A stretch of 62,417 nucleotides of DNA from assembly GCA_017469355.1 (NCBI GenBank), contig JAFUGM010000001.1, positions 1 through 62,417 on the forward strand, given 5' to 3'. The translations under genes were made by a program, and so were the position numbers. Below are positions 1 through 62,417 of the stretch, in pieces; positions within the stretch are counted from its first letter, which is position 1; every line of letters begins with the position of its first letter. Source of the DNA: Solobacterium sp. Lineage in GTDB: Bacteria > Bacillota_I > Bacilli_A > Erysipelotrichales > Erysipelotrichaceae. The notes below the pieces were generated by a model, which saw nothing but the letters and a program-made list of their open reading frames with translations, did not search any database and was not told where the DNA came from.

Positions 1-178
1 TGAATTTACTCCTTTCTAATAAAAACCCACCCATCGGCGGGATTAGTATCAGATTCTGAAGGAGTAAACGCAACTGGAAGTTCCTGAAGACTAAATTCAA
101 CTTCGCCTGCCCTGAAGTGGAATTTACTTTTCCACTTCAGCGTTCTATATTTTCTCGAGAACGCCGATTGATCAATCC
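1..178. repeat. Run of consecutive inverted repeats
   Basis: Five inverted repeats follow one another with almost no gap. The first has 10-base arms at 5-14 and 59-68 with a nested CTAAT/ATTAG pair. The second has GAAGTT at 77-82 and AACTTC at 99-104. The third has 11-base arms at 112-122 and 130-140. The fourth has GCGTTCT at 140-146 and AGAACGC at 158-164. The fifth is the 12-base palindrome GATTGATCAATC at 166-177. No coding pattern is convincing. It may be a structured 5' region of the next gene, a remnant of rearranged DNA, or a fold-back sequencing or assembly artefact at the edge of a contig. Confidence 0.5.
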
Positions 179-1858
179 ATGGTTGGCTTTGCGGGATTTG
201 GTTTATTAGTGTTCTACTTTGCGTTATTCTATCGGCCGATGCGGCTGCTTGATCGAATGTTGGCGAACATCGCTTCGGAAATGCCGGAGGCACTGTTCTT
301 CTTCGATGCGATCGGGCGCTGTATCTGGGCAAATGAACCCGGAATTCAGCTGGCCGAGATCACCAATGAAGATTTTGAGTCTGCCTCAAAGCGGTTAGGT
401 GAACTGTTTGAGAACCTGAAGGATTACCGAAGTGACTGGGAAGTTCAGGAAGTGATTGAAGACAAAACTTCCGTGAAATACTATCAGCTGGAAAATCATA
501 CGGTTACGGATAACCGGGGAAACCCTGCGGGTTCCTTCCTCAGTATCCGTGATAATACAGAAGATCAGCTGGCGCTGAAAGTTGAAAAGTATAACGCAAC
601 CCATGATAAACTGACGGATCTTTATACCAGAGAACATCTGTATGAGAGGATTCAGGAAGTGCTTACTGCTTCGCCAGATACCGAATATCTGATTCTGTTT
701 ATCGATGTCAATGATTTTAAGATCATCAACGATATCTTCGGAAATGCGTTTGGGGATTATGTGCTGAAGTCCATTGCGGACTGGATTCGCAAGGTGTTCG
801 CTGAAAACTGTGTATTTGGACGACTGTCTGGAGATACCTTTGGGGTATGTATTCCCAAGGTGCAGTTTAATGAGAAGTACCTGGAATATCAGCTGGCACA
901 CTATATCGTCAATGATGGGAATGCGGAATATCAGGTATTGATTCATGTTGGTGTTTATGAAGTGTTGGAATCGGGAATTGATGTCTCAGTCATGATCGAC
1001 CGTGCTCATATGGCACTCTCCACAATCAAGAACGATTATCAGATTCATGTGGCACATTATGACGAAGACATGCGCAATAAAGTGGTCTGGGAACAGAAGA
1101 TCTCAACCCAGGTGAATGAGGCTCTGGAGACTCGTCAGATTCGGCCTTACCTTCAGCCGGTCGTGGATGCGACAGGCAAGGTGGTAGGTGCCGAGGCACT
1201 GGTGCGCTGGATTCATCCAACCGAAGGATTCCTGTCTCCCGCATTATTTATTCCGGTATTCGAATGGAATGGAATGATTGCGGAAGTGGATAAATATATG
1301 TGGCGGTCGGCTTGTGAAATACTTGCGAAGTGGAAACAGGAAGGCCGGAATGATATCTTCATCTCTGTTAACATCTCTCCGAAAGACTTCTACTTCATTG
1401 ATGTGGCAGAAGAGCTGAAACGGATTGTCAGTGAGCTTGATGTTGACCCCGCAAGGCTTCGTATTGAAATTACGGAAACCGTAATGATGACGGATATTGA
1501 AAACCGTATGAAGATTCTCTCTGATCTCAGAGAATCCGGATTCATTGTGGAGATGGATGACTTCGGAAGCGGATATTCTTCTCTGAATCTTCTGAAGGAC
1601 ATGCCGGTGGATGTGCTGAAGATTGATATGGGCTTCCTGTATAAGTCGAAGGATGAAAATCGTGCACAGACTATCGTCCATAACATCATTCATATGTCCG
1701 AGCAGCTTGGTATCACCTCATTAACCGAAGGGGTGGAAGAACAGGTTCAGTACCAGATGTTATCCAACATGGGCTGTAAGTACTTCCAGGGCTACTATTT
1801 CTCAAAACCGATTCCGGTGAAGGATTTCGAAGCCTTCTGCTTTAAAGGTCAGGTATAA
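179..1858 (+). CDS. PAS-GGDEF(degenerate)-EAL c-di-GMP phosphodiesterase, probably 5'-truncated
   Basis: Predicted 559-residue membrane-linked enzyme that would hydrolyse cyclic di-GMP. A single hydrophobic segment (residues about 2-18) is followed by a PAS-like domain (about 28-135), a GGDEF domain (about 140-290) whose signature is SGDTF rather than GGDEF, and an EAL domain (about 315-555). The EAL residues look intact: EALVRW, the ITET stretch, DDFGSGY, LKID, EGVE and QGYYFSKP. So phosphodiesterase activity is plausible and cyclase activity unlikely. The ATG at 179 has no Shine-Dalgarno and the in-frame stretch upstream to the stop at 113 has no better start. One transmembrane segment beginning abruptly suggests that further membrane segments were lost. 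A terminator follows. Confidence 0.8.
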   Translation: MVGFAGFGLLVFYFALFYRPMRLLDRMLANIASEMPEALFFFDAIGRCIWANEPGIQLAEITNEDFESASKRLGELFENLKDYRSDWEVQEVIEDKTSVKYYQLENHTVTDNRGNPAGSFLSIRDNTEDQLALKVEKYNATHDKLTDLYTREHLYERIQEVLTASPDTEYLILFIDVNDFKIINDIFGNAFGDYVLKSIADWIRKVFAENCVFGRLSGDTFGVCIPKVQFNEKYLEYQLAHYIVNDGNAEYQVLIHVGVYEVLESGIDVSVMIDRAHMALSTIKNDYQIHVAHYDEDMRNKVVWEQKISTQVNEALETRQIRPYLQPVVDATGKVVGAEALVRWIHPTEGFLSPALFIPVFEWNGMIAEVDKYMWRSACEILAKWKQEGRNDIFISVNISPKDFYFIDVAEELKRIVSELDVDPARLRIEITETVMMTDIENRMKILSDLRESGFIVEMDDFGSGYSSLNLLKDMPVDVLKIDMGFLYKSKDENRAQTIVHNIIHMSEQLGITSLTEGVEEQVQYQMLSNMGCKYFQGYYFSKPIPVKDFEAFCFKGQV

Positions 1859-1874
1859 CAAACAGGTAATTGAA

Positions 1875-1900
1875 AACGGCGGGGGATTCCCGCCGTTCTT
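1875..1900. terminator. Bidirectional terminator between convergent genes
   Basis: A 9-bp stem, AACGGCGGG (1875-1883) with CCCGCCGTT (1889-1897), has a 5-nt loop. It is followed by CTTTC on the plus strand and TTTTC on the minus strand. It lies between the EAL gene and the convergent nitroreductase gene and could serve both. Confidence 0.7.
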
Positions 1901-2419
1901 TCAGATTCTGACAACCAGTTCTTCTTCCGGTTTATACCGGGTGTGAGCAGAGCCGGGCTGCGCATCTTCCGATGGAACACCCACCGGAAACATCGCAATT
2001 AATTCATAGCCTTCCATCTCAGGAAAGTGTGCTTTCATCTGGGCGGGGTCAAACCCTCCGACCCATGTGGTTCCTAAGCCAAGATCCTGGATTTCCAACA
2101 TCATCTGAGTTGCGATGATTCCTGCGTCCACATCGACGAAATTCTTCCCGTCATAGCGGCGCACCCAGGCCTTGGAAGGGTCTCCGCCAATCACAAATAT
2201 CACCGGTGCAGGCTGGATAAATGGCTGAGTACAGGTGGATTTCGCCAGGGCGAGGGCTTCTGGACTCTCGATTACCCAGACTTTGAACGGCTGGTAGTTA
2301 ACCGCTGTTGGCGCATTCACCGCAGTGCGGATAATCGCCTGAATCTTTTCCTCTTCAATCGGCTTGTTGGTCAGAGAGCGACAGGAATAGCGCTCCTCTG
2401 AAAGTTCAAGAAAACTCAT
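1901..2419 (-). CDS. Nitroreductase family protein
   Basis: A 172-residue FMN-dependent nitroreductase-family oxidoreductase, expected to be a cytosolic homodimer using NAD(P)H. The N-terminal RYSCRS block is the family's FMN-phosphate contact, followed by APTAVNYQPF. The C-terminal half has the LGLGTTWVGGF stretch and the FPVGVP motif. The length is that of the short nitroreductases. The physiological substrate cannot be read from sequence. It is a single gene, convergent with the EAL gene and divergent from the gene at 2495, so it probably has its own promoter in the short gap after 2419. Confidence 0.85.
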   Translation of the reverse strand: MSFLELSEERYSCRSLTNKPIEEEKIQAIIRTAVNAPTAVNYQPFKVWVIESPEALALAKSTCTQPFIQPAPVIFVIGGDPSKAWVRRYDGKNFVDVDAGIIATQMMLEIQDLGLGTTWVGGFDPAQMKAHFPEMEGYELIAMFPVGVPSEDAQPGSAHTRYKPEEELVVRI

Positions 2420-2494
2420 AACAGTACTGTCTCCAATCTGTACTCAGAATACCCTGCCCGGAATCATTTGTATAAGATAATGACCAAAGGTATC

Positions 2495-3538
2495 ATGAAT
2501 GATATGACCAACAAAACCCCCATACCATCCAGCCTGCGGGTTGGATATGTCAGTGATCTTTATACATCGATTGCGGGAATCCGACCGAAGAACCAGTTGG
2601 ATATGCTTTACTTCTGGTTTGGGGAATTATTCATCACAGCATCTCCCAGTGAGGGGCAGGGTAAGACTCCTCCGGAGTATTCCGATGTGGAGCGCCGTAT
2701 CTACGCAAAAGAGTATAAGGGAAGTTTATATGGCACTGGGTCCCCACGGGTGACACATCTCATTGGTCGGTTATGTGGAACTTCTGACAGTAATCGGGAT
2801 AAGGAGCGGGTAAGTGCCGAGCTGATTCAAAAGCGGGTATCCAGCCGCCTTTGTAAGGAGCGGGAACCGCTGGATCATTTCCTTTCTGAGGTGGAGAAAA
2901 GAGTAGTTTCGCTGAACGAAGCCGAGCAGGAACAGTTCTATGAAGTGCTGGTGGAATATTGTGTGGAATGCGCCGTCAGCTATGAAACCAAAAGTGAATA
3001 TGAGCGGGAAGAAGAACTATTTCCAATGGATGAAGAAGTGAATGAACAGGTGCTGTACAATGCGTTCTATCAGCTGTGCCGGTATGAAGAAACGGGTCTT
3101 GTGAACGCATATGCGTGGCTGTTATTGGGGAGTCTCTTGCGGAATGAATGCGGAAGGCTTGCGCGGATTTATGACAGCTCGTTTGTGCCGCTGTTCCGTA
3201 ATCCGAGTGAAACCGGAACACTTCTTGATAAGATGAACTACCTGGTTCATCCCGAAGCGTATGAGCCGGTTTATTATGGCGAGGATACTGGAGAGCGGAT
3301 GCCGGATATTAAGTGGTATTGCGATCAGTGTGGAGACCGACTGGATCTTCAGGAAGGCTTCGACGATCATCTGAGTGAATGGAAGTGCCTTTGCTGCGGT
3401 ACGATGAACCGAATTGATCCAGAGGAGGTCTATGACTCAGAAGAGGATTTCCGTCATGGCATCCATCGGCAGGAACCAGAACAGTTAATGGAAGTGATTG
3501 CCAATGTGAAAAAGTCTGCCGGAAATTCGGGTATATAA
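2495..3538 (+). CDS. Unrecognised protein with C-terminal zinc ribbon
   Basis: I do not recognise this family. It is about 347 residues with no signal peptide or membrane segment. The body is acidic and helical (EREEELFPMDEEVNEQ). Near the C-terminus are two CxxC pairs, CDQCG and CLCCG, about 20 residues apart, which form a probable zinc ribbon. Start choice is uncertain: TTG at 2468 and ATGs at 2480, 2495 and 2504 are all in frame. A weak AAAGG (2486-2490) favours 2495. It is followed within 30 bases by a MerR-type regulator, but nothing shows they share a function. Confidence 0.6.
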   Translation: MNDMTNKTPIPSSLRVGYVSDLYTSIAGIRPKNQLDMLYFWFGELFITASPSEGQGKTPPEYSDVERRIYAKEYKGSLYGTGSPRVTHLIGRLCGTSDSNRDKERVSAELIQKRVSSRLCKEREPLDHFLSEVEKRVVSLNEAEQEQFYEVLVEYCVECAVSYETKSEYEREEELFPMDEEVNEQVLYNAFYQLCRYEETGLVNAYAWLLLGSLLRNECGRLARIYDSSFVPLFRNPSETGTLLDKMNYLVHPEAYEPVYYGEDTGERMPDIKWYCDQCGDRLDLQEGFDDHLSEWKCLCCGTMNRIDPEEVYDSEEDFRHGIHRQEPEQLMEVIANVKKSAGNSGI

Positions 3539-3562
3539 CAAACTGAATGATCCTTTTACGCT

Positions 3563-3934
3563 TTGCCTGTGGAACAGAAACAGGAGGGCGCAGTATATTC
3601 CGTACGGGATCTCTGTCGTCTTACGGGGGTTACCCGCAAGACCCTGTTTTACTATGACCATAAGGGTTTGCTGAAACCAACGGAACGAAAAGGACCCCAG
3701 TCCAGCAAATATTATTCTTCCTGTGATCTCTTTCGCTTACGAAAGATTCTGACCTGGAAACGGGCAGGCCTTGAATTACAGGTAATCAGCGTCCTTCTGG
3801 AACAGGAGGACTCAATTCCAGTGGAACTGCTGGAACAGCGGTTATCCCAATTAAAGGAAACACAGCGTCAATTAGTTCATTCAATCAGGCTTCTTGAACA
3901 GCTGATTCAACAGGAACAGCAGGTTCACCCATAG
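3563..3934 (+). CDS. MerR family transcriptional regulator
   Basis: A 123-residue DNA-binding protein. The winged-helix head is clear: YSVRDLCRLTGVTRKTLFYYDHKGLL is the MerR N-terminus (residues about 11-36), then a dimerising coiled coil rich in Gln and Leu to the end. There is no obvious C-terminal metal or ligand domain and no cysteine pair, so the signal is unknown. The start is unclear. TTG at 3563 and GTG at 3569 are in frame and neither has a Shine-Dalgarno, while the good AGGAGGG at about 3581 is followed by no in-frame start. A TATAAC box at 3534-3539 may be its promoter. Confidence 0.75.
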   Translation: MPVEQKQEGAVYSVRDLCRLTGVTRKTLFYYDHKGLLKPTERKGPQSSKYYSSCDLFRLRKILTWKRAGLELQVISVLLEQEDSIPVELLEQRLSQLKETQRQLVHSIRLLEQLIQQEQQVHP

Positions 3935-3949
3935 CGGGTGTTCCTTTTT
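3926..3949 (+). terminator. Weak terminator after MerR gene
   Basis: CACCC (3926-3930) pairs with GGGTG (3936-3940) around a 5-nt loop that contains the stop codon, and a T-rich stretch follows. The stem is only 5 bp, so support is modest. Confidence 0.4.
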
Positions 3950-3980
3950 CATCAGTTTTTCTTCGTACGCCAACGCAAGA

Positions 3981-3999
3981 TGATATGATGAACAGGATG
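3981..3999 (+). promoter_or_regulatory. Extended -10 promoter abutting the start codon
   Basis: TG-A-TATGAT (3981-3989) ends 7 nt before the ATG at 3997. Transcription would begin at or next to the A of the start codon, making the message leaderless. No Shine-Dalgarno is present. Confidence 0.5.
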
Positions 4000-4911
4000 A
4001 AAAACGAATTGATAAAAGCGATCACCCGGGAAACCGGACTGGTGTATGATGTGCATTCTGAAACATTTAACGGAATCCGACATGGATATTCCTTTCTGGT
4101 CAATGGTACAGGAGAAGCAGATGAAGTGGAGCTTCGCTGTACAGTGTTAAGAAATGGACAGCCATTGAGTGAAGCAGAGGTAGCACCACTTTCGGGAAAG
4201 TTTCCGTTTTTAAAGGATCTGGAAGGGCGGGGGAATTCGCTCGTCATGCATATCCGGGAGCTTGATTCCGACGTATCAGCGCATCAGGTAAGAACCATTC
4301 TTGATGAACTGCCTGCTTACCTTTCTTCCCTTGGGTTTCGTAATGTTTGTGAAGAATGCGGAAGAGAAGAAGTTACGGTATTTAATTACGCTACCGGTAC
4401 TCCGAAACTGTTATGCAGAAACTGCGTTGCCCAGCATCCGGAGATGCCAAAGGGGATCGATATCGCAAAGAAGGAACAGGAAGAGCGGAAACAGCTGGAG
4501 CGGCCGCTTGCCGGGATACTCAGTGGGCTGCTTGGCATCGTGATCGGCGTATTGGTCTTCCAACTATTCTATCGGTTGGATGGGGACACATTCTTCGCGT
4601 CGATCGCAGCTGCGGCGGAACTTCCATTCATGTATAAACTGCTGGGCAGAAGCCTGACAAAAAAGGGAGTCATCATCTGTGTTGTCATGATTCTGCTTTG
4701 TATTCTGATTGGTGAGACGTCCACCTGGGCATCCGAACTTCATAAGCTTTATCCGCAGGCATCCTATATCGACTGCTTCACCTTTGTCCCAAGTCTTGTG
4801 GGTGCGGGTATGGTCAGCGGCGCATCCTTCTATGGCGCTTATGCATATGATTTTTTTGGCGCAGTCATCGGTGGAATCATCGGAATTGTTATGGCATATA
4901 CAAAGTTCTGA
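3997..4911 (+). CDS. Zinc-ribbon membrane protein of unknown function
   Basis: I do not recognise this family. The protein is about 304 residues. The N-terminal half (about 1-110) is soluble. A CEECG...CRNC pair (about 117-140) forms a probable zinc ribbon. An acidic or basic linker leads into four or more hydrophobic segments in the C-terminal half, the last very glycine-rich (FGAVIGGIIGIVMAY). Two ATGs at 3985/3988 are also in frame, but 3997 is preferred because it sits exactly 7 nt after an extended -10 box. The gene at 4935 follows with a good ribosome site and may be co-transcribed. Confidence 0.6.
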   Translation: MKNELIKAITRETGLVYDVHSETFNGIRHGYSFLVNGTGEADEVELRCTVLRNGQPLSEAEVAPLSGKFPFLKDLEGRGNSLVMHIRELDSDVSAHQVRTILDELPAYLSSLGFRNVCEECGREEVTVFNYATGTPKLLCRNCVAQHPEMPKGIDIAKKEQEERKQLERPLAGILSGLLGIVIGVLVFQLFYRLDGDTFFASIAAAAELPFMYKLLGRSLTKKGVIICVVMILLCILIGETSTWASELHKLYPQASYIDCFTFVPSLVGAGMVSGASFYGAYAYDFFGAVIGGIIGIVMAYTKF

Positions 4912-4934
4912 GTAAGAGAGGGGAGAAATAAGAC

Positions 4935-5513
4935 ATGATTGATTTTACAAGGTATCCGAATCTGGAGGCGAGACGCAGGCAGATGAAGGGGAGGCTGAAG
5001 GACAAGGCACCTCTGATTGGAAAAGATACGTGGCAGAAATGCGTACAGAACTGGGAAATCTTCACAGAAGAGGAATTACAGCGAATCAATGAAGACTGCC
5101 AGAATGTGGAATTCATTCAGGCAGATGGATTTAAATGCGCGTCCCCCAGTTTTATTACAAGGGACGCGGTGATCGTTACTCAGCCTCACTTTACCGCAAT
5201 ACCGCTGCGGGATGTGATCTGGGTCTATGAATATGCGCTGAAACATTCGGTTAACTTCATTCCAACGTCTAAGGACTATACGATTTACCTTGTCGCAAGA
5301 GACGGCATTTCCTATACCCTGATGACAACCAGTGTCATGGCGGTCAGTAAAAAAGATCCCGGACCACAGGCGATCAATCAGGTTCGCGAGGCGATCGGGG
5401 ATCAGTATCCCGGAGTGATTTACGGCTGGTCACAGGAAGTACAGAAGATGCGTGATTCCAACTTCAATGCGCTTGTTCAGTATGTGGACAGTCATAATGT
5501 GCAGGAACAGTAG
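4935..5513 (+). CDS. Unrecognised 192-residue cytosolic protein
   Basis: I do not recognise this family. It has no signal, no membrane segment and no cysteine motif. The N-terminus is very basic (LEARRRQMKGRLKDKAP). The middle alternates short beta-like stretches (FITRDAVIVTQPHFTAIPLRDVIWVYEYAL), reminiscent of small proteins with PH-like or YcxB-type folds, which is inference only. A strong GAGGGGAG lies 9 nt before the ATG. It follows the zinc-ribbon membrane protein by 23 bases, so the two probably form an operon. It ends 3 bases from the convergent azlD. Confidence 0.6.
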   Translation: MIDFTRYPNLEARRRQMKGRLKDKAPLIGKDTWQKCVQNWEIFTEEELQRINEDCQNVEFIQADGFKCASPSFITRDAVIVTQPHFTAIPLRDVIWVYEYALKHSVNFIPTSKDYTIYLVARDGISYTLMTTSVMAVSKKDPGPQAINQVREAIGDQYPGVIYGWSQEVQKMRDSNFNALVQYVDSHNVQEQ

Positions 5514-5516
5514 GAA

Positions 5517-5852
5517 TCAGAATACCAGCTGTACCAACAACATATAAACCAGTGTTCCCGCAAACATGGACAGAAGCGTATTCTTCTTCCATAAATGCAT
5601 GACAACTGTCACCGTAATTCCGATCAGTTCAGGTATGCCGAAGGGGAAGGAAGTGACGGAAACACTTTTGAGACAATACACCACTAACATTGCGAATACG
5701 GCAGAAGGAAGTGCTTTTCCAAGATAAAGAATGATGGGAGGCACTTCTTTTTTTCCACCGAACAGCAGAAATGGCAGAAACCGCGTGCACATTGTCGCAA
5801 TGGCACATAACAGAATAGTAATTACCTGCTGGGGCAGTGTCTGGGGACTCAT
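5517..5852 (-). CDS. azlD: AzlD-type branched-chain amino acid export subunit
   Basis: A 111-residue small membrane subunit that, with AzlC, exports branched-chain amino acids or analogues. It has four hydrophobic segments. The TRFLPFLLFGGKKEVPPIILYLGKALPSAV core is typical of AzlD. The start at 5852 has AGGAGGG in front and overlaps the azlC stop by 4 nt (ATGA), which indicates translational coupling. An in-frame extension to 5915 lies inside azlC and is rejected. Confidence 0.88.
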   Translation of the reverse strand: MSPQTLPQQVITILLCAIATMCTRFLPFLLFGGKKEVPPIILYLGKALPSAVFAMLVVYCLKSVSVTSFPFGIPELIGITVTVVMHLWKKNTLLSMFAGTLVYMLLVQLVF

Positions 5853-6547
5853 TGGAACCCTCCTGAAGCACTGATCTTCGAACGTAAGAGAATCAGAAAT
5901 ACCAGAATGACGCACATGGAAGGGATGATGAAGTTATCTGCCCCAAATACCATCAGACATCCAAGAGAAGCGAGTAATCCAATGAGGGATGGAAGATGCG
6001 TTTTCTCTTTTAATACCGCATCAAGGAAAATCACCACAAACATGGTCGTCATGACAAAGTCGAGACCTTCTGTATTAAAGGGGATAAATGATCCGAACAT
6101 TCCGCCGCAGAAGGCACCGAAGATCCAGTAAAACTGATCCATGGCGGAAAGATAGAAATAGTAGCTGGAAGGATCCAGGTGTTCTGGAAGCGTCTTACTG
6201 CCGCCTACCGCAAAGGTTTCATCGGATAACGCAAAGATCAGGTAGGGACGCCGACGCAGTCCTTTGTATTTCTCCAGCATCGCCAGGCCATAAAACAGAT
6301 GACGGGCCTGAATCATAAAGGCCATGAGAAAGGTCTGAAGCGGGGCGAACCGACTCATTAACATCGTTACAGCCACAAACTCCAGAGATCCCCCGAAGAT
6401 GATCATTGCCATAGAGACTGGATACACCCATGAAAACCCATTCACATTCATATAAACGCCATAGGCCATACCAAGAAATACATACCCGGTCATAACGGGA
6501 ATGGAGTCATGAAATGCGGTTTTGAGCTCCGGTGATTTGAAATCCAT
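5849..6547 (-). CDS. azlC: AzlC-type branched-chain amino acid export permease
   Basis: A 232-residue multi-spanning permease, the large partner of AzlD. Recognisable stretches are the N-terminal AFHDSIPVMTGYVFLGMAYG, GGSLEFVAVTML, ARHLFYGLAM and ALSDETFAV. The start at 6547 matches the family's N-terminus; the open frame runs further upstream but reads as non-coding. A weak TAAACT box ends 7 nt before this ATG. The two-gene unit diverges from the coiled-coil gene at 6681. Confidence 0.88.
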   Translation of the reverse strand: MDFKSPELKTAFHDSIPVMTGYVFLGMAYGVYMNVNGFSWVYPVSMAMIIFGGSLEFVAVTMLMSRFAPLQTFLMAFMIQARHLFYGLAMLEKYKGLRRRPYLIFALSDETFAVGGSKTLPEHLDPSSYYFYLSAMDQFYWIFGAFCGGMFGSFIPFNTEGLDFVMTTMFVVIFLDAVLKEKTHLPSLIGLLASLGCLMVFGADNFIIPSMCVILVFLILLRSKISASGGFQ

Positions 6548-6668
6548 ATGGCTAAGTTTACCCTTGGAAACGATAGGAATCAAGGAATGCGAACCGCGTC
6601 CACAATATTCAAAAGGGTACACATTAAAACCCGTTGGTTTTGTGTGGCTGGCGCAATCATAAATGGAG

Positions 6669-6683
6669 TAAAATACCGGTATG
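6669..6683 (+). promoter_or_regulatory. -10 box abutting the start codon of the coiled-coil gene
   Basis: TAAAAT (6669-6674) ends 6 nt before the ATG at 6681. The only purine run (GGAG at 6664-6667) is too far away to serve as a ribosome site, so a leaderless transcript is plausible. Confidence 0.4.
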
Positions 6684-7949
6684 GCAGTTACGTACATCAA
6701 GCGTAAACGGGGAGAACTGAACGAGTTATATCGCCGTTCCCTGGAGGCAGATCTGGTTCGCAAAGCGGATCTGATTTCAGCCTTTCCCGATCCTGACCAT
6801 CTGTTTCATAATTACACGATTCTTACAGACCAACCCTTCGGGGTTCTTGTATTGTTCAGGGACCAGGAAGACCTGGAACGCTTCAGCCCGCAGGGGGAGC
6901 GATGTGATGATCTGGATTGCCTGGAGCGTTTGATTACGAAACTTCAGAATTACCCTGCGGTTCGTGATGAATTCTTTGAAGAAAAGCGGCAGGCATATCT
7001 TCAGGTAAGAAGCCATTACCGGTATATGATTTCCCATCCCGCAAACACAAAGCGCGAGCAGCAGCGGCTGGAGAGCGAAGTGAAACACGCGTCCACTCAA
7101 CGTGCCTGGCTGGAGAAAGAGAATACCGGACGAATGGAACGAATTCGTAGTCTTGAGACAGAGATTGAACGATATGAGACCATTCTGGAACATCTGCGGA
7201 GTGAAGAAGATAATACCAGCCGGATTGAAGAGGCGGTGGAAGAAACACGTCCGTTGAAATTGGAGATCGATGAAGATACCGTGCGTCTCAATGAGCTGGC
7301 GATACGAATTGAAGAACTGCGGAAGGAACAGGAACTGATTGATCAGGCACTGACGCCAACAACATTCCGTCTGCAGGAACAGGAAGAACAGCGTCTGACA
7401 GGAGAACATGATAATCTGATCAGCCGAATTGAAGACAATACAGCACAGCTGAAACAGATTGAACAGCGGATTGAGGCGTTGAAGGAAGAAGACCGGTCCC
7501 GCCCCCAGGAAGATGAAGTCTTGGAGACACTGGGGAAATCCAGGGAGCGCTTAGAACAGGTTCAGGGGGAACTGGACGGCGGTAATACGATGGTCAGTAA
7601 TCTGAATCTGAAGGTAGAAATTCTTGCGGCGAGACTGAAGTCCATCAAAATGGAAACAGAGCGTCTGCCGGAACAGCAGGAAGGGGCGTATATCGCCATG
7701 GTTGCCCGGGCCGAAGAACTGCTCAACGCATGGATCTCATGTTCGAAGAAACTGAAGCGGATTCTTGAAGTGGATGGAATCTCCGCCCGCGAACTGCTCG
7801 AAGCGGTGTTCTTCGCCTATGGGCCGCTCTGTTCTCTTGAGGATGGGTGTCAGTATCTTGACTCTACGGAGGTGTCGTTAGATACTCTGCTGTTATATCG
7901 GACGGAAGAAGAACGCGCTGGCTTCCAACATGTATATAACTTCGAATAA
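6681..7949 (+). CDS. Long coiled-coil protein of unknown function
   Basis: A 422-residue soluble protein dominated by a continuous Glu/Arg/Gln/Leu coiled coil from about residue 115 to 335, with short globular ends. The N-terminal part (1-110) contains an FGVLVLFRDQEDLERF stretch. The C-terminal part (about 345-422) holds a conserved-looking AWISCSKKLKRILEVDGISARELLEAVFFAYGP segment. No ATPase motif flanks the coil, so it is not an SMC or Rad50 protein. It stands alone between azlC (divergent) and a terminator, so the context gives no function. Confidence 0.6.
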   Translation: MAVTYIKRKRGELNELYRRSLEADLVRKADLISAFPDPDHLFHNYTILTDQPFGVLVLFRDQEDLERFSPQGERCDDLDCLERLITKLQNYPAVRDEFFEEKRQAYLQVRSHYRYMISHPANTKREQQRLESEVKHASTQRAWLEKENTGRMERIRSLETEIERYETILEHLRSEEDNTSRIEEAVEETRPLKLEIDEDTVRLNELAIRIEELRKEQELIDQALTPTTFRLQEQEEQRLTGEHDNLISRIEDNTAQLKQIEQRIEALKEEDRSRPQEDEVLETLGKSRERLEQVQGELDGGNTMVSNLNLKVEILAARLKSIKMETERLPEQQEGAYIAMVARAEELLNAWISCSKKLKRILEVDGISARELLEAVFFAYGPLCSLEDGCQYLDSTEVSLDTLLLYRTEEERAGFQHVYNFE

Positions 7950-7976
7950 CCCTGTGGATTTCCATGGGGTTTTCTT
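7948..7976 (+). terminator. Rho-independent terminator
   Basis: An 11-bp stem with two G-U pairs, AACCCTGTGGA (7948-7958) with TCCATGGGGTT (7961-7971), is followed by TTTCTT. It starts inside the stop codon of the coiled-coil gene. Confidence 0.65.
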
Positions 7977-8013
7977 GTAGTTCATCTGAGCCATGAAATA
8001 AGAATGTGACTGC

Positions 8014-8022
8014 TATAATGAA
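8014..8022 (+). promoter_or_regulatory. Extended -10 promoter of larC
   Basis: TGC-TATAAT lies about 20-30 nt upstream of the larC start. Unlike the leaderless genes, here a short leader with GGAGGAG follows. No good -35 is visible. Confidence 0.55.
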
Positions 8023-8042
8023 AACGCATGTTCGGAGGAGTT

Positions 8043-9248
8043 ATGAGAACACTTTATATTGACTGTGGAATGGGCGCTGCCGGTGATATGTTAACCGCAT
8101 CTTTACTGGAGCTGACTGACCACCCGGAATCTGTGATACAACAGCTGAATGCGATTGGAATACCTGGCGTAGTATATCAGGCGGAATCCGTCGTAAAAAA
8201 CGGTATCCGCGGCACCCGCATGCATGTGGAGGTGCTGGGAGAAGAAGAGGGAGAACATACCCATACCCATGCGGATGGGACAACCCATTCCCATCGGACC
8301 CTGCCTGGCATTGAACACATCATTAACGATCATATGGAACTGAAGGAATCCTTGAAGGAGTCTATCCGTTCCGTATACGCAAAGCTTGCGGATGCGGAAA
8401 GCAGAGTTCATGGAGTTCCGGTCAATGAGATTCACTTTCATGAAGTAGGGGATATGGACGCATTGGCGGATATTACTGCAGTCTGTTATCTCATGGATCT
8501 GCTTCATCCGGATCGGGTGATTGCCTCACCGGTTCATGTGGGACGGGGAACGGTGAAATGCGCTCATGGCATCCTTCCGGTGCCTGCCCCCGCAACCGCA
8601 TTACTTCTTGAGGATGTGCCGATTTACAGCCGGGAAGAGATCAATGGGGAATTGTGTACCCCGACTGGGGCAGCACTTCTAACTACATTTGTGTCGGAGT
8701 ATGGCCCGCTGCCGGTGATACGCGGAAAATCCATTGGTTATGGAATGGGAAAGAAGGAGTTCCCGATTCTTAATTGTGTGCGAACCATTCTTGGGGAAAG
8801 CGAAGGCTTTGAAGACAAGGTATGTGAGCTGAACTTCAATGTGGATGATATGACTGGTGAAGAGATCGGCTTTGCGACAAGTGAATTACTGAAGGAAGGC
8901 GCAAGGGAGGTCTATACCACTGCGGTACAGATGAAGAAGAACCGCCCGGGCACCTTAATGACGCTGATTTGTGATGAGGAGGATGCGGAACGTCTTGCGG
9001 GAGTAATCTTCCGGTTCACTACAACCCTTGGAATTCGGAAAACCCACTATGACCGGTATGTGATGCGCCGCCATATTACAGAAGTTGAAACTCCATACGG
9101 AGTCATCCGCCGTAAAGATGCGGAAGGGTTTGGGGTAACCAAATCCAAATATGAATACGAAGATGTGGTAAAGGCTTCGCAGAACTGTGGAAAAAGCATC
9201 CGGGAAATCCGGGAAGAGCTGGCAAAACTGGACGCAGAACAGAAGTAG
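8043..9248 (+). CDS. larC: LarC, nickel-inserting enzyme of the lactate racemase cofactor pathway
   Basis: A 401-residue protein of the LarC family, which inserts nickel into the pyridinium-3,5-bisthiocarboxylate mononucleotide cofactor. The N-terminal YIDCGMGAAGDM is the family signature. A histidine-rich loop (HTHTH...THSH, residues about 72-84), likely metal-binding, follows, then HFHEVG, HGILPVPAPAT, TPTGAALL and the LNFNVDDMTGEEI block that opens the second half. In Lactiplantibacillus plantarum LarC is made through a programmed frameshift; here both halves are in one frame. ATG 8043 is chosen over ATG 8028 because GGAGGAG lies just before it. No larA, larB or larE is near. Confidence 0.92.
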   Translation: MRTLYIDCGMGAAGDMLTASLLELTDHPESVIQQLNAIGIPGVVYQAESVVKNGIRGTRMHVEVLGEEEGEHTHTHADGTTHSHRTLPGIEHIINDHMELKESLKESIRSVYAKLADAESRVHGVPVNEIHFHEVGDMDALADITAVCYLMDLLHPDRVIASPVHVGRGTVKCAHGILPVPAPATALLLEDVPIYSREEINGELCTPTGAALLTTFVSEYGPLPVIRGKSIGYGMGKKEFPILNCVRTILGESEGFEDKVCELNFNVDDMTGEEIGFATSELLKEGAREVYTTAVQMKKNRPGTLMTLICDEEDAERLAGVIFRFTTTLGIRKTHYDRYVMRRHITEVETPYGVIRRKDAEGFGVTKSKYEYEDVVKASQNCGKSIREIREELAKLDAEQK

Positions 9249-9256
9249 AGAATGAA

Positions 9257-9283
9257 AAAGGGACATGCGACGCATGTCCCTTT
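9257..9283. terminator. Strong bidirectional terminator between larC and the cold-shock gene
   Basis: A perfect 12-bp stem (9257-9268 with 9272-9283) has a 3-nt loop. On the minus strand it ends in a run of five T, so it serves the cold-shock gene best; on the plus strand the T run is short. Confidence 0.85.
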
Positions 9284-9304
9284 GATCGTTATCTTTGTAT
9301 TGAA

Positions 9305-9505
9305 TTAAAGCTTAACGACACCGGACGCCTGAGGTCCGCGATCACTCTGTGTGACATCGAATTCAACGGCCTGTCCTTCATCGAGAGTCTTGAAGCCTTC
9401 TCCCTGAATTGCGGAATAGTGAACGAATACGTCTTTTCCATCATCTGTTGTGATGAATCCGTATCCCTTCTCCGCGTTGAACCATTTGACTTTACCTGTT
9501 GCCAT
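9305..9505 (-). CDS. Cold-shock protein
   Basis: A 66-residue single-domain OB-fold RNA chaperone. [15 protein letters not shown] carries the first RNA-binding motif and DVFVHYSAI the second. The C-terminal ...[11 protein letters not shown] is standard. It binds single-stranded RNA and DNA in the cytosol. The gene is monocistronic, with a strong terminator behind it. The roughly 280 bases upstream hold no gene on the same strand and could include a long leader, as is usual for cold-shock genes. Confidence 0.97.
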
Positions 9506-9784
9506 TCCCTATTGAATCTCCTATTCTATGTACCCCAAGATTTATAAACAAATCCTTCTGTCTGATCCCAAGTGGACCGAACTTCATCTTGAATACACGT
9601 ATTAATTTATCACCCCATGCGCAAACATACAAGGGATTTTGTAAGGGTAGGAAAGCGAGTTGCCAGGGTTGTATGGGGCAGTTTGTGCACTAATAATTCC
9701 TATGACAAGAATCATCAAATGGCTGTATTTTTCAGAAAGATATATATGTAAGAGAAAAGACGCAATGCGCGTCTTTTCCTGATG
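9506..9784. other. Intergenic region upstream of the cold-shock gene
   Basis: About 280 bases with no convincing coding frame. It should hold the promoter and 5' untranslated region of the minus-strand cold-shock gene and, at 9755-9777, the terminator of the flotillin unit. I could not pick a strong promoter. Confidence 0.4.
9755..9777 (-). terminator. Terminator of the flotillin operon
   Basis: A 9-bp stem, AAAAGACGC (9755-9763) with GCGTCTTTT (9769-9777), has a 5-nt loop. On the minus strand the 3' arm supplies the T-rich tail, followed by CTCTT. It lies 8 bases past the zinc-ribbon gene. Confidence 0.75.
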
Positions 9785-10000
9785 TCAGCGATATTTCTTT
9801 TCCAGAGTGGGGAGATCGGATGGGTCAATCCACTCTTCTGAGTAACCGCATGACATGCATACATATCTTGGGACCAGTACTGCCGAGAAGATGGACAGTC
9901 CTACCGGGATGTTGTTTCCTGCCCCATAGGCTCTTGATTGCCCTTCGATCCGCAGAATATCGGTCCCATTGCATTTTGGACAAACACCTTGATATCTCAT
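9785..10000 (-). CDS. Small zinc-ribbon protein downstream of flotillin
   Basis: A 71-residue protein with two cysteine pairs, CPKC near residue 8 and CMSCGY near residue 48, which form a zinc ribbon. Between them is a short hydrophobic stretch (NNIPVGLSIFSAVLVPRYV) too weak to call a membrane segment. It starts immediately after the flotillin stop codon, so it is co-transcribed and probably translationally coupled. Its partner or role is unknown, but the link suggests a function at or near the flotillin assembly. Confidence 0.7.
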   Translation of the reverse strand: MRYQGVCPKCNGTDILRIEGQSRAYGAGNNIPVGLSIFSAVLVPRYVCMSCGYSEEWIDPSDLPTLEKKYR

Positions 10001-11458
10001 TTACTTTACCTCCAGGTTAACTCCCTCTGTTTCCAGACGTACATTCCGATTGACCTTGGCATCATAGGTATTTGCCTTCATGATTTCCGCAAAGTCGACA
10101 CCCGTCGCTTCACTCATGGTGTCAAATACCTGCTTCATGATCACCGGCATGTTTCCTGAGATCTGAGAAGCTCCGCTTCCTTCAGATCCTGTGTCGTAGA
10201 TGTTGATCTTATCGATAGAGGAAAGGGGCTTCGCGATTTCCGCAGCCATCTGCGGCATGATCTTAATCATCATCTCTGCCATGGCAGCGCCATTGTATTT
10301 CTTATATGCTTCAGCTTTCTTTTCCATGGCCTCTGCTTCCGCAAGCCCTTTGAGACGGGCTGCTTCAGCCTCAGCTTTACCTCTTGCCTCGATTCCGGAA
10401 GCTTCTGCTTCATACTTTGCGCGGATTCCTGCAGCTTCACGTTCTGCCGCATATTTTGCGGCATCAGCGTCCCTCTGGCGCTGAATGAGTTTCGCTTCTG
10501 CTGCCTTTTCCGCAGCGTATTTATCCGCATCTGCCTTTTTCATGATTTCTGCCGCAAGTTCCTGTTCTCTTACGGTAACTTCTTTCTGTTTCAGTTCCGC
10601 TTCCCGCTCTGCCTTGGCAATCATCGCATTGACGGTCGCCGTCTGAATCAGGCGCTGCTGTTCCTGATTCTGAATTTCATAAGCCGCGTCAGCCTGGGCT
10701 CTTGCGGTATCAGACTGACTCTTGAGCTCTGCCTGCTTGATGGAGAGCTCGTTGTTCTTTTTGGCGATCTCTGTCTGGGATGCGACTCTGGCGTCATTGG
10801 CTGCCTTATCCGCATCCGCTCTGGCAATAGCCACATCACGATCTGCTTCAGCCTTGGCGATTGCCGCATCCTTTTTGATCTTGGCGGTGTTGTCCATACC
10901 AAGGTCATTAATCAGGCCATTCTCGTCATTTACATTCTGAATGTTGCAGGAAAGAATTTCGATGCCGAGCTTTTCCATATCCTTGGATGCTTTCGCCATG
11001 ACCTGATCCGAGAAGGAATCGCGGTCGGTGTTGATTGTTTTAAGATCCAGGGTACCGATGATTTCACGCATGTTTCCCTGCAGAGAATCCTGCAGATCAA
11101 TGGCGATTTCCTCCGGCTTCTTGTTCAGAAAGTTGCGCTCTGCCTTCAACATTCCCTCCGGGCTGGTGTCGATGCGAACTTTTGCGATCGCATCTACCTT
11201 GACGTTGATGAAGTCATTGGTAGGAATGTAGGAATCTGTTTTGATGTCGACAGAAATCTGACTGAGATGCAGGTAATCCACTTTCTCAAGAAAGGGAAGC
11301 TTTACACCAGCACGCCCAATCAGAACCCTTGGGGTTTTCTTAAGACCGGAAATGATGACCGCCACATCAGGCGACGCCTTGACATAGCCGGTAAGAAGAA
11401 TCGTGATGACCACCGCAGCGATCAGAAGAAACGGTACAGCTTTCATTAACATGTTCAT
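10001..11458 (-). CDS. Flotillin-like SPFH-domain membrane scaffold protein
   Basis: A 485-residue flotillin (FloT/YuaG type). It has an N-terminal membrane hairpin or anchor (residues about 4-25), then an SPFH/Band 7 domain (about 30-190). A long Ala/Glu/Lys-rich coiled coil with EAEA repeats follows (about 195-410), and a C-terminal segment ends in the region mentioning KINIYDTGSEGSG. The family forms oligomeric scaffolds in functional membrane microdomains. ATG 11458 is chosen because GGAGGAG lies 4-5 nt before it; the frame stays open upstream to 11635 but that part is a structured leader. Its usual NfeD partner is absent, and a zinc-ribbon gene follows instead. Confidence 0.88.
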   Translation of the reverse strand: MNMLMKAVPFLLIAAVVITILLTGYVKASPDVAVIISGLKKTPRVLIGRAGVKLPFLEKVDYLHLSQISVDIKTDSYIPTNDFINVKVDAIAKVRIDTSPEGMLKAERNFLNKKPEEIAIDLQDSLQGNMREIIGTLDLKTINTDRDSFSDQVMAKASKDMEKLGIEILSCNIQNVNDENGLINDLGMDNTAKIKKDAAIAKAEADRDVAIARADADKAANDARVASQTEIAKKNNELSIKQAELKSQSDTARAQADAAYEIQNQEQQRLIQTATVNAMIAKAEREAELKQKEVTVREQELAAEIMKKADADKYAAEKAAEAKLIQRQRDADAAKYAAEREAAGIRAKYEAEASGIEARGKAEAEAARLKGLAEAEAMEKKAEAYKKYNGAAMAEMMIKIMPQMAAEIAKPLSSIDKINIYDTGSEGSGASQISGNMPVIMKQVFDTMSEATGVDFAEIMKANTYDAKVNRNVRLETEGVNLEVK

Positions 11459-11711
11459 AATCTCCTCCAGGTTGTGCCGTGTCATCTTCCAGTAAACTGC
11501 CGCGTACGCTGTAATTCGCAGATCATCAGGAAGACACCGGAACGTTTCGTGATACGAAAAACGGGTATGGCTTCTGCCGTACCCGGAATGAATTCCTTCC
11601 TCATCTACGGCTTGAGCCATAAATGAGTCTTGCATGATTATGAACAGACCGGATGATCAGTCGGGATGACGATCTGTTCCGTACGTTTCCGTACGCTGCT
11701 ACTCCCTCATT
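11459..11711 (-). promoter_or_regulatory. Long structured leader of the flotillin operon with internal terminator
   Basis: A predicted 5' leader of about 250 nt contains several hairpins. In transcript order these are CGTACG inverted repeats (about 11680-11695), a GAACAGA/TCTGTTC closing stem, and a CTCAT-GGCT / AGCC-ATGAG hairpin. Next comes a Rho-independent-like terminator at 11585-11557 (CGGGTA/TACCCG plus GGC/GCC, loop AGAA, then TTTTT), and finally a long-range CTTCC/GGAAG pairing just before the ribosome site. A terminator about 100 nt before the start is the layout of an attenuator. No known riboswitch class is recognised. Confidence 0.5.
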
Positions 11712-11717
11712 GACCTC

Positions 11718-11745
11718 AATATAGCACGCCCCGCCGCCTTGTCAA
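11718..11745 (-). promoter_or_regulatory. Promoter of the flotillin operon
   Basis: On the minus strand, TTGACA (complement of 11740-11745) is followed after 16 nt by TATATT (complement of 11718-11723), itself preceded by TGC. This is a strong sigma-A-type promoter with an extended -10. Transcription would start near 11711. Confidence 0.75.
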
Positions 11746-11838
11746 TGGTTTCACAAAAAGAATTTTGTCGTCGTTCTTCGCTGCTCTTACCTAATTAAAG
11801 AAAGGGCTTTATTCTGCGGTTTTAAAACGAAATATGCC

Positions 11839-11867
11839 TTCCCAAACCACCGGATTCTTTATATAAT
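11839..11867 (+). promoter_or_regulatory. Promoter of the metG T-box transcript
   Basis: TTCCCA (11839-11844), a 17-nt spacer and a perfect TATAAT (11862-11867). The start would be near 11874, just ahead of T-box stem I. Confidence 0.7.
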
Positions 11868-11873
11868 TTCGCT

Positions 11874-12093
11874 ATAGGCGAAGAAGAGAAGAGTAATCGA
11901 ACAGCCAATTTCAGAAAGCAGACGGATGATGGGAGTCTGTATTGCGGGGCGATGAACATGGACTTGGAGCCCACGGTGCGAAGAGTGCCGTGCGGGAGTG
12001 GCCCGTTACAGCTTTTGAGTGGCCTGCGGATCCGCAGGCAAGACAAAGGTGGTACCGCGTGCAAGACGTCCTTTCGCAGGACGTTTTATTTTC
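11874..12093 (+). ncRNA. T-box riboswitch controlling metG
   Basis: A tRNA-sensing leader. The GAAGAGTA motif near 11888-11895 marks the base of stem I. The specifier-loop context GAAC-ATG-GAC places an ATG (methionine) specifier at 11958-11960. The conserved T-box AGGTGGTACCGCG is at 12047-12059; its TGGT can pair with the ACCA end of uncharged tRNA-Met. The competing terminator is ACGTCCT (12066-12072) with AGGACGT (12078-12084), extended by A-T pairs and followed by a T-rich tract. Low charged tRNA-Met should favour readthrough into metG. Confidence 0.93.
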
Positions 12094-12111
12094 TTGGAAG
12101 GAGAAAGGGAT

Positions 12112-14061
12112 ATGGAAAACAAGGGACCGTATTATCTGACAACAGCGATTGCCTACGCTGCCGGGAAACCGCACATCGGAAATGTGTATGAGATCGTACT
12201 GGCGGACGCGATTGTCCGACACAAGCGTCTGTCCGGCTATGATGTTCGTTTCCAGACCGGAACGGATGAACATGGGCAGAAGGTGGAAGAACGCGCCAAG
12301 GCGGCCGGCTTAACACCGAAACAGTTTGTGGATAATGTGTCGAAGGAAATTCGTGAGCAGTTTGACATCATGAATGTTTCCTATGACAAGTTCATCCGTA
12401 CAACGGATGAAGATCATGAAAAACAGGTACAGAAGATCTTCAAGAAGCTCTACGATAAGGGTGACATCTACAAGGGAAGCTATGAAGGAAGCTATTGCCA
12501 GGAGTGTGAAGCGTTCTATACACCCAGCCAGCTGACGGAAGAGGGCAGATGCCCGGTATGCGGTGGGGAAGTGAAACCGATGCGGGAAGAAACCTACTTC
12601 TTCCGGATGTCCAAATATGCGGATCGCCTGATTCGGTATATCGAAGATCATCCTGAATTCATTCAGCCGGAAAGCCGGAAGAATGAGATGTTGAATAACT
12701 TCCTGAAGCCGGGACTGCAGGATCTCTCGGTCAGCCGTACCAGCTTCAAGTGGGGTATTCCGGTTCCGTTTGATGAGAAACATGTCATCTATGTCTGGAT
12801 CGATGCCTTAAGCAACTATATTACCGGTCTTGGTTATGACGCGGATGGGAATCACGATGAACTGTATAAGAAGTACTGGCCTGCCGATCTTCATTTGATC
12901 GGTAAGGATATCGTCCGTTTCCATACCATCTATTGGCCGATCATGTTGATGGCGCTGGATGTACCTCTGCCAAAGCAGGTCTTTGGTCATCCTTGGCTGC
13001 TCACTGGCAGTGACAAGATGTCTAAGTCCAAGGGCAATGTCATCTATTCAGATGATCTGGTCAACCTCTTCGGGGTTGATGCGGTGCGTTTCCTTATGCT
13101 TCATGAAATGCCGTTTGCGCAGGATGGACATATCACTTACGAAATCATGATTGAACGGATCAACAGTGATCTCGCGAATAATCTTGGAAATCTGGTGAAC
13201 CGTACCATCTCCATGCAGAATAAGTATTTTAACGGTACTGTAGCGAACCCCAACATTCATGAGGATGTGGATGACAAGCTTAAGGAAAAGGCAATGGAAA
13301 CCGTACAGCTCGTCAACCAGAATATGGATGAACTCCGCGTCGCAGATGCGATTCAGAATATTCTTGATCTGTTTGATCGTTGTAACAAATACATCGATGA
13401 AACCATGCCATGGGCACTCGCGAAGGATCCGGATAAGATTTCCCGTCTTGCGACTGTACTTTATAACCTTCTTGAAAGCATCCGCATCGGTGCGGTTCTG
13501 CTTACACCATTCCTTCCCGATACCTCCAAGAAGATCCTCGATCAGCTTGAGACAGAAAAACGGGATTATGATTCCATTCAGGAATTCGGTGGACTGGAAA
13601 CCAGAATTCGTGTGACCAACGCGCCGGAAATTCTCTTTAAGCGCCTCGATGAAAAGGAAGTCATGGCGAAGGTAGAAGAGATTCAGAAGGAACAGGAAGC
13701 TCGCTTCCTTGCGCAGAAGAAGAAGGAAGAGAAAAAGGAAGAAATCTCCATTACAGATTTCCAGAAGGTGGAACTGAAAGCCGGAAAGGTACTCCGTTGT
13801 GAGAAACATCCGGATGCGGAAAAACTGCTTGTCATGGCAGTGGATCTCGGTGACGGGGATACCCGGCAGATTGTCTCCGGAATTGCCGGAAGCTATACTC
13901 CGGGTCAGATGATCGGAAAGAATGTCATTGTCATCACCAACCTGGCCCACAGTACAATCCGTGGAGTAGAGAGCCAGGGAATGTTACTGGCAGGACAGAA
14001 CGGAAGCGAGATTGTGGTTGCGGAGGTCAATGGACTGGAGCCGGGAACCATTATCAGCTGA
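12112..14061 (+). CDS. metG: Methionyl-tRNA synthetase
   Basis: A 649-residue class I aminoacyl-tRNA synthetase that charges tRNA-Met. The HIGN form of the HIGH motif is at residues 21-24 and KMSKS at about 302-306. A zinc knuckle with CxxC pairs (C129/C132 and C147/C150) lies in the connective domain. The C-terminal 110 residues (from ITDFQKVELKAGKV) are the EMAP/Arc1p-like tRNA-binding domain. ATG 12112 follows GGAAGGAG and is the first start after the T-box terminator. Earlier in-frame codons lie inside the riboswitch and are rejected. It is regulated by the T-box. Confidence 0.97.
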   Translation: MENKGPYYLTTAIAYAAGKPHIGNVYEIVLADAIVRHKRLSGYDVRFQTGTDEHGQKVEERAKAAGLTPKQFVDNVSKEIREQFDIMNVSYDKFIRTTDEDHEKQVQKIFKKLYDKGDIYKGSYEGSYCQECEAFYTPSQLTEEGRCPVCGGEVKPMREETYFFRMSKYADRLIRYIEDHPEFIQPESRKNEMLNNFLKPGLQDLSVSRTSFKWGIPVPFDEKHVIYVWIDALSNYITGLGYDADGNHDELYKKYWPADLHLIGKDIVRFHTIYWPIMLMALDVPLPKQVFGHPWLLTGSDKMSKSKGNVIYSDDLVNLFGVDAVRFLMLHEMPFAQDGHITYEIMIERINSDLANNLGNLVNRTISMQNKYFNGTVANPNIHEDVDDKLKEKAMETVQLVNQNMDELRVADAIQNILDLFDRCNKYIDETMPWALAKDPDKISRLATVLYNLLESIRIGAVLLTPFLPDTSKKILDQLETEKRDYDSIQEFGGLETRIRVTNAPEILFKRLDEKEVMAKVEEIQKEQEARFLAQKKKEEKKEEISITDFQKVELKAGKVLRCEKHPDAEKLLVMAVDLGDGDTRQIVSGIAGSYTPGQMIGKNVIVITNLAHSTIRGVESQGMLLAGQNGSEIVVAEVNGLEPGTIIS

Positions 14062-14070
14062 TGAATTCAG

Positions 14071-14099
14071 AAAAGTCATATCGCAGGGTATGACTTTTT
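14071..14099 (+). terminator. Terminator of metG
   Basis: A 10-bp stem, AAAAGTCATA (14071-14080) with TATGACTTTT (14089-14098), has an 8-nt loop and a T run. Confidence 0.8.
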
Positions 14100-14227
14100 C
14101 TCTGCACAATTGTTTTGAAATGTTGTTGATTTATGGCGGGTTATCAATTCTTTGAACTCTGAGTAAAAGAAACGTGATAAACTTTTCTGAAGAGTACGTT
14201 AAATACTCGTTGAAAGGGGATGATCTG

Positions 14228-15988
14228 ATGAAACAGTATCAGATGACTTATTCCGGGAACGAAGATCTGACTGGCTGGCTCACGTCATTACAGAATACAC
14301 ACCCTGGAAGTGATTCACCTTTGTTCTATCTCTGCAGTTATACCGTAGACTACAGCGGACTTTATCCGGTATTGGATGCGATTAAGAAAGTCTTCCCAAA
14401 GGCACTCTATGCCGGCTCCAGCGGAAGCGGCTCCATTACCTCCGGAACATACAATGCGGACAGTATTGCGATCGCCGCGACATTCTTTGAATATTCCGAT
14501 ACGAAGATTCGTATCCTTCAGGCTCCGCTTACCACGGAAACCCAGAAGGAAACGGCTGCCTATCTTCTTCATGAAGTGGAAACACTTGGCTGGGTGAAGG
14601 CAGTCGAAATGATGGGTACCATTGGAAACTGCGACATCCCGCAGTTCTGCCGTGATATTTCTCTGCTTCCGGAAAATATTGAATTCTTCGGAGGTGGTGC
14701 CCTTGCGACAGATACTCATGACGGGACTTCTTCCGATACCTATGTACTTTCCTCCTCTGGGGAAATCGCTTCTTACAGTGCAGTGTTTATCCTGTATGGC
14801 GGAGACCACCTTCATGTCAAAGCCGGGAAGGTGACCGGATGGAGAAGACTCGGTCTTCCCTTTGAGGTTACTTCCGTAGAAGGTAATATTGTTCATGAGC
14901 TGGATCATAAACCGGCCTTTGAGGTATATCAGAAATATCTGAACATTCCTTCGGAAGAATACTTCTTTGATATGGCAGTCGTATTCCCATTTGCGTTTGA
15001 TTCAAGGGATGGGGAATGTATGCGGGTATCCATGTATCATCTTTCGGATGGATCGCTGGGTCTTGCGAGTGTAATCGATGAAGGTGTCAAGGGAAACATC
15101 GCGTATGGCGATCCGGCTTATATCATTGAGAGTGTCAAGGCCAGTGTGGAGCGGGTAAAGGAATTCTCTCCTCAGGCATTGCGGTTATACTCCTGCTCTT
15201 CCAGGCAGTTCTACTGGCAGAATGAAATTGATGTCGAGACGACTCCGTTTCAGGAGGCAGCTTCCACCAGTGGCTTCTATACCAGTGGTGAGTTCCTTCG
15301 TCAGGATGGCAAGGTCATCCTGCATAATGTCACGCTTGTTGTAGGTGCGCTTCGTGAAGGAGAAGCGGAACATTCCATGGAATTAACAGTTCCGGAGATT
15401 GAACCGGGATTCTCCCGTCAGATCATGATTAACCACTGCCTCACAACCTTCATCAATACCGCTACCGAACAGCTGATTGAAGCGAATCAGAAACTGTCGC
15501 ATATGGCGATAACCGATTCATTAACCGGGTTATTGAACCGGGGAGAAATCGAGCGCCAGATTCGCAATGCCATGGAGTCTACAGATGAAACAGCACCGGT
15601 GATTCTGATGATGATCGACCTGGATGACTTCAAGATGGTAAACGATACTTATGGCCACGAAGAAGGAGATGAGGTGCTGGTGGTGCTGTCTGACATCTTC
15701 ACCGAATGCATTAAGGACAGTGGCTTGTCTGCCTATACTGGGCGATGGGGTGGTGAGGAGTTCATGATACTCTTACCCGGTGCAGATCATGAATCTGCAC
15801 ATCGGCTTGCGGAAAAGATACGTACAACTTATGCGGAACATCACTTCCCGGTATCGGGAACGCATACCTTATCCGCAAGTATTACGGAATCAAGGCCAGA
15901 AGATAACGCAGACCGCATCTGTTCAAGAGTGGATAACGGCCTCTATAACGCAAAGAAAAACGGAAAAAACCAGACTGTGGAAATCTGA
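14228..15988 (+). CDS. FIST sensor - GGDEF diguanylate cyclase
   Basis: A 586-residue cytosolic protein expected to make cyclic di-GMP in response to a small ligand. The N-terminal two-thirds are FIST and FIST_C sensory domains (about 30-380), with landmarks YAGSSGSGSITSG, FFGGGALATD and SCSSRQFYW. A short helix leads to a GGDEF domain (about 415-586) with ITDSLTGLLNRGEIE, DLDDFKMVNDTYGH and an intact GGEEF active site. No RxxD inhibitory site is obvious. ATG 14228 follows AAAGGGG by 8 nt; the earlier in-frame ATG at 14174 lacks one. It is the only intact cyclase in the window. A strong terminator follows. Confidence 0.88.
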   Translation: MKQYQMTYSGNEDLTGWLTSLQNTHPGSDSPLFYLCSYTVDYSGLYPVLDAIKKVFPKALYAGSSGSGSITSGTYNADSIAIAATFFEYSDTKIRILQAPLTTETQKETAAYLLHEVETLGWVKAVEMMGTIGNCDIPQFCRDISLLPENIEFFGGGALATDTHDGTSSDTYVLSSSGEIASYSAVFILYGGDHLHVKAGKVTGWRRLGLPFEVTSVEGNIVHELDHKPAFEVYQKYLNIPSEEYFFDMAVVFPFAFDSRDGECMRVSMYHLSDGSLGLASVIDEGVKGNIAYGDPAYIIESVKASVERVKEFSPQALRLYSCSSRQFYWQNEIDVETTPFQEAASTSGFYTSGEFLRQDGKVILHNVTLVVGALREGEAEHSMELTVPEIEPGFSRQIMINHCLTTFINTATEQLIEANQKLSHMAITDSLTGLLNRGEIERQIRNAMESTDETAPVILMMIDLDDFKMVNDTYGHEEGDEVLVVLSDIFTECIKDSGLSAYTGRWGGEEFMILLPGADHESAHRLAEKIRTTYAEHHFPVSGTHTLSASITESRPEDNADRICSRVDNGLYNAKKNGKNQTVEI

Positions 15989-15990
15989 AT

Positions 15991-16025
15991 TACAGCAGGG
16001 AGAGTGATCTCTCTGCTGTATTTTT
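15991..16025 (+). terminator. Strong terminator after the FIST-GGDEF gene
   Basis: A 13-bp stem with one G-U pair (15991-16003 with 16008-16020), loop GTGA, then five T. It separates this gene from mutL. Confidence 0.88.
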
Positions 16026-16053
16026 CTGTTTCGGTAGGAAAGAAGCACTGTTG

Positions 16054-16069
16054 TATACTTTTAATTATG
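16054..16069 (+). promoter_or_regulatory. -10 box abutting the mutL start codon
   Basis: TATACT (16054-16059) ends 7 nt before ATG 16067. There is no Shine-Dalgarno and the preceding terminator implies that a promoter is needed here. A leaderless mutL message is the simplest reading. Confidence 0.5.
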
Positions 16070-17869
16070 GGAAGAATCAGACAATTGGATGAGCAGACTG
16101 CCAATATGATAGCGGCAGGAGAAGTTGTGGAACGGCCAATGGGAGTCGTGAAGGAGCTGGTTGAAAACTCGATTGATGCGGGTGCGGATCGGATTACTGT
16201 ATCGGTGGAAGAGGGAGGAATTACCTCGCTGACCGTCAGTGATAATGGATGCGGAATGGACAGCCAGGATGCGGCTAACGCATTTCTTCGTCACGCGACC
16301 TCAAAGATTCGCTCTTCGGAAGACCTGTGGGATATCGGCACCCTGGGGTTCCGTGGAGAAGCGCTTCCTTCCATCGCTTCTGTCTCGAAGCTGACACTGA
16401 TTACTTCGGATGGCACAGATAATACCAGAGTTGTGATTGAATACGGGAAGACCGTATCGGTTTCTTCCTGGCCATGTAATCAGGGAACAGAGATTACCGT
16501 AGAGAATCTGTTTTACCGTACACCGGCACGCCTCAAACATTTAAGAAGCGGAGCCTATGAGAATTCGCTGGTGCAGGATGTCATTATGAAGTTTGCGATG
16601 TCTCATCCGGAGATTGCCTTCCGGTTCATTTCCTCTGGCAAGGAAGCCTTCCGCACATCAGGAAATGGAAATCTGCAGGAAGTGATATTTCAGTGCTGGG
16701 GCAGAGAACCGGCAGAACTTGCGATTCCCGTATCGTTTTCCGACTATGATTACAAATGTTCCGGGTATCTGGTAAAGCCTTCTATTACCCGTTCTTCCAG
16801 AAACTTCATGCATATATTTTTAAATGGACGAATGGTAAGAACCTTCCGCCTTTACCAGGCAGTGATGGATGGCTATGAAGATTTCATCGTCAAGGGAAGA
16901 AAACCACTTTGTGTACTGAATATTGAAATGGATCCGCATCTGCTGGATGTCAATGTGCATCCTTCCAAGTGGGAAGTCCGTATCTCCAAAGAGAATCAAC
17001 TGGAATATCTGATACGTGATCAGGTCAGAGAAGCGCTGAAGAATACAATGTTGGCACCGAATATTCGTCCCGTAAAAGAGACAACGTATTATGAGCAGAT
17101 TCCGCTTGAAACCAATGTGTCTTTCCGTACACCATATGTATCTGCACCTTCTGCGCCTGTAACGCCAGAGTCGATCCCAGCACCTGCACCGGTTGAAACA
17201 AGCGCAGCGCAGTTATCCAATACACAACCGCAGGATACGCCGGTTAATTCAAATGAAGTGATTGAACCAAACCCAGTACCGGAACCGGTAATCCAGCGGC
17301 TTCCGGATATGCAGGTGATTGGCCAGCTTCATGAAAAGTTCATTCTATGTGCCTGTGAGGCAGGACTTGCGGTAATTGACCAACATGCGGCACAGGAACG
17401 GGTTCATTATGAGCAGTACTGTAATGCGCTGAATAAGAATCCGGCCATGATGGACCTGCTGGTTCCGATCACATTGGCGGCTGGAGATGATCTTGTGCGC
17501 AGAGTAGAAGAACTGAATGAAGCGGCGGAAGAGCTTCATATTACCTTTGAGGCATTTGGTCATGACACCCTGATCGTTCGAAGTGTTCCTTCCTGGATGA
17601 AGGATCTGGATGAAGAACGGTTTCTTCAGGATGTGATTGAAAACTTCCGCAATGAGACAAAATCCGTCTATGCGAAGATGGAAAAGAAGAAGATCGCCAC
17701 TATGGCATGTCATCACAGTATCCGGTTTAACCGGGCATTGAATATGGAAGAAATGAAACAGGTGGTGCTTCAGCTGAATGACTGTGAAAATCCATATCAC
17801 TGTCCCCATGGCAGACCTACCTTTGTGATTCTGGATGAGAAGGATCTTACGAAGGAGTTTCTGCGATGA
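16067..17869 (+). CDS. mutL: DNA mismatch repair protein MutL with endonuclease motif
   Basis: A 600-residue GHKL ATPase and mismatch-repair nickase. The N-terminal ATPase has ENSIDAGA, DNGCGM and GFRGEALPSIASV. A proline-rich linker spans about 355-420. The C-terminal dimerisation domain carries DQHAAQERVHYE (438-449), ACHHSIR and CPHGRP, the metal-binding endonuclease motifs found in MutL of bacteria without MutH. The start MGRIRQLDEQTANMIAAGEVVERP matches the family. No mutS precedes it in this window, although mutS-mutL adjacency is common. It overlaps miaA by 4 nt. Confidence 0.97.
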   Translation: MGRIRQLDEQTANMIAAGEVVERPMGVVKELVENSIDAGADRITVSVEEGGITSLTVSDNGCGMDSQDAANAFLRHATSKIRSSEDLWDIGTLGFRGEALPSIASVSKLTLITSDGTDNTRVVIEYGKTVSVSSWPCNQGTEITVENLFYRTPARLKHLRSGAYENSLVQDVIMKFAMSHPEIAFRFISSGKEAFRTSGNGNLQEVIFQCWGREPAELAIPVSFSDYDYKCSGYLVKPSITRSSRNFMHIFLNGRMVRTFRLYQAVMDGYEDFIVKGRKPLCVLNIEMDPHLLDVNVHPSKWEVRISKENQLEYLIRDQVREALKNTMLAPNIRPVKETTYYEQIPLETNVSFRTPYVSAPSAPVTPESIPAPAPVETSAAQLSNTQPQDTPVNSNEVIEPNPVPEPVIQRLPDMQVIGQLHEKFILCACEAGLAVIDQHAAQERVHYEQYCNALNKNPAMMDLLVPITLAAGDDLVRRVEELNEAAEELHITFEAFGHDTLIVRSVPSWMKDLDEERFLQDVIENFRNETKSVYAKMEKKKIATMACHHSIRFNRALNMEEMKQVVLQLNDCENPYHCPHGRPTFVILDEKDLTKEFLR

Positions 17870-18762
17870 AGAAGGTTCTGGTGATTGCCGGACCGACCGC
17901 ATCAGGGAAAAGTGACTTTGCGGTAGAGGTGGCACTGCGGTTTGGCGGAGAAATCATCAGCGGAGACAGTATTCAGATCTATCGAGGAATGGATATCGGT
18001 TCAGGAAAGATTCGAACCGAAGAGATGAAGGGGGTTCCTCATCATCTGATCGATATCAAAGAGGCCAATGAGCCTTACAGTGTATCGGAGTTTCAGAAAC
18101 TCGCACGAAGCTGTATTGAGAAGATATCGTTTCCTATCATCTGCGGGGGTACCGGTCTCTACCTGAAGGCATGTCTTTATGATTATGTCTTCGAGGACGA
18201 ACCAAGGCAGGAAACGCCTGCGGAATACGAAGCGATGGATAACGAATCTCTTCATCATCTTCTGGAACAGATTGACATGGAAAGCGCGCAGCGGATTCAT
18301 CCCAATAACCGGCAGCGGGTGATTCGGGCAATTCAGATAGCGGAGCGCTCTGGAAAAACCAAGAGTGAGATCGAAGCAGCGCAGAATCATACCCCGATCT
18401 ATGACATCTTCATCGCCGGGTGTACGGCAGAACGCAGTGTGCTGTACGAACGGATCAATGCCCGGGTAGAACAGATGTTCAGGGATGGATTGGAACAGGA
18501 AATTCAGGGATTACTTCAACAGGGAATTCAATTCACTGATCCCGGGATGAAGGGAATCGGATATCGGGAATTTGAATCCTACTGGAATGGAACTGCTTCT
18601 ATAGAAGAAGTAAAGGCGGAGATCCAGAAACACAGCCGGAATTACGCAAAGCGCCAGTATACCTGGCTGAACCATCAGATGGAAGTACATTGGTTTGAGC
18701 CGACAGACCCCGCTTCACGGAATCGTATGATGGATGCGATAATGAAATGGAAGGAGCAGTAA
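17866..18762 (+). CDS. miaA: tRNA dimethylallyltransferase
   Basis: A 298-residue enzyme that transfers a dimethylallyl group to A37 of tRNAs reading UNN codons. It shows the P-loop GPTASGKS, SGDSIQIYRGMDIGSGK, PHHLID and GGTGLYLK, all typical. The insertion domain and QYTWLNHQ segment near the C-terminus are present. The ATG overlaps the mutL stop (ATGA), so translation is coupled; mutL-miaA is a common bacterial arrangement. Confidence 0.97.
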   Translation: MKKVLVIAGPTASGKSDFAVEVALRFGGEIISGDSIQIYRGMDIGSGKIRTEEMKGVPHHLIDIKEANEPYSVSEFQKLARSCIEKISFPIICGGTGLYLKACLYDYVFEDEPRQETPAEYEAMDNESLHHLLEQIDMESAQRIHPNNRQRVIRAIQIAERSGKTKSEIEAAQNHTPIYDIFIAGCTAERSVLYERINARVEQMFRDGLEQEIQGLLQQGIQFTDPGMKGIGYREFESYWNGTASIEEVKAEIQKHSRNYAKRQYTWLNHQMEVHWFEPTDPASRNRMMDAIMKWKEQ

Positions 18763-18765
18763 CTC

Positions 18766-19569
18766 ATGGCGGAGCAGAAAACAAATACAAAACAACTGTT
18801 ATCCTATGTGACAAAGCGTACATTTAACCGGATTGTGTTATCCGGGGCGATTCCCGCAATCCTGATCACTGCGGCAGGCCTGTTGTTTGACGATGAAGAT
18901 TATATTTTCCTGATGTTGGGATATGGCATCATCATGATGGGAGTGTTCCTCATAGCGGCTGGGCTAGTCACCCTTGCCAAACGTGGCAGTCTGAAACGTG
19001 TCATCACTTCGCAGGAAGCACATACCACACCGTTTGATAATGATACCCTGAAACAGCTGACAAGAGAAAAGAATCTGTTTCTTGGCGAGAACTGGCTCGT
19101 TCTTGTGAAAAATGGCGGAGGCGTTGTGCCGATCGCAAAGACGGATATTCTTTCCGCCGATTCCGTTTCCCGCCGTAAAGAGGGAATGGAGAAACTGTGG
19201 GTTCGTATCGTAAAGAAAAACGGCGTTTCTGAAACCGTCTTGTATAAAGCATGTGAGCCTGATCCACTGGAAGTCATTCAGGAATGGCTTGGCAGTCAGG
19301 AACTGGTTCGACAGGAACAGAATACCGAATCATTCCAGACCTGCCCATACTGCACTGGGCCAAATGATATCAACGCAGTAAAGTGTCAATGGTGTGACAA
19401 ACCGTTAGAACCTTCAACTGCGGTATTCAAAAACAGTTTTGAAGAACCGGTAGAAACCGTATCACCTGTGATGCAGGAAACGAAAACGCCAACCGCAAAA
19501 TCGACCTATCTCATCATTGGGGTGCTGACAGTCATTCTCGTCCTGTTATTAGCAGTGTTATATCTGTAA
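18766..19569 (+). CDS. Zinc-ribbon membrane protein in the mutL-miaA operon
   Basis: I do not recognise the family. The protein is 267 residues. Two adjacent membrane segments near the N-terminus (about 24-68) are followed by a soluble domain (about 80-180) with PH-like alternation. A zinc ribbon (CPYC...CQWC, about 194-210), a Ser/Thr/Pro-rich linker and one C-terminal membrane segment (about 245-266) complete it. GGAAGGAG precedes the ATG, only 3 nt after the miaA stop, so it is part of that operon. The architecture suggests a membrane-tethered sensor or scaffold. Confidence 0.6.
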   Translation: MAEQKTNTKQLLSYVTKRTFNRIVLSGAIPAILITAAGLLFDDEDYIFLMLGYGIIMMGVFLIAAGLVTLAKRGSLKRVITSQEAHTTPFDNDTLKQLTREKNLFLGENWLVLVKNGGGVVPIAKTDILSADSVSRRKEGMEKLWVRIVKKNGVSETVLYKACEPDPLEVIQEWLGSQELVRQEQNTESFQTCPYCTGPNDINAVKCQWCDKPLEPSTAVFKNSFEEPVETVSPVMQETKTPTAKSTYLIIGVLTVILVLLLAVLYL

Positions 19570-19579
19570 GTCAGAAGTA

Positions 19580-19607
19580 TTGACTCGTGGTCAGAATTGA
19601 ATATATT
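19580..19607 (+). promoter_or_regulatory. Promoter of the Bax-inhibitor-family gene
   Basis: TTGACT (19580-19585), a 16-nt spacer and TATATT (19602-19607), followed by AAGGAGGG before the ATG at 19633. Confidence 0.65.
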
Positions 19608-19632
19608 TAGATGGGTAAGGAGGGTTTGAATC

Positions 19633-20364
19633 ATGAGTGAATTCAATCAATCTCAGGTATATGCCAGTGAGGCACAAGGGCTTAAGGCATACATTACAAA
19701 CGTACTGATTAAAATGGGGATCGCAGTGACGATTACTGCTGTGGTAGCCTTTGCGGGATATCTCAGTCTTGTGAACCGCGGATTCTTATTCCGCATGTTA
19801 ATGAGTGGTACAGGATCCTTCCTGTATATCGTCATGATGATTGCGCAGTTTGGCATCTGTATCTTCCTTTCTGCGAAGATTACTTCGATGCAGACAAGCA
19901 CCGCAACCGCTTTGCTGTATGCGTATGCGGCAATTACCGGAATCACCTTCTCCATTCTTCCCACTGCGTTTGATGTCGCAACCGTATTCATGGCATTCGC
20001 CTTTGCGGCAGTGATGTTCTTCAGCTGTGCGGTGATCGGACATACCACAAATGTGGATCTGTCCAAGTTCAGCGGACTTCTGGTTGGCGGTTTGATCGCA
20101 TTGATTATCGCGACCATCGCATCACTGTTCATTCCGGTTCTGCGGGACAGCCTGATCATCAGCTATATCGGTGTCATTCTGTTCCTGGTTCTCACCGCAT
20201 GGGATATGCAGAGAATCAAGCAGTTCTATTATGGAACACAGGGTGGAATGGGAACCCTTGGCGGAAACCTCGCGGTTTACGGTGCCTTCCAGCTCTACCT
20301 GGATTTCATCAACATCTTCCTGTATGTACTGCGGATTCTTGGAAGCCGGTCCAACAGAAAGTAA
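19633..20364 (+). CDS. Bax inhibitor-1 (BI-1/YccA) family membrane protein
   Basis: A 243-residue protein with seven hydrophobic segments. The C-terminal YGAFQLYLDFINIFLYVLRILG is the BI-1 family signature, and TAWDMQRIK precedes it. Family members such as Bacillus YetJ are pH-sensitive calcium leak channels; whether this one conducts ions is inference. It has its own promoter and terminator, so it is a single-gene unit. Confidence 0.92.
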   Translation: MSEFNQSQVYASEAQGLKAYITNVLIKMGIAVTITAVVAFAGYLSLVNRGFLFRMLMSGTGSFLYIVMMIAQFGICIFLSAKITSMQTSTATALLYAYAAITGITFSILPTAFDVATVFMAFAFAAVMFFSCAVIGHTTNVDLSKFSGLLVGGLIALIIATIASLFIPVLRDSLIISYIGVILFLVLTAWDMQRIKQFYYGTQGGMGTLGGNLAVYGAFQLYLDFINIFLYVLRILGSRSNRK

Positions 20365-20382
20365 AAAACGACGAAGACAGTA

Positions 20383-20423
20383 AAAACTCTGAATCCTCTC
20401 AATCGGAATCAGAGTTTTCTTTT
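20383..20423. terminator. Shared bidirectional terminator
   Basis: AAAACTCTGA (20383-20392) pairs with TCAGAGTTTT (20409-20418), with T-rich tails on both strands. The stop codon of the convergent AraC gene lies in the loop region. Confidence 0.8.
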
Positions 20424-21301
20424 TGGCCTTCCTTCATCCGCATCTGCTTTGGGGTCATCCCAAAGGAGCGCATGAACAGACGGTTGAAGTAGCTCTGTTG
20501 ATTGAATCCACAGCAGCGGGCAACCTCAGAGACGCGCATATTGGTATGGCAGAGGTAATATACACTTCGATCCAGACGATAGGTCTGTAAGTGGTGAATC
20601 GGGCTTTTCTGAAGATACTGGCGGAAGAGCCTTGTGCATTTACTGCGGGATACTTTCCCGGCATCCGCAATGTCATTCAGAGAAATCTCTTCCCGGTAAT
20701 TCTCACCGATAAACGCCATCATCTCCCGCAGGGTATCGAGATCGGCATCCCGGGAAATGGTTTCGTCCGGATTGGTATGGTGATAAATACGGATAATCTG
20801 ACGGAGCTGAGAAAGATAATGGGAGAGAATCTCGCATTCAAATTCCTGTGGTCGATGGCGGTTTAACTCCAGAATGGCATCCATATCTGCGGAGAATAAT
20901 GGATTGGCGGGGTGAATGACGATGGAAGAAAAGCGGGCATCATCAATCATCTTCTGCAGTTTTTGATTTAACAATGGATTGGATACGGCGTCAGGTCTGG
21001 CGATCAGGATCCGATAGCGGGCATGTCCTTTCGGAACACCATAATAGGTATGTACACGCATACTGTTAATGAAGATGGTTTCTCCCTCTTCCACTATCTG
21101 ACGTACACCATCCACTTCCAGTTCGATGGAGCCTTCAAGCATGCGAACCCATATGAAATCACTTTGAAATCGGGAAAGAATAAAGACAGAATCCAGCACA
21201 TCATTTTCCCATTCACCGATATAAATCGGAAGATCGTCAGAGATGTAATCGTAGTCATAGATCGGGGGATGCCGGTTTTCTCCTGCTTCATGTTGTATCA
21301 T
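20399..21301 (-). CDS. AraC family transcriptional regulator
   Basis: A 300-residue regulator. The N-terminal half is a cupin-like sensor (about 40-110: MLEGSIELEVDGVRQIVEEGETIFIN). The C-terminal 100 residues hold two helix-turn-helix units, LNDIADAGKVSRSKCTRLFRQYLQKSP and VSEVARCCGFNQQSYFNRLFMRSFGMTPKQMR, as in AraC proteins. A good AGGAG precedes the ATG. The ligand is unknown. It diverges from a lipoprotein gene, and the gap holds a perfect inverted repeat over its own -10, suggesting autoregulation and control of the lipoprotein. Confidence 0.9.
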   Translation of the reverse strand: MIQHEAGENRHPPIYDYDYISDDLPIYIGEWENDVLDSVFILSRFQSDFIWVRMLEGSIELEVDGVRQIVEEGETIFINSMRVHTYYGVPKGHARYRILIARPDAVSNPLLNQKLQKMIDDARFSSIVIHPANPLFSADMDAILELNRHRPQEFECEILSHYLSQLRQIIRIYHHTNPDETISRDADLDTLREMMAFIGENYREEISLNDIADAGKVSRSKCTRLFRQYLQKSPIHHLQTYRLDRSVYYLCHTNMRVSEVARCCGFNQQSYFNRLFMRSFGMTPKQMRMKEGQKENSDSD

Positions 21302-21317
21302 TGTGGCGAACTCCTGT

Positions 21318-21346
21318 TAGTACAATTAATATACCCGATTGTACTA
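21318..21346. promoter_or_regulatory. Operator-like inverted repeat between araC-type gene and lipoprotein
   Basis: Perfect 9-bp arms, TAGTACAAT (21318-21326) and ATTGTACTA (21338-21346), are separated by 11 nt. The spacer contains TATATT on the minus strand, a likely -10 of the AraC gene. A dimeric regulator bound here would block that promoter. Confidence 0.6.
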
Positions 21347-21411
21347 TTATTTGGCTGTAATAATGCCTAAACTGTTTTCGCATGATTCGATAATGCAAAA
21401 AGGAGAACAGA

Positions 21412-22179
21412 ATGAAAAAGTTATTGGCATTTGTGACAGCTGCCCTGTTACTGGCAGGATGCGGCACATCTTCCAGCGAGTCGACTGCTCCTGCAGCAGC
21501 AGAACCTGCGGTGGAAGAAACAACAGAAGCGGCTGCGGAAGACGTACAGACTGTCGGTGAGTATACCGTATACAACGCAACTGGAGAAAGCGTATCTGAA
21601 CTGTATCTGTACCCGGTAGGCTCCGATAAGGGAGAGAACCTGGCAGGGGAGCGCGGACTCAGCGATGCGCATGCGATCGGTCTTACCTATGATGCGGGAG
21701 ATAAGGCATCCGAAACAACACTCACACTTGAGTTTGTGACATCTTCCGGTTACACTGCAGCGTTTGAGACACTGCACATTGAAACAGTTCCGATCACATT
21801 ACTGGCAGAAGATGCGTTGACTGGTGCGACACCGATCGCCTTTCAGTCCACAACTGCAAAGTACACTATTTACAACAAGACTGGTGAGACTGTTACAGAT
21901 CTCTATCTGTATGCGACCGGTTCCTCCGATAAGGGTGATAACCTGATTGCGGAAGCTGCTGAACCGGATGGATCTCAGGTGATTGAGCTCGATTCTGTAC
22001 CGGCAGCCAACGTTAAGGATGACGGCACACTCAGCCCATTCACACTGGAGTTCACCACCGAATCTGGTTACACTGGTTCGTTCACCACACTGTCTTATGA
22101 AGTAGCTCCGATTCAGCTGGTATCTGAAGATATGCTTACTGGCGCAACTCAGATTCAGTTCGGTGCTCCGGCAAACTAA
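21412..22179 (+). CDS. Lipoprotein with two tandem repeats
   Basis: A 255-residue lipoprotein. The signal peptide ends in the lipobox LLAGC (cysteine at about 17), then a Ser/Thr/Ala/Glu-rich linker. Two homologous units of about 85-90 residues follow, recognisable by YTVYNATGESVSELYLYPVGS (near 46) and YTIYNKTGETVTDLYLYATGS (near 150). Each unit ends in DALTGAT or DMLTGAT followed by a short hydrophobic stretch. Function is unknown; the repeats look like small beta-rich adhesive or ligand-binding domains. It is divergent from an AraC regulator and has its own terminator. Confidence 0.75.
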   Translation: MKKLLAFVTAALLLAGCGTSSSESTAPAAAEPAVEETTEAAAEDVQTVGEYTVYNATGESVSELYLYPVGSDKGENLAGERGLSDAHAIGLTYDAGDKASETTLTLEFVTSSGYTAAFETLHIETVPITLLAEDALTGATPIAFQSTTAKYTIYNKTGETVTDLYLYATGSSDKGDNLIAEAAEPDGSQVIELDSVPAANVKDDGTLSPFTLEFTTESGYTGSFTTLSYEVAPIQLVSEDMLTGATQIQFGAPAN

Positions 22180-22218
22180 CAGTAAAGAGTACCATTCCCT
22201 AAATGGATCTTCCAAATT

Positions 22219-22245
22219 ACGCTGTGTGAAAACATGGCGTTTTTT
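22219..22245 (+). terminator. Terminator of the lipoprotein gene
   Basis: ACGCTGTG (22219-22226) pairs, with two G-U pairs, with CATGGCGT (22233-22240), followed by a run of T. Confidence 0.7.
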
Positions 22246-22268
22246 GGTTTTACTGGGAATGGAGCGTA

Positions 22269-22283
22269 TATGATTGATTCATG
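22269..22283 (+). promoter_or_regulatory. -10 box abutting the macrodomain start codon
   Basis: TATGAT (22269-22274) ends 6 nt before ATG 22281, directly downstream of the previous terminator. There is no usable ribosome site, so a leaderless transcript is likely. Confidence 0.45.
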
Positions 22284-23093
22284 AGGAATAATATGACACA
22301 GGAAGAAAAACTGATTTATCTGATTCGGGCGCTATTAAACGAGGATGAGCGTTACGGTGATATGGAACTCCCGGAACTTGAACAGGATCGCAAAAATCTA
22401 TTAAGAGCGTTAATGAATGTACGCATGCCAAAGAAGATCAGCCGGCAGTTTCTGGAAGTGCAGGATTCCTATCTGCAGGAAGAATCAAGGCGGAATGGAA
22501 TCACGGATATAAATGAATTGACTCCGGTTCCCTTAGATCCGCGTATTTATCTCTGGCAGGGAGATATTACAACGCTGCGATGTGATGCGATTGTAAATGC
22601 GGCCAATGCGCAGATGCTGGGATGTTTTCAGCCCCTGCATGGATGTATTGATAACATCATTCATACTAAGGCAGGCATACAGCTTCGTCTTGCGTGTCAT
22701 AGATTGATGATGGAGCAGAGATGTGACGAACCGACGGGGGAGGCTAAAATCACATCCGCGTACAATCTTCCATGTAAGTATGTTCTGCATACCGTAGGCC
22801 CAATCGTACAAGGCCCATTAAGAGAAGAACATGAACGGTTATTGGCTTCCTGTTATAGATCCTGCCTGGAACTGGCACAGCTGAGCGGTGTGAGACATAT
22901 CGCGTTCTGCTGTATTTCTACCGGAGTATTTATGTTTCCAAATGAAAGAGCGGCTGAAATAGCAGTGGATACAGTGAACACATGGCTGAATGAAACCGGA
23001 AGTAATATGAAAGTGATCTTTAATGTATTCAAGGATATTGATCTGATGTTGTATAAATACTGTCTGGGTGAGACGGAAGCTGATACAGAATAA
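22281..23093 (+). CDS. Zinc-type macrodomain protein-ADP-ribose hydrolase
   Basis: A 270-residue macrodomain of the zinc-dependent bacterial group. These remove ADP-ribose put on a lipoylated GcvH-like carrier by a class M sirtuin. It has an N-terminal helical extension (about 1-85), then [41 protein letters not shown], the hallmark of the zinc group (Cys and His ligands in GCF..LHGCID). The phosphate-binding loop CCISTGVFMFP comes later. Its natural partner, a class M sirtuin, is 1.8 kb downstream but separated by an ATPase gene and a partial second macrodomain copy. Confidence 0.9.
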   Translation: MRNNMTQEEKLIYLIRALLNEDERYGDMELPELEQDRKNLLRALMNVRMPKKISRQFLEVQDSYLQEESRRNGITDINELTPVPLDPRIYLWQGDITTLRCDAIVNAANAQMLGCFQPLHGCIDNIIHTKAGIQLRLACHRLMMEQRCDEPTGEAKITSAYNLPCKYVLHTVGPIVQGPLREEHERLLASCYRSCLELAQLSGVRHIAFCCISTGVFMFPNERAAEIAVDTVNTWLNETGSNMKVIFNVFKDIDLMLYKYCLGETEADTE

Positions 23094-23120
23094 TAACTTG
23101 ACACTTGGTTTGATAAAAAT

Positions 23121-23199
23121 CATTGAAAAAGTGTCGATTTAGCCAAAAATAACATTGAAAAAATGTCAAATTTCAATAAGAATTCGTTGAAAAAGTGTT
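23121..23199. repeat. Three direct repeats with an exact 32-bp period
   Basis: A 15-base unit with core TTGAAAAA(G/A)TGT occurs at 23121-23135, 23153-23167 and 23185-23199, each start 32 bp after the last, i.e. three helical turns. The third overlaps the -35 (TTGAAA, 23187-23192) of the ATPase promoter. The core recurs inverted at both edges of the ATPase segment, as TGACACTT at about 23099 and at 24584. These look like regulator-binding iterons. Confidence 0.75.
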
Positions 23200-23216
23200 A
23201 TTTAGCATTTTATACT
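23187..23216 (+). promoter_or_regulatory. Promoter of the AAA ATPase gene
   Basis: TTGAAA (23187-23192), an 18-nt spacer and TATACT (23211-23216). The -35 lies inside the third iteron, so occupancy would repress. Confidence 0.6.
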
Positions 23217-23248
23217 GTTGCTATTCCCGATATTTGGAGGATATTGAA

Positions 23249-24586
23249 TTGTTAGAACGCAAAGCAGAAAACAGAATCAAAGAGTGGATACACGGGTCAA
23301 AAAAAGCATTGCTCGTAAGCGGAGCCAGACAAGTGGGAAAGACATACTCTATAAGAAAATGTCTGACAGAGGCAAATTGTAACTATCTGGAAATCAACCT
23401 GATTGAGCAACCGGACCTGATTCCCGTGTTTGAACAATCTATGTCGACAGATGACTTGATGATCAATCTTTCGGCAGCAACAAATTATTCGTTTGTGAAA
23501 GGTGAAAGCATTCTTTTTATTGATGAGGTTCAGGAAGTTAAAGATATTGTAACGCGTATTAAATTCTGGGTGGATGAAGGCAGTTTTCGGTATGTTCTGA
23601 GCGGATCTCTTCTAGGCGTTGAACTGAAAAGTCTGCGTTCAGCTCCCGTAGGCTATTTGGAAGAAATAAAAATGTTTCCTTTGGACTTTGAAGAGTTTTT
23701 GAAAGCGTCATCAGTAAACGAAGATGTCCTGGAGCATCTCCGCCATTGTTTTATGGAAAAAAAGCCAGTTGGAGAATTGATTCATAATAAGATAATGAAG
23801 CATTTTCTCAGATACCTTGTAGTGGGAGGAATGCCTGATGCAGTACGAGAATATATCGAATCGGGAGATATTTCAAAAGTTACTTTGATTCAGCAAAATA
23901 TAAAAGAACTGTACAAACTTGATTTCACTAAATATGAGGCAGAAGACAAAAAACTCATGATTATATCAATCTATGAAACAATGCCTTCACAGCTCTTAAA
24001 ACAAAACCGCAGATTCAATTATTCAGATATCCGGAAAGGACTGAGATTTGAAAAACTGGAAAGCAGCTTTTTGTGGCTGGCTTCTGCCGGTGTTGTCATT
24101 ACTGCATATAATACGACAGAGCCACGGATCTCTTTGAGTCAGAATCAGAAGAGCAGTTTGCTTAAGCTGTATTCTTCTGATGTCGGTCTTCTAACGTCGG
24201 GATATGGCAATGCTCTGAGAACAAAAATACTGGTTGCGGACGACAAGGTTAATCTTGGTGGCATTTATGAAAATGCGGTGGCACAGGAACTGAATGCGCA
24301 TGGCTTTCGGATCTGGTTTTACAACAGCCACAGAAATGGTGAACTTGACTTTGTAATTGAACAGGATAATGAAATCGTCCCGATTGAAGTAAAAAGCGGG
24401 AAAGACTATTATGTCCATTCCGCAATTTCAAAAGCGGCAGACAATCCGGAATATGAAATAAATAAAGCGTATGTCTTCACAAACTACGATATAAGAACAG
24501 AAGGAAAGATGATTTACCTGCCGGTTTACATGTGCATGTTTTTGAAAGAAAGCACTTCTCTTCCTGTGTTGAATCCCATTATCTGA
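23249..24586 (+). CDS. AAA ATPase with DUF4143 nuclease-like domain
   Basis: A 445-residue member of the AAA_14/DUF4143 family. Walker A GARQVGKT is at residues 25-32 and Walker B ILFIDEVQ at about 90. The central helical region is LLKQNRRFNYSDIRKG. The C-terminal DUF4143 part has ELDFVIE...VPIEVKSG, the D-ExK layout of a restriction-endonuclease-like fold. TTG 23249 is chosen as start because GGAGG lies 8 nt before it. The gene is clearly more AT-rich than its neighbours. Function is unknown for the family, which is scattered among genomes and often near mobile or defence genes. Confidence 0.85.
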   Translation: MLERKAENRIKEWIHGSKKALLVSGARQVGKTYSIRKCLTEANCNYLEINLIEQPDLIPVFEQSMSTDDLMINLSAATNYSFVKGESILFIDEVQEVKDIVTRIKFWVDEGSFRYVLSGSLLGVELKSLRSAPVGYLEEIKMFPLDFEEFLKASSVNEDVLEHLRHCFMEKKPVGELIHNKIMKHFLRYLVVGGMPDAVREYIESGDISKVTLIQQNIKELYKLDFTKYEAEDKKLMIISIYETMPSQLLKQNRRFNYSDIRKGLRFEKLESSFLWLASAGVVITAYNTTEPRISLSQNQKSSLLKLYSSDVGLLTSGYGNALRTKILVADDKVNLGGIYENAVAQELNAHGFRIWFYNSHRNGELDFVIEQDNEIVPIEVKSGKDYYVHSAISKAADNPEYEINKAYVFTNYDIRTEGKMIYLPVYMCMFLKESTSLPVLNPII

Positions 24587-24602
24587 CACTTTTTTAAAGT
24601 CG

Positions 24603-24863
<261 letters not shown>

Positions 24864-24926
24864 TGAGAACGCATGGATGAGATGATATAACTATGACAGA
24901 GTCAAAACGACGGGAAGGGAATTGAT

Positions 24927-25925
24927 ATGGACTACTTTGAGCGATACAGAAACGGGTATCTTGAAACCATCCAGAGAGGGATCCAGTGTGTAAACGGCTT
25001 AAGTGGCCGTGTAGTGCGTGGAAGCAGTAATACATCGAAACAGATCGCGCGTCTGAAAAAGGAACTGGATACAGCAGATGCGATTGTGATCGGTGCAGGT
25101 GCCGGGTTATCTACATCTGCCGGATTTGTTTACAGCGGGGAACGGTTTGAGCAATATTTCTCTGACTTTGCGGAACAGTATGGTATTGAAGATATGTATT
25201 CCGGAGGTTTTTACCCGTATCCAAACGATGAGACCTATTGGGCGTGGTGGAGCAGGCATATTTATATCAATCGCTATGTCGATGCGTCAAAACCCGTATA
25301 TGACCAGCTGCTCCAATTGGTGAACGGGAAAGACTACTTTGTGATTACGACCAATGTGGACCACCAGTTTCAGAAAGCGGGATTTGATAAGAAACGTCTG
25401 TTCTATACCCAGGGTGATTATGGTCTGTTTCAAAGTGAAACACCGACTGAACCCAAAACCTATGACAATGAAGAATGGGTGCTTCAGGCAATTGAATCAC
25501 AGGGCTTTGTGAAGGGTGAAGATGGTGTCTATCGTATGCCGGAAGATCGAACCGGTGTAGTAACTTGTATTCCGACCAGTTTGATTCCTACAAATCCCGA
25601 TGATGGAAGCAGGGTAATACCGAATCTAAGAGTAGATAATTCGTTTGTTGAAAATGAAGGCTGGCATAAAGCATCCTCTGCGTATGCTCAATTTCTCGAT
25701 CGCCATCAGGGACTTCACGTTCTGTTTCTTGAGCTTGGCGTAGGCGGAAACACACCGGTGATTATCAAATATCCGTTCTGGCAGATGACATATCAATGGC
25801 CCAATGCAGTTTATGCATGCATAAATTATTCTGAGGCCTATGCACCGGAAGAGATTCGGAATCAATCCATTTGCATAGATGGCGATATAGGCGATGTTTT
25901 GGATTGTCTTAAATCTGACGAATAG
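24927..25925 (+). CDS. Class M sirtuin (SirTM-type protein ADP-ribosyltransferase)
   Basis: A 332-residue NAD-dependent sirtuin. GAGAGLSTSAGF (residues about 57-68) is the NAD-binding signature. TTNVDHQFQKAGF (about 139-151) is the class M form, with Asn-Val-Asp and no catalytic HG motif typical of deacylases. A CxxC zinc module is not apparent. SirTM enzymes ADP-ribosylate a lipoylated GcvH-like protein in an operon with a macrodomain, lipoate ligase and oxidoreductase. Here only the macrodomain is nearby. AAGGGAATTGAT precedes the ATG. Confidence 0.87.
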   Translation: MDYFERYRNGYLETIQRGIQCVNGLSGRVVRGSSNTSKQIARLKKELDTADAIVIGAGAGLSTSAGFVYSGERFEQYFSDFAEQYGIEDMYSGGFYPYPNDETYWAWWSRHIYINRYVDASKPVYDQLLQLVNGKDYFVITTNVDHQFQKAGFDKKRLFYTQGDYGLFQSETPTEPKTYDNEEWVLQAIESQGFVKGEDGVYRMPEDRTGVVTCIPTSLIPTNPDDGSRVIPNLRVDNSFVENEGWHKASSAYAQFLDRHQGLHVLFLELGVGGNTPVIIKYPFWQMTYQWPNAVYACINYSEAYAPEEIRNQSICIDGDIGDVLDCLKSDE

Positions 25926-26125
25926 ACATCAGAGCATTTTATAGAACTGCTGAGGACGTTTCATCGCACCAGATGGAGAACCCTTTTTCTGTCGCTGCCG
26001 GAGGATTGGGGCAACACCACAAAACGATACCTTTTCATTTAGCAAGATAGTATTTCTATTTGCCGATTTTTATGCAATTATAAAAGCCATTTCCTGTTTT
26101 ATACTCAGCTTATTTAAGTAAATCA
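25926..26125. other. Intergenic debris downstream of the sirtuin
   Basis: About 200 bases with no complete gene. On the minus strand a frame without stops reads VSFCGVAPILRQRQKKGSPS and on to a stop near 25923, which looks like the C-terminal remnant of a lost gene. The second part is AT-rich. Confidence 0.35.
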
Positions 26126-26185
26126 ACTTTTAATTTATGCACAAATATATTGATAATTACATATATTTGCGTTGAAATTAAAAGT
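26126..26185. promoter_or_regulatory. Inverted repeat upstream of AbiEi (likely operator)
   Basis: Perfect 11-bp arms, ACTTTTAATTT (26126-26136) and AAATTAAAAGT (26175-26185), lie 38 nt apart in an AT-rich promoter region just before the antitoxin gene. AbiEi proteins are known to repress their own promoters by binding inverted repeats. Confidence 0.6.
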
Positions 26186-26203
26186 AAATGGAGACGTGAA
26201 GCC

Positions 26204-26998
26204 ATGAAATATTATGAAGATATGGTAGATATGGGTTGCTTCTCTCGCAGTGAACTTGTAAGCCGATTGGCGTTAAAAGAAGCAACAGCGGCAAGCCTTT
26301 TGCTGCAATATCAAAAGAAAGGGTATATTGAGCGTGTACGGCACGATTTGTATGTTGCGATCAGCATTGAGAACAAGCAACCGGTTTTATCGCGTTATGA
26401 AATAGGTAGCCGGCTATTCCCTGACGCCTGTGTTTCTCATCATAGTGCATTTGAAGTATATGGATATGCCAATCAGGTTTTCTATGAGGTTTATGTGAAA
26501 ACAAACAGCCGATTCAAGGAGTTTGAGTATGGCGATGTTGTCTATCGTCGCATTGCGCCAAAAGAGCCTATTCAGATACAGAAAGCCCATGGCGTAAAGG
26601 TCACATCTGTAGAACAGACGGTAATCGACAGTATAAGCGCCGTTGAGAAAATTGGAGGATTAGAGGAACTAATCCGCTGTCTTGTGCTGATTCCATATTT
26701 GAATGAGGACAAACTGCTCACCGCACTTGCGACATATAAAAATGGTTTTCTCTACCAAAAGAGCGGTTTTCTCATGGAACAACTAAATGGCTCTTTAGGA
26801 CTTTCAGATTCGTTCTTTCAGGAATGTAAAAAACATGTTCCGAAAGCCGACCGATATTTGACAAAAGATCATAGTGACTGTGTTTTACATCGTGATTGGC
26901 GATTGATCGGGCCGAAAGATATAACGAAAAAAATAAACAAAGGAGTAACGGATTATGATGAAAAGTCACAAACCAACAGCTCAGCTGGTGATTTGTGA
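26204..26998 (+). CDS. AbiEi family type IV antitoxin
   Basis: A 264-residue AbiEi-type antitoxin and autorepressor. The N-terminal winged helix (MVDMGCFSRSELVSRLALKEATAASLLLQYQKKGYIERVRHDLYV) is followed by the AbiEi antitoxin domain with SHHSAFEVYG and VTSVEQTVIDSI. ATG 26204 matches the family start; the frame extends upstream to 26150 without support. The AbiEii nucleotidyltransferase toxin should follow, and a ribosome site and start are present at 26940-26957, but the toxin is cut short. The gene is more AT-rich than the genome and sits between pieces of broken DNA. Confidence 0.85.
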   Translation: MKYYEDMVDMGCFSRSELVSRLALKEATAASLLLQYQKKGYIERVRHDLYVAISIENKQPVLSRYEIGSRLFPDACVSHHSAFEVYGYANQVFYEVYVKTNSRFKEFEYGDVVYRRIAPKEPIQIQKAHGVKVTSVEQTVIDSISAVEKIGGLEELIRCLVLIPYLNEDKLLTALATYKNGFLYQKSGFLMEQLNGSLGLSDSFFQECKKHVPKADRYLTKDHSDCVLHRDWRLIGPKDITKKINKGVTDYDEKSQTNSSAGDL

Positions 26999-27107
26999 CT
27001 TTGATCGGCTTCATTTCGGCACTTGGAAGTGCCTTCTTTCATCTGTCGGAACCCAGGGCCAGAACCTTAATAAGTTTTCTGTGGTAGACCATCCGAACGT
27101 ACTTTGA
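26955..27107 (+). pseudogene. Truncated start of an AbiEii-type toxin gene
   Basis: An excellent AAAGGAG precedes ATG 26955, which overlaps the end of the antitoxin gene exactly as a toxin gene would. Only the first dozen codons (MMKSHKPTAQL) look like the start of a gene. Downstream of about 26995 the frame runs into unrelated sequence and stops at 27107, giving 50 codons against roughly 280-300 expected. I infer a deletion or recombination junction near 26995-27010. Confidence 0.55.
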
Positions 27108-27403
27108 TATGGGGAATAGTTCAACTCAAGGTATTGATGAATGGTAAAACTACTATTATTTCTGTTCGTTTCTCTTGATCTCTTCGAGTTTTTCCTCAAT
27201 GATCTCTCAAAAGTTACCAGTACTACTGTTAACTTTTGCTCAAAAACGAAAAAGTTACCAGTAGAAGTTGTCTTATATCAATGAAACGGATGATTCGTTC
27301 TTTGCGGATGACTGGAGGAGAAAAGTAGAGGTAAGTGGCTTCTGCTCTTTTGTATAATGTTGGTAATGAATCGGTGAGTCCGGTTCCCTGGAAAGAGGAA
27401 GTT
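26999..27403. other. Unassigned debris with two direct repeats upstream of glgA
   Basis: About 400 bases with no intact gene. A 14-base direct repeat, AAAAGTTACCAGTA, occurs at 27209-27222 and 27250-27263. Repeats of this sort near the ends of IS21-type elements come to mind, but I cannot identify an element. A 62-codon minus-strand frame (27011-27199) is not recognisable. A TATAAT at 27354-27359 is the likely glgA promoter. Confidence 0.45.
27354..27359 (+). promoter_or_regulatory. -10 box of glgA
   Basis: A perfect TATAAT, 44 nt before the glgA ATG. The message would have a leader of roughly 38 nt with AGAGGAAG as ribosome site. Confidence 0.5.
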
Positions 27404-29218
27404 ATGAAAATCTTATTTGTGACGAGTGAATGCGCGCCATTTTCCAAGTCGGGCGGATTAGCGGATGTGGCATTTTCCCTGCCTCCCGCATTAAAAAAAC
27501 AGGGGAATAAGCTGGCAATTATTACGCCTTACTACAAATGTGTAAAGGAGCGTTTCTCGGAAGATATTTCATTTGTGAAAGCAGTGAATGTGACGCTTGG
27601 GGAAGCGACGCTGTATTGTGGATTATTAAAAGGAGAACTGGCGGGAGTACCCGTATGGTTTATTGATAATGAAGAACTGTTCTACCGGGATAAGTTATAT
27701 GGATATGACGATGATAAGTTCCGTTTTGCGTGGTTTTCCAAAGCGATCATTGATGTCATGGGTGAACTCAGTTTCGTGCCGGACATCCTTCACTGCAATG
27801 ACTGGGAAAGCGCATTGAGTGTCATTTATCTGAAAGATGATCAGGCCCGCCGTCCGGAATACCGGAATGTACGCACGGTCTTCACCATTCATAACATTGC
27901 CTACCAGGGACAGTTTGGGGCAGAAGACCTTACAACGACATTTGCGTTGGACCCGGGATGGTATGACGGTGGCCTGGCATATGAATATGAGGGAAGACAT
28001 GATGTGAACCTTATGAAGGGAGCGATGCTGATGGCAGATGCGGTATCGACCGTATCTCCCACCTACGCAAGAGAACTTCATACCCATGAGTTCGGGCGTG
28101 GACTGGAAGGCGTTTGCGATATGATCGAACCCAAGCTCTATGGAATTCTCAATGGAATCGATCCGGAACACTATGACCCGGGAACAGACTCACGCATTGT
28201 GGAGAATTTCACGGTTGATGATAAGGCGGGAAAGGTTGCCTGTAAGACCTATATTCAGGAGACGTTTGGACTGAAGCCTGCCAAAGGGTGGCCGTTATTT
28301 GCGGTGGTGGCACGCCTAGTGGAACAGAAGGGTGTGGAACTGATTAAGGATCTTCTTCCCGCAATGATGGAACGGGGAATTCAGCTTGTAATCTTCGGCC
28401 AGGGAGAAAAGAAGTATGTGGATTATTTTAACGCATGTAAGGAACAGTATCCTGGCCAGTTCGGCTTCTCGGATCAGTACACGGAAGAAATGGCGGCCCG
28501 AGTATTTGCCGGAGCGGACTTCTATCTGATGCCGTCGGCGTTTGAACCGTGCGGGTTATCTCAGATGATGGCGATGCGGTACGGAACAGTTCCGATTGTT
28601 CATGAGACCGGAGGTCTGAAGGATACCGTACGGCCGTATTCTGACTTTGATGGAATCGGGGATGGGTTCTCCTTCAGTGAATATAATTCCAGGTCGTTGA
28701 TGCTGGCGATTGAAGCAGCGATCCGGGTGTACTTTGCGGAACATAAAGTATTTGAAGTAATTAAGGATCGCTGTATGAAGAAGGACTTCTCCTGGAGAAA
28801 GTCTGCCCGTACATATCTGAAGATGTATGCAGATATCTGTGGCACCGGAACCGATCCGAATGTGACATTCATGGACGCCTATGAGGCACTTCAGGCGGCT
28901 TATGAAGATCTGGAACCTAACCGTACCTCGTTCTTAAAGGCACAGCCGGAAGACTATCTGAATGTCTGCCAGGTGCGGATTGAAGGACCGGGAGAAGGAA
29001 CGTTCTATGTGAAATTCACAAAAGATGGAATGGAAATGGCTCCGTACAGTTATGAAGGTGCAGATGTGACAATCAGTACAACATTGGATAATCTGTTTAA
29101 TATGACCAATGGTGTGGTTTCCGCATTTAAACTGTTCGTGAATGGGCAGTTGAAGATTGAAGGGAATCTCTCCAAGGGAGCGGAGATGGTATATCTGATT
29201 GGAATCACCCCGGAATAA
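27404..29218 (+). CDS. glgA: Glycogen synthase with C-terminal SCP2-like domain
   Basis: A GT5 glycogen synthase, adding glucose from ADP-glucose to an alpha-1,4-glucan. KSGGLADV (K15) is the nucleotide-sugar loop; HCNDWESAL, TIHNIAYQG, GILNGID, PSAFEPCGLSQMMAMRYGTVPIV and the ETGGLKDTV stretch are all present. Usual GlgA is about 480 residues; this one is 604. The extra C-terminal part (about 510-604) reads YVKFTKDG...DVTISTTLDNLFNM...FVNGQLKIEGNLSKG, which resembles an SCP2 (sterol-carrier-protein-2-like) domain. No glgB, glgC or glgP is near. The start follows AGAGGAAG. Confidence 0.9.
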   Translation: MKILFVTSECAPFSKSGGLADVAFSLPPALKKQGNKLAIITPYYKCVKERFSEDISFVKAVNVTLGEATLYCGLLKGELAGVPVWFIDNEELFYRDKLYGYDDDKFRFAWFSKAIIDVMGELSFVPDILHCNDWESALSVIYLKDDQARRPEYRNVRTVFTIHNIAYQGQFGAEDLTTTFALDPGWYDGGLAYEYEGRHDVNLMKGAMLMADAVSTVSPTYARELHTHEFGRGLEGVCDMIEPKLYGILNGIDPEHYDPGTDSRIVENFTVDDKAGKVACKTYIQETFGLKPAKGWPLFAVVARLVEQKGVELIKDLLPAMMERGIQLVIFGQGEKKYVDYFNACKEQYPGQFGFSDQYTEEMAARVFAGADFYLMPSAFEPCGLSQMMAMRYGTVPIVHETGGLKDTVRPYSDFDGIGDGFSFSEYNSRSLMLAIEAAIRVYFAEHKVFEVIKDRCMKKDFSWRKSARTYLKMYADICGTGTDPNVTFMDAYEALQAAYEDLEPNRTSFLKAQPEDYLNVCQVRIEGPGEGTFYVKFTKDGMEMAPYSYEGADVTISTTLDNLFNMTNGVVSAFKLFVNGQLKIEGNLSKGAEMVYLIGITPE

Positions 29219-29277
29219 TCTGTGTGGAGGCGATGGGAATGGAGTACCATGAATAACGATAAAGAAGAGGGCAGACT

Positions 29278-30258
29278 ATGAGCTACGCTGATGAAGTATT
29301 TATAGAAATGTGCATGGATATTCTGGAGAATGGCACATCCACTGAGGGACAGAAGGTTCGTCCGCATTGGCCGGACGGGACGCCCGCATATACGATTATG
29401 AAGTTCGGAGAGATCAATCGTTTTGATCTGCGGAAAGAATTTCCGATGTTAACACTGCGGAAAACCGGAATTAAGAGTGCGACAGATGAAGTGCTCTGGA
29501 TCTGGCAGAAGAAATCCAATAACATTCATGATCTTGGACCCCATATCTGGGATGAGTGGGCAGATGAATCCGGTTCTATCGGGAAGGCCTATGGCTACCA
29601 GATGGGAGTAAAACATCCATGCAAGGATGTGAGTGAAGAAGGACTGATTGCCGCATTTCCTTCTTACTATGCCTTTTCGGTAAATGAGGATGGAGAGCGT
29701 GTCTTCCTGGATCAGGAAACCGGCCGTGTTGCGGCGGTGAAACGTCAGGACAGATGGTATGTAGACCAGGTAGATAAGGTGATCTATGATCTCAAGAACA
29801 CACCGTTCAGCCGGCGTATCATGACCACAATCTGGAATCCGGAAGATCTTGATGAAATGAATCTTCAGCCCTGTGCGTACAGCGTCACCTTTGTGGTGAG
29901 TCAGGTCGCAGGAGAAGACAGGCTGACACTCAATATGATTCTGAATCAGCGTTCGCAGGATATCCTTGCCGCATGGGCATGGAATACCTGCCAGTATGCG
30001 GTGCTCCAGCATATGATTGCCCAGGTATGCGATATGAATGTCGGAGAATTCATTCACATTGATGCCAATGCGCATATTTATGCCCCAAGACATATTCCTG
30101 CTATCAGGGAGCTGATCAGCCGCACTCCTCAGCCGGCACCGGAATTTGTGCTTGACCCTGAGATTCACGACTTCTACCGGTTTACCAAAGACAGTGTTTC
30201 GCTTAAAAACTATGTGGTAGCTGGAGATCAGATTACCAATATCGAAATCGCGGTATGA
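29278..30258 (+). CDS. thyA: Thymidylate synthase
   Basis: A 326-residue folate-dependent thymidylate synthase, methylating dUMP to dTMP with methylenetetrahydrofolate. The catalytic cysteine is in LQPCAYS (about C199). The folate and dUMP motifs RRIMTTIWNP, NQRSQDILAAWAWN and HIDANAHIYAPRH are present. It is longer than the 264-residue E. coli enzyme because of an inserted segment (about 120-180), as in some Gram-positive ThyA. It is followed after 10 nt by dihydrofolate reductase, which recycles its product. Confidence 0.96.
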   Translation: MSYADEVFIEMCMDILENGTSTEGQKVRPHWPDGTPAYTIMKFGEINRFDLRKEFPMLTLRKTGIKSATDEVLWIWQKKSNNIHDLGPHIWDEWADESGSIGKAYGYQMGVKHPCKDVSEEGLIAAFPSYYAFSVNEDGERVFLDQETGRVAAVKRQDRWYVDQVDKVIYDLKNTPFSRRIMTTIWNPEDLDEMNLQPCAYSVTFVVSQVAGEDRLTLNMILNQRSQDILAAWAWNTCQYAVLQHMIAQVCDMNVGEFIHIDANAHIYAPRHIPAIRELISRTPQPAPEFVLDPEIHDFYRFTKDSVSLKNYVVAGDQITNIEIAV

Positions 30259-30268
30259 GGTACAGGTT

Positions 30269-30772
30269 ATGAAGGCAATCGCTGCAGTAGACCAGAACTG
30301 GGCTATCGGAAATCGTGGCCAGCTTCTCGTACATATTCCTGAAGACATGAAGATGTTTCGGGCAGAAACATCAGACAAAGTCGTGATCTATGGAAGAAAG
30401 ACCCTGGAAACCTTCCCTCATCAACGGCCACTTCCCAAGCGGGAGAACATTATTCTCTCCCGAAACCCTTCCCTGAATGTGGAAGGGGCAGAAGTCGTTC
30501 ATAGTGTGGAGGAACTCAAAGAACTGTTAGATACGAAGTATTCGACTCGAAACTCTGATGATCTGATTGTCATTGGGGGTGACAGTATTTATCACACATT
30601 GCTTTCATTATGTGATACGGCACTCATCACGAAGGTAGAACAAAGTTATGAGGCAGATGCCTGGTTCGACAATCTGGACCAAGATCCGGAATGGAATTGT
30701 GTTGAAACAGGGGAAGTGAAAGAACATGAAGGAATCCGGTTTCACTTCGACCGGTATGAACGCATTAAATAA
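30269..30772 (+). CDS. folA: Dihydrofolate reductase
   Basis: A 167-residue enzyme that reduces dihydrofolate with NADPH, regenerating the cofactor oxidised by ThyA. The N-terminal AIAAVDQNWAIGNRGQLLVHIPEDMK carries the substrate-site acidic residue; VIYGRKTLETFP and VIGGDSIYHTLL complete the fold. GAGGTACAGG lies before the ATG. It shares a transcript with thyA and ends at a strong terminator. Confidence 0.95.
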   Translation: MKAIAAVDQNWAIGNRGQLLVHIPEDMKMFRAETSDKVVIYGRKTLETFPHQRPLPKRENIILSRNPSLNVEGAEVVHSVEELKELLDTKYSTRNSDDLIVIGGDSIYHTLLSLCDTALITKVEQSYEADAWFDNLDQDPEWNCVETGEVKEHEGIRFHFDRYERIK

Positions 30773-30786
30773 TTGATATATATCCA

Positions 30787-30818
30787 TGGGATTGCCTGAG
30801 GGCAGTCCCACTTTTTTT
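30787..30818 (+). terminator. Terminator of the thyA-folA operon
   Basis: A 10-bp stem with one G-U pair (30787-30796 with 30801-30810), a 4-nt loop, and a run of seven T. Confidence 0.88.
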
Positions 30819-30843
30819 CTATGAAACACATGGAATTTTGTTA

Positions 30844-30969
30844 CATTCGAACAGCGAATGCAAACCATATAAAATACGAATGATAAATATCTTATCAATA
30901 TTGTTGAAATATATTACTGTCTATTTTACATTTGTTTCATAAATTTGTTTTTGTTTTCATCGCATGCGA
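30844..30969 (+). promoter_or_regulatory. Promoter region of the peptide transporter operon with two palindromes
   Basis: CATTCG (30844-30849) and CGAATG (30855-30860) form an inverted repeat with a 5-nt spacer. A weak promoter, TTGAAA (30904-30909) with TACATT (30927-30932) 17 nt on, follows. The perfect 10-bp palindrome TCGCATGCGA (30960-30969) lies right before the ribosome site of the first gene. Either palindrome could bind a repressor. Confidence 0.45.
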
Positions 30970-30980
30970 AAGGGGGCTTT

Positions 30981-31922
30981 ATGGGGAGATATATACGAAA
31001 GCGGATCATAATGATGTTCTTCCTGTTGTTGGGAATGACGTTTATTGTATTCGCCAGTCTTTATCTGGCACCGGGTGACCCGGCAGAAATTGCGGCCGGG
31101 CCAAGCGCTACGGTAGAAGAAGTGGAACGCATGCGTGTCTACCTCGGGTTGGATCGTCCATTTTTTGTTCAGTATTTTACCTATCTGGTAAATCTGTTCA
31201 AAGGAGATCTTGGGACTTCTTTGATTACCCGTCAGCCGATTCGGGATGAATTGATGGTGCGCCTTCCCAACACACTGAACCTTGCGGTGGCCAGTATGAT
31301 ACTGGCCAGCCTGATTGGGGTGCCGCTGGGAATTATCGCTGCCATTCATAAAGATGGGTTTCTCGATAATCTGCTTACGACGGTTTCCCTTGCGGGTATC
31401 TCAATCCCGAACTTCTGGTTGGGTTCCGTGTTGATTATTCTCTTCTGTGTCAAGCTTGGCTGGTTCCCGACTGGAGGTATGGACGCTCCATTCTGGACTT
31501 TGAGGGGACTCCAGCAGGCAGCACTCCCCGCGTTGTCGCTAGGAATGCAGGTGGCGGCGGGCTTCACCCGGATTGGCCGCTCTTCGATGCTTGATGTACT
31601 GCAGTCTGACTATATCCGTACTGCTCGATCCAAAGGTCTTGTAGAAGGGAAGGTCATCTGGGTTCATGCATTGCGTAATGCGTTGATTCCAATCATTACA
31701 CAGATGGGAACAAGTTTTGGCGGATTGCTTGGAGGAGCGATTGTAACAGAACAGGTATTTGCGATTAACGGCATCGGTTCCTATCTGATGAATGCCATTT
31801 CTCAGCGTAACTACTATGCGGTGCAGTCAACCGTACTGGTAATCGCGTTCATGTTTGTCGTTGTGAATCTGATCGTGGATCTTCTTTACAGTGTCATCGA
31901 TCCGCGCATCCGGTACGAGTAG
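30981..31922 (+). CDS. Peptide ABC transporter permease (DppB/OppB/GsiC type)
   Basis: A 313-residue inner permease of a dipeptide/oligopeptide/glutathione-type importer with six membrane segments. N-terminal MGRYIRKRIIMMFFLLLGMTFIVF and the YLAPGDPAE segment are typical of the B subunit. The EAA loop (YIRTARSKGLVEGKVIWVHALRNALIP) contacts the ATPase. Start 30981 follows AAAGGGGG. It is the first of six genes, 30981-38811, that form one transcript. Confidence 0.92.
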   Translation: MGRYIRKRIIMMFFLLLGMTFIVFASLYLAPGDPAEIAAGPSATVEEVERMRVYLGLDRPFFVQYFTYLVNLFKGDLGTSLITRQPIRDELMVRLPNTLNLAVASMILASLIGVPLGIIAAIHKDGFLDNLLTTVSLAGISIPNFWLGSVLIILFCVKLGWFPTGGMDAPFWTLRGLQQAALPALSLGMQVAAGFTRIGRSSMLDVLQSDYIRTARSKGLVEGKVIWVHALRNALIPIITQMGTSFGGLLGGAIVTEQVFAINGIGSYLMNAISQRNYYAVQSTVLVIAFMFVVVNLIVDLLYSVIDPRIRYE

Positions 31923-31934
31923 GGGGAAGGGCAT

Positions 31935-32807
31935 ATGAATCGTAAACATCCGCTTACCGTAGCGTTTCGAAAACTGTTGAATAACCGCCTTGCGACGATC
32001 TGCTTCATTGTTCTGGTGATTGAACTCATTCTCGTTCTCTTCGCACCGCAGATTGCCAAATGCGATCCGAATGAAACGGATATTCTCCTTCGCCTGCGCC
32101 CTGGATTCTGGGCTACGGACGATGCCGAATTCATCAGCCAGCACTGGCTTGGGACAGATGAACTTGGCCGTGATATCTGGGCGCGTCTGCTCTATGGCGG
32201 AAGAGTGTCTCTGATGGTTGGGTTTACCGCTACCATCATCGGTCTGTTCTTTGGAACCTTACTTGGCTTACTGGCAGGGTATTACAAGCATCTGGATAAT
32301 CCGATCATGCGTGTCATGGACGTTCTGTTTACCTTCCCATCCATCCTGCTTGCGCTGTTGATTGTGGCGATGCTGGGGGTGAGTGTAAAGAATGCGACGA
32401 TTGCGATCAGTATCTGGTCGATCCCATCTTTCGCAAGAATGATCCGCAGCCGTGTACTTCAGATCAAACAGGAAGAATACATTACCGCAATCCGCTCCCT
32501 TGGGGCTGATGACTTCTGGATTCTTTCAAAACATGTCTTATCGAATACATTACCAACCATCATCGTAATTGCGACGATGCGTATCGCCAGTGCGATTCTC
32601 TCCATTGCGACATTAAGCTACCTGGGCGTTGGTGTTCCGGTTCCTCAGGCAGAGTGGGGTGGAATGATCTCAAGTGCGAAAACACAGATGTTTCAGGCTC
32701 CGTACCTGATCATCATCCCTGGTATCGCAATTATTATCACCGTCATCTGTTTCAACATTCTCGGAGACAAGTTAAGAGACATTCTTGATCCGAATCTCAA
32801 AGATTAG
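31935..32807 (+). CDS. Peptide ABC transporter permease (DppC/OppC/GsiD type)
   Basis: A 290-residue second permease. N-terminal HPLTVAFRKLLNNRLATICF, then GTDELGRDIWARLLYGGRVSL, the OppC signature, and the EAA loop EEYITAIRSLGADDFWILSKHVLSNTLP. It has six membrane segments. A strong AGGGGGAAGGG ribosome site lies 12 nt after the first permease. Confidence 0.92.
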   Translation: MNRKHPLTVAFRKLLNNRLATICFIVLVIELILVLFAPQIAKCDPNETDILLRLRPGFWATDDAEFISQHWLGTDELGRDIWARLLYGGRVSLMVGFTATIIGLFFGTLLGLLAGYYKHLDNPIMRVMDVLFTFPSILLALLIVAMLGVSVKNATIAISIWSIPSFARMIRSRVLQIKQEEYITAIRSLGADDFWILSKHVLSNTLPTIIVIATMRIASAILSIATLSYLGVGVPVPQAEWGGMISSAKTQMFQAPYLIIIPGIAIIITVICFNILGDKLRDILDPNLKD

Positions 32808-32847
32808 GCTTCACCCCGGAAACGGGTTTAAATAGGAGGTTAGAAAG

Positions 32848-34458
32848 ATGAAGTATCGTAGTTTTCTCACCGCTGTGATCGCCGGTGTGACAGCAGCTTC
32901 TCTCGTAGGCTGCGGGTCCTCATCCAGCGAAGCACCAGCACCCTCTTCCACGGATACTGCAGCTCCTGCGGAAACTTCGGTTTCTGCTGAACCGGTATCC
33001 AATGACTCCATCAACATCGAGCTGACAACCGCTCCGGTTGGTCTCCACCCGCTCAAGACAAACGACTCTCCTTCCACTTACGTAAATGGTCAGATCTTCG
33101 AGACGCTGTACCGCCGTACTTATGATGGAACCGCGTATGATCCGCTGCTTGCGGAAGAACTCCCTGAGTTCAGTGAAGACGGAACCGTTGCGACCATCAA
33201 GCTCAGAAAAGGTGTCACCTTCCATGATGGAACTCCGTTCACTGCAGAAGCAGTCGGCTATATGATCGACAGCCTGAAGGATGAGAACTACGGTTCCCAG
33301 CGTCCTTCCATCGTTGAATCCATTGATACCTATGAGATTATCGATGACAACACAATTCAGCTGAACCTGCTTTACAGCGATGGTGTTCTTGTGGCGAAAC
33401 TTGCGCATACCAATGGCTGTATCGTTAACCCGGCGCTTGACCAGAGTCAGGATCTGCTCGTTGACGCAACCGGTGCAGGCACAGGCCCGTACCAGTATGT
33501 TTCCTCTACTGCAGGTTCTACCTACAGCCTGACCGCATATGACAACTACTGGGGCGGAGCACCGGATATCAAGAACGTGAAGTTTGATGTCATCGCTGAT
33601 GAAGCAACTGCTGTAGCTCGTTTACAGACTGGCGAAGCAGATCTCTATCCGACCATCCAGGCAGACTCCTATGACACAGCAGCCGCAATTGATGGCTACA
33701 CTGCTGTTTCTGAAACATCCAGTGCGGTTTATTTCCTGAATCTGCGTTCCCGCGCATCGCAGGCAGTAAACCCGAATATGGAAAATAAGGACTTCCGTAA
33801 GGCACTGATCGAAGCGATCGATATGCCGACATACGTAGATGCGGTTATTGGAAACCAGGGCTCCTATCCGAAGTCCATCGTTGGACCGACCTTAGTTGGA
33901 TATACACCGGAAATGGACAATGCGAATATCGCATATGACCCGGATGACGCAAAGGCAATTATCGACGCCAATGGCTGGGCAGGACAGGAAGTAATCTTCC
34001 TCGTATCCACACGTGAATGGCACCAGACCGTTGCGGCTTATGTACAGGATCAGTTAAGCAAAGTCGGAATCAACGTAACCGTTGTTTCTGAAGAATGGGC
34101 TACTTATCTGGCAGATGCGAAGCTCGATGACTACTTTGATTTCTGCATCCTCTCCTGGTCCAACGTTACCGGTGATGGCCAGCAGATGCTGGAACCGAAC
34201 TTCTCGATCAAGAATGGTGTCCGTACCAAGTATGACAATGAGGAATTTGACGCGGCAGTTGACGCATCTGCCAAGTCCACCGTTCTTGCGGAACGTCAGG
34301 CAGCGCTTTTAGAAGCAGTAAATCTGATTCAGGGAGATGCGATTGTCGCACCACTGTATTCTCCGAATACCGCATATGTATACAATAGCGCGAAGTTCTC
34401 CAATGTCATCTTTGACAAGGGCGGACAGTTCAACGTAAAGGATTTCAAAGCGAACTGA
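32848..34458 (+). CDS. Extracellular solute-binding lipoprotein, family 5
   Basis: A 536-residue substrate-binding lipoprotein of the peptide importer. The signal peptide has lipobox SLVGC (cysteine about 21), then a Ser/Ala/Pro linker. The body has the family 5 features: INGQ-like YVNGQIFETLYR, LRKGVTFHDGTPFTAEAV and the long C-terminal lobe. The peptide it prefers cannot be read, but the gamma-glutamyltransferase at the end of the operon points to gamma-glutamyl peptides or glutathione. Confidence 0.92.
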   Translation: MKYRSFLTAVIAGVTAASLVGCGSSSSEAPAPSSTDTAAPAETSVSAEPVSNDSINIELTTAPVGLHPLKTNDSPSTYVNGQIFETLYRRTYDGTAYDPLLAEELPEFSEDGTVATIKLRKGVTFHDGTPFTAEAVGYMIDSLKDENYGSQRPSIVESIDTYEIIDDNTIQLNLLYSDGVLVAKLAHTNGCIVNPALDQSQDLLVDATGAGTGPYQYVSSTAGSTYSLTAYDNYWGGAPDIKNVKFDVIADEATAVARLQTGEADLYPTIQADSYDTAAAIDGYTAVSETSSAVYFLNLRSRASQAVNPNMENKDFRKALIEAIDMPTYVDAVIGNQGSYPKSIVGPTLVGYTPEMDNANIAYDPDDAKAIIDANGWAGQEVIFLVSTREWHQTVAAYVQDQLSKVGINVTVVSEEWATYLADAKLDDYFDFCILSWSNVTGDGQQMLEPNFSIKNGVRTKYDNEEFDAAVDASAKSTVLAERQAALLEAVNLIQGDAIVAPLYSPNTAYVYNSAKFSNVIFDKGGQFNVKDFKAN

Positions 34459-34485
34459 ATGAATTAAAAACAGGAGGGGAATGAG

Positions 34486-35472
34486 ATGGAACAGGATAAG
34501 GTTCTTGATGTACGGAATCTCCATGCGGTATTCCGCATCGACAGGAAAGAATATGAAGTGCTTCATGACATTTCCTTTTCGGTCCATCGGAATGAAACGG
34601 TGTGTGTCGTTGGTGAGTCCGGATGCGGAAAATCCGTCACAACATTGTGCGTGATGGGACTGCTTCCCAAAAACGGACGCATTACATCCGGTTCAATCTC
34701 TTTGAACGGAACAGATCTTACTGGTCTTTCCGCAAAGGAGGTTCGTAAGTTCCGTGGAAAGAAAATGGGAATGATTTTCCAGGAACCTATGACTGCGCTC
34801 AATCCCCTTCTTACCGTTGGCTATCAGTTACGGGAGAATCTGATGCTGCATCGAGGTGTAGATAAGAAAACAGCGTCCCAGATGGCACTGGATTACCTGA
34901 ACAAGGTAGGAATTGCCAATCCGGAACAGCGTCTGAAACAGTTTCCGTTTCAGCTCTCCGGCGGCCTTCGTCAAAGAGTGCTGATTGCCATGGTGCTGAG
35001 TGCGCAGCCGGATCTTCTCATTGCGGATGAACCGACTACAGCGCTTGATGTGACGATTCAGAAACAGGTTCTCTCTCTGCTCAATCACCTGAAAAAGGAG
35101 ATGAGTGCGGGAATCATGTTTATTACCCATGACCTTGGGGTCGTGGCGGAAATCGCCGATCGCATTGTAGTGCTTTACGCTGGCCGCAAGGTAGAAGAAG
35201 GAAGTGCCCAGCAGATTTTCAATAATCCTCAACATCCCTATACCATCGGCTTGATGAATGCCGTGCCGGATGTGGAGAAAGACGACTTTGTGATTCAGCC
35301 GATACCGGGAATGTTTCCCAACATTACCGAGGACAGTCCCGGATGTCGGTTCAATCCGCGGTGCGCTCACGTGAACGAGTGCCCGCTATGCGTAACAGCT
35401 GCGCCGGAGATGATTGAAATTGAACCCGGACACTTTGTTGCGTGCCATTTGAGAAACAGGGAGGCAGAGTGA
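34486..35472 (+). CDS. Peptide ABC transporter ATPase (DppD/OppD type)
   Basis: A 328-residue ATPase. Walker A GESGCGKS, Q-loop MIFQEPMTALNP, signature LSGGLRQRV, Walker B LLIADEPTTALD and H-loop ITHD are all intact. The C-terminal oligopeptide/dipeptide extension holds cysteines (CRFNPRCAH, ECPLC, ACH) that can bind an iron-sulfur cluster. Its stop overlaps the next start (TGATG), so the two ATPases are coupled and form a heterodimer. Confidence 0.93.
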   Translation: MEQDKVLDVRNLHAVFRIDRKEYEVLHDISFSVHRNETVCVVGESGCGKSVTTLCVMGLLPKNGRITSGSISLNGTDLTGLSAKEVRKFRGKKMGMIFQEPMTALNPLLTVGYQLRENLMLHRGVDKKTASQMALDYLNKVGIANPEQRLKQFPFQLSGGLRQRVLIAMVLSAQPDLLIADEPTTALDVTIQKQVLSLLNHLKKEMSAGIMFITHDLGVVAEIADRIVVLYAGRKVEEGSAQQIFNNPQHPYTIGLMNAVPDVEKDDFVIQPIPGMFPNITEDSPGCRFNPRCAHVNECPLCVTAAPEMIEIEPGHFVACHLRNREAE

Positions 35473-37211
35473 TGAGTGAAGAAAGAAAACCGCTGCTTCA
35501 GCTGCGAAAACTGAAGAAACATTTTCCCGTCGAGAGAACCAAGGTTCTCAAGGCAGTTGAGGATGTTTCCTTTACGATTTATGAGGGAGAAAAGTTCGGC
35601 GTCGTCGGAGAATCCGGATGCGGAAAATCCACGCTGGGAAGAACGATTCTTCAGCTGTATGAACCAACGGGCGGATCCTGTGTTTATTATGGAAAATCCA
35701 TACAGGAGTTAAACCCGGCCTATATTCAAAAAGAGATCGATAAACTGAAAACCTATCAGAAAACCGCTGGTGATTTTTATCAGAAGAGTCTTCTGAAAGA
35801 CAAACAGGCAGAAAGTCTCCGAGAGACACTGTCAGGTCTTGACGAAAATGGAAATGAGAAAGATGTCCGGAAGTATGACAAATTAAAGAAGGAGATCGCC
35901 CGGCTGGAATTTGAGTCAAAAGAACTTCGCAAGGATGCCTCAAGACAGCTTCGGGAAGGCTCGAGAACCGTCGGATCTCTCATCTTATGCAAGGATATCG
36001 ATGAAATCGCAAAATTGTTTACAAATGCGGAGAATGAAGTTCGAAGTGTTCATGAAGTGGTACTGAAATACCATGAGATTGAAAACCGGATTCAGGAAAA
36101 TGAAGTGCTTCTGGATCAGAAGAGCAATGTGGATCGCTGGATCGCTGAACTGGAACAGCGTTCCTCGCTCAATGAGCAGGAAACACTCCAGCTGGCTGAT
36201 CTGCGTGAAAGCAAGAAAAAGACAGATGGACTGAAAGAAGAACAGCTCCGAAGTGAAATAGAGAAGTTACGCCCTCAGCTGGAATCGCTGAGGCAGGAAA
36301 TCGAAGAACACGGAAGAATTGAAATGGCATATCGCAAGGAGGCGTTTGACCGCTTCCATGGGAAAGATATTCTTCCGATTACGGAATTGACGCAGGATCC
36401 CGCATATCAGGCAAAGCTGGACCGGAACTATGAGACCGGCATAAGTCTTGGAAAACTGACGAAAAAGGAAATGCGGTCGATTCGGCCGGATTTACAGATG
36501 GTATTCCAGGACCCCGCAGCTTCCCTTGACCCAAGAGAATCCATCGGAAAGGCAATCGAAGAAGTCTTCCAGATTCATACTCATATGGATAAGGAACTGC
36601 GGAAGGAAAAGACACTGGAGTTATTGAATCAGGTAGACCTCAAGCCAGAACATTATTATTCCTATCCCAACTCCTTGTCTGGTGGAATGAAGCAGCGTGT
36701 CGGGATTGCCCGGGCAATCGCATTAGATCCAAGTTTCATCGTATTGGATGAAGCAGTTTCTGCCCTTGATGTATCGGTACAGGCACAGATCCTTCAGCTG
36801 CTGAATCGGCTTCAGAAGGAAAAGAATCTGACGTATCTCTTTATTACACATGATCTGGGAGTGGTGAAACATTTCTGCGATCGTGTCATGGTAATGTATC
36901 TGGGACAGGTATGCGAATTATCCGACTGTAAGACACTGTTTAAAGAACCGCTTCACCCTTATACCAGATCACTTCTTGAGGCGGTACCCCGCATGCGGTT
37001 GGACCAGGAGGAACGTGAGGAAGAAATTCTTCAGGGCGAAGTTCCAAGTCCAATTAATCCGCCCAGTGGATGTCCGTTCCATACCCGGTGTCGGGAATGC
37101 ATGGAAGTATGCGTAAAGCAGAAGCCAAAATACCGGGAAGTAGAACCGGGGCGGTTTGTCGCATGTCACCTGTATGACGAAAAGGAGAAGCAGACAAATG
37201 TTGAACTATGA
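35472..37211 (+). CDS. Peptide ABC transporter ATPase (OppF type) with large coiled-coil insertion
   Basis: A 579-residue second ATPase. Walker A GESGCGKST is at 47-55, but the Q-loop MVFQDP is only reached at about 343. The 30-residue link usual between them has grown by about 250 residues (about 78-335), mostly Lys/Glu/Gln-rich coiled coil. After it the domain is normal: LSGGMKQRVGIARA, FIVLDEAVSALD, FITHDLGVVKHFCD, and the C-terminal cysteine-bearing extension. The insertion is in frame and free of stops, so it looks functional. It should project from the ATPase and may bind another protein. Confidence 0.92.
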   Translation: MSEERKPLLQLRKLKKHFPVERTKVLKAVEDVSFTIYEGEKFGVVGESGCGKSTLGRTILQLYEPTGGSCVYYGKSIQELNPAYIQKEIDKLKTYQKTAGDFYQKSLLKDKQAESLRETLSGLDENGNEKDVRKYDKLKKEIARLEFESKELRKDASRQLREGSRTVGSLILCKDIDEIAKLFTNAENEVRSVHEVVLKYHEIENRIQENEVLLDQKSNVDRWIAELEQRSSLNEQETLQLADLRESKKKTDGLKEEQLRSEIEKLRPQLESLRQEIEEHGRIEMAYRKEAFDRFHGKDILPITELTQDPAYQAKLDRNYETGISLGKLTKKEMRSIRPDLQMVFQDPAASLDPRESIGKAIEEVFQIHTHMDKELRKEKTLELLNQVDLKPEHYYSYPNSLSGGMKQRVGIARAIALDPSFIVLDEAVSALDVSVQAQILQLLNRLQKEKNLTYLFITHDLGVVKHFCDRVMVMYLGQVCELSDCKTLFKEPLHPYTRSLLEAVPRMRLDQEEREEEILQGEVPSPINPPSGCPFHTRCRECMEVCVKQKPKYREVEPGRFVACHLYDEKEKQTNVEL

Positions 37212-38811
37212 TCCTCTGTATCAGCCGTTTGCGTCAAATCGGTTCTGTGTAACTGCGCTGAACGGGATGGTCGCTACTGGATCCAATCTGGCCAGTGCGG
37301 CCGGGCTGGAAGTTCTTCGCAAGGGAGGAAATGCGATTGATGCGGCAGTGGCGACGGCCGCTGCACTTACCGTTGTGGAACCGACTGCCAATGGGCTTGG
37401 CTCAGACAGTTTCGCGCTTGTATATGTAAAAGACAAACTGTATGGTCTGAATTCTTCCGGCTATTCTCCCTCTGGAATTACGGCAGAACAGGTGAAACAG
37501 ACATCATCGGATGGGACAATGCCGAAGTTTGGGTGGACCCCAGTGATGGTGCCGGGAGCTGTCAAGGCATGGCCTACACTTGTGAATCGGTTTGGAAAGC
37601 TCAGCCTGGCAGAAGATCTTGCGCCGGCCATTGCGTATGCGGAACAGGGGTATCCTCTGTCTCCGATGTTAGCGAAGATGTGGGAACGCTCCACGCGGTT
37701 GTTTCATGAACGGTTTGATGGGAAACCGGAATTTGATCAGTGGTTTAAGACCTTCACAAAACAGGGAGAGTCCTATCATTTCGGCGAGATCGTAAAGCTT
37801 CCTAATCATGGGAGAACGCTTCGTCTGATCGCGGAAACAAATGGTGATGCCTTCTATAAGGGAGAGATCGCCGAGCAGCTTCTGCGGCAGTCAGAACGGG
37901 ATGGCGGATACTTTAGACGTGAGGATCTTTCGGAATATGAGTCGGAGTGGGTAGAACCCATTCATGTGAACTACCGGGGATATGATGTCTGGGAAATTCC
38001 GCCGAATGGGCAGGGAATTGTCGCTTTGATGGCGCTCAATATACTGAAGGAATTCCAGTTTGATTCCTGGAATGCAGAGGCAGTCCATCGGCAGCTGGAA
38101 GCGATGAAGATCGCCTTTGCGGATGGAAAACACTTTGTTACAGATCCAAAGAAGATGACAATGGATTATCGTGATCTTCTGAAGCCTGAATATGGCGCAG
38201 CACGCGCAAAGGAAATTGTCGATGCGGCTGGACTTCCAACCCATGGCACTCCGCCAAAAAGCGGAACGGTGTATCTCTGTACGGCGGATAACGAAGGAAA
38301 CATGGTCTCCTATATCCAGTCAAACTACATGGGATTTGGAAGTGGAATTACGCTGGAAGGGTATGGCGTCACTCTGGCAAATCGTGGGGCAGACTTCAGT
38401 CTTCAGGAAGCGGATGCCAATTATCTGGAACCGCATAAGAAGTCTTATCATACGATCATTCCGGGCTTCTTAACAAAAGATGGCAAAGCAGTGGGACCCT
38501 TTGGTGTGATGGGCGGATATATGCAGCCACAGGGACATGTACAGGTGGTGCAGAATCTTGTGGATTTCCATCTGAACCCGCAGATGGCACTGGATGCGCC
38601 TCGCTGGCAATGGCTGAAAGAAAAGACGGTTGAGATCGAACCGTCCTTCGATAATGCGGTTGCCCAGCAGCTTGCATCACGCGGGCATGATATACAGGTT
38701 GCGCTTAATCCGGAATCCTTCGGCCGCGGACAGATCATCCAACGCCTGGAAAATGGAGTGCTGGTAGGTGGTGCGGAAAGTCGTACCGATTCCAATATTG
38801 CCTGTTACTGA
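37198..38811 (+). CDS. Gamma-glutamyltransferase (cytoplasmic, YwrD-like)
   Basis: A 537-residue N-terminal-nucleophile hydrolase/transferase that cleaves gamma-glutamyl peptides such as glutathione. Features are GMVATGSNLASAAGLEVLRKGGNAIDAAVA, the self-cleavage threonine in SGTVYLCTAD (about T357), and the GIT/GVMGGYMQPQGHVQ block. There is no signal peptide, unlike periplasmic or secreted GGT, so it works inside the cell. The start at 37198 overlaps the ATPase gene by 14 nt, tying it to the peptide importer: import, then cytosolic cleavage. Confidence 0.9.
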   Translation: MLNYDPLYQPFASNRFCVTALNGMVATGSNLASAAGLEVLRKGGNAIDAAVATAAALTVVEPTANGLGSDSFALVYVKDKLYGLNSSGYSPSGITAEQVKQTSSDGTMPKFGWTPVMVPGAVKAWPTLVNRFGKLSLAEDLAPAIAYAEQGYPLSPMLAKMWERSTRLFHERFDGKPEFDQWFKTFTKQGESYHFGEIVKLPNHGRTLRLIAETNGDAFYKGEIAEQLLRQSERDGGYFRREDLSEYESEWVEPIHVNYRGYDVWEIPPNGQGIVALMALNILKEFQFDSWNAEAVHRQLEAMKIAFADGKHFVTDPKKMTMDYRDLLKPEYGAARAKEIVDAAGLPTHGTPPKSGTVYLCTADNEGNMVSYIQSNYMGFGSGITLEGYGVTLANRGADFSLQEADANYLEPHKKSYHTIIPGFLTKDGKAVGPFGVMGGYMQPQGHVQVVQNLVDFHLNPQMALDAPRWQWLKEKTVEIEPSFDNAVAQQLASRGHDIQVALNPESFGRGQIIQRLENGVLVGGAESRTDSNIACY

Positions 38812-39644
38812 GCGTGGTTCAGAAGCTGAATCAGCTTCTCAATCTCAGGAGATTGAGGGCCATGATTCACAACGAAAAGAATCTTTGTTTCAAGCTCTGG
38901 ATCATTAATGACGGAAATATTAAGGGAAGTACAGCTTCCCTCCATGGACTGCGGTACAATCGCGCAGGCGGAGGTTCCTCTTGCCAGTTCCAGTGCGGTT
39001 CTAGCGTCATCGCAGACGCAGAATACGGTCGGATTCAGTTCGTGAAGACGGAACGCCTTCATGACTACTTCGAAGTATCTGCGGTAGATAATCAAGGGGT
39101 AGGCCGTTAACTCCTGAAGTGAGATTTTCTGGTTGAGAGGAAACGCGGCGACTGCCAACATATGGTCTTCCCGGATGATAGAAACATCTTTATAGGGAAG
39201 GGTGATCGGTGTTCGCACGGCAGCCGCGTCAATCAGATTCCTGGACATGAGTTCCTTTAGGGTGAAGGTGCTGCCGTCATAGATTTCATACCGTATATGT
39301 GGTTCCTGGTTACACAGCTCTGTTAAAAACGGTACAATAACAGGCATGGTTGTGGGAGTCATACCGATACGAAGCGTACGGAACTTACCGATCTCGGAAA
39401 CTTCTTCGATCGCGGAGGAGGTCAGGTTGATGATATTCCTGCCATGTTCGTAGAGTTTCTTGCCAGCTTCCGTAAGAATGATCTGTTTCCGGGAGCGGAT
39501 GAACAGTTCGGTTCCGATTTCGCTTTCCAGAAGTTTCATCTGGACCGATAACGGAGGTTGTGTCATATGAAGGATGCGGGCGGCTTCAGAAATACTTCCG
39601 GCATCCGCAATGGCCATGAAATATTCCAGTTGTTTCAATTCCAT
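38805..39644 (-). CDS. LysR family transcriptional regulator
   Basis: A 279-residue LysR-type regulator. N-terminal helix-turn-helix (QLEYFMAIADAGSISEAARILHMTQPPLSVQMKLLESEIGTELFIR) and a periplasmic-binding-protein-like effector domain (about 90-279). It overlaps the convergent gamma-glutamyltransferase gene by 7 nt and diverges from the chromate transporter pair. The perfect inverted repeat between them is a likely LysR box, so the ChrA pair is the probable target. Confidence 0.92.
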   Translation of the reverse strand: MELKQLEYFMAIADAGSISEAARILHMTQPPLSVQMKLLESEIGTELFIRSRKQIILTEAGKKLYEHGRNIINLTSSAIEEVSEIGKFRTLRIGMTPTTMPVIVPFLTELCNQEPHIRYEIYDGSTFTLKELMSRNLIDAAAVRTPITLPYKDVSIIREDHMLAVAAFPLNQKISLQELTAYPLIIYRRYFEVVMKAFRLHELNPTVFCVCDDARTALELARGTSACAIVPQSMEGSCTSLNISVINDPELETKILFVVNHGPQSPEIEKLIQLLNHAQ

Positions 39645-39646
39645 AG

Positions 39647-39678
39647 ATGATTACCTCATTGATACAGTCTGTAATCAT
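39647..39678. promoter_or_regulatory. LysR-box-like inverted repeat between the LysR gene and chrA
   Basis: Perfect 8-bp arms, ATGATTAC (39647-39654) and GTAATCAT (39671-39678), with a 16-nt spacer. One arm overlaps the ribosome site of the LysR gene, so binding would also repress it. Confidence 0.6.
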
Positions 39679-39734
39679 TATATTGATTTGGATCACGGAA
39701 GAAATGTAAAAAAACGCAGAAGGGAGACACGGAA

Positions 39735-40286
39735 ATGAAACTGTTATGGGATTTGTATACCGCATGGTTTCGAATGGGGTTATTTACCTTTGGCGGCGGA
39801 TATGCGATGCTGCCGATGATTCAGAAAGAAGTGATTGAACGTTACCATTGGGCAACGGAAGAAGAGATTATGGACTACTATGCCTTAGGGCAGGTAACCC
39901 CCGGCATTATCGCTGTCAATGCGGCGACGTTTGTTGGCTATAAGGTAGATGGCGTAATCGGTGGAATTGTTTCGACGCTTGGCGTCATTTCTCCATCTCT
40001 TGTCATTATTTCAATCATTGCCGGACTCATAACCAACTTCTCCGATCTGCCTGTGATTCAATCCGCATTGACCGGAATCCAGGTTGCGGTCTGTGTCATG
40101 TTATTTGAGGCAGTGAGAAAGCTATTTAAAAACGGAGTTAAGAATATCCCTTCTGGAATCATCTTTGTGCTGGCATTTGTTTTGAACTACTTCACTTCCA
40201 TTCCGACAGTATTGCTGGTAATTGCGGCAGGCTTTGCGGGATACGCAATGTATGTGACACGCAGCAGGAAGGAGAAGAACGCATGA
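39735..40286 (+). CDS. Chromate transporter half-protein, first
   Basis: A 183-residue short-chain CHR (ChrA) protein. FRMGLFTFGGGYAMLPMIQKEVIERY and GQVTPGIIAVNAATFVGY are the family motifs. Short-chain CHR proteins work as pairs in opposite topology to export chromate or a related oxyanion; the natural substrate in gut bacteria is not settled. AGAAGGGAGA precedes the ATG. Confidence 0.9.
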   Translation: MKLLWDLYTAWFRMGLFTFGGGYAMLPMIQKEVIERYHWATEEEIMDYYALGQVTPGIIAVNAATFVGYKVDGVIGGIVSTLGVISPSLVIISIIAGLITNFSDLPVIQSALTGIQVAVCVMLFEAVRKLFKNGVKNIPSGIIFVLAFVLNYFTSIPTVLLVIAAGFAGYAMYVTRSRKEKNA

Positions 40287-40852
40287 AAACCTTTTTATTG
40301 ATGTGCTGGGAATATTTCAAAACCGGACTCTTTGCGGTAGGCGGTGGATACGCGACCATTCCGTTCTTACGGGAAATGTCACTTCGCTATGGCTGGTTCA
40401 CGCTGGAAGATATTACAACGATGGTGGCGGTCAGTGAGAGTACACCAGGTCCGGTTGGTGTAAATATGGCGACGTATGTAGGCTATTCCATGTTTGGAAT
40501 TCCCGGTGCGATTGCGGCGACCTTGTCACTGGTTGCGCCTTCAATCATTGTGATCTGTATTATTGCGAGTATTCTGGAGCGGTTTAAACAGGCCGAGGTG
40601 GTACAGGGAATTTTCACTGGCCTGCGTCCTGCTGTGGTTGGCTTTGTACTTTCGGCAGTGCTCAGTATCTTTCTGGTATCGCTGTTCCATATTGACGCAG
40701 TTCAATCGGGAGGAGGGCTTGCGTCACTGTTTAACTGGAAGTCCATCCTGCTCTTTGCGGTTCTGCTTGGAGTGAAAACCTGGAAGAAGGATCTTCATCC
40801 AATCGCTTTGATCGCAGCTGCGGCTGTGGCAGGGATTGTATTCGCATTCTGA
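40283..40852 (+). CDS. Chromate transporter half-protein, second
   Basis: A 189-residue partner of the preceding protein. KTGLFAVGGGYATIPFLREM and SESTPGPVGVNMATYVGY repeat the CHR signature. Its ATG overlaps the first stop by 4 nt, so the pair is made together. A terminator lies 28 bases past the stop. Confidence 0.9.
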   Translation: MKTFLLMCWEYFKTGLFAVGGGYATIPFLREMSLRYGWFTLEDITTMVAVSESTPGPVGVNMATYVGYSMFGIPGAIAATLSLVAPSIIVICIIASILERFKQAEVVQGIFTGLRPAVVGFVLSAVLSIFLVSLFHIDAVQSGGGLASLFNWKSILLFAVLLGVKTWKKDLHPIALIAAAAVAGIVFAF

Positions 40853-40880
40853 GATAATAGTTCAACGCTATGAACAACCT

Positions 40881-40902
40881 GATGGGGAAACCCATCTTTT
40901 TT
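40881..40902 (+). terminator. Terminator of the ChrA pair
   Basis: GATGGG (40881-40886), loop GAAA, CCCATC (40891-40896), then six T. Confidence 0.85.
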
Positions 40903-41028
40903 AATGGAATTGATATAAATTCTGCTTTTCTGCGGGGGATTTGAAATTTCCTGGAAATAAAGAAAGTGTAGGGGTTCAGTGAGACCCCGGCACATCATTC
41001 GTGTTTTTGGGAAAGAGAGGAAGCAGAA

Positions 41029-42159
41029 ATGAGACGAAAGATGAATGTGTTTTATGCGTTAAGCCTGAGTGTGCTTTGCCTGATGGGGCGGGCGGGTCCG
41101 GTGAAAGCAGAAGGGAACTCCGTGGAGACGATAAACAATATTTCCACCGGGAGTATTTCCATCAGTCTGAATGAGTTCAAGGTGGACCCTTCCGGAAAAG
41201 AAACACCGATTGAAGGGAATTCAGACCGAAAGATTGTTCTGCCAGGAGAGATCATATCCAAACTCTCCAAAATCACAGTCAATGGCCAGAAATCCTGGAT
41301 TCGCGCAAAGGTTCTTGTGGAAGGAGATGACGCAATCAGCGATCTGGATCCCTCCTGGGTAAGCCTTTGTGAGGATGATAACTGGTTGAAGAAAGGGTCT
41401 TACTGGTATTACAGAGAACCGGTGGATCATGGGAAAACAATTCGCTTCACAAAGGAAGTGACCGTTCCGGATACGGAAGATAACCATGTCGCTGGAAAAC
41501 CGTTTCATGTGATTGTCTGGGCCGATGCCGTACAGTATGACCATTTCACACCAGACTTTCAGGCAGAAGATCCCTGGTTTGGGACGATTATTGAGACTTC
41601 AGTTCATGATGCATATCGGACAAAAGATCCAACGGGAAGAACCTTCTTTGTAAGTTATGAAGGCGGAGCGGAAGGGCTGCTCACCAATATGGATGACGCA
41701 TTCGCTAATTTTCAGGTACTGATGCCGGGAGACACCGTGAATGACACTTTGACGATTGGAAACAGCTATCAGACCCCGGTTCGCCTGTACTTCAAGGTAG
41801 AAGGAGAAGCAGATAACGCCTTAGCGAAAAAGACAAGCCTGAAGATTTATGCCGGTGAGAAAGAACTGTATTCCGGAAGCCTTGCGGAGGCGATGAATGA
41901 ACTGTATCTGGCCTATATGACACCTGGGTGGCAGGCGGTGCTTCGCTATGAACTTCACGTCCCGGAAGAATTGAAGAATGAATTTCAGATGGAAGATGCC
42001 TGTGATCGATGGATCTTCCGGGCAGAGACTGGTGTAAACCGGAGTGTTACTCCCAATACCGGAGATACAGGAATGAGCCGCTATGCGCTGCTTATGGCAA
42101 CAGGGATCGCGGCTGCGATGCTCGCGGTAACCATTCTGAAGCGGAATCGCGGAGAATGA
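41029..42159 (+). CDS. Surface protein with sortase-like tail, first gene of SipW operon
   Basis: A 376-residue exported protein I cannot assign to a named family. The signal peptide is residues about 1-27 (VKAEG cleavage), then a beta-rich ectodomain. The C-terminus has TPNTGD, a hydrophobic segment and KRNRGE, the layout of a sortase signal although the motif is TPNTG, not LPXTG. GAGAGGAAG precedes the ATG. The next gene, a SipW-like peptidase, overlaps by 4 nt. It may anchor the TasA-like proteins at the wall. Confidence 0.7.
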   Translation: MRRKMNVFYALSLSVLCLMGRAGPVKAEGNSVETINNISTGSISISLNEFKVDPSGKETPIEGNSDRKIVLPGEIISKLSKITVNGQKSWIRAKVLVEGDDAISDLDPSWVSLCEDDNWLKKGSYWYYREPVDHGKTIRFTKEVTVPDTEDNHVAGKPFHVIVWADAVQYDHFTPDFQAEDPWFGTIIETSVHDAYRTKDPTGRTFFVSYEGGAEGLLTNMDDAFANFQVLMPGDTVNDTLTIGNSYQTPVRLYFKVEGEADNALAKKTSLKIYAGEKELYSGSLAEAMNELYLAYMTPGWQAVLRYELHVPEELKNEFQMEDACDRWIFRAETGVNRSVTPNTGDTGMSRYALLMATGIAAAMLAVTILKRNRGE

Positions 42160-42659
42160 AACGTTCTGTCCTGCGCATCTTACAGCTCATCAGTAAAGGG
42201 ATTCTCACCGGATGCATGTTACTGCTGATGCTGTATTCCCTGGTGATCTTACTTCCGGGTGTATTTGGATTGAAGACATATGCAGTAACCTCCGGTTCGA
42301 TGGAACCGTCCATTCCATGCGGATCATTAGTGCTGGTAGACCCGAGCGATACCACACCGGAAGAAGGAAAAGTAATGACGTTCCAAAGCGGAGGAGACAA
42401 CAAGCCGATGATTGTGACACATCGGATTAAAGAGATTACCGAACAGGGAGAAATCATCACAAAAGGAGATGCCAACCGCATCCCCGATCTGAACCGTATT
42501 ACACAGGAAGAGATTATCGGAACGGATATCTATTGTGTTCGATATCTTGGCTATCTCATGACTCAGCCAGAGCTGAGGGTGGGAATCCTGGCGGGAATCG
42601 GCAGTTCTGTTGCCATTCTCGCATGGATCAATCAAATCGAAAAACAAGGAGAAAAATAA
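42156..42659 (+). CDS. sipW: SipW-like signal peptidase I (ER type)
   Basis: A 167-residue membrane signal peptidase. It has an N-terminal membrane segment (about 14-35), the catalytic serine in SGSMEPSI (S48), histidine in place of the usual lysine (VTHRI, H89) and TKGDAN with an aspartate near 105. It has a C-terminal membrane segment. This Ser-His-Asp type includes Bacillus SipW, which processes TasA and TapA. ATG 42156 overlaps the previous stop, and its own stop overlaps the next start (TAATG). Confidence 0.9.
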   Translation: MKRSVLRILQLISKGILTGCMLLLMLYSLVILLPGVFGLKTYAVTSGSMEPSIPCGSLVLVDPSDTTPEEGKVMTFQSGGDNKPMIVTHRIKEITEQGEIITKGDANRIPDLNRITQEEIIGTDIYCVRYLGYLMTQPELRVGILAGIGSSVAILAWINQIEKQGEK

Positions 42660-43504
42660 TGAAACAGATTAAAAAACAAGCAATTCTTACCGCTGTTGTC
42701 ACAGCTGCGGTATCCATGGGTACCGTATTCACGCTTTCCAATCGAGTGGAGAAGACCTCCGCATATTTCACAGACAGTGAACATCACGTCAACAGCTACA
42801 CCTTCGGAGATATCACCATTGATGGAACAGAAACAGACTGGAACCCGGAAGACGCTAAATTCATGGTTCCCCGCGAAATCACGTCCAAAAATCCGCGTAT
42901 TGAAAATACCGGAACCAACCTTGCGGTGGGATTCATTGTCGTAGACAGTCCGATTTTGAAAAACGTAACGCTGTCCGACGATAATGGAAAACTCAAGCCT
43001 GCCGCAGATGTGGAAGAATTTCGATTCCTGAATGCGGAGAAGAATGAAGGCTTCAATACCAATACCTGGACATTGATTGATAGTCAATACATCAATGCCT
43101 CGGGTGAAACACTCGCATCTGCGATGACCCCATCCGCTTCTACTCCTGCCGGCACCGCATTCCGCCGCTATGTATTTGGCTGTAAGAATGCGATTGAAGG
43201 CGGCAGTGCAGAAGCTCCGGTAAAAACAGAACCGTTATTCAACTACATTCAGGCCCAGAACTTCGTAGAGGGAACGTTCCGCACAGGGGAAGGAAATGGC
43301 ATTGATGTAAAATTCCTGGCCGTTCAGGCAGAGAATCTGACACTTCCGGATGGGACAATCACCACTGCAGAAAACACAAAGAACATGAATGCTTCAAGAC
43401 TGCTTGCCATCTATCGTATCGCTGCGGCACGGGCAGACTTCTCTGATCTTCCGGAAGCTGACACATCAAACCATCTGAACCTGAACGCAGAGAAACTGAG
43501 CTGA
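42659..43504 (+). CDS. TasA/camelysin-like SipW substrate
   Basis: A 281-residue exported protein. The signal peptide (about 1-35) leads into KTSAYFTDSE, the AYFTD motif at the mature N-terminus of camelysin/TasA proteins cleaved by SipW. The body is beta-rich with Asn/Thr. TasA proteins form extracellular fibres. It sits directly after sipW with coupled translation. Confidence 0.8.
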   Translation: MKQIKKQAILTAVVTAAVSMGTVFTLSNRVEKTSAYFTDSEHHVNSYTFGDITIDGTETDWNPEDAKFMVPREITSKNPRIENTGTNLAVGFIVVDSPILKNVTLSDDNGKLKPAADVEEFRFLNAEKNEGFNTNTWTLIDSQYINASGETLASAMTPSASTPAGTAFRRYVFGCKNAIEGGSAEAPVKTEPLFNYIQAQNFVEGTFRTGEGNGIDVKFLAVQAENLTLPDGTITTAENTKNMNASRLLAIYRIAAARADFSDLPEADTSNHLNLNAEKLS

Positions 43505-43514
43505 GGGAAGTGGA

Positions 43515-44117
43515 ATGAAGCGGAAGCGACTGAAACCGATCCCTGCCGCAATCTGTGCCGCATTGGCTTCAGGACTGCTCAGTGCAGCTGGTGTACACAT
43601 GACAGCTGCACTGCTGTCCTCTTCCGAGAGGGTACTTAACCGCGCAGGGTTTGCGGAGAATACCATCACCGTGGAAGAACCGGATTTCAAACCGGATACC
43701 ACGCTGACTGAAGAGAAAGAAACCTTCGAGAAGACGGTGCGGATCAAGAATACCGGAACGACACCAGTCTATGTACGTACACAGATCGCCTTCAGTGATC
43801 CTCGGGCAGAGGCAGCCTCGTCATTAAAAAACAGTACGGGTACCTTCCCTGCAGGAGAACTGAAAAACCATCTCCCGCAGGGATGGGAAGCAGAGGGAGA
43901 GTACCTGTATTACACTCTCCCGATTCATCCTGGGGAATCGAGCAGCGATCTGATTGAAGCGGTAACAACTTCATATGAAGAATCCCATCGGGTGCCATAT
44001 GACATTTATGTCCGCTCGGAAAGCGTACAGGCGGTGCTTCCCGAACAACCACAGCGTACCTGGAAGGATGCCTGGGGTGTCATGAGGGGGCAGGCTGGAA
44101 CAGGAGGAACAGAATGA
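43515..44117 (+). CDS. Small exported protein, second probable SipW substrate
   Basis: A 200-residue protein with an N-terminal signal (about 1-33: ICAALASGLLSAAGVHMTAALLSSSE). Its hydrophobic stretch followed by ALLSSSERVLNRA resembles the entry of TasA-type substrates. The mature part has NTGTTPVYVRTQIAFSDPR, the beta-sandwich motif seen in camelysin-like proteins. It could be an accessory like TapA. It overlaps the subtilase start by 4 nt. Confidence 0.65.
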   Translation: MKRKRLKPIPAAICAALASGLLSAAGVHMTAALLSSSERVLNRAGFAENTITVEEPDFKPDTTLTEEKETFEKTVRIKNTGTTPVYVRTQIAFSDPRAEAASSLKNSTGTFPAGELKNHLPQGWEAEGEYLYYTLPIHPGESSSDLIEAVTTSYEESHRVPYDIYVRSESVQAVLPEQPQRTWKDAWGVMRGQAGTGGTE

Positions 44118-47100
44118 AGAAATACTTAACCGCATTGTTGACGGGGATTCTGATTGTGGGAAGTGGTCACCCGGTGATCGCAGAAGAACCGATTCCGGAA
44201 GAAGAAATTGAAGTGGAGATGGAAGAAGACTCATCAGAATCTTCTCAAGATATGACAATAGAAGAACCACAGGAAGAACAGGAAGAAGAGGCGTCGGAAG
44301 AAACAGAATACATGGAAATGATCCCTTCGGAAGAAGTGATCACAGAAGAACTCATGGAACAGGAAGAACTTCCAATCTCCTGGTCCCATCGCTTAATCGT
44401 GATCAGTGGATCCGGTGTGCGTCCTCAGGAACATGTGCTGTCATTTTATGAAGATCTTTACCTGCTTGGATTTGAGAATGAATCGGAGCTGGAAGAAGCA
44501 CAGTCTTACTACAGCGGCCTTGGTGCACATGCGGAGAAGGATGAGGTGATTTCAGCGGCTGAATCAGAAGGTGATATCAAGGATGTGGAAACGGAAATCT
44601 CTTCCGAAAACAATCCAATTGACCGCCTTCAGGAAACCCTGAATGAAGCAGGGAGTCCAGCTGGGGAAGATACCTATCTTGTGGCGTTAATTGATACTGG
44701 AACAGACTGGTCCTGCCCGAACGTCATCTCAGCCACATCCATGTTGGGAGAAGATGCGGGAGATGATAACGGTCACGGCTCACGTATGTTGGGATATCTT
44801 GTGGAAGAAAACCCGAATGTGAAGGTGCTCTCCATTAAGGCATTGGATGAAAACGGACGAGGTACGGTTTCTTCCGTATATGCGGCGATGGAATATGCGA
44901 TTGAACAGGGTGCGAATCTGATCAGCCTGTCTGCTTCGGCTTATCGGACAGAGGAAACAAGTCTGATCAAAGAGGAAATCGGACGGGCATCCATGTTGGG
45001 AATTCAGGTCGTTGGTGCGGCAGGAAATCAGGGAATGGACGCGAAGTATTTCATTCCCGGCGGAAGTGAACCAGCGTGGATCATCACCTCCTGTAATGAA
45101 CAGGGCGTACGTAATGAGAATGCGAACTATGGGGCGACGGTAGACTGGATGGTCGTATCGGGATCTACATCGGAAGCAGCAGCCCGATTCAGCGGAATTC
45201 TCTCCGCTTCCTTCGGGATAATCAATGATCGGGTTACCGGTCATTCCAGCGTCTTCTCTATGACGAAGGATGAGGAAGATGGCAGTCTGGAACTTCCTGA
45301 GGATCTATCAGAAGATTTTGAAACACAATGTAATACCTTCTTCTATGGCGATGCATATTTCTGGGGAATTCCCAATGGGGCCACTGATACTGGTGGAGCG
45401 ACATTGATTCCCGGATACCAGCAGGAAACACTTTCCGCCAAAACCGATACTGCCAATGGGTATGGCGTTCAATTCCAGAGTGTTGCGGATACGACATTTA
45501 CACCGGGTCATGGGTATGCGGTGTTTGCGAGTACCCATAAAGAGAATGCGGTAACCAGCTGGACCGGAAGTGTACATGTGAATGACTGGCGTGGCACATA
45601 TGAAGCCTGGGGAAGAAGATTCAATTCTTCCAAAGCATACACGGTCTCCCGCAAGACAATTCCCGGCTATACCTATCGAGGAATGGTCGTATCACAGAAT
45701 AAGACCGCGGTTCCTGCTTCCCGTGCGGTCAGTTCTTTAAACCGATCCACCAGCACGACGGTAAAGCTTGGAGAGGAAGCTGCTATTTACTGGGATGATA
45801 TTCCCGGTGTGAATTCCACCTATTGGCAGGGATGGGCAAAAACGAGTTCCGGAACGGAATACAGTTCCTTCCGTGTGGATTTCTACTATGAAGAAGACAT
45901 TCCGGTATTCCAGCTGAAGATCAATTATCTGGAAGAGGGATCCGGCAAGGTGCTTCATGAAAGTTATGGGCCAGTCGATGTGGCGCAGGGCAGTACCTAT
46001 TCGGTTGAATCACCTGTGGTATCCGGCTATGAGATTTCGAATGAGGCGAATCGTGTCGTCAGCGGCACGATGCCGGGACAGAATGTGGAACTCACCGTGC
46101 TTTATCGAAAGGTATATCACATTGACACAAAAGTGATTAATGGAAAAATCACATTGGACAATACACAGGAATCTTCGGGAACGGTCGGGGATGATACGTA
46201 CATGGCAGAAGGATCCGTCACGGATATCTCCTATGGAACCTCACGGACAATTCGCTATGAACCTAGAGATGGATATCTCCTTGATTACATCAAAGTAGAC
46301 GGAGCAGAGATTAATCCCTACGGATTGGAGTCGTTCTATCAATTTGAAACAGTGAAAGCCAATCATACGATTGAGGTTCGCTATGCGGCGCCCCCGATTA
46401 CAGAGGATGCCAAACAGGTATTGAACAGCAGCGGGACAAAAATTGACGGGCAGATCACTGCCTCAGGTGAGCTATTAACCTATCAGATCAAAGTAAAAAA
46501 TACGTTCTCTTCAAAGCGAGACTTCCATATTGAAGATAACATTCCTGGCGGTACGGAATATGTAAGTGGGAGTGCTACACATTCTGGAAGTGAATCGAAT
46601 GGCACATTGAAATGGACCATTTCACTTTCAGCCAATGCGGAGGCGATCGTTGCCTTTCAGGTAAAGGTGAAGGAAGAAGCGGAAGGAACCATTGTTAAGA
46701 ATCATGCGGATGTCTCCGTGAATGAATGGACCTTTACGACAAACATGACGCAGAATCCTGTACTGAAGAAGCCAATCAAGGATGTCTTCAATCAGGAAAA
46801 TGAATCGATTGATGGAATGTTTGTGTCGAAGGATGAGGTGCTGCGTTACGCCATTACGGTAGAAAACCCGGCAGATACAGCCAGGGAGTTCACTATTTTG
46901 GATCCCATTGATCCAAAGCAGATTGTCAAAGAGACATCCATCAGTGATGACGGTCAACTGGATGAATCGACTATCCTTTGGATAGTATCCATTCCTGCAG
47001 GTGCTTCAAAAACGGTGACGTTTGAAACCACTCCAACAGGCACCGGGCTTACCATTCCAAATCAGGCCATCGTAAACATCGATTCCTGTGAAGCGGAAAC

Positions 47101-47887
47101 CAACCGTACCGTAGTCATGACGCCTGAACCGCCGGTGAAAAAAGTAAAAACCCTTCTGGGAGAAGAGATTGATGGCCTGTCGCTTGGCCGGGGAGAGCCA
47201 TTCCTCTATGAAGTGACTGTCCATAACAATGCGTCCTCACCTGCTTCATGTACATTGACCGATACGGTTCCGGATGGAATCCGTGTATTGCGTGTCGGCT
47301 CAAAGGAAACGGGAGATCGAGGGACGGCAGTGATTGATGGCAGAGAGGTTCGGTTTGAAGTGACACTTGAAGAAAACGAAACCATGACTGTTCAGATCTG
47401 CTGTGAGGTTACCGAAGCCGGAGGCGTGTATGAAAATCAGGCGTACCTGCAGGTTGGATCGGTAGTGCTGCCAAGTAATACGGTTTCCAACTGGTCCGGA
47501 CAGATTGTGATTGAGGCAGAGACGGAAGAAGTATATGAGCCATATGGGATTCCTTCCTTTCTGTATGAAATTCATGATCATGAACGTACATCCCCATGGA
47601 TGCGGATGATTCAGATTGCGTCAGATACGAAAACGGGGACAGCGGTATTTGATATTCCAACCGGTCACGCTGGTGATACGTGGGGAATTCGTGATCTTCC
47701 TGGCGATCGGTATGTATTTGTGAAGACAACACCGAAAACTTCCAATGTAAGTACGGATGAAAGAAATGGTTCTGTAATTATCGATTCAGAACATCGTCTG
47801 GGTGTAATTCATTATCTCTATCGTATTGATCGATGGGATGATACCTTTCATACCGATTCCAGAATTAATTCCATTCACGTAGAATAG
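44114..47887 (+). CDS. Giant exported subtilisin-like protease with MucBP and DUF11-like repeats
   Basis: A 1257-residue exported protein. Signal peptide about 1-23, then a strikingly acidic Glu-rich linker (24-88) and a prodomain-like region (about 90-180). An S8 domain (about 185-375) follows, with catalytic candidates D194 (LIDTGTD), H221 (NGHGSR), N305 (AAGNQG) and S353 (GSTSEAAARF, replacing GTSMAAP). A ligand-like domain, a MucBP-type repeat (about 600-680), and three DUF11-like repeats (about 780-1110) follow, then a short unique tail. There is no LPXTG or membrane anchor. It is last in the SipW operon. Confidence 0.8.
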   Translation: MKKYLTALLTGILIVGSGHPVIAEEPIPEEEIEVEMEEDSSESSQDMTIEEPQEEQEEEASEETEYMEMIPSEEVITEELMEQEELPISWSHRLIVISGSGVRPQEHVLSFYEDLYLLGFENESELEEAQSYYSGLGAHAEKDEVISAAESEGDIKDVETEISSENNPIDRLQETLNEAGSPAGEDTYLVALIDTGTDWSCPNVISATSMLGEDAGDDNGHGSRMLGYLVEENPNVKVLSIKALDENGRGTVSSVYAAMEYAIEQGANLISLSASAYRTEETSLIKEEIGRASMLGIQVVGAAGNQGMDAKYFIPGGSEPAWIITSCNEQGVRNENANYGATVDWMVVSGSTSEAAARFSGILSASFGIINDRVTGHSSVFSMTKDEEDGSLELPEDLSEDFETQCNTFFYGDAYFWGIPNGATDTGGATLIPGYQQETLSAKTDTANGYGVQFQSVADTTFTPGHGYAVFASTHKENAVTSWTGSVHVNDWRGTYEAWGRRFNSSKAYTVSRKTIPGYTYRGMVVSQNKTAVPASRAVSSLNRSTSTTVKLGEEAAIYWDDIPGVNSTYWQGWAKTSSGTEYSSFRVDFYYEEDIPVFQLKINYLEEGSGKVLHESYGPVDVAQGSTYSVESPVVSGYEISNEANRVVSGTMPGQNVELTVLYRKVYHIDTKVINGKITLDNTQESSGTVGDDTYMAEGSVTDISYGTSRTIRYEPRDGYLLDYIKVDGAEINPYGLESFYQFETVKANHTIEVRYAAPPITEDAKQVLNSSGTKIDGQITASGELLTYQIKVKNTFSSKRDFHIEDNIPGGTEYVSGSATHSGSESNGTLKWTISLSANAEAIVAFQVKVKEEAEGTIVKNHADVSVNEWTFTTNMTQNPVLKKPIKDVFNQENESIDGMFVSKDEVLRYAITVENPADTAREFTILDPIDPKQIVKETSISDDGQLDESTILWIVSIPAGASKTVTFETTPTGTGLTIPNQAIVNIDSCEAETNRTVVMTPEPPVKKVKTLLGEEIDGLSLGRGEPFLYEVTVHNNASSPASCTLTDTVPDGIRVLRVGSKETGDRGTAVIDGREVRFEVTLEENETMTVQICCEVTEAGGVYENQAYLQVGSVVLPSNTVSNWSGQIVIEAETEEVYEPYGIPSFLYEIHDHERTSPWMRMIQIASDTKTGTAVFDIPTGHAGDTWGIRDLPGDRYVFVKTTPKTSNVSTDERNGSVIIDSEHRLGVIHYLYRIDRWDDTFHTDSRINSIHVE

Positions 47888-47892
47888 TGACG

Positions 47893-47917
47893 AAAGGCAG
47901 GAGAGATTCCTGCCTTT
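47893..47917. terminator. Terminator at the end of the SipW operon
   Basis: A perfect 10-bp stem, AAAGGCAGGA (47893-47902) with TCCTGCCTTT (47908-47917), with a 5-nt loop. The T-tract is short. It separates the operon from a convergent SDR gene. Confidence 0.65.
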
Positions 47918-47921
47918 AGAT

Positions 47922-48623
47922 TCACTTTGGCTTGCGGGAGATTCTATGAAGTTGAGGCTGAAGTGTCAATTCACTGATCAGTGTTCCCTCTGGTTGATGA
48001 ATGACCTGGCTGACCGCCTCAGCCACCTGTTCAGCCGTAAGATAGGCGCCAGGAGTACAATCGGGTCCGAACTCTGCGTTTCGGTAAAGATCCGTATCGG
48101 TGAGATCAGGAAGGATGGTACATACCCGGACACGATGTTTGCGGTTTTCTTCAAACAGGGTGCGCCCAAAATGGTATAGACCTGCCTTGAGGGCACCATA
48201 GGCTGCCCCATGGGTACTTGTCTCAAGTGCTGTAACACTGGAGATGTTTATTACCATTCCTTTTGAAGCCCGTAAGGATCGGATCAGACATCCGCATAAC
48301 ACCATCGGCGCCTCAAGATTTACCCGGGTCATCTGCTGAATGGAATTTACGGAGATGGTCTCGTGCGGTCCATACCATGCGCAGCCGGCACAATTGATTA
48401 ATAAATCAAGGGAAGAAAGCGAAAGGGAGTTCAGAAAGGAAGGGATTTGTTCCGTAAGAGATAAGTCAAAGACACATGCATGAAATAACGGGTTGTTGGG
48501 AAGTTCACAGGAAGAAAAGTCACGTCCTACACCATAGACTTCCCACTGTTCCTGTAACAGAGAAGAAGCGATCGCTTCTCCGATGCCGGAGGAAGCTCCG
48601 GTAATAAGTGCAGTTTTTGTCAT
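47922..48623 (-). CDS. Short-chain dehydrogenase/reductase
   Basis: A 233-residue classical SDR. TGASSGIG binds NAD(P), NCAG stabilises the fold, and the active-site serine (ISSVTA) and YGALK tyrosine/lysine are present. The substrate is unknown. The start overlaps the radical SAM gene stop by 4 nt (ATGA). It is the last gene of a six-gene minus-strand run from 52303. Confidence 0.9.
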   Translation of the reverse strand: MTKTALITGASSGIGEAIASSLLQEQWEVYGVGRDFSSCELPNNPLFHACVFDLSLTEQIPSFLNSLSLSSLDLLINCAGCAWYGPHETISVNSIQQMTRVNLEAPMVLCGCLIRSLRASKGMVINISSVTALETSTHGAAYGALKAGLYHFGRTLFEENRKHRVRVCTILPDLTDTDLYRNAEFGPDCTPGAYLTAEQVAEAVSQVIHQPEGTLISELTLQPQLHRISRKPK

Positions 48624-49633
48624 AGATCCTCCTCCAGACGTACGATCTGTTCGCGCGGCACATATGGTTCAAGCAGTTGTATCAGAAACTGTTCTGCTTC
48701 TTTCTGCTTTGGTTTGGAATAGCCGCAATAGCCATTTGATGTTTCATAAGGGTATTGAATGATGACGGAATCAGGACAGCGTTTCCTCATTCTGCGCTGA
48801 TAGGATTCCGATTGGCGATACGTGCCGATTGTGATATCCCGGATGAGAGAAAAATCCACTTCCTGAATCAACTGATCCACAAGTGTCTGATAGGAGTCCT
48901 TCCATCCTGGGAAACGGATGATTGGGTCAAGACAGATGCGTACCGGGAAGCCACATCGGGAGGCTTCCTTCAATGCGCTGATGCGTGCGGAGAGACTTCC
49001 GGTTCCGTGTTCACTGGATCGGATCAAAGATTCCGGGGAAAGTGTAAATGCGAAAATCATTCGATCGCTTGGGCATAGGGAAGCGTAGAGTTCTGCAGAA
49101 CCGCTTTTGGTTCTTACTTCTGCGGTCAGACCAGGATGAGAAGTGATGAAGGAATTCCAGGTATGAATGTGTCCGGTAAGAGTTTCCAGTGGGACAAGAT
49201 CTGTTTCAAAGGAAAGCGAAAGATACAGCGGGCCTTCCTCCAACATACGTTCTGTGTGGGATAAAAACTCTTCGGTATTGATGAAGATGACCGGAAAAGC
49301 AGAAGAATACATTCCCTTCAGCCAACAGTACTCACAATCAAACAGACAGTTGATCATGGTAGAGGTATAAAAGAAGCGGTCATTTCCAAAGTTATGACAT
49401 ACCGGTGCCCCAGGATACAGAAACGTTCCATGTTTCTTCGCAAGGATCAGATTCTTGTGTGAAGTCTGAAACGCAAGGCTCTGATTCGGACGATTGAATA
49501 CATCGGTATATCGTTCAATTGGAATGATGACTGGATGATTCAGTCGGCTCAGAATTCGACTGGTTTCAGGATGATCATAGATCTCACGTTCCACATAGAC
49601 ATGAGAAAACAGACTACGGGAGGAGTTCTTCAT
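48620..49633 (-). CDS. SPL-family radical SAM protein (spore photoproduct lyase-like)
   Basis: A 337-residue radical SAM enzyme. CLFDCEYCWL supplies the three cysteines of the 4Fe-4S cluster in the SPL form, and SFETDLVPLE and RTKS belong to the barrel. Spore photoproduct lyase itself repairs UV lesions in spores, but no sporulation genes are here, so the reaction is uncertain. ATG 49633 follows GGAGG by 7 nt. It overlaps the nucleosidase gene by 20 nt. Confidence 0.85.
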   Translation of the reverse strand: MKNSSRSLFSHVYVEREIYDHPETSRILSRLNHPVIIPIERYTDVFNRPNQSLAFQTSHKNLILAKKHGTFLYPGAPVCHNFGNDRFFYTSTMINCLFDCEYCWLKGMYSSAFPVIFINTEEFLSHTERMLEEGPLYLSLSFETDLVPLETLTGHIHTWNSFITSHPGLTAEVRTKSGSAELYASLCPSDRMIFAFTLSPESLIRSSEHGTGSLSARISALKEASRCGFPVRICLDPIIRFPGWKDSYQTLVDQLIQEVDFSLIRDITIGTYRQSESYQRRMRKRCPDSVIIQYPYETSNGYCGYSKPKQKEAEQFLIQLLEPYVPREQIVRLEEDL

Positions 49634-50435
49634 AGAGTACCTCCAAGATCTGTTTTCCCTTTGCCCGATCAGAGGCGGGGAGATTTCCTTCTTCATAGAG
49701 ACGCTGAATCAACGGGGTTATTTCAATTTCCGCAAGCGAACAATAATGCAGGAGCTGGCGAAGCTGACGCCGCATCGTTACCGATGCGCAAAGGTCCACT
49801 TCCAGCTGCTCGAACGAAGAATTCGGTTGTGTTACTGGCAGTTCTGATTCTTCCAGTTCATGAAGGACAGTTTCACAAAGGTTGCTGGAATACTTTGATA
49901 ATACGGTTTCCTCTGGCTTCTCCCCAAGATCAGAGACAATTTTCAGGAACTTCATACGATGTAGCGGTAATCTCGAATGGGCTGCCTCAAAGATCCCGGA
50001 AGCTTCCATATCACACAGCACACTGGCTTCCTTCAAAACGGTGTTCAGAAACAACGTACGATCCATGGAAGAAGTAAATGGGAATGCCAGGGTAATCAAA
50101 GATGCCTCTGTAATCGAAGAGAGAGAGACATCGGGATAGTAATCCCGGTTTGAGGCGTAATCATGAATACGGTGAATACGAAAGATCTGTCCTAGGTGGG
50201 CAGATTGAAGACTGCCTGCCCACCCAGCATTGATCAATAGGTCGGTTTCCTTCGCCTGATATCGCTCTAATACCGAAGCGGTAACTGCCGCCGCCGTAAG
50301 AGGCCCGGTTCCGGTCAGGGAAAGAACCGTATCTTCATTCTGAAAACAGCGGATCGCTCCATCCACCTGTTTCAGATTCAGTGCTTGAATCAAAGGCGCT
50401 GCTTCTTTCTGCAGAGCCATAAAAATAAATCGCAT
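49614..50435 (-). CDS. Phosphorylase/nucleosidase superfamily protein
   Basis: A 273-residue protein of the PNP/MTAN fold. The N-terminal IFMALQKEAAPLI and LSLTGTGPLTAAAVTA with INAGWAGSL are typical. DMEASGIFEAA supplies the ribose-binding Met-Glu. A C-terminal extension of about 80 residues (RRQLRQLLHYCSLAEIEI) is not part of the usual fold. Its base and sugar specificity cannot be told. Coupling with the SPL-type enzyme suggests that they act on related nucleosides or nucleotides. Confidence 0.75.
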   Translation of the reverse strand: MRFIFMALQKEAAPLIQALNLKQVDGAIRCFQNEDTVLSLTGTGPLTAAAVTASVLERYQAKETDLLINAGWAGSLQSAHLGQIFRIHRIHDYASNRDYYPDVSLSSITEASLITLAFPFTSSMDRTLFLNTVLKEASVLCDMEASGIFEAAHSRLPLHRMKFLKIVSDLGEKPEETVLSKYSSNLCETVLHELEESELPVTQPNSSFEQLEVDLCASVTMRRQLRQLLHYCSLAEIEITPLIQRLYEEGNLPASDRAKGKQILEVLYEELLP

Positions 50436-50444
50436 GGATTCTCC

Positions 50445-51101
50445 TCAACGGAATTCAATTACAATCAGAATTCCTTCATCCACTTCCTGCAGGGCGGAAC
50501 GATACAGCGCACGGAGCGCATCTTCTCCGCTGTGATCGGCACGGGTGAGGTAACGCTGGGAAGAAGCTTCTGTTTCCAGTTCGTTCTGAAGCTCCTGTTG
50601 AATCAGATTCTGCTGTTCTGCATTCAGTTTCAGATCACCGAACGACAACAGATGATGATCCACATCTGAGAATTCGGTCTGCTCGGGATAAACGGTAACC
50701 GTCTTCAGCTCGCTGTGCGGGACGGTAATCGTAATTGTGTCATTGTCAGAGTCAAATATGACATCATCTTTCTGAAGATCATTAAGACGAATGGTATAGA
50801 AGGCGGTTCCGTAGGAAGTCATCGTCATGGATTTCTTAAACAGATCCAGATTCAGAAAGGAAGTGCTGATTTCCTGCGTCAATGAAAGATCCTGTTCATA
50901 AACAAGCAGTTCCGCTGTCGTGCGGCTTTCCTGCACGATCAGTTCCTGAACATTCACTTCCGTTTGATGCATAATTGTTTCCTTCTCTTCAAGAGAAACA
51001 GTATGTACCTCCTGGGAAGAAGGGAAGAACGTCGTATAAAGCCCATAGCCGATCATTGCGATGACCAGAAATTTAAATAAAGTCCAGAGCACCTTGCGCA
51101 T
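50445..51101 (-). CDS. DUF4230 membrane-anchored protein
   Basis: A 218-residue protein with one N-terminal membrane anchor (about 8-26) and an extracytoplasmic domain with FKKSMTMTSYGTAFYTIRLNDLQKDDV, matching the DUF4230 family. Function is unknown. It lies 3 nt downstream of the flavin-type gene and 9 nt upstream of the nucleosidase gene, so it is in the same run. Confidence 0.75.
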   Translation of the reverse strand: MRKVLWTLFKFLVIAMIGYGLYTTFFPSSQEVHTVSLEEKETIMHQTEVNVQELIVQESRTTAELLVYEQDLSLTQEISTSFLNLDLFKKSMTMTSYGTAFYTIRLNDLQKDDVIFDSDNDTITITVPHSELKTVTVYPEQTEFSDVDHHLLSFGDLKLNAEQQNLIQQELQNELETEASSQRYLTRADHSGEDALRALYRSALQEVDEGILIVIEFR

Positions 51102-51104
51102 AGA

Positions 51105-51578
51105 TTACCTCGGTTTCTTCCGCTGCTTGGCAGTCATGGCTGTCACAGTAAGACAATAGACTTCCGTTCGGGGAATGACAGCGGTATTGATTGGCATGGG
51201 ATCCATGTGATAGTGAGCCATCAGGCAGGTGAGCCCATGAAGCTTCTCTTCGCCTTCCACAAAGGTGATGACACCCTGACCGATCACAGAGCTGTAAACG
51301 GTAGAACAGTTCATCTTCTCTTCTTCATAGAAGAGTTCCTGATCGGTATCCGCCTCAAAGGAGACATTCGGATTCTGACGAATCAGATCAAGTTTTCTTC
51401 CTTCCGTGGCACTGTGAAACCAGAGTTTCAGAACCGTTCCGTCATCTTCCATTCCAAAACTCATTGGAATGATATAAGGGACTGGGGTGTCATTGATCGC
51501 AAGGCGTACGGTATCACACCGAGACAGGATATCAATCATTTCATTACGGTCGGTGACTTCTCTGTCTTTTCTTCTCAT
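51105..51578 (-). CDS. Pyridoxamine 5'-phosphate oxidase-like (NimA-type) flavoprotein
   Basis: A 157-residue FMN-binding split-barrel protein. MRRKDREVTDRNEMIDILSRCDTVRLAINDTPVPYIIPMSF is the NimA-like N-terminus and FVEGEEK and CLMAHY occur later. It is probably a reductase for nitro compounds or an unknown electrophile. The start overlaps the HAD stop by 4 nt. Confidence 0.87.
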   Translation of the reverse strand: MRRKDREVTDRNEMIDILSRCDTVRLAINDTPVPYIIPMSFGMEDDGTVLKLWFHSATEGRKLDLIRQNPNVSFEADTDQELFYEEEKMNCSTVYSSVIGQGVITFVEGEEKLHGLTCLMAHYHMDPMPINTAVIPRTEVYCLTVTAMTAKQRKKPR

Positions 51579-52303
51579 AATCTACCTCCATTTATCTGTT
51601 TCAATAATGTAAGAACTTCTGCCGGCTCTTTGACACACGGATAGGAAGAAACCGGAGATTCCGGATTCTGGGCGATGGAACAAACACCATGAATTCCATA
51701 TTCCGATGCCTTATCAAGACTCAAAACAAGATCATCCACATAAATCGTCTCTTCTGGCGGTAACTTCATCGCTTCAAGCGCGGTTTCATACATCAGGGGA
51801 TTGGGTTTCATCACCCCAAGATCGCAACTCAGCACCGCAAAGTCATAATAGTCCCATAACCCGGCTTCTTTCTGCTGGGGGACAGTGCTGGGCCAGGTAT
51901 CAGAAATCACTCCGACTCGATAGCCATGGTTTTTCAGCGTTTTCAGTGTCTCACGCGTGGAGTCAAACAGAATATAGTTGGAAAAGTTATAGGTATGATC
52001 CCACGCGATCTCTTCAATGACTTCCTGAGAAAATCCAAGGGAAAGCGAGCGATTCAGATCGGTATAAAACTCAGTAAAGCGAACACGCTCTTCTTCGCAG
52101 TCGTTCATCTTATGGCGGGTGGTCAACGGACGATAAGCGTCCGCTATGGCCTGCTTGCGAAGGACTGGATCAATCTTATGAAACTGAGACTGCTGGGCAT
52201 GGTGAAGAAAACAGGGAGTCAGAAGCCAGTCTTCCCCGGCGTGATACTCCAAGGTCCATCCCAGATCAAAAAACACACCGTTGATTGCACGTTCTGTATT
52301 CAT
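51575..52303 (-). CDS. HAD superfamily hydrolase-like protein, second motif-I Asp missing
   Basis: A 242-residue HAD-fold protein. Motif I reads FFDLGWTL: the nucleophile aspartate is present but the second aspartate of DxDxT is glycine. Motif II is VISDT, III has KPNPLMYE, and IV is VDD. The cap domain is the alpha-helical insert. Lacking the general acid/base, it may be a poor phosphatase or use another chemistry. ATG 52303 has a -10 box only 6 nt upstream and no ribosome site. It heads the six-gene minus-strand run. Confidence 0.83.
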   Translation of the reverse strand: MNTERAINGVFFDLGWTLEYHAGEDWLLTPCFLHHAQQSQFHKIDPVLRKQAIADAYRPLTTRHKMNDCEEERVRFTEFYTDLNRSLSLGFSQEVIEEIAWDHTYNFSNYILFDSTRETLKTLKNHGYRVGVISDTWPSTVPQQKEAGLWDYYDFAVLSCDLGVMKPNPLMYETALEAMKLPPEETIYVDDLVLSLDKASEYGIHGVCSIAQNPESPVSSYPCVKEPAEVLTLLKQINGGRL

Positions 52304-52338
52304 GGGAACAGTATAGCATCTGCTATACTGTTCCCATG
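52301..52338. promoter_or_regulatory. Perfect palindrome carrying two divergent leaderless promoters and both ATGs
   Basis: Two 18-bp arms separated by 2 nt (52301-52318 and 52321-52338). Each arm reads, from the centre outward, TGCTATACT then GTTCCC then ATG. So both genes have an identical extended -10 ending 6 nt before the start codon, and the ATGs lie at the palindrome ends. Predicted transcription starts are the A of each ATG, 33 bp apart. The two promoters cannot easily be occupied at once. Confidence 0.85.
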
Positions 52339-53190
52339 GCAAAACACCGCAGGAAACGTAAGCTTAGAATCGACCGGATCGCAATCCTGATCGGGATGAT
52401 TCTGATACTGCTGTTTGGAGTAAGTAAGGCAAGTTCCGTAATCATAAACAATCTGAAACGGGAAGAAGAAGTCCCATCAGAGACAGAAGAACCGGTAAAA
52501 GTGGATCCGGTATATCGTCACGCCTATCAATGGGAGGCACTCGATGATTCGGGAATGCTGTATCACTATGAAGATGATACCTATACGTCACGGGTTGGAA
52601 TTGATGTTTCACACTACCAGGGGACAATTGACTGGAATGAAGTAAAGAATGCCGGAATCGAATTTGCATTTATCCGGGCAGGATATCGGGGATATACAAC
52701 CGGAGAACTTCATGAGGACACCGCCTTCCGTACCAATATGGAAGGAGCTCTGAATGCGGGGATTGAAGTAGCGGTTTATTATTTCTCGCAGGCCGTAAAT
52801 GCGGAGGAAGGGGAGGAAGAAGCAGCGTATCTGCTTTCTTTGATTCAGGAGTATCCAGTGAATGTATGTGCCTATGATCTTGAGATTGACCGCTCCAAGG
52901 ACCGTGCCCGTGCCAATACCGTGGAAGACAGTACAGAAGCGGCACAGGCATTCTGCCGAAAAATCACAGAAAGCGGGTATACCCCGCTTGTATATGGAAG
53001 TGTCAGCTTCCTGAATCATGAACTATCCATGGCCGATCTGCAGGATGAAACTCAGTTCTGGCTTGCCTGGTATGATACATCAGCGCCTCCGTTTCCCTAT
53101 GCCTTTACCATCTGGCAATACAGCAGTAAGGGAGACCTGCCTGGGATAGACACCGATGTGGATCTGAATCTGCTGTTTGTCAGGAAGTAA
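52336..53190 (+). CDS. GH25 lysozyme
   Basis: A 284-residue membrane-anchored muramidase. A short basic head and one membrane segment (about 13-35) lead to a GH25 domain (about 85-284) with GIDVSHYQGTIDW, AFIRAGYRG, YYFSQAV and the YDLEI glutamate region. It hydrolyses peptidoglycan at MurNAc-GlcNAc links. The ATG at 52336 is preferred because the -10 box sits 6 nt upstream; the frame extends to 52285 without support. It is divergent from the HAD gene and convergent with yigZ (11-nt overlap). Confidence 0.88.
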   Translation: MAKHRRKRKLRIDRIAILIGMILILLFGVSKASSVIINNLKREEEVPSETEEPVKVDPVYRHAYQWEALDDSGMLYHYEDDTYTSRVGIDVSHYQGTIDWNEVKNAGIEFAFIRAGYRGYTTGELHEDTAFRTNMEGALNAGIEVAVYYFSQAVNAEEGEEEAAYLLSLIQEYPVNVCAYDLEIDRSKDRARANTVEDSTEAAQAFCRKITESGYTPLVYGSVSFLNHELSMADLQDETQFWLAWYDTSAPPFPYAFTIWQYSSKGDLPGIDTDVDLNLLFVRK

Positions 53191-53788
53191 CTTCCCACTC
53201 CCGGAATTCTTCTCTTAGAAAAGTGGCTTCTGTTTTTCCTTTGGAAAGATTACGCACCTGTTCGGGAATGGAGTCATCGTCTCCCGCAAAGATACAGGTG
53301 ACCTGTTCCCCATATTCGAGATTAATCACTTCATAAGTTCGGCGCACCCATCCTTCCAGAACACCAGAGAGATCATACGGATAGGTGATGGAGTAGACCT
53401 TCACCGGAATATCTTCTGCTTTTTTTGCGGCCTGAAGGGTATCCAGGGTACAACCGCCATAGGCTCGTGAAAGACCTCCGGTCCCCAGCTTGACTCCGCC
53501 AAAATACCGCACAACACAGACACAGGTATCGGTAAGACCACTGTGACGGATCGCCTCAAGAATCGGAATACCTGCGGTACCGGAGGGTTCACCATTATCT
53601 GAGGAGCGGGCAGTATCCTTTTCACGCAGAAGGTATGCGGTACATACATGGGTCGCCTCAGGGAATTCGCGGCGTATCTGCGCAATATAGGAACGGGCCG
53701 CATCTTCGGTTTTAACCGGCGCAGCACAGACGATGAATCGGGATTTACTGATCAGCGTCTCAGAGCGCACTTCTTCTTTCAGTCTCAT
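53180..53788 (-). CDS. yigZ: YigZ/IMPACT family protein
   Basis: A 202-residue protein. SSDNGEPSGTAG and VVRYFGGVKLGTGGLSRAYG are the IMPACT/YigZ signature, and a C-terminal DUF1949 domain follows (about 135-202). Family members are linked to translation control, but the bacterial role is unsettled. TGT-TATCAT ends 7 nt before the ATG with no ribosome site, so it looks leaderless. The upstream region is duplicated by an insertion element. Confidence 0.92.
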   Translation of the reverse strand: MRLKEEVRSETLISKSRFIVCAAPVKTEDAARSYIAQIRREFPEATHVCTAYLLREKDTARSSDNGEPSGTAGIPILEAIRHSGLTDTCVCVVRYFGGVKLGTGGLSRAYGGCTLDTLQAAKKAEDIPVKVYSITYPYDLSGVLEGWVRRTYEVINLEYGEQVTCIFAGDDDSIPEQVRNLSKGKTEATFLREEFREWEVTS

Positions 53789-53843
53789 CGTTTAAATGAT
53801 AACAGACAGGCAAACGGTCAGCACGAAACGCACGAAATAAGAT
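53781..53843. repeat. 63-bp target-site duplication, left copy
   Basis: Identical to 55865-55927. It includes the first 8 bases of yigZ and its promoter. Confidence 0.9.
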
Positions 53844-55864
53844 CCCTTCTTTGACAGTTATCTGATGTAAAAACACGAGAAAGTGCGATTGTTATGCGCA
53901 TATTCTCGTGTTTGCGTTTTGCGTCGATATTACGTAAATTACTTTGATCGTTGCTTGGTCTGCCGAATCATTGCGCGAACCTTTGATTTCGTCATGATCT
54001 GGAAGTCAGTTCTGAAACCAAATGTTATATGAAGATTGTCTGTTAGATCTGTTCGCTTGAATGCAGGCTGATACCCAACTCCTTCAACAGCTAGAAGTTT
54101 CATGGATCGCAGTGTGTCGATAATCTCTGGAGAGGTAAATTCCTTACCCAATTTCTTTTCTAATAGCCTATACAGTAATAGTGCCATAAAGCAGGTGAGG
54201 AAATGAGCTTTGATACGATCGTCTCTCTGCAGGTAGACCGGTCTTGCCCGAAAGTCTGTTTTCATGATTCGGAAAGATTCTTCGATTTCCCATCTCTGTT
54301 CACTTATTTTCAGAATATCCTTGACTTCCTCTTCAACCAGATCTGTACATACCGCATAATAGCCGTCATACATCGCTTCGTTATCAATCTTTTCCTGATC
54401 AAGCGCATAAGCTGTCTTATCGGCTACTTCTCCATCTGCGGTAACTGATGTCTTCTTCACAAACCGTGCAGGATCATTCGGATTATTGTGACTCTTTTTC
54501 TTGGATCCATTTTCAATCATGACTTCAGCGCGCTCTATCTGTTTGGATCGAATCGCTTTCTGATATAAGGCGTATTTGGGAGAGTAAGTAACGATCATCA
54601 ATTGTTCCGGTACTTTCTTTGTCCCATATACTTCTTCCTTGTAATACAGTTCATTGGTATGTTCTTCCGGATTGGCTTTGATTTCCTGAAGGTCTACTAA
54701 TTTACCATCCGACAGCCGCCGCCAGTTCCGATTGTCCATGGCTCCTTCCCGTTCCTTCTGCTTCAGCTTCTTCAGCGACTGGGTAACGATGAAGGCACGC
54801 CCTTCAATATCGTTGAACTGCCGGTTGTCATTTGAGCCAAGTCCACCATCTGTACACACTATGAACTTATCAAATCCGAAGTCGCGGATAATCTTCTGTT
54901 CCAGCGGCTTCATAGTAGGCTGTTCATTCTGATTACCTGGATAAATACTGAAAGACAAGGGAATACCATCGCCATCCATGAATAAACCCATACCGACAAT
55001 CGGATTAGGCCTGTTCTCTTTACTTTTCCCGTACTGCTTTAAACCATCTCCTTCTTCAATCTCAAAGTAGTAGTTTGTGCAGTCATAATAGAGAACTCGA
55101 TTATTACGTTTTAGAACGAAGTTACTGTTCTTATAGACTTCTGCCTGAATATAATCCATTTCCTTAGCCAGAACAGATAAGGCACGGTAGACATCGTAGT
55201 CGTGATACTTGGGCGGTTCCAGTAAGGACTGGCAGAACTCATAGGAAGACTTCTTACTTCCCGGTTCTAAGATGCGGGCATAGATAAGATCGGAGAATAT
55301 GGCGTCCAGATCATAGTCAAACTTATATCTGTTCCGGATATTCCGGCATACGTTGTCCAGTTTCAGATCATAGTAAAGAGACTGGAGAAAGAGATACCCG
55401 GAATAGAAGAGTCGTTCCACATCCTTTTCAATCAACTGATTAGGATAATAATCGACAGTAATCTTCTCGTTATTCTTTTTCTCTTCTTCAGTAAGACGCT
55501 TAGCTTCTTCTTTGGCCCAGGAAAGAACTTCATCTCTGGACATATTCATAGACTCCATAAGATCAGGAATCTTACCAAGAGATTTAACGGTAACCGTAGT
55601 ACGTGTTTTACCGGAAGGATTCGTCGAAGATTTCTTACCACGGACATCACGGAGATAGAGATCTTTGATGATGTAAATAGAATCAACATTTTTAGAAGAA
55701 GGTCTAACAGAGATACGCATAATAATCACCCTAGGACATTATACCATACCTACGATACCCTACGATATACAAAAACACAAAATTTGACAAAAAAATAATG
55801 CGATTTTCCGCATTGCGATCGCATTATTCAATTTCCTAAGTTTTTCTTAACTGTCAAAGACCCG
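53844..55864 (-). mobile_element. IS1634-type insertion sequence
   Basis: A 2021-bp element with one transposase gene. The terminal inverted repeats share TCTTTGACAGTTA (13 identical bases, near 53848 and reversed near 55860), with imperfect outer bases. It is flanked by an exact 63-bp direct repeat. Very long, variable target duplications are a known peculiarity of IS1634 and IS1549, which supports the family call. Confidence 0.9.
53939..55720 (-). CDS. IS1634 family transposase
   Basis: A 593-residue DDE transposase of the IS4/IS1634 group. VCTDGGLGS carries a catalytic aspartate, YDGYYAVCTD lies later, and RWEIEESFRIMKTDF is the Y-R-E-K-type signature with the catalytic glutamate. The N-terminus (ISVRPSSKNVDSIYII) is short. 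ATG 55720 follows TAGGGTG by 7 nt and is preferred over GTG 55729. It looks intact, so the element may be active. Confidence 0.93.
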   Translation of the reverse strand: MRISVRPSSKNVDSIYIIKDLYLRDVRGKKSSTNPSGKTRTTVTVKSLGKIPDLMESMNMSRDEVLSWAKEEAKRLTEEEKKNNEKITVDYYPNQLIEKDVERLFYSGYLFLQSLYYDLKLDNVCRNIRNRYKFDYDLDAIFSDLIYARILEPGSKKSSYEFCQSLLEPPKYHDYDVYRALSVLAKEMDYIQAEVYKNSNFVLKRNNRVLYYDCTNYYFEIEEGDGLKQYGKSKENRPNPIVGMGLFMDGDGIPLSFSIYPGNQNEQPTMKPLEQKIIRDFGFDKFIVCTDGGLGSNDNRQFNDIEGRAFIVTQSLKKLKQKEREGAMDNRNWRRLSDGKLVDLQEIKANPEEHTNELYYKEEVYGTKKVPEQLMIVTYSPKYALYQKAIRSKQIERAEVMIENGSKKKSHNNPNDPARFVKKTSVTADGEVADKTAYALDQEKIDNEAMYDGYYAVCTDLVEEEVKDILKISEQRWEIEESFRIMKTDFRARPVYLQRDDRIKAHFLTCFMALLLYRLLEKKLGKEFTSPEIIDTLRSMKLLAVEGVGYQPAFKRTDLTDNLHITFGFRTDFQIMTKSKVRAMIRQTKQRSK

Positions 55865-55927
55865 AGTCTCATCGTTTAAATGATAACAGACAGGCAAACG
55901 GTCAGCACGAAACGCACGAAATAAGAT
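55865..55927. repeat. 63-bp target-site duplication, right copy
   Basis: Identical to 53781-53843. It ends 3 nt before the start of the next gene, and carries a vestige of the yigZ start codon. Confidence 0.9.
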
Positions 55928-55930
55928 ACA

Positions 55931-57874
55931 ATGAAACTGCTTCAAATCATTATGAGATACAATCTTTACTTTGATATGTCCGCAATTGCGGTTACCGGGG
56001 TAATCCTTGTTTCCGCATTAATCTCAAAGTGGATTCCAACCTATAAAAATACGGCGTATCATAAGCTGACGCTGGGTGTTTTTCTTACGGCTCTTTCAGA
56101 TTTTCTTACGTGCATGTTGGAAATGAATCCAGTCAAAGAGAACTGGTATATTCCGGTGAAATATGCTCTGGACAGTGGATATCACTTTTTTCATGTGCTT
56201 ACGGGAATGTTTTTTCTTCAGTTTGGATTGAGTCTGATCAACATTCAGATCTACTCCAGAAAACGACGGATCCTGGTATATATGCCATTTGTGATCAACA
56301 CCGCACTGCTTTTGATCAATCTGTTTTATCCGATGGTATTTGGCTATGGGGGTGATGGGTCTTATTCCCGTGGCCCCGCAATCACGCTGATCTACGTCAT
56401 TGGGCTCTATTATCTGATCGGTGTTGTCGGGATGTTATGGCGGTACAGGAAGAGCGTAACCCATCGCATTCGTAATATGATGGCGGTTTATGCGGCCTTA
56501 AGTATCTCCGGAATTGCGATTCAGACCGTTCGACCAGACTTCATGGTCGGCGAATTCATGAACTCGATTGCGTTAGTTCTGATGTATCTCAATATTGAAA
56601 CAGCAGATGAAATCAAGGATGACCGCTATGGGATTCTGACCCGGAATGCGTATCTTCAGAGTGCCAAGCTGAATATCATTAACGAGACACCATTTCATAC
56701 GATCTTTGTGCGAATCAGTGATGCGCATGTCATTACTTCCGGTAAGAACCGGGTGGATACGGATCGAATGAATCTGGTTGTGGACTTTTTAAAGCGATAT
56801 AAGAAAGAGGTCTGGATCGGCGTATGGGATGAGAACTGCCTTGTGCTCGATATGATTCAGCCGAACGAAGTCCGCGCAAATGAAATCATGGCAGGAATTG
56901 ATACCCGCTTCCATGAGCCATGGGAAACGGAAGAAGGACCGCAGATGTTTGATGACTCCATCTGGCTGGTTCGATATCCGGAAGATATTCAGTCTGTTCA
57001 GGATCTGTCGCTGAAAGCGGATCTCATGATGGGGAGCAGTTTACAGCGTCATCGTGGAATCGTTCATTTTTCGGGAATTGATTTCACTGGTGTCAGCTGG
57101 AAACAGCGAATGAATGAACACGCAAGAGAGGCATTGCGGAAACGTACGATTGAAGTGCGCTATGGGCCGGTCTATGACCTTCGCTCAGAGAAGGTGGTTT
57201 CAGCCCGGGCGGTTCTGTTTTTCCCAGATGAAGAAGGACGGATGGTGGATGGGAATGCGTTTATCGATACCGCTGGCGGAGAGGAGTTTCTGTCCCAGCT
57301 GGATGAATATGCGCTGCAGGATGCGGCGAAGAATCAGCAGTACCTGATGAGAAACAGTACGCTGGAAGAAGTGTCGACACGCCTTGCGTATTCTGAAATT
57401 ACATCCAGGAAATTTGAAGACCGGATGAATCGAATCTGTGACAGAAATCGTTCTGACTGCACAAAGATGATGTTGAGAATCGCGGATGGAACCTATGCCC
57501 GTCTTCAGGAAGATCATGTCATGCGGTTACGAAACATGATGGATCAGGGCTGGATTCTTGCGATTGATGATTTTGGGATTGGCCAGTCTTTCCTGAGCCG
57601 GCTTGCGGATTCAAGAATTACCTATGTCATCATGAATCCTTCGGTATGCGCTTCGATGTTGGGAAGTGAAGAAGGAAGAGCCCTTGGGAAGGGAATTATT
57701 TATGCGATCCATGGGATTGGGAAGACGGTTACGATGACTGGCATTCATACCGAAGAAGATGCGCAGACTGCCAAGGAACTTGGGGCGGACTATGTCAGCG
57801 GAGATTTCCTCTGCGAACCGATGTCTCCTGAGAAGTTCCGGGTGTGGATGAAGGAAAGGGGATATTGCGAATGA
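55931..57874 (+). CDS. Membrane protein with degenerate GGDEF and EAL domains
   Basis: A 647-residue protein. N-terminal seven-helix membrane module (about 10-225), then degenerate GGDEF-like (about 235-395) and EAL-like (about 400-640) domains. EAL residues are lost: SARAVLFF stands for EALxR, TGIHTEED for EGVE and VSGDFLCEP for QGYxFxxP, while DDFGIGQSFL survives. It should not hydrolyse c-di-GMP and may instead sense it or regulate its partner. It overlaps the next, apparently active, EAL gene by 4 nt. IS1634 inserted just upstream, but the target duplication kept its promoter region. Confidence 0.8.
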   Translation: MKLLQIIMRYNLYFDMSAIAVTGVILVSALISKWIPTYKNTAYHKLTLGVFLTALSDFLTCMLEMNPVKENWYIPVKYALDSGYHFFHVLTGMFFLQFGLSLINIQIYSRKRRILVYMPFVINTALLLINLFYPMVFGYGGDGSYSRGPAITLIYVIGLYYLIGVVGMLWRYRKSVTHRIRNMMAVYAALSISGIAIQTVRPDFMVGEFMNSIALVLMYLNIETADEIKDDRYGILTRNAYLQSAKLNIINETPFHTIFVRISDAHVITSGKNRVDTDRMNLVVDFLKRYKKEVWIGVWDENCLVLDMIQPNEVRANEIMAGIDTRFHEPWETEEGPQMFDDSIWLVRYPEDIQSVQDLSLKADLMMGSSLQRHRGIVHFSGIDFTGVSWKQRMNEHAREALRKRTIEVRYGPVYDLRSEKVVSARAVLFFPDEEGRMVDGNAFIDTAGGEEFLSQLDEYALQDAAKNQQYLMRNSTLEEVSTRLAYSEITSRKFEDRMNRICDRNRSDCTKMMLRIADGTYARLQEDHVMRLRNMMDQGWILAIDDFGIGQSFLSRLADSRITYVIMNPSVCASMLGSEEGRALGKGIIYAIHGIGKTVTMTGIHTEEDAQTAKELGADYVSGDFLCEPMSPEKFRVWMKERGYCE

Positions 57875-59784
57875 TGTTCAGTAATCTCTGGCTTTCCATT
57901 ACAGCGACCATTCTGAATGGCGTTCTGCTGTTCATGTCTTATATCGGGAATTCCAATCGGTTCCGCCAAAGCAGAATTTTCCGGGCCATCATTTATGTGC
58001 TTTTAGGAATTAATCTGTCGGTTATGTTATATTCACTGACACTTCGGCTTGAGTCCTATGTCGATCTGACGGAAACCGTAATGGAGTGGACGTGTTCCTT
58101 CCTGATCATGATCATGCCAGTGCTGTTTCTGGAGTATCTCAACAGTATTTTCTACTATGACGTCGTAAGGGCGAACCGCAGTAAGATGCTGGGGGTGCTG
58201 ATTGTGATCAGCCTGGCTGCGACGGTCTGGCTTGGACCGGTTGTCACATGCGTGAACCGTACGATCATCCTGACGCCAGGACGCGGTGGTTACCTGTTTG
58301 TCATTCCCGCGACGGTCTTCCTGCTGTTTGGGCTATGGGAGGGCGTGACGCTGAAGGCGTCCATTTCAGCGCGTCATGTATGGTCACTGCGTGGGTTCTT
58401 TGTGCTGTGTGCTCTGGCTGTAGCTTCGTTCATGTATTTCCGTCTTCTTTCCGCCTATGGGTTCATGGCTTCACTCTGCCCGCTGTTCTGCGTTTATACC
58501 CTCCAGGGAAGAGGTGTAGTGATAGACCAGGAAACCGGTTTAAGAAGCCGGGGCGCATTCCGTACATCCGTCGGAACCAGAATGGAATCCAACTCACAGT
58601 TCCGGGTCATTCTGATTCATATTCGCGATTTTTCGGCGTTATATGCGGAAGGAAATGAGCAGGATGCGGATCACTTGTTGCCACGGATTGGTGAGGCGCT
58701 GGAACAGCTGTCTGATATGCCGGTATTCCGAGTCGCTGAAAGTTCCTTTGCGATCCTGCAGGATGATCGTGATGAAGCGCTGACACAGGAACTTCTGATT
58801 GCGTTACGCAGCCGGTTTTCTTCCGGAATTAAAGCGGGCCACAGTAACTATCGAATCGGAGCGAATGTCGGCGTTCTTGATTATCCGAAGGACATCAAAT
58901 CCATGGATGATCTTCAGATGGCAATGGAGCTGCTTGCGGGTGGTACATATGGAGCGCGGAATGAAGTTCGTCTGCAGTCACTGAATCTTTCCGCGGAGAA
59001 GGAGATCCGGGAACAGGCCGGTGCACTCAGTAAGGCGTTGATGGAAGACCGTATGGAAGTATGGTATCAGCCGATACTGAACACAGCGACCGGACGTTTT
59101 GAATCCGCCGAGGCATTAATACGAATGAAGGCGGAGGATGGTTCGTATGTAAGACCGGATCGATTCATCCCTGCCGCAGAACAGAGTGGACTGATCATGC
59201 GTGTTGGCCGGTTTGTATTGAAGGAAGTATGTTCGTTCCTGGCCGATCCGATTCGGGAAGAGCTTGGAATCCGATATATCGAAGCGAACCTTTCCGTAGA
59301 AGAATGTATCCAGGAAACACTTCCGGAAGAGATTCGGGCAATCATGAGTCAGTTTGGCACAGATCCTGATTCGTTGAATATTGAAATCACCGAAACATCC
59401 AACGATACAGCGACCGAACTGATGATGACAAATGTCAGCCGGATTCATGAAGAACAGGGCCTGTCCTTCTCTTTGGATGACTTTGGGACCGGATATTCCA
59501 ATCTGACCCGGATTCTGTCTATGCCGGTGGGAATTATCAAGTTTGACCGGTCGATGTTATTGAAGGCATTCGAAACGGAAAACGGACGAATTGTATTTGA
59601 ACGCATGGCGAAGGTAATTCATGATCTGGGTCGTGAGATTGTCTCAGAAGGCGTAGAAACCGAAGAACAAGCTGCGTTTGTAAAGTCACTCGGGGTGGAA
59701 TATATTCAGGGTTTCTATTACGCAAAGCCGATGGGGAAAGCGGACTATATCAACTTCCTGAACGAGCAGGAAAAAGCCGCCTGA
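57871..59784 (+). CDS. Membrane EAL-type c-di-GMP phosphodiesterase with degenerate GGDEF
   Basis: A 637-residue protein. N-terminal membrane module of seven helices (about 8-210), a degenerate GGDEF domain (VAESSFAI where GGDEF should be), and an intact EAL domain (about 385-630). The EAL landmarks are EALIRM, IEANLS, EITETS, DDFGTGYSNL, IKFDRS, EGVETEEQ and IQGFYYAKPM. It should be an active phosphodiesterase. It is coupled to the preceding degenerate paralogue of the same layout, and the two may form a heteromer in which one senses and the other cleaves. Confidence 0.88.
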   Translation: MMFSNLWLSITATILNGVLLFMSYIGNSNRFRQSRIFRAIIYVLLGINLSVMLYSLTLRLESYVDLTETVMEWTCSFLIMIMPVLFLEYLNSIFYYDVVRANRSKMLGVLIVISLAATVWLGPVVTCVNRTIILTPGRGGYLFVIPATVFLLFGLWEGVTLKASISARHVWSLRGFFVLCALAVASFMYFRLLSAYGFMASLCPLFCVYTLQGRGVVIDQETGLRSRGAFRTSVGTRMESNSQFRVILIHIRDFSALYAEGNEQDADHLLPRIGEALEQLSDMPVFRVAESSFAILQDDRDEALTQELLIALRSRFSSGIKAGHSNYRIGANVGVLDYPKDIKSMDDLQMAMELLAGGTYGARNEVRLQSLNLSAEKEIREQAGALSKALMEDRMEVWYQPILNTATGRFESAEALIRMKAEDGSYVRPDRFIPAAEQSGLIMRVGRFVLKEVCSFLADPIREELGIRYIEANLSVEECIQETLPEEIRAIMSQFGTDPDSLNIEITETSNDTATELMMTNVSRIHEEQGLSFSLDDFGTGYSNLTRILSMPVGIIKFDRSMLLKAFETENGRIVFERMAKVIHDLGREIVSEGVETEEQAAFVKSLGVEYIQGFYYAKPMGKADYINFLNEQEKAA

Positions 59785-59806
59785 GTTCAATCTGACCGGC
59801 GGTTTT
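59773..59806 (+). terminator. Terminator after the EAL pair
   Basis: AAAGCCGCC (59773-59781) pairs with GGCGGTTTT (59798-59806), with one G-U pair and a 16-nt loop that contains the stop codon. Confidence 0.6.
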
Positions 59807-59834
59807 CTTATGCGCTTAGGGAAGGGTGGTAACG

Positions 59835-59852
59835 TGGTATACTGTTTCTATG
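59835..59852 (+). promoter_or_regulatory. Extended -10 promoter abutting the nadK start codon
   Basis: TGG-TATACT (59835-59843), then GTTTCT, then ATG 59850. This is almost the same as the lysozyme/HAD palindrome arms and has no ribosome site. Confidence 0.6.
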
Positions 59853-60623
59853 TTTACTTACGCGGTAGTAGCACGTCCCGATGAAGTTTCCAATGCCTTG
59901 AAACAACAGACGGACGACATCCTGACACAACATGGATATACCCTGGATGAAACAGCGCCGGATACGGTGCTGGTCATTGGCGGAGACGGAACGTTTATTT
60001 ATGCCGTCCATAAATACATTGATGTGCTTGACCGCGTCCGCTTCTTTGGAATTCATACCGGAACACTCGGGTTTTATACCGATTACCGGGATACGGATTT
60101 TGAGGAATTCATTCAGACATTCCTGAATGGCGGAGTCAGTGAATACAGCTATCCCATTCTTGAGGCGAAGACAGAGCGGGGCACATATTACGGAATTAAT
60201 GAAATCCGGGTGGAGAATGCGTCACGGACACAGGACATGGATGTGTATCTAAACGGGAGATTGTTTGAAACCTTCCGGGGTACGGGCCTGTGTGTTTCGA
60301 CACAGCTGGGCTCCACCGCATATAACCGATCTGCCGGAGGTGCGGTAATTCAGGAAGGACTTTCTCTGATTGAACTGACGGAGATTGCCGGCATTCATCA
60401 TTCTAAGTATCGATCGCTGAATTCTCCGTTTATTCTTGACGATAAAACTGAGATTTCCTTCTCCTCTGCCAGTCTTAAAGGAGCACTGTTGGGGGCAGAC
60501 AGTGAGGTGTTCTCACTGGATGATGTAACGAAAATAGATGTTTCTGTTTCAAAAGAGAAGCAGGTAAAGATGTTAAAGGGTCGCAATGTATATTACTTTG
60601 ACCGTCTTCACAGCCTGTTCTGA
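59850..60623 (+). CDS. nadK: NAD kinase
   Basis: A 257-residue NAD kinase, phosphorylating NAD to NADP. GGDGT (residues 44-48) is the catalytic motif, GINEIRVEN carries the NAD-binding Asn-Glu, and TQLGSTAYNRSAGG completes the site. The start is ATG 59850, 6 nt after a -10 box; the earlier in-frame start at 59826 lies in the promoter. The PTS-like gene follows after 9 nt. Confidence 0.95.
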   Translation: MFTYAVVARPDEVSNALKQQTDDILTQHGYTLDETAPDTVLVIGGDGTFIYAVHKYIDVLDRVRFFGIHTGTLGFYTDYRDTDFEEFIQTFLNGGVSEYSYPILEAKTERGTYYGINEIRVENASRTQDMDVYLNGRLFETFRGTGLCVSTQLGSTAYNRSAGGAVIQEGLSLIELTEIAGIHHSKYRSLNSPFILDDKTEISFSSASLKGALLGADSEVFSLDDVTKIDVSVSKEKQVKMLKGRNVYYFDRLHSLF

Positions 60624-60632
60624 GAGGTAGTC

Positions 60633-62183
60633 ATGCGCAACTGGCGTTCACTTTACGAAATGTTGTTATTTCCGATCAGCGTACTTTATTTCGCTGTTTT
60701 TCTGCTTGGACTCGGAAATATCATCTCAAATGATGCTTATTCTTTTCTGATCAATATCGATAATGAATTCGTGCTTCTGCTTGCGGACTGCATGATTCGT
60801 GTTGGTACATTTCTGTTAGCACAGTTCCCGCTGCTGTTCCTGATTCGCCTGACTGCCCGTAAGGCGGGCAGTGCCACTACGATCATGTCTGCGGTGGCAG
60901 GTTATGTAACATTCCTTGTGGTGACGATGTATTTTGGCAGGCAGGATCTGCCCGCAACCGCATATTCTTCCATTCTAGGATTGTCGGTGACGGTAAATGG
61001 AAGTGCTACGGTGCGGGGCGGGGTTCATTATCCGCTTCAGACAGGGCTGATCGCTACAGCAGTTGTATCGGTGATTACCTTGACCAGTCATAATCATTCC
61101 CGTACACGCAGTGAATACAGTTTCTTTTCCTTTATTTCAAAAGACACCTGGTGTGTGATCCGTACGGTGGTGCTTTCCGGTATTGCGGCATTAGCGGTGA
61201 CATACCTTTGGCCTTATGTGGTTAATCTGATCACAACCGCCACGGATTATATTTCCCGTGATACGACCAATCCGGTGAATCTGATGTTATATGGAATGCT
61301 GGAGAGGGCCATGAGTGTATTGAACCTTGGGACCATGGTTCGATCTCCGTTCTGGTATGGATCCGCTGGTGGTACATGGATTTCCATGGCCGGAACGAAT
61401 ATCGCTGGTGATGTGAATATCTGGACCAGTCAGTTGGAAGCTTCTTCGATTGGTGGAATGAGCGGACGTTTTATCACTCCATATTATGTGATTAACCTGT
61501 TTGCGGTGCCAGGTCTTCTCATGGCATTTGTGTCGCTTCAGACGGATAAGATGGAACGGCGTCGTATCTGGATGTTCTATGTGCTGATTGCGATCATGTC
61601 AATCATGAGTGGAACCCTGCTTCCCCTTGAGATTACGCTTGTGCTTCTTTGCCCATTGCTGTTTCTGTTTCATATTGCCTATATGGGAATTCTATTTGGG
61701 GTGTTCCAGGCAATGCATATCTATCTTGGCTATAACTACCATGGAACATCGACGTTAACTGCGATGCCTGGAACGTTATTGGAATATCTGGGGTATTTCC
61801 AGAACGCAGCGATGCGGGATATATTATTGAGAATAGCGATTGTCGGAGTGATTTCGTTTGTGATTTACTTCGCGATGACAAGATTCTATTTTAAACATCT
61901 GGCACTGGATCTGTTCCATACTGGATATAAAGATGAAGTTGTCAGAGGCACGATACAGGCAGTTGGCGGTATTGAAAACATCAAGATGATTCATTCCGGC
62001 ACAGAACGGCTAATTCTCAGCCTCTATGATGCGGATCTTCTGGATGTAAAGAAATTAAAGGATCTCGGTGCGGTCCGTGTGATGGAAACGAAAGCAGGAT
62101 ATGCGATCGGCTATGGGGCGCGATCCACGATGATCCGGATCGGAATCAATGAATATCTGAAAAAATCAGTCAGAGTCATATAA
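60633..62183 (+). CDS. PTS EIIC-like permease with cysteine-less EIIB-like tail
   Basis: A 516-residue membrane protein of the glucose-type PTS superfamily. About ten hydrophobic segments form an EIIC-like unit (about 1-425), including the GYNYHGTSTLTAMPG loop. The last 85 residues (VGGIENIKMIHSGTERLILSLYDADLLDVKKLKDLGAVRVMETKAGY) align in layout with EIIB, but the phosphorylated cysteine, expected just after the ENI stretch (usually xCxTRLR), is replaced (HSGTERL). It could be a sensor or a transporter that takes phosphate from elsewhere. GAGAGG precedes the ATG. Confidence 0.72.
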   Translation: MRNWRSLYEMLLFPISVLYFAVFLLGLGNIISNDAYSFLINIDNEFVLLLADCMIRVGTFLLAQFPLLFLIRLTARKAGSATTIMSAVAGYVTFLVVTMYFGRQDLPATAYSSILGLSVTVNGSATVRGGVHYPLQTGLIATAVVSVITLTSHNHSRTRSEYSFFSFISKDTWCVIRTVVLSGIAALAVTYLWPYVVNLITTATDYISRDTTNPVNLMLYGMLERAMSVLNLGTMVRSPFWYGSAGGTWISMAGTNIAGDVNIWTSQLEASSIGGMSGRFITPYYVINLFAVPGLLMAFVSLQTDKMERRRIWMFYVLIAIMSIMSGTLLPLEITLVLLCPLLFLFHIAYMGILFGVFQAMHIYLGYNYHGTSTLTAMPGTLLEYLGYFQNAAMRDILLRIAIVGVISFVIYFAMTRFYFKHLALDLFHTGYKDEVVRGTIQAVGGIENIKMIHSGTERLILSLYDADLLDVKKLKDLGAVRVMETKAGYAIGYGARSTMIRIGINEYLKKSVRVI

Positions 62184-62207
62184 GCGGCGAGAAATCGCTG
62201 CTTTTAA
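62182..62207 (+). terminator. Terminator after the PTS-like gene
   Basis: A 9-bp stem with one G-U pair, AAGCGGCGA (62182-62190) with TCGCTGCTT (62195-62203), loop GAAA, then TTTT. Confidence 0.75.
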
Positions 62208-62340
62208 TCAGGATGAAAAACAGCTATAATTTGAGTACAAAATAATACTAAAGCAGAAATTTCTGAAATTTTCTTAAAGAACTTCCGGGGAGAATGGACC
62301 TTCGCTCGCTAAAAAGTAAGTGCAAGGAGGCAAAAGGTTA

Positions 62341-62417
62341 TGAAGACGATTGATTTAACCACCCGGAATTTCCTGAAGGATAACCGGCACTTCGTTGATC
62401 TTATGAATACATTCGTG
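62341..62417 (+). CDS. Start of a gene cut by the window end, possibly Rpn-type nuclease
   Basis: The first 25 codons (MKTIDLTTRNFLKDNRHFVDL...) follow AAGGAGG at a good distance. The phrase NFLKDNRHFVDLMNTFV resembles the N-terminus of Rpn/PD-(D/E)XK family proteins in Firmicutes (D.ARFAD.FN.F pattern). The assignment rests on a short stretch and is tentative. Confidence 0.4.

Follow-up and report, generated by a model that had tools for sequence, protein, structure and literature searches.

A GH25 lysozyme-family gene and a six-gene operon headed by a HAD-family hydrolase diverge from a perfect palindrome at 52301-52338 of the window, the 62,417-nucleotide stretch of a contig (JAFUGM010000001.1) from a gut Solobacterium sp. 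analysed here. We consider it probable that the palindrome consists of two extended -10 promoters that overlap and lack -35 boxes, that these give rise to two leaderless mRNAs, and that the arms became identical in one lineage.

The Palindrome Contains Two Predicted Promoters and Both Start Codons

Direct reading of 52301-52338 gives CATGGGAACAGTATAGCA-TC-TGCTATACTGTTCCCATG, in which two 18-nt arms, 100% complementary to each other, form an exact inverted repeat around a 2-nt centre (TC) and include both start codons. Each arm is composed of TGC-TATACT-GTTCCC-ATG. On the minus strand, the extended -10 element of the HAD operon promoter (TGC TATACT, 52310..52318; hexamer at 52315-52310) belongs to the spacing-6 class of this genome described below. 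The corresponding element of the GH25 promoter lies on the plus strand (TGC TATACT, 52321..52329; hexamer at 52324-52329), and an equivalent TGnTATAAT-N6-ATG is found in genus orthologues. The two hexamers are separate, with 8 bp between them, and on both sides the ATG follows 6 nt further on. Transcription is predicted to start 7 nt downstream of each -10 box at the A of the ATG, which places the putative +1 of the HAD operon at 52303 (minus strand) and that of GH25 at 52336 (plus strand), 33 bp apart.

The palindrome lacks a -35 hexamer, a -35/-10 scan lists nothing there, and the -35 position of each promoter is taken up by the start codon of the opposite gene. With TGC before TATACT on both strands and no -35 hexamer, both promoters are of the extended -10 type. 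A Shine-Dalgarno sequence is absent on both sides, the 15 nt upstream of each start being TGCTATACTGTTCCC. The sequence agrees with a preliminary description of this DNA, which had reported the palindrome with its arms and centre and, in each arm, a mirror-imaged TGC-TATACT, six bases and an ATG lacking a ribosome site. The geometry is also consistent with its prediction of +1 positions at the two ATGs.

The HAD-family hydrolase gene (51575..52303, minus strand; PF13419, 1.3e-14), whose N-terminus is backed by orthologues at 58-65% identity, is the first of six close or overlapping minus-strand genes. The other five (47922..51578) are PNPOx-like, DUF4230, PNP_UDP_1-like (phosphorylase-like; below cut-off), SPL-like and a short-chain dehydrogenase (SDR). 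On the plus strand, the GH25 lysozyme-family protein (52336..53190; PF01183, 1.7e-35) has a hydrophobic N-terminal segment. These assignments confirm the gene content claimed earlier, a GH25 gene on the plus strand and a six-gene HAD operon on the minus strand. An Rfam scan of 47500-54500 returned no RNA family, and a plasmid search with the region gave no match. A terminator is ruled out, as there is no T tract and the hairpin lies in neither predicted transcript.

Two further parts of the window deserve mention. Positions 44114-47887 (plus strand) encode a protein of 1257 aa that looks secreted; it has subtilisin-like motifs (ALIDTGTD, GHGSRM) and, further on, repeated domains. The interval 53939-59784, which separates the GH25 region from an NAD kinase gene, holds a DDE transposase and two large genes whose products, by sequence reading, resemble EAL/GGDEF-type signalling proteins. 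In genomes G001 and G007, NAD kinase lies ~0.7 kb beyond GH25, which suggests that the window genome has undergone an insertion or rearrangement here.

Predicted Leaderless Genes Form a Minority Class in This Genome

The distance between -10 box and start codon has a sharp peak at 6 nt in 0.70 Mb of this genome (23 cases), with 10 cases at 7 nt and ~5 at typical other spacings. This count relates a TA[TC]A[ACT]T box to candidate starts of 603 mechanically called genes, the starts themselves being assigned mechanically. A genome-wide count of TGNTATAMT-N6-ATG gives 10 occurrences, the palindrome arms being two of them, compared with 3 and 2 at the control spacings of 11 and 3. Because a spacing of exactly 6 is enriched genome-wide, leaderless genes are, as far as can be judged from the DNA, a real minority class here. 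Both palindrome genes have the -10-adjacent starts of this class, with a spacing of 6 in both arms and no Shine-Dalgarno sequence, and the position of the -10 boxes suggests that the GH25 and HAD mRNAs are leaderless. The proposal that two leaderless promoters of the same geometry diverge here is thus backed by the genome-wide spacing peak, together with the conserved GH25 promoter described next.

The GH25 Promoter Is Conserved while the HAD Side Is Labile

The genome groups with Solobacterium and other Erysipelotrichaceae, and its close named relatives are mostly ruminant gut MAGs. A search of 70 genomes of the genus turned up GH25 in 67. At 30 GH25 loci, the -10-to-start spacing was 6 in 22, 7 in four and 9 in three, with one unclear, and the -10 boxes mostly carry TGn. 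This pattern indicates that the GH25 leaderless promoter is conserved across the genus.

HAD is the divergent neighbour of GH25 in 22/30 loci and was not found next to it at the remaining 8/30. In the nearest species, the HAD side carries TACACT or TAGACT 9-10 nt before the ATG, from which a 3-4 nt leader is predicted. A spacing of 6 occurs in L079 and in the L011/L108/L110 group, with TATACT-N6 among the orthologue forms, and seven other loci (L115, L008, L010, L012, L113, L086 and L122) have Shine-Dalgarno-like sequences. Judged by these upstream sequences, the HAD side is labile, being leaderless, near-leaderless or Shine-Dalgarno-led depending on the species. In a distant HAD orthologue (L111, 41% identity), TATACTGTTCCATG stands at an upstream in-frame start and resembles the window arm. 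The start-to-start distance varies from 33 to ~75 bp across loci. With 53-65% protein identity, even the nearest relatives are distant, which leaves the ancestral state uncertain. Leaderless expression would thus be an evolving trait in Solobacterium, with one side kept leaderless genus-wide and the other shifting from species to species, being leaderless, near-leaderless or led by a Shine-Dalgarno sequence.

The Mirror Symmetry Was Found in One Genome

Allowing one mismatch, the mirrored pattern occurred in no other of 96 family genomes sampled; its core dyad was in none of the other orthologous loci retrieved, nor was it found in viral contigs. The preliminary description had itself proposed to judge its reading by the fate of the symmetry in relatives, and none of the relatives examined has it, while the gene pair is kept. 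Exact mirror symmetry was seen in this genome alone among those examined, and the palindrome is probably not a conserved switch.

An assembly fold-back artefact is ruled out, since the arms stop at the start codons, the two flanking genes are different and the divergent order is kept in relatives. In 0.70 Mb of the genome (about 0.64 Mb in stretches plus the window), no perfect inverted repeat with a short loop is longer than the palindrome; the runner-up has arms of 14 bp, and no other perfect inverted repeat combines arms >14 bp with a loop <=8. This count leaves out N; the sampled set includes 5,630 N, which equals the combined lengths of contigs L032 (2,851 bp, N from end to end) and L045, so that both appear to be masked. 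A small weight matrix, built from the other 21 spacing-6 promoter candidates of the genome, puts the probability that two such promoters, drawn independently, agree at all 18 nt at ~2.6e-6.

This value overstates the surprise, as TATACTGTT recurs at the NAD kinase promoter of this genome and of its two nearest orthologues. The NAD kinase-like gene (59835-60623, plus strand), in the same window, has its own predicted leaderless extended -10 promoter, TGGTATACTGTTTCTATG, which is identical to the palindrome arms at 15 of 18 positions. Its two nearest orthologues keep TATACTGTTCGTATG (TATACTGTT-N3-ATG). A spacing of 6 is retained in the five nearest NAD kinase orthologues examined, and more distant ones are arranged otherwise. 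TATACTGTT thus looks like a promoter flavour of this clade. Within that subclass, ~4 positions are free, and by simple arithmetic identity would arise about once in 256 cases.

These numbers bear on the alternative that fares best, namely that the same two leaderless promoters are present and both genes independently drew the clade-typical TGn TATACT GTT. The NAD kinase promoters and the TATACTGTTCCATG of the L111 HAD orthologue speak for such a coincidence. Against it stand the 1 in 256 that holds even inside the subclass and the much smaller value under the general matrix, and we regard it as unlikely, though still to be reckoned with. Because arm identity beyond the consensus is improbable by pure chance, an unrecognised constraint on the symmetry is possible.

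Perhaps, instead, arm identity arose in one lineage by template-switch homogenisation acting on a shared promoter consensus. Template switching at quasipalindromes makes the arms of inverted repeats identical, as two reports describe (PMC7202029, PMC8604942). Such a process could have yielded the identical arms seen here, but the corresponding regions of relatives are only weakly repetitive, and the templated change is at most putative. The window arms mix features of both sides of the relatives, TGC and CCATG being of the GH25-side type and ACTG of the HAD-side type, a mixture that homogenisation by template switching would produce. The template-switch route is weakened by the folding of the orthologous intergenic regions, which is no better than that of shuffled sequences and yields no significant hairpin.

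Co-Expression Is a More Probable Default than an Either/Or Switch

The preliminary description had read the mirror symmetry as a functional either/or switch, in which one polymerase, captured in either orientation, commits a cell or moment to GH25 or to the HAD operon, with equal arms setting an even balance. Identical promoters on both sides and predicted +1 positions whose 33-bp distance makes the polymerase footprints overlap are in keeping with this idea. Steric exclusion of opposed polymerases has been described for bidirectional promoters, and its effects on noise have been measured (PMC12825309). In the same study, interference in E. coli arose only once one side was strongly activated, and the five bidirectional promoters tested were transcribed too weakly at basal level to compete. 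The reading does not hold up in relatives, where the symmetry is absent and, in some species, the HAD side is leadered or Shine-Dalgarno-led. A conserved switch is unsupported because, besides the absence of symmetry in relatives, the distance between starts ranges from 33 to ~75 bp and a HAD neighbour was not found at 8/30 loci. That neither spacing nor symmetry is conserved argues against a selected switch, and we judge the either/or reading improbable. A regulatory switch is possible but, by the E. coli precedent, would not be the default.

A second alternative takes the palindrome for an operator, bound by a dimeric transcription factor through which both genes would be repressed or activated jointly. 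The perfect 38-bp dyad does exceed the promoter consensus. Promoter and start codon, however, largely account for each half, the dyad is absent from orthologous loci, and the genome has no close second copy; its one other match departs from the dyad at 3 of the 22 specified bases, which makes the operator of a wider regulon unlikely. Overall, we give an operator little credence. About as little weight goes to a built-in coin toss, in which one site with equal arms would capture a polymerase and split initiation between the lysozyme and the six-gene operon without a regulator. Least probable is a cruciform that extrudes under negative supercoiling, buries both -10 boxes and gates both promoters: the capability suggested earlier stands in so far as the palindrome folds very stably as single-stranded DNA (17-bp stem, 4-nt loop; -17.6 kcal/mol, z -9.9), but conservation lends it no support, as relatives that share the gene pair lack anything comparable.

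We therefore return to a compact divergent intergenic region in which two extended -10 promoters stand back to back and have no -35 boxes. Both would probably use sigma-A, and each transcript would start at the A of its ATG, so that leaderless mRNAs would be made from GH25 and from the HAD operon alike. The GH25 promoter would have been held in the genus, while the HAD promoter may have drifted, with or without a leader and sometimes nearly leaderless. The region is shorter in this lineage, its arms having become identical through the shared promoter consensus plus, probably, template-switch homogenisation, or through chance. Because their footprints must overlap, two polymerases 33 bp apart are likely to exclude each other sterically and momentarily; as they could not sit on the site together, weak mutual interference would be expected. 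The presumed default would be co-expression of GH25 and the HAD operon rather than an either/or choice.

Comparison with Known Systems

Genes that lack a leader and start next to a -10 box have been described in bacteria by Zheng et al. 2011 (PMC3160421), in M. tuberculosis (PMC3898074) and in Deinococcus-Thermus (PMC12340547). The genes studied here share with them a TANNNT-type box ~12 bp upstream of the start and the lack of a Shine-Dalgarno sequence, as well as a TG peak before the box, which occurs there in some low-GC genomes. Among Firmicutes, the early survey placed leaderless genes mainly in Lactobacillales and Mycoplasma (PMC3160421). Unlike in that survey, the present case comes from Solobacterium (Erysipelotrichaceae) and consists of two leaderless genes facing apart in one palindrome.

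The palindrome resembles the bidirectional promoters that Warman et al. (PMC12825309) studied in E. coli in that transcription would diverge from a short, symmetric segment with room for one polymerase at a time. Those promoters have one shared -10 and starts that are commonly 10, 18 or 23 bp apart, whereas here two -10 boxes lie 8 bp apart, with 33 bp between the predicted starts and, by prediction, no leader on either transcript. With separate -10 boxes, the palindrome is not a bidirectional promoter in the sense of Warman et al. Its full symmetry offers a clean natural substrate for testing the mutual exclusion of opposed polymerases at equal promoters.

The available text on M. tuberculosis (PMC3898074) describes closely adjacent divergent promoters as common, in a transcriptome rich in leaderless mRNAs. 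Adjacent divergent promoters in a leaderless setting are thus common to both systems, and perfect mirror symmetry is not described in that text. The perfect mirror image that includes both start codons is an extreme variant, so far represented by one genome.
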